Source: Planctomycetota bacterium (lineage in GTDB: Bacteria > Planctomycetota > Phycisphaerae > WQYP01). Taken from it: 13,106 nucleotides of DNA. Position 1 is the first letter of the stretch. Every line of letters starts with the position of its first letter. The notes under the pieces were generated by a model. The model was not told where the DNA came from and did not search any database. It saw nothing but the letters and a program-made list of their open reading frames with translations. Both the position numbers and the translations under genes were made by a program. Location: assembly GCA_021798635.1 (NCBI GenBank), contig JAJZGH010000129.1:1-13106 (forward strand), read 5' to 3'. Shown one piece after another: positions 1 to 13,106 of this stretch.

Positions 1-369
1 ATCACCCCCCCGAATGTTGTAAGTGCTTGGACGTGTAAAGTTCTCAGTAGGCGTTGTACCTGAGGACTTTTTTTAAGGCCGGATAAGTAAACCGGTTAAA
101 TCAACTGCGGATTTTGTGAGCGGGTATCTACCGCTTTATTTGGTTCCTTATTCTCGGACGGTGCGCCGAACCAATCGTGACGGGCGGAGGCTCGCAGCGT
201 CATCAAACCTCGTTTCCGCCGCCAACTCAACGCTGCCGCATTGAGCTATTGGCGCGATGCCGGCCTGCGAGTGAATACTTAAAAGTGGTCTTCTTCCCAA
301 CGCGGAGGTGTCGGGGCTTGTCTTATTGCTTCGGCTGGCATTTGCTGAGCGTGCCAAGAGACCGCGCAC
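1..369. other. Non-coding stretch at the window edge
   Basis: I see no supportable gene here. The short open frames on both strands lack a convincing ribosome site or protein-like composition. The region lies 3' of the minus-strand GH28 gene. Reading in that direction, the only structures are a 5-bp hairpin (AGCGG/CCGCT, plus-strand positions about 119-135) and a short CCGG/CCGG palindromic element near 78-95 next to a T-rich run. Neither is a convincing terminator. Confidence 0.5.
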
Positions 370-1938
370 TTACTTCTTCGCGCCGGGATTTTGATCTTTG
401 AGCACCGGCGAATTGCGAATGTACAGGTGCGTAACATGCGCAAAATGGGCCGCTGTAACGCCTTTTGCCAACTGAGCTTCAAAATGATTAATCTGCAAGC
501 CGTGAACATCTTTGCAGATCATGGCGGGGCGGTAATCGGTTTTCTTGAAACTGACTTTTATATTGGACAGCTCAATATGCCGCGCATGGCGGACAAATAC
601 GCCATACGAGGGCATCACGCCGATGTGCGTGGGGCCGGGATAGCCATGGTTCAGTTCCGGTGGATTGCGGCGGGCGTCTTTCCGTGTGCCGCCGCCGACG
701 AAGATCAAGCGAATGTTATCCAACCGGATATCCCGCACGTCATGGTGGGGAAGTCCGGTAATTTGGATGCCGCTCATGGATCCGACATTCGTGGCCAGGA
801 TATTGGATATCAGAATGTGCCGCAGGTGGCCCACGGTCACCGGTGGCGGAGCGCGATCGCGGTCACCCAGCGTCACGTAAATGGGACAATCTTTGACATT
901 CCGCATGGTAATATTAGATATGTTGACATCTTCCAACGTTGCTCCGTCCACCTCTTCCACCGCCAGGCCCAGGCAATCGCGGAAGGTGCAGTTGGAAATG
1001 GTGATATTTTTGAACCCGCCGTCGGATTCGGTACCCAGCTTGATGCGGCCATTTTCCCGTCGGCTCGGGAGCATTTTGCCGTCGATCAGCGTTCCTTCCT
1101 TAAAGCCTGAAAGTTGGCAATTGGTGATGGTGACATTTTCTGTGGGCCATAACCTATGCAAAGCGTCCGTGGCCTTCAGGCACAGGCCGTCGTCATGGGG
1201 AGAGTTAATCCGGCAATCGGAAACAACGGTATTGCGGCAACAATCAATATCCACCCCGTCACGATTGGTGTCGATGGTGATGTTGTTAAGCGTCAGCAAA
1301 TTACAACCAGTGACAAGAATGCCGAAGTGTCCGCCATGCACAATGGTGACATCACGGATCAGCACGTTGGTGCAAAGTTTTAGCGCGATGGCCTTATCGC
1401 CCACGCCCGGGAGTGTGGCCCCGGCGACTCGATGAGATTTGGCCCAGTGATACGCATCCGAGGTCAGTCCGCCGCCGTTGATTTCACCCATACCGGTGAT
1501 CTCAACATTTTTCAGGTTCTCCCCCCAGATCAGGCTGTTATGAAAATAGGTATGGCCGCCATCCTGATATGCTTTTCCCGCGAATGGTTCGGCATGGTCA
1601 TAGGCACCGAGTGCTATAGGGGCACCAAGAATTTCCGCACCTGGCTGCAGATGCAAATTAATATTGCTTTTCAGATGAATGCTGCCACAGAGATATATTC
1701 CCGCCGGTATTTCAACCGTGCCGCCGCCATGGGCGTTGCATGCCGCGATGGCACGGTTAATCGCCGGGCTATCCAGATGTTTCCCATTCCCTGTTGCGCC
1801 AAAGCGGCGCACGTTGTATCCGTGGGTCACCGCTTGCGCGGATGCGGCGGTGCCTTGCAAACTGACACCCGCCAGAAGCGCGGCAAGAAGAGTTATTAAG
1901 AATCGGCGAAATAAGGTTTTGGAAAATGAAAAGCGCAT
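370..1938 (-). CDS. Secreted glycoside hydrolase family 28 (polygalacturonase-like)
   Basis: Probable exported pectin-degrading enzyme of the right-handed beta-helix GH28 family (COG5434), 522 residues. The start at 1938 is chosen because GGAGA lies 10 nt upstream and a clean signal peptide follows: basic MRFSFSKTLFRR, a hydrophobic core, and an AQA cleavage site near residue 36. The longer frame from 2001 would bury this leader. The mature N-terminus (YNVRRFGATGNG, then GGGTVEIPAGIYL) is the typical pectate-lyase-superfamily entry strand. Catalytic-type motifs are NRDGVDID (residues 225-232, the NTD-like block) and HDD (aspartates 249 and 250). RIKLGTESDGGFKNI (298-312) sits where classical polygalacturonases have GHG..IGSE..GG, so the usual GHG histidine is not evident. 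The many ITISNC/NISNI repeats are helix coils. Substrate (homogalacturonan, rhamnogalacturonan or other) cannot be decided. It lies 120 bp downstream of the DUF151 gene on the same strand and probably has its own promoter. Confidence 0.88.
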   Translation of the reverse strand: MRFSFSKTLFRRFLITLLAALLAGVSLQGTAASAQAVTHGYNVRRFGATGNGKHLDSPAINRAIAACNAHGGGTVEIPAGIYLCGSIHLKSNINLHLQPGAEILGAPIALGAYDHAEPFAGKAYQDGGHTYFHNSLIWGENLKNVEITGMGEINGGGLTSDAYHWAKSHRVAGATLPGVGDKAIALKLCTNVLIRDVTIVHGGHFGILVTGCNLLTLNNITIDTNRDGVDIDCCRNTVVSDCRINSPHDDGLCLKATDALHRLWPTENVTITNCQLSGFKEGTLIDGKMLPSRRENGRIKLGTESDGGFKNITISNCTFRDCLGLAVEEVDGATLEDVNISNITMRNVKDCPIYVTLGDRDRAPPPVTVGHLRHILISNILATNVGSMSGIQITGLPHHDVRDIRLDNIRLIFVGGGTRKDARRNPPELNHGYPGPTHIGVMPSYGVFVRHARHIELSNIKVSFKKTDYRPAMICKDVHGLQINHFEAQLAKGVTAAHFAHVTHLYIRNSPVLKDQNPGAKK

Positions 1939-1972
1939 AAAATATTGTCTCCGCAAAAAGTACTGCCGCAGA

Positions 1973-2001
1973 AATTTAATGCAGGAAAAGCAGATATGCA
2001 A
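1973..2001 (-). promoter_or_regulatory. Candidate promoter of the GH28 gene
   Basis: Reading the minus strand, TTGCAT (plus positions 2001-1996) and TAAATT (1978-1973) are 17 bp apart. This would place a transcription start near 1966, about 28 nt before the chosen GH28 start codon. The -35 match is poor, so this is only a plausible sigma70-type site. Confidence 0.25.
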
Positions 2002-2012
2002 ACATTTTTGCG

Positions 2013-2026
2013 CTTCGGGTCCGAAG
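2013..2026. repeat. Short inverted repeat between DUF151 and GH28 genes
   Basis: CTTCGG-GT-CCGAAG is a perfect 6-bp inverted repeat with a 2-bp centre. A second palindrome, TGTGCGCACA, lies at 2040-2049, just beyond the DUF151 stop codon. Neither is followed by a T-run, so they are not standard terminators. They could be small operators or chance. Confidence 0.35.
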
Positions 2027-2058
2027 AAAGCCCCACAGTTGTGCGCACACTTAACATT

Positions 2059-2466
2059 TTAAGCGGGGTTTTCGCCACCGACTTCATCAAGCACATGTTC
2101 GGCCACAAAAATGGGCACCTGATTGGCAACGCCCAGGGCAATGGCATCACTGGGGCGGCTGTCCACTTCAACACTATGGCCGTTCTGCCGGATAATCAGT
2201 CGGGCGAAAAAGGTATGATCCTGCAAATCGCTGATAACAATGCGTTCCAGCTTGCCGCCGAGTTGTTCAATGACACTGGAAAGCAACTGATGCGTTTGCG
2301 GCCGAGGAAAGGCCGTTCCCTTTAACCGATGATCAATGGCCAGAGCTTCGGCAGAGCCGATGAGAATCGGCAAGGTCCGCGGCCCATCGACTTCCTTAAG
2401 AAAAATAAACTGCTGATCGGAAGTTTCGGAAATGATTATACGTTTAAGTTCAACCTGTACGGCCAT
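2059..2466 (-). CDS. Bifunctional nuclease family protein (DUF151)
   Basis: 135-residue protein of the DUF151/bifunctional nuclease family (PF02577), small soluble proteins to which nuclease activity has been ascribed in some members. The diagnostic blocks are visible: the N-terminal VELKRIIISE strand, the FLKEVDGPRTLPILIGSAEALAI segment (family form usually L.e..g.r.LpI.IG..EA.aI), THQLLSSVIEQLGG, and SRPSDAIALGV near the C-terminus (the conserved RPSDAiALA motif). The start at 2466 is chosen because GGAG stands 7 nt ahead of it. An ATG six codons upstream (2484) has no comparable site. Length is at the short end for the family but complete. It reads away from the GH95-like gene across a 125-bp divergent gap and precedes the GH28 gene. 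It is probably housekeeping rather than part of sugar use. Confidence 0.88.
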   Translation of the reverse strand: MAVQVELKRIIISETSDQQFIFLKEVDGPRTLPILIGSAEALAIDHRLKGTAFPRPQTHQLLSSVIEQLGGKLERIVISDLQDHTFFARLIIRQNGHSVEVDSRPSDAIALGVANQVPIFVAEHVLDEVGGENPA

Positions 2467-2501
2467 GCGGAAACTCCATTCCATGACCCGCCATCGGGCG
2501 G

Positions 2502-2531
2502 TTGCCTGCCAACGCTTATCATCAGTATACT
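2502..2531 (+). promoter_or_regulatory. Candidate sigma70-type promoter of the GH95-like gene
   Basis: TTGCCT (2502-2507) and TATACT (2526-2531) are separated by 18 bp, predicting a start near 2538 and a leader of about 54 nt before the ATG at 2592. The -10 matches five of six consensus bases. It lies within AGTATACT, a perfect 8-bp palindrome, so the same bases could serve as a -10 on either strand of this divergent gap. I find no well-spaced -35 for the minus strand. Confidence 0.45.
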
Positions 2532-2591
2532 CTTCTTTGCGTGTTCAAGTTGGGTCCGTGCTTCCCGCGGAGGTTCGTCAGGAGTTTCCGG

Positions 2592-5567
2592 ATGGTTATT
2601 TACTGGGGCCGGTGCGTTCTGCATTCCGCGACACTATTTCTTTTATTTTCAGTGACATTTGCCAAGGGTCAATCGGCCGGCCCGCCCGGCGTTGCCGCCG
2701 GCGCCCTGAAAACTGTGGCCGAAATTCACGGTTCATTTAACGGTCGCATTAATTATACGCCTAATCGGACTATGCCCGGCGGCCCGCTGATGGGCAACGG
2801 TGATCTTGGCGTGGTCATGGCCGGGCGCTATGCCAATCGCCCGACATTTTACCTTGGCAAGACAGATTTCTATGGGGTGCTGCGGGGCCGCATGATGCCT
2901 GTGGCGCATCTGTCACTGAATATTCCGGCTTTGCGCGGCGGAAAAATGTCCCTGCGGGAAAATATTGGGCCTGCCACCATCACCGGAAACCTGCATTCCG
3001 GCCGTGCCGCGCTGACCATGAAATCCTGGGTGGCCGCTAAGCACAATTTGATGGTGCTGCAAATGCGCAATGTCGGCAGGCAGAATCTGACAATTCAATC
3101 CACCTTGCTTGATGCCTGGGATACACCGGGCATTCCAGCGATTCGATCGCATGGCAAAGATTTTTCCGCGCTGCATGTCGCTCCGGATTCAGTGCAGGTG
3201 TATCTAGGCAATCGGGTAAAGTTGGGGGCGGATTCGCGCGGGCAAAAGCCCGTGCAGTCTTCGTTTGCATTTGCCGGGCGTATCGCGGATGTCACGTTAT
3301 TCCGCCGGGCGGAAATCAGCGGCGGCACACTTGCGAAAAACGCTGTTTTTGCCGCCTGGCACCTTCATGCACTTCCCGCGCACGCGATACAGCAGGCATC
3401 GGTCGTGTCCTCTCCGCACGGGGCGGCTGGGAATTTTACTGGTGCACAGCGCGGGCTGATCCGCCTGGGCGTGCTGCGAATTCCGCAACGACAATTTACC
3501 GTGTCGGCTTGGGTAGATGTCACGAAACGTCATGAGAACAGCTTTATTTTCACCGCCATGGCCAATCCATATTGGCCGCGCCGCTTTCCGTATCATCGCG
3601 GGTTAAGCCTGCGACTGGCTAATGGCCATTTTGTAGCCAAATTAAATCGCACGGCCGTTAATTCCCAGGCGTACCTGCCGATCAACCAATGGGTCCATTT
3701 GGCCGCCGGTTATGATGGCCACGCGTTAACAATTTATATCAATGGCAGTATCGCCGGCACTACCACAGCTTTCCCCACGGCCGCGCAGGTAATGGGTGCT
3801 GATAAAGGATCCATTCATACCGGCGACAGCCATTTGCCATTCAACGGCTGCGGCCCCAAAGGCATCGTCATGCAGCGTGTCCTGGGCGCGATTCCCACTG
3901 AAAAACGGGGAACCCTTACATTCACAATCCCCACCGGTTCTGCGGTTGATCTGCTGGTGGCGGCGGTAGATGATCATCAAACCGCTGGTTATCAAATCGC
4001 GGCGGCTAAACTGATTCAATCCGCTGACCTGCAAAACCTGCAGCAGCTTTACGTCCGGCACACGCGCTGGTGGGATAAATTCTGGTCGCGATCCTTTGTT
4101 GAAGTGCCCGATCAGCTCCTTGAAAAGCAGTGGTATGGATCACTTTACGTTCTGGCTTGCTGCAGTGAGCCGGGCGATACGGCCCCGGGTTTATGGGGCA
4201 ATTTTATTACCTCCCGTATGATGGGCTGGCAGGGGGATTACACCCTGGATTACAACTTTGAAGCGCCGTTCTGGGCGGCATGCCCGACTAATCATGCGGC
4301 ACTGGCGGATAATTATGATTCCATTCTGCTGAACTGGATGCCGCGAGGCCGCGCCCTTGCGAAACAGTATGGTCAGCACGGATTGTACTACTTCACGCAA
4401 ATGACGCCCGTGCCCGGCTGGAGTGATGATCCATCCCGTTTTATGGGGCAAAAATGCGCTGCCGTGTTCGCAACTGTGGACTGCATTCAACGCTGGCGGT
4501 ATACGCGCAGCGCTGCGTATGCCAAAAAAATCTGGCCCTTTCTCACGGGTGTCGCGGATTTCTGGGATCATTATCTGAAACTACAGAATGGCTTGTATGT
4601 GGATATCAACGATGCCGCCGATGAGGGCTTTCACCGCAATGATGTGAATCCTGCCGCGGATTTAGCCTTTATCCATCTGTTGTACCAGAACCTGATTCCC
4701 ATGAGTCGGCAGTTGCATAAAGGCGCAGCCCAACGGCGGCGCTGGGCGGATATTCTTAATCATTTAAGCCCCCTGCCGGTAGTACCACCCTCAGATGTCG
4801 ATAAAATTTACGTTGCCCCGCCCTCCCGCACGCTTACGGATTTATTGGGTGCCCGGCGCACCGGCGCCAAGCTGGTGCTACGCTTCGCACAAAAAGGTAC
4901 AGGCTGGGCCAATCGCAACTATGCATTGCGGTTTGGCCCCCGAAAGCGGGCGGTCATCACCAGTTCCAGTGCGGGAATGGATTCACTTCAGGCCGTATTT
5001 CCCGGTTGGCAGATCGGCTTGGAAAGCTCGCCAAAAATGCTGAAGGCCGGGCGTGACACCACCGAACTTATGCGAATCTGGTACGATGCCAATGATTCCT
5101 CCAGCTTTTATCCCGCGGCCGCCGCCGTCGGCTATAACCCGGAAAAAATCCTGCGTCATCTGCATATATTCGTGCGGCACAATGCGTTTCCCAACTTTGC
5201 CTATAACATTCACAACGGCGGTATTGAAAATGAGGCCACCGTGCCCGTGACACTGTGCGCCATGCTGATTCAAAGCTATCAGCAAAACATTCATCTTTTT
5301 CCGGATTGGCCGCCGAATCGTGATGCCCGATTCGGCAACCTGCCGGCCTGCGGCAATTTTCTGATTTCCAGCGAAATGCGGGCCGGGCGTGTCGCGTATG
5401 TACAAATCATCAGTAACGCGGGCCGGCCCCTGCGGCTAAGCAATCCGTGGCCGAAACAAAGCGTCCACTATCAGATTGTCGGCGGAAAACAGGGGACGCT
5501 AAGCGGAGCCGTGCTTATGATGCCCACCCATGCCGGTGAAATAATCAGCTTGCGGGCGGGACGGTAA
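2592..5567 (+). CDS. Secreted GH95-like hydrolase with internal LamG domain
   Basis: Probable exported enzyme of the GH95 type (alpha-L-fucosidase or alpha-L-galactosidase by family), 991 residues. The start at 2592 has AGGAG 7 nt upstream and gives a signal peptide (MVIYWGR, hydrophobic core, cleavage near FAKGQS). Residues about 50-225 form the N-terminal sandwich (GNGDLGVVMAG at 68-78). Residues about 250-415 look like a LamG/concanavalin-like jellyroll (QFTVSAWVDV, then WVHLAAGYDGHALTIYINGS). From about 485 onward is an (alpha/alpha)6 barrel: YTLDYNFEAPFW (550-561) resembles the GH95 YTLNINTEMNYW block, ADEG (676-679) falls near the family's acid glutamate, and GIENE (877-881) aligns with IDGN before the MLIQS...IHLFPDWP segment. 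One of the two Asn residues of the NxN pair is Asp here and the IDGN Asp appears as Glu, so substrate and even activity are uncertain. The C-terminus is a small beta domain. Confidence 0.75.
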   Translation: MVIYWGRCVLHSATLFLLFSVTFAKGQSAGPPGVAAGALKTVAEIHGSFNGRINYTPNRTMPGGPLMGNGDLGVVMAGRYANRPTFYLGKTDFYGVLRGRMMPVAHLSLNIPALRGGKMSLRENIGPATITGNLHSGRAALTMKSWVAAKHNLMVLQMRNVGRQNLTIQSTLLDAWDTPGIPAIRSHGKDFSALHVAPDSVQVYLGNRVKLGADSRGQKPVQSSFAFAGRIADVTLFRRAEISGGTLAKNAVFAAWHLHALPAHAIQQASVVSSPHGAAGNFTGAQRGLIRLGVLRIPQRQFTVSAWVDVTKRHENSFIFTAMANPYWPRRFPYHRGLSLRLANGHFVAKLNRTAVNSQAYLPINQWVHLAAGYDGHALTIYINGSIAGTTTAFPTAAQVMGADKGSIHTGDSHLPFNGCGPKGIVMQRVLGAIPTEKRGTLTFTIPTGSAVDLLVAAVDDHQTAGYQIAAAKLIQSADLQNLQQLYVRHTRWWDKFWSRSFVEVPDQLLEKQWYGSLYVLACCSEPGDTAPGLWGNFITSRMMGWQGDYTLDYNFEAPFWAACPTNHAALADNYDSILLNWMPRGRALAKQYGQHGLYYFTQMTPVPGWSDDPSRFMGQKCAAVFATVDCIQRWRYTRSAAYAKKIWPFLTGVADFWDHYLKLQNGLYVDINDAADEGFHRNDVNPAADLAFIHLLYQNLIPMSRQLHKGAAQRRRWADILNHLSPLPVVPPSDVDKIYVAPPSRTLTDLLGARRTGAKLVLRFAQKGTGWANRNYALRFGPRKRAVITSSSAGMDSLQAVFPGWQIGLESSPKMLKAGRDTTELMRIWYDANDSSSFYPAAAAVGYNPEKILRHLHIFVRHNAFPNFAYNIHNGGIENEATVPVTLCAMLIQSYQQNIHLFPDWPPNRDARFGNLPACGNFLISSEMRAGRVAYVQIISNAGRPLRLSNPWPKQSVHYQIVGGKQGTLSGAVLMMPTHAGEIISLRAGR

Positions 5568-5601
5568 ATCCCGCCAATAGTCCGCTCCATCACAAGCAAA
5601 A

Positions 5602-5622
5602 TCCGGCACCGTCAGTGCCGGA
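5602..5622. terminator. Hairpin after the GH95-like gene
   Basis: A perfect 8-bp stem (TCCGGCAC/GTGCCGGA) with a 5-nt loop begins 34 nt after the stop codon. No T-run follows on the plus strand, so it may act as a weak or Rho-assisted terminator or an mRNA-end stabiliser. On the minus strand it is followed by ATTTTGCTT, but no minus-strand gene ends here. Confidence 0.4.
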
Positions 5623-5684
5623 CTCCCGGCCGTCGATGAGGTGTCGATTCATTGCCCAGCCGTGTGGCGGCGTGTCAGCGCGAA

Positions 5685-5713
5685 TTGCGAGCACTACGTA
5701 CAGCGCATAAATT
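5685..5713 (+). promoter_or_regulatory. Candidate promoter overlapping repeat copy 1
   Basis: TTGCGA (5685-5690) and TAAATT (5708-5713) are 17 bp apart, and the -10-like hexamer lies inside the 33-bp repeat. The same geometry recurs at copy 2 (TTGACG and TAAATT, also 17 bp). The hexamers match consensus only 4/6, typical of a regulated promoter. The possible small ORF at 5748 would be its first gene. Confidence 0.35.
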
Positions 5714-5729
5714 TATTTCTACAGCGCAA
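5697..5729 (+). repeat. 33-bp direct repeat, copy 1 (candidate operator)
   Basis: Identical over 33 bp to 8194-8226. It contains the 9-mer TACAGCGCA at 5699-5707 and again at 5720-5728, a 21-bp period or two helical turns, around an AT-rich centre. AraC-family regulators bind direct half-sites with this type of spacing, and a XylR-type AraC regulator follows the other copy. The role as an operator is inference. Confidence 0.75.
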
Positions 5730-5747
5730 GACGCCGGAGACAATCGG

Positions 5748-5897
5748 GTGACAATCGCACGGTTGCGCCGTCTGTGCTGTGCGAAAATCAAAGCTCTTGG
5801 CGGCCGGGATATATGCTTAAACATGTTGATGATAGCGGCTTTGGTGGGCCGATGGCTCGTGCGTGGATGGCCCCTGCGGCCTAAAGGCAAGCGATGA
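5748..5897 (+). CDS. Possible small basic membrane-type protein (49 aa)
   Basis: Unrecognised. A GTG start at 5748 has GGAG 8 nt upstream and lies 18 bp after repeat copy 1, so a promoter, ribosome site and start are arranged as at the regulator gene. The product would begin MTIARLRRLCCAKIKALGG, contain a hydrophobic stretch (roughly residues 22-38, LNMLMIAALVG.WLV) and end in a basic tail (RPKGKR). It could be a one-pass peptide. It could also be a chance frame in GC-rich sequence: base composition by codon position is not persuasive and no family is recognised. The open frame actually extends upstream through the repeat to 5652, but that longer start has no ribosome site. Confidence 0.25.
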   Translation: MTIARLRRLCCAKIKALGGRDICLNMLMIAALVGRWLVRGWPLRPKGKR

Positions 5898-5939
5898 TAT
5901 GGCTATCTAATCCGAATATTCCTGGGCGCTGCCCCGGAG

Positions 5940-5968
5940 TTGACAAATAGTTTGGTGGCGCTTGCAAT
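5940..5968 (+). promoter_or_regulatory. Candidate promoter of the CxxC membrane protein gene
   Basis: A perfect TTGACA (5940-5945) is followed after 17 bp by TGCAAT (5963-5968, 4/6). This predicts a start near 5975 and a leader of about 54 nt before the ATG at 6029. Confidence 0.5.
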
Positions 5969-6028
5969 GAGAAAAGTTCATGAGGCTTTGTTGTAGTACC
6001 TAAGCTAACTTTAATAAGGGAAAATTCT

Positions 6029-6574
6029 ATGGCGATGTCGGGCATTCGGGAAAAAATGAATGAAAATCAGAAGCCGTTTATTATTGGGGGCATTGTTATG
6101 GTATGTCTGGCCGTTGGACTGTTAATCTGGGAATTAAAGCCCGTCAGCGCGCCGTCCGCCCCCAGCAGTTATTATTTTTATGATATGTCCAATGGCAGTA
6201 TTACCACCGAGCCGGCCACCGCCATTTCGCCGCTGAAGGGTGCCGACGGTAAAGATACGCTGGTACAGGCATTTTTCTTCACCTGCAGCAGTTGTGGAGA
6301 TAAAAAGATCGGCTACCTGCTGAAATATACTCGCCGTGCCCAGGCGGCGAAGGCTTATCTTGCCCGGCCGCCCAGCGGCACAATGACCCCTCAGCAATCC
6401 ATGCAATTTGGTTCCTCCCTTTCCAAATACCAGGTCGCGGTAGCCATGGGCACACTGGTGCGTTTGCCAGCCAAAGGTTCGCACTGGTATCCGATCGCCG
6501 GTCCGATGGGTTCGCAAATCACCAGTCCGCCCCGTTGTTCCGCAAGCGCGCTGGCCAAACCCTGCTTCCCATGA
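6029..6574 (+). CDS. Single-pass membrane protein with CxxC and C-terminal cysteines
   Basis: Uncharacterised 181-residue protein. AAGGG stands 8-9 nt before the ATG. A short basic N-terminus is followed by one transmembrane helix (about residues 17-36, FIIGGIVMVCLAVGLLIWEL), then a region beginning SSYYFYDMSNGSI that would lie outside the membrane. It contains a CSSC pair (Cys86, Cys89) followed by GDKKIGYLLKYT. It ends with Cys160 and Cys169 in the pattern C-x8-C-F-P. Two cysteine pairs suggest a metal site (zinc) or disulfides. From memory, this architecture (YxYD...CxxC...YLxKYT...PC.P) recurs in planctomycetes without known function. It has its own promoter, stands between repeat copy 1 and the pseudopilin-like gene, and converges with the latter. 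Confidence 0.75.
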   Translation: MAMSGIREKMNENQKPFIIGGIVMVCLAVGLLIWELKPVSAPSAPSSYYFYDMSNGSITTEPATAISPLKGADGKDTLVQAFFFTCSSCGDKKIGYLLKYTRRAQAAKAYLARPPSGTMTPQQSMQFGSSLSKYQVAVAMGTLVRLPAKGSHWYPIAGPMGSQITSPPRCSASALAKPCFP

Positions 6575-6760
6575 ACGATTCAACGCTGCCGTATTGCCCT
6601 AATGACACGCCGTTGATTCACGTGGACTGTCACCGAGAATAACCGTTAGCGCGGCAGCGGCACGGTTACATGTGCATTACCATCACATAAAAAACCGCAC
6701 GTTACGCCCGTCCCGCGCTGCGTTGTTCTCTCACATGCCAGGCTGTCTCTGATTCGGTCC

Positions 6761-6803
6761 AAAAACAAAACCGGCCGCCTTCTCTATTTGATCGGGCGGC
6801 CGG
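6761..6803 (-). terminator. Rho-independent terminator, minus strand
   Basis: GGCGGCCGG/CCGGCCGCC arms (plus positions 6795-6803 and 6771-6779) form a 9-bp GC stem with a 15-nt loop. On the minus strand the stem is followed at once by TTTTGTTTTT (complement of 6770-6761). This is a classic intrinsic terminator for leftward transcription, and the nearest such gene is the pseudopilin-like one, whose stop is about 320 nt upstream. The plus strand lacks an equivalent T-run. Confidence 0.75.
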
Positions 6804-6896
6804 CTTTAGGAAGGTGTATTAAAGGGGGAAAGTTCAATTTTAAATGGGCGAAATTGCCCGCAGGCAGCCCCTGATTTTATGACCGGCTAAAGGCCT

Positions 6897-6929
6897 GATC
6901 CCCACGGGCAAAGCCAGCCCGTGGGGATC
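6897..6929. repeat. Perfect 13-bp hairpin downstream of the pseudopilin-like gene
   Basis: GATCCCCACGGGC (6897-6909) and its exact complement (6917-6929) flank a 7-nt loop. It lies about 190 nt past the minus-strand stop codon and inside the transcript that would end at the 6761-6803 terminator. There is no adjacent T-run. It could be an mRNA 3'-end stabiliser, an attenuating element or a protein-binding site. Confidence 0.6.
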
Positions 6930-7120
6930 TCAAGCGACTGTGTTATCGACCGCCTGGTGCCGTGGCCAGTGAGCAACCTGTTGGCGGATTACAACTCGGC
7001 GGTTTCGGACGATTGCTGCCGCCGGGTGTGTTTTCAGTGTGGGAGAATGCCTCCGCATGGTCATCGCCTACCACACCATTTACGGAATGGGTATATTCCC
7101 CTGACCGCGCGGCAAGCGCC

Positions 7121-8047
7121 CTATTGCGGCTGTTCTTCCGCTGCCAAGGTGGACCGGACCGAGGCAAATTGACTGGCCGAGACCTGCCAGTTGGGCTGCC
7201 AGTGCAGGTTCCACACATCCGCGAGTAGCACGCTCTCGGCGTGGCCGTCCGCGAAGACGAAATTAGTGGAGAATCCATGCCGATTAGTTATGTAACGGGT
7301 CATGTAGTCCCACCAGACGAAACCGCCGTAGCCGTTGGAAAGGCTGCTTCCTGGGCTGTCCCAGTTATCCGGGCCGCCGTCGGGCATTACGCCGTCGCCG
7401 ATCAGCGGAGTGTTACTGTTAGGTTGGCCGCCGATTCCAAAAAAATCGCTGGATCCCCCGCCTGTCCAACCGGCCGGGGCAAAGTTTGGCGCGGTCTGCC
7501 CCGCCATAATCGGGGACGCCGAATAGTTGTACATCCAGTCGTTGAATGTATAGCTGCAAAAGAATGTGCCGGGGCCAAATTCCCCGGGTGGATTCAGAAA
7601 GGCATCGGGTACGCGCCCCGTGTTCATCGCCCCTCCGGTGAGATTTTCGCACATCACACTTGTCCACGGGGTCACCGCGTCAGGGGACGGCTGGTACCAA
7701 TTGCCGTCGCTTCTAATTGTAGTCACCGGGCAAAGGAATACCTTGGGCGTCGCTTCAAATGGTGCCAGATACTCGAACCAATTCCCGGCATTCCAAGTCC
7801 CGACGTTTCCATTGGCCGTGTTATCCCAGTTACAGATCATTGTTGAGTATTCCGAGATGTACTCATTATACCCGACCCCCAATTGGCGCAAATTGGACTG
7901 ACAAAGAGTGACTTTTGCCAGCTTTTGCGCTCTTGCCAATGCCGGCAGCAGTAACGCGATCAGCAGCGCGATGATGGAAATCACCACCAGCAGCTCAATG
8001 AGCGTGAAGCCTTTTGGCTTACGACCAAGATAATGTGTGACTTTCAT
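7121..8047 (-). CDS. Pseudopilin-like protein with type IV leader and H-X9-DG motif
   Basis: 308-residue protein with an N-terminal prepilin methylation motif: MKVTHYLGRKPKG then FTLIELLVV, predicted cleavage after Gly13 and Glu at position 5 of the mature chain, followed by the hydrophobic ISIIALLIALLLPALARA helix. Next comes CQSNLRQLG, usual in this family, and a long Gly/Trp/Asn-rich exported domain. Near the C-terminus is H257 followed after nine residues by DG (267-268), the prepilin-processing-associated H-X9-DG signature known from planctomycetes and Lentisphaerae. The start at 8047 has GGAGG 9 nt upstream; the frame extends 20 codons further but without the leader at its start. Such proteins are thought to be assembled or processed by type II secretion/type IV pilus machinery, but individual roles are unknown. 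It is divergent from the XylR-type regulator gene. Confidence 0.9.
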   Translation of the reverse strand: MKVTHYLGRKPKGFTLIELLVVISIIALLIALLLPALARAQKLAKVTLCQSNLRQLGVGYNEYISEYSTMICNWDNTANGNVGTWNAGNWFEYLAPFEATPKVFLCPVTTIRSDGNWYQPSPDAVTPWTSVMCENLTGGAMNTGRVPDAFLNPPGEFGPGTFFCSYTFNDWMYNYSASPIMAGQTAPNFAPAGWTGGGSSDFFGIGGQPNSNTPLIGDGVMPDGGPDNWDSPGSSLSNGYGGFVWWDYMTRYITNRHGFSTNFVFADGHAESVLLADVWNLHWQPNWQVSASQFASVRSTLAAEEQPQ

Positions 8048-8155
8048 AAATAAAGTCCTCCGAAAAAAAAGTACCTGAACCTTCCTGTTTTCAGTCCCGG
8101 GCGACACACCCGCGACTGCTTAGTTGTTTAATCGAGCATCTCGCATTAACAAGAC

Positions 8156-8167
8156 ATTATTAATAAT
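8156..8167. repeat. 12-bp AT palindrome in the divergent gap
   Basis: ATTATTAATAAT is perfectly palindromic and extends into further AAT repeats to the right. It lies between the start codons of the pseudopilin-like and regulator genes and may be part of a promoter region or a binding site. By itself it is low-complexity. Confidence 0.4.
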
Positions 8168-8181
8168 AATGATCTAAAAGC

Positions 8182-8210
8182 TTGACGCCACTTCGTACAG
8201 CGCATAAATT
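8182..8210 (+). promoter_or_regulatory. Candidate promoter overlapping repeat copy 2
   Basis: TTGACG (8182-8187) and TAAATT (8205-8210) are 17 bp apart. The first TACAGCGCA half-site falls in the spacer and the second just downstream of the -10, so a bound regulator would cover the promoter. This suits autorepression more than classic upstream activation. TTGACGCC recurs at 8243-8250. Confidence 0.4.
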
Positions 8211-8226
8211 TATTTCTACAGCGCAA
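8194..8226 (+). repeat. 33-bp direct repeat, copy 2 (candidate operator)
   Basis: Exact copy of 5697-5729. TACAGCGCA occurs at 8196-8204 and 8217-8225 with a 21-bp period. It ends 42 bp before the regulator's start codon, the expected place for an autoregulatory site. The function is inferred from position and geometry. Confidence 0.75.
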
Positions 8227-8268
8227 AATGAATATTAGTATTTTGACGCCCAAATGGAGTGTTGTATT

Positions 8269-9483
8269 ATGAGACAAACCACTAAAATCAAGCAAATTAG
8301 CCGGAAAAGGCGCAAACGGGTGGCATTATTCCTGGAGGATATGGGACCCTATGGTGAGCGCGCCTTGCAGGCCATCGCTCATTTTGCCAGGGGCCGGGGC
8401 ACGTGGCGCGTGGACATGGCCAACTTTGGGGAAGTCACGGTAGACGAGATTGCCGCGGGTAAAGTGGATGGGGTCATCTTCGGGCAGTGGGAGGCCTTGC
8501 CGGCACTCGTGGATGGCATTAACCATAGCGGCGTGCCGGCGGTGGATATTTCCGGCGGTGATGAAGTCCAATCACCCCCCGCGCGTGTGATGCCCGATGA
8601 CCGGGGCGTCGGAATAATGACTGCCGAACATTTTCTCGCACGCGGTTTTGAGCATTTTGCGTATTACGGTCTGCCCGAGGAATTTAATCACCGCTGGGAA
8701 AAAGCCCGACGAGATGGTTTCCGCGATACCTTGGCCAGCCGCGGCTTTTCAACGGATTGCTTCAGTGGTTCCGCCCGCGGCTGGAATGAACTCCATGATA
8801 GAGCCCATCTGGGGGCTTTGAGCCGCTGGTTGATAAAGCTGCCTAAGCCCTGCGCGGTGCTGGCTTGTATTGATGCCTTCGCCTATGAAATTTTGCGATT
8901 GTCACGGGAGTCGGGCATCGCGGTTCCTGAAGATCTCGCGGTGTGTGGTGTCGATAACCGCCTGTGGATTTGCATGTTGGCCAACCCCACCATTACCAGT
9001 ATCCCCCTCGACGGTGCGCAGGCCGGTGCCCGCAGCGCCCAAGTCCTTGACAAACTCATGGCCGGCCGCGCGGTTCCGCGCGAGCCGATACTCATTGCCC
9101 CGCTACCCATTGAACAGCGCGAATCCACCGATGTCTACGCTTTCCATGACGCCGACGTGGTGGAAGCTCTGCACTATATTCGGGATCATTGCAACCGACC
9201 GATCACCGTTGCGGATATCCTTCGGACAATTCCTGTTTCTCGAAGGTCACTGGAAATGCGGTTTAAGAGTCTCACGGGCCAAACACTTCAGGCGGAAATC
9301 TGGAGAGCGCATCTGGACCGCGCCAAGCGGCTGCTGCTGGAAACGGACCACTCCATCTATGACGTCGCCGAAAATTCCGGATTCCGGACAGCGGCAACGT
9401 TTAATGTCATGTTCCGCCGGACCTTTGACAAGACGCCTACCGAGTTTCGTCGGCAGGTTAAATTGCCCATGCCACAGGCGTAA
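8269..9483 (+). CDS. XylR-type transcriptional regulator (sugar-binding domain + AraC HTH)
   Basis: Cytoplasmic DNA-binding regulator of 404 residues. The start at 8269 has GGAG 9 nt upstream; an in-frame ATG at 8254 lies before that site. Residues about 15-285 form a LacI/periplasmic-binding-type ligand domain: RVALFLEDMGPYGERAL opens it, VDGVIFGQW and GVPAVDIS follow, and VPEDLAVCGVDN (219-230) with NPTITSIPLDG is the typical late segment. Residues about 295-398 are an AraC-type double helix-turn-helix (ITVADILRTIPVSRRSLEMRF, then IYDVAENSGFRTAATFNVMFRRTFDKTPTEFRR). XylR of enteric bacteria has this layout and activates xylose genes; the ligand here is unknown but is probably a sugar, given the hydrolases nearby. 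The 33-bp repeat ahead of it is a likely autoregulatory site. Confidence 0.92.
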   Translation: MRQTTKIKQISRKRRKRVALFLEDMGPYGERALQAIAHFARGRGTWRVDMANFGEVTVDEIAAGKVDGVIFGQWEALPALVDGINHSGVPAVDISGGDEVQSPPARVMPDDRGVGIMTAEHFLARGFEHFAYYGLPEEFNHRWEKARRDGFRDTLASRGFSTDCFSGSARGWNELHDRAHLGALSRWLIKLPKPCAVLACIDAFAYEILRLSRESGIAVPEDLAVCGVDNRLWICMLANPTITSIPLDGAQAGARSAQVLDKLMAGRAVPREPILIAPLPIEQRESTDVYAFHDADVVEALHYIRDHCNRPITVADILRTIPVSRRSLEMRFKSLTGQTLQAEIWRAHLDRAKRLLLETDHSIYDVAENSGFRTAATFNVMFRRTFDKTPTEFRRQVKLPMPQA

Positions 9484-9537
9484 ATATCGGTTCCAGCAGG
9501 CTACCTTTGCAGGAGCGCTAACGGGTAGCAAATCGTA

Positions 9538-9543
9538 TATAAT
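9538..9543 (+). promoter_or_regulatory. Perfect -10 hexamer before the Minf_1886 gene
   Basis: TATAAT in the 123-bp gap after the regulator would start transcription near 9550, about 57 nt before the next ATG. No good -35 is found at 16-18 bp, so only the -10 is claimed. Confidence 0.35.
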
Positions 9544-9606
9544 CGTAAATGAGCCGATCAAGCGTTATGGACAGCGTTGATCCGCCTTATTGGAATTGTG
9601 CAGACA

Positions 9607-10035
9607 ATGAACAAACTTACAAAAAAAACGATCGTTGATGTGGCCCGCCAGTCGCCCTATGCCCCGGAGGCGTTTGACTTTGTGCGCGAAGGTCTGGCGG
9701 AAACCGTTCAACGCGTGCATCCTGCCGAGAGCGGCGAAGAACTGCCGGAGGGGCAACGGCACGTATCGGGTCAGGATTTAGCGCGCGGGTTGCGTGATCT
9801 GGCCATCGGCAAGTATGGGATTATGGCCGGTGCGGTATTGGCGCACTGGAATATTCACACTACTATGGACTTTGGTAAAATCGTTTTCGCCATGGTCGAA
9901 GGCGGTATGATGCACAAAACGCCGGAAGATAGCGTGGAAGATTTTCGGGATGTGTTTGATTTTGATGAGGCCTTCACCGCTCCCCGGCGTCCGTTGATAA
10001 TCGGAACGCCGGTGTTTGATCTAAAATCCGCGTAA
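9607..10035 (+). CDS. Minf_1886 family protein
   Basis: 142-residue protein that I recognise as the Minf_1886 family, conserved in Verrucomicrobia and planctomycetes and of unknown function. Visible family features are an N-terminal YAPEAFDFVREGLAETVQ helix, HVSGQDLARGLRDLAIGKYG in the middle (the usual 'vsG.eL..g.r..A...fG' block), W.I..T.DFG.IVF.MVE.G, and the acidic DVFDFDEAFT tail. ATG 9607 fits the family length. Only a weak GGA lies 12 nt upstream, and TTG (9577) or GTG (9598) in frame are alternatives. There is no signal peptide or membrane segment, so it is probably cytosolic. It is likely transcribed apart from the regulator. Confidence 0.85.
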   Translation: MNKLTKKTIVDVARQSPYAPEAFDFVREGLAETVQRVHPAESGEELPEGQRHVSGQDLARGLRDLAIGKYGIMAGAVLAHWNIHTTMDFGKIVFAMVEGGMMHKTPEDSVEDFRDVFDFDEAFTAPRRPLIIGTPVFDLKSA

Positions 10036-10062
10036 GCGCGGCCGTTATCCGTGCAATAAAAT

Positions 10063-10104
10063 CAGGCGTTGATGCGCCTGGAAAATACAGGGATGTCTTT
10101 TTTT
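10063..10104 (+). terminator. Possible terminator after the Minf_1886 gene
   Basis: A 6-bp stem (CAGGCG/CGCCTG, loop TTGATG, 10063-10080) is followed, but only after 17 nt, by a run of seven Ts (10098-10104). The distance is too long for a textbook intrinsic terminator, so termination here is uncertain. The ribosome site of the next gene starts at 10111. Confidence 0.3.
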
Positions 10105-10124
10105 ATTCACAAGGGGAAACAGGC

Positions 10125-10583
10125 GTGATTGCAAAATTTTCTAAGCGTATGATTCTGGCCGGCGTTGTCGGCCTGCTATTGGCCGGCTGCACCTATCAGC
10201 AGCCGCCGGTTGATTTGACTGCGCCTTCGCATTTCACGCTTAGCGTTATTGATGGCACGCAGCGTCGGACAGCCATTGATGTACCGATCCCGGCGTCCTC
10301 CAATATCCTGCCGGATACGCAGGCCCTGATCAGTTCGGTCGGCCCCTGGTCCATGAAACCTGATGAAACCGGTACCCTTAATGAAGTCATCATTAACGGA
10401 CCTATGTATGATGTAAACGTGATGTCGGATCGGCTGGTCATTCGCTTCCATCATGATCCCAATCAGGTCGGTGCGGTAACGGCGGTGATTACCCGGCAGC
10501 AATATGATCAGATTCGCGGCGATGCGATGGTGACCGTACAGCCGAACCAATGGAAGAAAATCACCTACGGCCCCAACCCGTGA
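10125..10583 (+). CDS. Small putative lipoprotein
   Basis: 152-residue protein with a bacterial lipoprotein signal: MIAKFSKRMILAGVVG then the lipobox LLAGC, with Cys22 as the acylation site. The start is GTG, chosen because AAGGGG stands 8 nt upstream; ATG 10149 in frame would shorten the leader and lacks such a site. The mature part is Pro-rich at first (QQPPVDLTAPSHF), then beta-rich, with no family that I recognise. It ends 48 bp before mreD and could be cotranscribed with it. mreC often occupies the place before mreD, but this protein is much too short and has no coiled coil, so it is not an mreC. Confidence 0.75.
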   Translation: MIAKFSKRMILAGVVGLLLAGCTYQQPPVDLTAPSHFTLSVIDGTQRRTAIDVPIPASSNILPDTQALISSVGPWSMKPDETGTLNEVIINGPMYDVNVMSDRLVIRFHHDPNQVGAVTAVITRQQYDQIRGDAMVTVQPNQWKKITYGPNP

Positions 10584-10631
10584 AAGGCCCGTCGCTTCCC
10601 TTAAGGCGCATTTGGCGGCATACTCTCTGTT

Positions 10632-11168
10632 ATGCGGTGGCTGACGTTTTTTCTGTTGCTCTATTTTGCCACGGCCCTTCAGGCCGCGCACCTTGGGCAA
10701 TGGAGTGAATTCGGCTATTTCCATATTGAATATATTTTCATGCTGGCTGTGTTCTATGCTTTGTTCGCGGAGAAAGATGCCGCGCTCCTGGCTTGCTTCT
10801 GGTGCGGATTGATGTATGACCTTACCGGACAGTCTATTGTTGGACTGGAAGCGATTCTGGTGGGGATGATTGCGTTGGGCATTATCAGCATCCGCATGCA
10901 CATTTTTCGATCCAGCGTGCTGGGGCAGATGGTAATAACCTTTCTGGCGGTGTTGCTGTTCCTGGCGGGGCGCGTGCTGTTCGGTCATCTGGCCCTGTAT
11001 TTTGCCGGGCGGCCGGTGCCGATTATCAACAGTCTGGCTTACACCGGCGTGATATTATCCAGCAGCCTGTATACCGCTGCGGTTGCGCCGTGGATTTTTC
11101 GCGCTTTATTTTTGCTGGGAGATATGCTGGGCTTTGATATGCAGCATCGCCGGAGCATGGCCCGCTAA
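10632..11168 (+). CDS. mreD: Rod shape-determining protein MreD
   Basis: 178-residue integral membrane protein, rich in hydrophobic helices (about five: residues 1-18, 33-52, 55-82, 92-118 and 128-165). MreD is a component of the elongasome that links MreB/MreC to the lateral-wall synthases. The support is its hydrophobic profile, the family-like block CFWCGLMYDLTGQSIVGLEAIL (typically 'G...Dl.....lG..all'), its length, and above all the PBP2 gene directly downstream. No strong ribosome site precedes the ATG, which may suggest translational coupling to upstream genes or a different start. MreD proteins vary widely in sequence, so the context carries much of the call. Confidence 0.8.
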   Translation: MRWLTFFLLLYFATALQAAHLGQWSEFGYFHIEYIFMLAVFYALFAEKDAALLACFWCGLMYDLTGQSIVGLEAILVGMIALGIISIRMHIFRSSVLGQMVITFLAVLLFLAGRVLFGHLALYFAGRPVPIINSLAYTGVILSSSLYTAAVAPWIFRALFLLGDMLGFDMQHRRSMAR

Positions 11169-11255
11169 TCCCGCCGCCGCATTCCACGGCGTGCGGATGT
11201 TAATTAGCCGGCGGCTGATCGATGCCATTGGAGGATTGTCGAACGCCGGGATGCG

Positions 11256-11285
11256 TTGAAATCATCCGCGGCATTACGCTAAGAT
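11256..11285 (+). promoter_or_regulatory. Candidate promoter of mrdA
   Basis: TTGAAA (11256-11261, 5/6) and TAAGAT (11280-11285, 4/6) are 18 bp apart in the 182-bp gap between mreD and mrdA. The size of the gap makes an extra promoter for mrdA plausible, but the match is modest. Confidence 0.3.
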
Positions 11286-11350
11286 CATAAGATCCATAGC
11301 GCAGACGGTAACTGGTTATGCGGCGGCAACCATAGAGGTATCCAATCCGG

Positions 11351-13106
11351 ATGTTAAGGCGGCGATTAATCATGCTGGTTGTTCTGGCAGCCCTGGCGAT
11401 GGCCGTCATTGGCGCGCGTTTAGCGGCGCTGGAAATTTTTCAGCACCAGCACTGGCGGGATGAAGCCCGAAGTTTTACCTATCGCCACTACATGATTCCC
11501 ACCCGGCGGGGTGAAATTATGGATCGTGACGGCCGGCTGCTGGCGGTGGAAACGCCCTGCTACAATCTGGCGATTGAATATCAGGCGATGAACCATGACG
11601 CGCTGTGGATCACAGCGGTGGCCATCCGCCACCTGGAACATCTTAAATTATCCCGTGCCCAAATGCTGGTCCGCCTGCCGGTGGAAAAGCGCAAAATTAA
11701 CAGCGAACTGGACCGCATGCCCGAATCCATCGCGGATCATTGCGGCGTGCCGCTGGGACAGGTGCTGCACAGCTTCGATAACATCCGCAGTCGAATGCAA
11801 CTGCTGCGGGAAGATGTCTGGACCGTGCGATATTCCCATGTGGTGCATTCGGGAACGTCCCCGGATGATCTGGATGAGCAAATGGGCCTGGCCAACAGCA
11901 TCGATCTGGCTGAAGCCCATGAGGCGCATACCGTGATTCCCGATATCGGCTTTGCCGCCGCCGCGTATTTCAAAAAGCACGCTCGCCGCTATCCGGGTTT
12001 GGTGGTGCAGGCCGGCACGCACCGGATCTATCCTTATAATGATGTGGGGGCACATCTGATTGGCTATATGCGACAAGTTACTGCACGGGTGGTGGAACAG
12101 CACCCGTTTGTGCTTCCCCGTCTGATTCCGGGAAGTCTGCGCGATACGCGTGGGCACCTGCGAGGGTATTTGCCGGGCGATACGATGGGGGCCACGGGAG
12201 TCGAACAGGCCGCTGAAAAATTATTACGCGGCGCGCGGGGCGTGCGCCTGGTGAATCTGGAAGGTCATCAAGTAAAGGAAGATTATCGCAAGCCGGTGCC
12301 GGGGCAAAATATCCGTCTGACGCTGGATATTAATTTGCAGCGGGCGCTAAGGGAAAAATTAGAGGACCCCACGACGCACCTGTTATATTTTAACGGGCAA
12401 ACGCACAACGCCGCCGTGGTAGTCTTGTCCGTAGCCCATAATCGTGTGCTGCTGATGCTTTCCGAACCGGGTTATAACATCAACACCGTCCACAAAAATT
12501 ATTCACTGCTGTTAAAAGATCCGAATTTGCCCCTGATGGATCGCGCCATGTCCAGCGCGTTTCCCCCCGGCAGCATCGTCAAGCCGCTGGAATCCTCCTT
12601 TGCCATGACCCTGGGAGTTATTACGCCCCAAACTGTCATCAACTGCGGCCCGGAACTGTTTCCTAATCATCCCAATGTGTTTCGTGACGACTCCTATCCG
12701 TACGGACGCGGCCCGACCGATGTAGTCACCGGTTTGGAGGAATCCTGTGACGTATTTTTTTACAATGTCGGCATGCGACTGGGACTTACCCGCCTGGTGG
12801 CCGGTTATCGCAGTTACGGCCTGGGTTCGCCCACCGGTATTGGTCTGGCGGAAGAGACCAGCGGTTATCTTCCGCCGACGGATCATGGCCTCAGCAAAAT
12901 CAAACGTCTGGATGATGCGATTATGATGGGTATCGGGCAGGGGCCCATGGCGGTGACGCCATTGCAGATGGCCAACGGCTACACGGCCATGCTGCGCGGC
13001 GGACGTTGGATGCAGCCGCAGTTGATGCAGCAGCTCCACCGACCACCGGCGCGGCCGATTCATATCAACACATCTTGTCTTAAATATATATATAAAGGTA
13101 TGTATT
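11351..13106 (+). CDS. mrdA: Penicillin-binding protein 2 (peptidoglycan transpeptidase), 3' end cut by window
   Basis: Class B PBP, 585 residues visible, with the frame still open at the window end. It cross-links peptidoglycan during elongation, anchored by one N-terminal helix. MLRRRL (cytoplasmic) is followed by the helix at about residues 7-25, then PTRRGEIMDRDGRLLA (50-65), the RG.I.DR.G motif that opens the PBP dimerisation domain. The transpeptidase domain shows PGSIVK with catalytic Ser408 (SxxK), SCD (Ser465, the SxN-type motif as in many PBP2s) followed by VFFYNVG, and IGQGPMAVTPLQMANGYTAM. The KTG motif should lie beyond the window. ATG 11351 is preceded by an in-frame TAG a few codons upstream, so no longer start exists there; AGAGG lies 12 nt before it. 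The last visible codons are AT-rich but keep the family's KGM pattern. It follows mreD by 182 bp. Confidence 0.92.
   Translation, partial: MLRRRLIMLVVLAALAMAVIGARLAALEIFQHQHWRDEARSFTYRHYMIPTRRGEIMDRDGRLLAVETPCYNLAIEYQAMNHDALWITAVAIRHLEHLKLSRAQMLVRLPVEKRKINSELDRMPESIADHCGVPLGQVLHSFDNIRSRMQLLREDVWTVRYSHVVHSGTSPDDLDEQMGLANSIDLAEAHEAHTVIPDIGFAAAAYFKKHARRYPGLVVQAGTHRIYPYNDVGAHLIGYMRQVTARVVEQHPFVLPRLIPGSLRDTRGHLRGYLPGDTMGATGVEQAAEKLLRGARGVRLVNLEGHQVKEDYRKPVPGQNIRLTLDINLQRALREKLEDPTTHLLYFNGQTHNAAVVVLSVAHNRVLLMLSEPGYNINTVHKNYSLLLKDPNLPLMDRAMSSAFPPGSIVKPLESSFAMTLGVITPQTVINCGPELFPNHPNVFRDDSYPYGRGPTDVVTGLEESCDVFFYNVGMRLGLTRLVAGYRSYGLGSPTGIGLAEETSGYLPPTDHGLSKIKRLDDAIMMGIGQGPMAVTPLQMANGYTAMLRGGRWMQPQLMQQLHRPPARPIHINTSCLKYIYKGMY

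Follow-up and report, generated by a model that had tools for sequence, protein, structure and literature searches.

The Escherichia coli regulator XylR acts on xylose catabolism genes, and AraC of the same organism binds araI1-araI2 as tandem half-sites 21 bp apart, with the proximal half overlapping the -35 element. For AraC, two proximal operators are described as serving activation, and a distal one as being engaged by looping (PMC4760080). The XylR-type protein XylRA of Vibrio is described as activating polysaccharide genes, a GH26 among them, in response to xylose; its operator has two direct, AT-rich repeats, and most of its targets lie in one locus (PMC12125979). Among the titles and abstract openings surveyed, no regulon study of Phycisphaerae, and none of xyloglucan control in Planctomycetes, was recognised; no absence from print is claimed. 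Here a stretch of 13,106 nucleotides from a Planctomycetota bacterium of the class Phycisphaerae (hereafter the window) was analysed, in which a XylR-type regulator gene is preceded by one copy of a repeated element. Judging from sequence, it is highly probable that these repeats are operators of the adjacent regulator, a XylR-type activator that would serve a xyloglucan-linked regulon and repress its own gene.

The repeat pair and the adjacent regulator

Two intergenic 33-bp stretches in the window, 2.5 kb apart on the forward strand, are identical letter for letter (Table 1), and extending the match outwards gives 38 nt at 97%. Copy 1 lies between the stop of the GH95-type gene (5567) and the ATG at 6029, and copy 2 between the ATG of the divergent pseudopilin-like gene (complement 8047-8045) and that of the regulator (8269), which is 42 bp past the end of the repeat. 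The pattern TACAGCGCA-N12-TACAGCGCA has exactly two matches in the window (5699-5728 and 8196-8225, both forward) and was never matched in 200 dinucleotide shuffles, even with three mismatches permitted. The half-sites are spaced 21 bp start to start, both in the window and in its relatives. The preliminary description had reported a perfect intergenic pair of shared orientation, with in-phase half-sites 21 bp apart and an agreement far beyond chance; the exact match, the pattern scan and the shuffles bear this out.

Table 1. Coordinates of the predicted operators, promoters and neighbouring genes in the window
Feature	Position	Strand	Remarks
Predicted operator copy 2, full extent	8187..8228	+	Family logo; 33-bp repeat 8194-8226
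Copy 2 boxes	AGCGCA cores 8199-8204, 8220-8225; upstream GCCACT 8187-8192	+	
Predicted operator copy 1, full extent	5690..5731	+	33-bp repeat 5697-5729; without opposite-strand -10
Copy 1 boxes	AGCGCA cores 5702-5707, 5723-5728	+	Upstream box is AGCACT
Putative -10 of divergent pseudopilin promoter, TATTAT	8163..8168	-	5/6 match
Putative regulator promoter, TTGACG-N17-TAAATT	8182..8210	+	Overlaps operator copy 2
XylR-type regulator, 404 aa	8269..9483	+	LacI/GalR-like sensor and AraC-type HTH_18
Pseudopilin-like protein	7121..8047	-	N-methylation motif; FADGHAE near C-terminus
181-aa protein, no family assigned	6029..6574	+	First gene downstream of copy 1
GH95-type glycoside hydrolase with Laminin_G_3 domain	2502..5567	+	Ends 129 bp before copy 1

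Related sites were collected from 13 MAGs of one family and the window; they are partly orthologous, and many of their flanks end at contig ends. In a logo of 45 sites, which include orthologous loci and are hence not all independent (L070, a duplicate of L011, was omitted), conservation extends to columns that the search pattern did not cover: GCCACT at -12 to -7, GTA at -4 to -2 and AA at +27/+28. The element is well supported as a putative tandem AraC-type operator of ~42 bp, GCCACT-N6-AGCGCA-nAAnTTTwT-N6-AGCGCAAA. The 33 bp first proposed stand as the extent of the exact repeat and not as that of the full operator, which is longer because the upstream GCCACT box is part of it. The AT-rich centre noted earlier holds as part of the operator and, in addition, contains TAAATT, a putative -10 for transcription of the regulator itself.

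The regulator carries a C-terminal AraC-type double helix-turn-helix (HTH_18, 5.7e-19, residues 327-401 of the 409-aa frame), in agreement with the AraC-type domain first ascribed to the gene downstream of copy 2, and a LacI/GalR-like periplasmic-binding-protein sensor (Peripla_BP_3, 9.9e-28). The LacI HTH family was not among the three domain families reported for it (E 0.001). E. coli XylR (PDB 4fe7/4fe4) is matched over residues 14-394 at E 1.6e-48, and the start at 8269 fits the 404-aa length of the eight closest homologues among the matches listed. XylR-type regulators have operators in which two direct repeats are separated by about two helical turns, and the 21-bp spacing of the putative binding site corresponds to this arrangement.

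Conservation across loci, genomes and paralogues

The operator is present directly ahead of a related regulator in 13/15 loci (L001-L015; L016 and L017, with only a partial protein match, were excluded), counting any site or PWM hit that falls between the regulator match and its neighbouring gene. These span 45-90% protein identity, with 5/5 loci at 79-90% and 8/10 at 45-60%. The two exceptions are L008, where no operator lies directly ahead of the regulator, and L009, where none was found in the 11 kb examined and only 134 bases precede the regulator match. The core pattern gave 38 matches in 10 of the 28 family genomes (1-7 each; none in the other 18), and a reversed-pattern control gave one; in 369 other genomes of the class its 10 matches are at background level (control, 22). 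Two of the collected sites, L078 and L079, fit neither operator model and are without the -10, and may be chance matches. Sequence comparison directly shows the sites, their conservation and their restriction to one lineage; it also shows the constant distance to the -10 and the gene linkages treated below.

These results support the initial reading of the repeats as a putative AraC-family operator: the motif is kept ahead of orthologous regulators and confined to one lineage, and with few sites per family genome and background elsewhere it is not a dispersed repeat, the case raised against that reading at the outset. It is exceedingly improbable that the repeat is mobile or dispersed, forms a structural RNA element or serves as a recombination site. 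The perfect pair would suit mobility, as would L003, which has three operator copies plus a second pseudopilin, so that the unit can evidently duplicate. However, the flanks beyond ~42 bp are not conserved between the copies, the few sites per genome are usually near a gene start and mostly at a fixed -10 spacing, and no Rfam match was found at the gathering threshold. No tRNA was found either.

A different XylR paralogue or another factor might bind the sites, with the neighbouring regulator gene a passenger. The family genomes have up to 21 XylR-type matches at E 1e-30 among the matches listed, and 21-bp tandem repeats precede several XylR paralogues. The same spacing also speaks for the operator reading of the repeats: ahead of other XylR-type paralogues (41 non-redundant upstream regions, grouped from 60 loci among the matches listed), repeats recur most often at a lag of 21 bp, whether k is 6, 7 or 8. 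[AG]CGCA, exact 7-mers and exact 8-mers all peak there, though in few groups (3, 5 and 4 of 41). Stretches ~1 kb further upstream, taken as controls for 57/60 loci, had 4, 2 and 0 groups with that lag (k = 6, 7 and 8), close to the counts at their other lags. A general tandem GCG signal ahead of the paralogues was considered and discarded: plain GCG is not distinctive, recurring at lag 21 in 12/41 groups, while other lags average 8.9 and reach 16.

Two genomes also have a site without a clade regulator, here a protein of at least 45% identity, with B paralogues counted and some fragments included (G011, G020): G014 has no regulator match at E 1e-30, and G018 none above 33% identity. We nevertheless regard another binder as quite unlikely. 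A-type flanks go with A-clade regulators and B-type flanks with B-clade regulators (log-odds 44-50 for the own class and -16 to -4.7 for the other, the autoregulatory sites scored having also trained the two models), and, except for G014, G018 and G006, genomes with sites have a clade member. G014 and G018 hold one site each, and G006 two, its regulator being seen as a fragment. Four genomes (G007, G009, G010 and G011, the last with a fragment) have a clade regulator and no strict core-pattern site; weaker sites occur in the examined stretches of the first three only.

Promoter geometry and a proposed mechanism

Once related left flanks are removed, 18 of the 32 remaining sites have an opposite-strand -10 at exactly -36; when the flanks were letter-shuffled 1000 times, the mean at this position was 1.25 and no position exceeded 9. 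In this analysis the missing-left-flank filter removed none of 49 sites, and PWM scores include training sites. The putative pseudopilin -10 of the window falls at family position -36 to -31 from the operator core. The fixed distance places GCCACT at the -35 and thus gives an activator geometry toward the divergent gene; the main regulated promoter appears to lie on the strand opposite to the regulator, toward the pseudopilin. With singleton ORFs under 130 aa ignored, a divergent gene starts within 320 bp in 31/45 sites and a co-oriented gene on the other side in 18/45 (12 both, 8 neither). The 14 sites without a divergent gene comprise 6 of copy-1 type, 5 before Kdo hydroxylase genes, 2 at contig edges and L005, where the pseudopilin is absent. 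On the regulator side, no sharp peak of a -10 at a fixed distance downstream of the sites was seen (top 6/38 at +64).

That the regulator is chiefly a repressor, blocking its own rightward promoter and the leftward one until ligand release, is unlikely. The putative regulator promoter does overlap both half-sites of copy 2, its TTGAC is kept in 6/6 aligned loci, the sensor domain is LacI/GalR-like, and TTGCGA-N17-TAAATT occurs at copy 1 in the window, L001 and L003. However, TTGCGA was not found at copy 1 of L002 and L004, and a -10 at a fixed distance with GCCACT replacing the -35 suits an activator, while such spacing would be less expected of a repressor. XylRA of Vibrio, a relative that has been characterised, is an activator (PMC12125979).

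The hallmarks of class II activation, an operator over the -35 and a fixed -10 distance, are found at copy 2 and not at copy 1, where the opposite-strand -10 is missing in 6/6 loci. The two copies, as compared here, are not equivalent, copy 1 being without such a promoter. Copy 1 could instead be a remote looping partner of copy 2, araO2-like and ~2.5 kb away, rather than a promoter-proximal operator. Its conservation without a -10 would fit this, as would a distance between the copies of 2.3-2.8 kb in the window, L001, L002 and L004 (about 3.9 kb in L003), and looping of AraC type is described for araO2/araI1 (PMC4760080). We consider it improbable, however: the distance is long, variable and explained by the lengths of the intervening genes, and L005 keeps copy 2 and the regulator yet is without copy 1, the pseudopilin and the GH95 gene. 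Relatives of the 181-aa protein downstream of copy 1 adjoin clade regulators. A conserved leader between copy 1 and this gene was considered and rejected: the close loci are only modestly similar there, and the alignment of L004 is poor except at the site and the start of the gene.

For binding, dimer arrangement, ligand, activation and autorepression, we infer the following scheme, in which the regulator is primarily an activator. A regulator dimer would place its two AraC-type domains on the tandem half-sites, two helical turns apart, each domain reading a pair of boxes, GCCACT/AGCGCA in one half-site and TTTwT/AGCGCA in the other, with about one turn between the boxes of a pair. Because the GCCACT box of copy 2 is at the -35 of the leftward promoter, the sugar-bound regulator would recruit RNA polymerase there and activate the pseudopilin-like gene, the presumed target of copy 2. 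The bound regulator would at the same time cover the -35 and -10 of its own rightward promoter, resulting in autorepression. Copy 1 may also be an operator of this regulator, though with another output.

Predicted regulon and relation to known systems

The regulon of the window itself is predicted from its relatives, in which sites precede clusters of GH31 alpha-xylosidase and GH74 xyloglucanase genes, PEP-CTERM proteins and pseudopilins. Since the operators head such genes, xylose or a small oligosaccharide of xyloglucan is the probable signal. The GH74 matches a xyloglucan hydrolase at 3e-179, and the GH31 matches YicI at 1.4e-248. A search for GH74 gave 14 matches in 11/28 genomes, and the link to the operator holds without synteny. 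Where the genome has a clade regulator, all nine GH74 at 41% identity or more are preceded by an operator, placed ahead of the gene itself or of its cluster, which is led by GH31 or PEP-CTERM; at G009 and G020 C60 the site is weak. G013, with a GH74 of at least 41% identity and no clade regulator, has no operator, and the examined stretches around four GH74 at 36-37% identity (L193, L194, L195, L198) contain no site. Likewise, the operator is present at 6/6 GH31 genes of at least 65% identity and missing from a seventh, in G028 (50% identity), a genome without a clade regulator. The score of the G009 GH31 site is 13.8, and the highest value in three shuffles is 9.3. Three clade regulators adjoin GH74 (L007, L008 and G020 C60).

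The GH26 sites in relatives are of B type, and the window's are of A type. In the G008 assembly only a B paralogue of the regulator was found, though its GH31 site leans to type A. We suggest tentatively, as a possibility that is more doubtful than probable, that the A regulator and the B paralogue each run their own pseudopilin and PEP-CTERM genes together with matching glycoside hydrolases, orphan pseudopilins being substrate-induced surface structures; xyloglucan would then be assigned to the A regulator and mannan-type glycans (GH26) to the B paralogue. If each XylR-type regulator runs such a set, the many orphan pseudopilins of the phylum would correspond to one polysaccharide each. For uncultured planctomycetes, the analysis provides an operator code that can be tested and predicts a regulon; it also connects pseudopilins and PEP-CTERM proteins with a sugar regulator. 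Comparison of the two paralogues, in which operator letters vary with the glycan genes, could allow substrates to be assigned to orphan regulators from sequence.

Among described systems, E. coli XylR (PDB 4fe4/4fe7) shares with the window regulator a LacI/GalR-like sensor joined to an AraC DNA-binding domain and, as described for XylR, direct-repeat operators. It differs in operator sequence, and the putative targets of the window-type operator are pseudopilin, PEP-CTERM and xyloglucan enzyme genes. AraC at araI1-araI2 resembles the window operator in its 21-bp tandem half-sites and -35 overlap and differs in the half-site letters; its sensor domain is also different from that of the window regulator. 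Compared with Vibrio XylRA, the window-type operator has the core AGCGCA, and its putative regulon is dispersed.

The repeat pair and the adjacent regulator

Comparison of the window sequence confirmed that the two 33-bp copies are identical and intergenic with half-sites 21 bp apart, and that copy 2 lies 42 bp from the regulator ATG, as the preliminary description had claimed. The half-site pattern, with up to three mismatches allowed, gave no match in 200 dinucleotide shuffles of the window. The regulator does carry the AraC-family domain ascribed to it (HTH_18 in Pfam, together with Peripla_BP_3), and its best solved relatives are the E. coli XylR structures 4fe7/4fe4 (1.6e-48, residues 14-394); it is a XylR-type protein. 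Its start codon at 8269 is supported by the eight closest homologues among the matches listed in a protein search, all of the same length (404 aa). This search scored the 7,996 candidates sharing most words and returned 166 matches, with at least 23 at ≥42% identity among the 120 matches listed, while one scan of the species-genome collection returned 17 regulator loci, all Planctomycetota or Phycisphaerales MAGs by title. In the 28-genome family, regulators ≥45% identical to that of the window (clade regulators) were found in G001-G005 and G007-G010, with fragments of such regulators in G011 and G020; G006 contains a fragment of 84% identity. Family genomes contain up to 21 XylR-type regulator matches each at E 1e-30 or better (G002 and others), and tandem GCGCA-like repeats, 21 bp apart, occur upstream of several of these paralogues.

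The site, read as an operator in the preliminary description, also precedes orthologous regulators in 13 of the 15 loci where the regulator is complete or almost so. It lies directly ahead of the regulator in L001-L005 (79-90% identity), and weaker sites do so in L006 and L007 (60 and 54% identity; scores of 27.5 and 35.7 with a PWM trained without those two sites, where the largest shuffle value was 9.3, three shuffles each). In L010-L015 (45-47% identity) the operator is present with other letters, typically GTTAGCGCA replacing TACAGCGCA. In L008 no operator was found directly ahead of the regulator, but two occur elsewhere in the cluster, one preceding a PEP-CTERM gene and one a pseudopilin gene. 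None was found anywhere in the fetched stretch of L009, in which 134 bases precede the regulator match.

The genome-wide search proposed in the preliminary description was run in relatives, and the core pattern (≤1 mismatch) occurred 38 times in 10 of the 28 family genomes, compared with a single occurrence of the reversed control pattern in the same genomes, which also make up the order sample. The class sample comprises 397 genomes, these 28 among them; the other 369 gave 10 matches, one each, and 22 for the reversed control (our count). Because matches outside the family are fewer than those of the control, the site belongs to one lineage. G014 and G018 contain a single site apiece and no regulator of ≥45% identity. 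G007, G009, G010 and G011 have the regulator and no site by the strict core pattern, with weaker sites in the fetched stretches of the first three.

Features of the window discussed in the text
Feature	Position	Strand	Remarks
GH28/beta-helix pectinase-like protein	373-1941	-	flank
Copy 1	5697-5729		33-bp repeat
TTGACA-N17-TGCAAT	5940-5968	+	ahead of orphan gene, by eye
Orphan protein, 181 aa	6029-6574	+	hydrophobic N-terminal stretch, CSSC motif
Pseudopilin	7121-8047		divergent gene of copy 2
Putative -10 TATTAT of pseudopilin promoter	8168-8163	-	family position -36..-31
Putative regulator promoter TTGACG-N17-TAAATT	8182-8210		simple promoter scan
Copy 2	8194-8226		33-bp repeat
Regulator	8269-9483	+	XylR-type
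MreD and penicillin-binding transpeptidase	10632-13105	+	flank

Operator anatomy and promoter geometry

A logo was built from 35 different sites, of which many are orthologous to one another, with coordinate 0 at the first A of AGCGCA. It consists of GCCACT (-12..-7), GTAC (-4..-1), AGCGCA (0..5), AA (7-8), a T-rich centre (10-14), a second AGCGCA (21..26) and AAA (27..29), with little conserved beyond. Because AGCGCA and some of the central columns served to find the sites, their conservation is partly built in; that of GCCACT, GTA and the trailing A positions is not, as these lay outside the search pattern. The boxes share one face of the helix and are spaced by roughly a helical turn. AraC-family monomers have two helix-turn-helix motifs each, and the layout is what might be expected for two such monomers.

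A hexamer resembling a -10 occupies -36..-31 of the strand opposite the site. After removal of related left flanks (kept if <60% identity), 18 of the 32 remaining sites matched in at least 4 of 6 letters at exactly -36, and 6 and 8 at -37 and -38, versus a mean of 1.25 at -36 and a maximum of 9 at any position in 1,000 letter shuffles of the flanks. With a 17-bp spacer, this -10 would place the -35 hexamer on the GCCACT box, the arrangement of an activator whose site covers the -35 of a divergently transcribed gene. Consistent with this layout, a divergent gene starts within 320 bp on the -10 side of 31 of 45 sites; co-oriented genes lie within 320 bp on the other side of 18, and 12 have both.

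The promoter scan gave 6 sites in the region vs a shuffle mean of 2.3. All six aligned loci preserve the TTGAC of the putative regulator promoter, and since this promoter overlaps both half-sites of copy 2, we infer that the regulator would repress its own gene, on weaker evidence than that for the divergent promoter.

Copy 1 is kept in the window, L001-L004 and L074, and the opposite-strand -10 is absent there in all six; in the window, the GH95 gene on that side reads in the other direction. Rightward, the next gene is the orphan, 260-451 bp away in the five loci where the ORF caller found it. TTGCGA-N17-TAAATT is present at copy 1 of the window, L001 and L003 and absent from that of L002 and L004. 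In L005, copy 1 is missing along with the pseudopilin and GH95 genes; copy 2, the regulator and the orphan gene are retained. Copy 1 may control a rightward promoter, serve as a looping partner, or be a relic.

The orphan protein has no Pfam or NCBIfam match; the protein search gave 24 homologues, and 24 of the 28 family genomes contain matches, the gene lying between two operators or right after a paralogous regulator. The TTGACA-N17-TGCAAT ahead of it, similar in L001-L003 and not among the promoter scan sites, suggests a promoter of its own ~210 bp downstream of copy 1. L003 has three operators (1327, 3606, 5217) and two tandem pseudopilin genes, and here operator and pseudopilin seem to have been duplicated as a unit.

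Operator types and the predicted regulon

The regulators include two paralogue clades, A (that of the window) and B. A CAAG-type box replaces CCACT in sites ahead of B regulators and GH26 genes; scores of the GH26 sites are 18-22 under the B model and -11 to 6 under the A model. Sites of GH31, GH74 (L066) and PEP-CTERM (C11 cluster) genes score higher with A than with B, and Kdo hydroxylase sites are mixed. As each class contains few sites and a GH26 sequence alone does not point to a single glycan, two operator types matching two paralogues are a lead. In the upstream regions of 41 non-redundant groups of other XylR-type paralogues, exact repeats of k = 6, 7 and 8 were most often spaced by 21 bp (9, 5 and 4 groups, with maxima of 8, 3 and 2 at other lags), so this regulator family probably makes wider use of the 21-bp syntax.

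Kdo hydroxylase (KdoO) and GT87 genes lie behind operators in five genomes (L011 12285, L012 3829, L013 12419, L015 12269, L068 9693; family assignment tested on L011 and L012 and extended to the others by clustering). Their opposite-strand -10 fits best at -38, and such sites would connect lipopolysaccharide modification with sugar regulation.

The regulator shares one cluster with GH31 and GH74 genes in L007 and L008, and lies beside a PEP-CTERM gene and GH74 in G020; the L008 GH31, ~26% identical to the other GH31 proteins, is accordingly a different orthologue. The L069 GH74 protein matched xyloglucan hydrolase 2cn2 (3e-179) and its GH31 protein matched YicI (1.4e-248). YicI is an alpha-xylosidase. 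In G001-G004 and G008, the GH31 gene is on another contig than the clade regulators, headed by an operator leaning to type A and followed by GH74 where the contig reaches, although in the G008 assembly a B regulator alone was found. Where the genome has a clade regulator, each of the nine GH74 genes of ≥41% identity is preceded by an operator, either at the gene or at the head of its cluster; the operators of G009 (score 13.8, shuffle maximum 9.3) and G020 C60 (26.4) are weak. A tenth gene of this identity, in G013 without a clade regulator, has none. Likewise, 6 of 6 GH31 genes of ≥65% identity are preceded by an operator, and a seventh GH31, in G028, is not. Because this linkage persists where synteny is lost, it provides the strongest case for predicting that the regulator clade of the window has a regulon related to xyloglucan. 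The GH95-type gene adjoining copy 1 in the window would suit fucosylated xyloglucan and may come under the control of copy 1. Single sites also precede a 1055-aa Reg_prop protein (L081) and proteins we could not name; the L078/L079 matches, which precede a PATR/PEP-CTERM protein, agree with neither the A nor the B operator model, lack a -10 and may be due to chance.

On this sequence evidence, we regard the two copies as a genuine pair of operators for a XylR-type regulator. The kind of system is an ordinary one, but its evolutionary footprint is unusually clear, its promoter geometry is fixed, and a regulon linked to xyloglucan is predicted for it in an uncultured lineage. The XylR of PMC8579813 is, in the excerpt of that source, a ROK-family protein and has no bearing on membership. 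Excerpts from the literature describe araI1/araI2 operators and looping (PMC4760080), and XylRA of Vibrio as a XylR-type, xylose-responsive activator with two direct repeats (PMC12125979).
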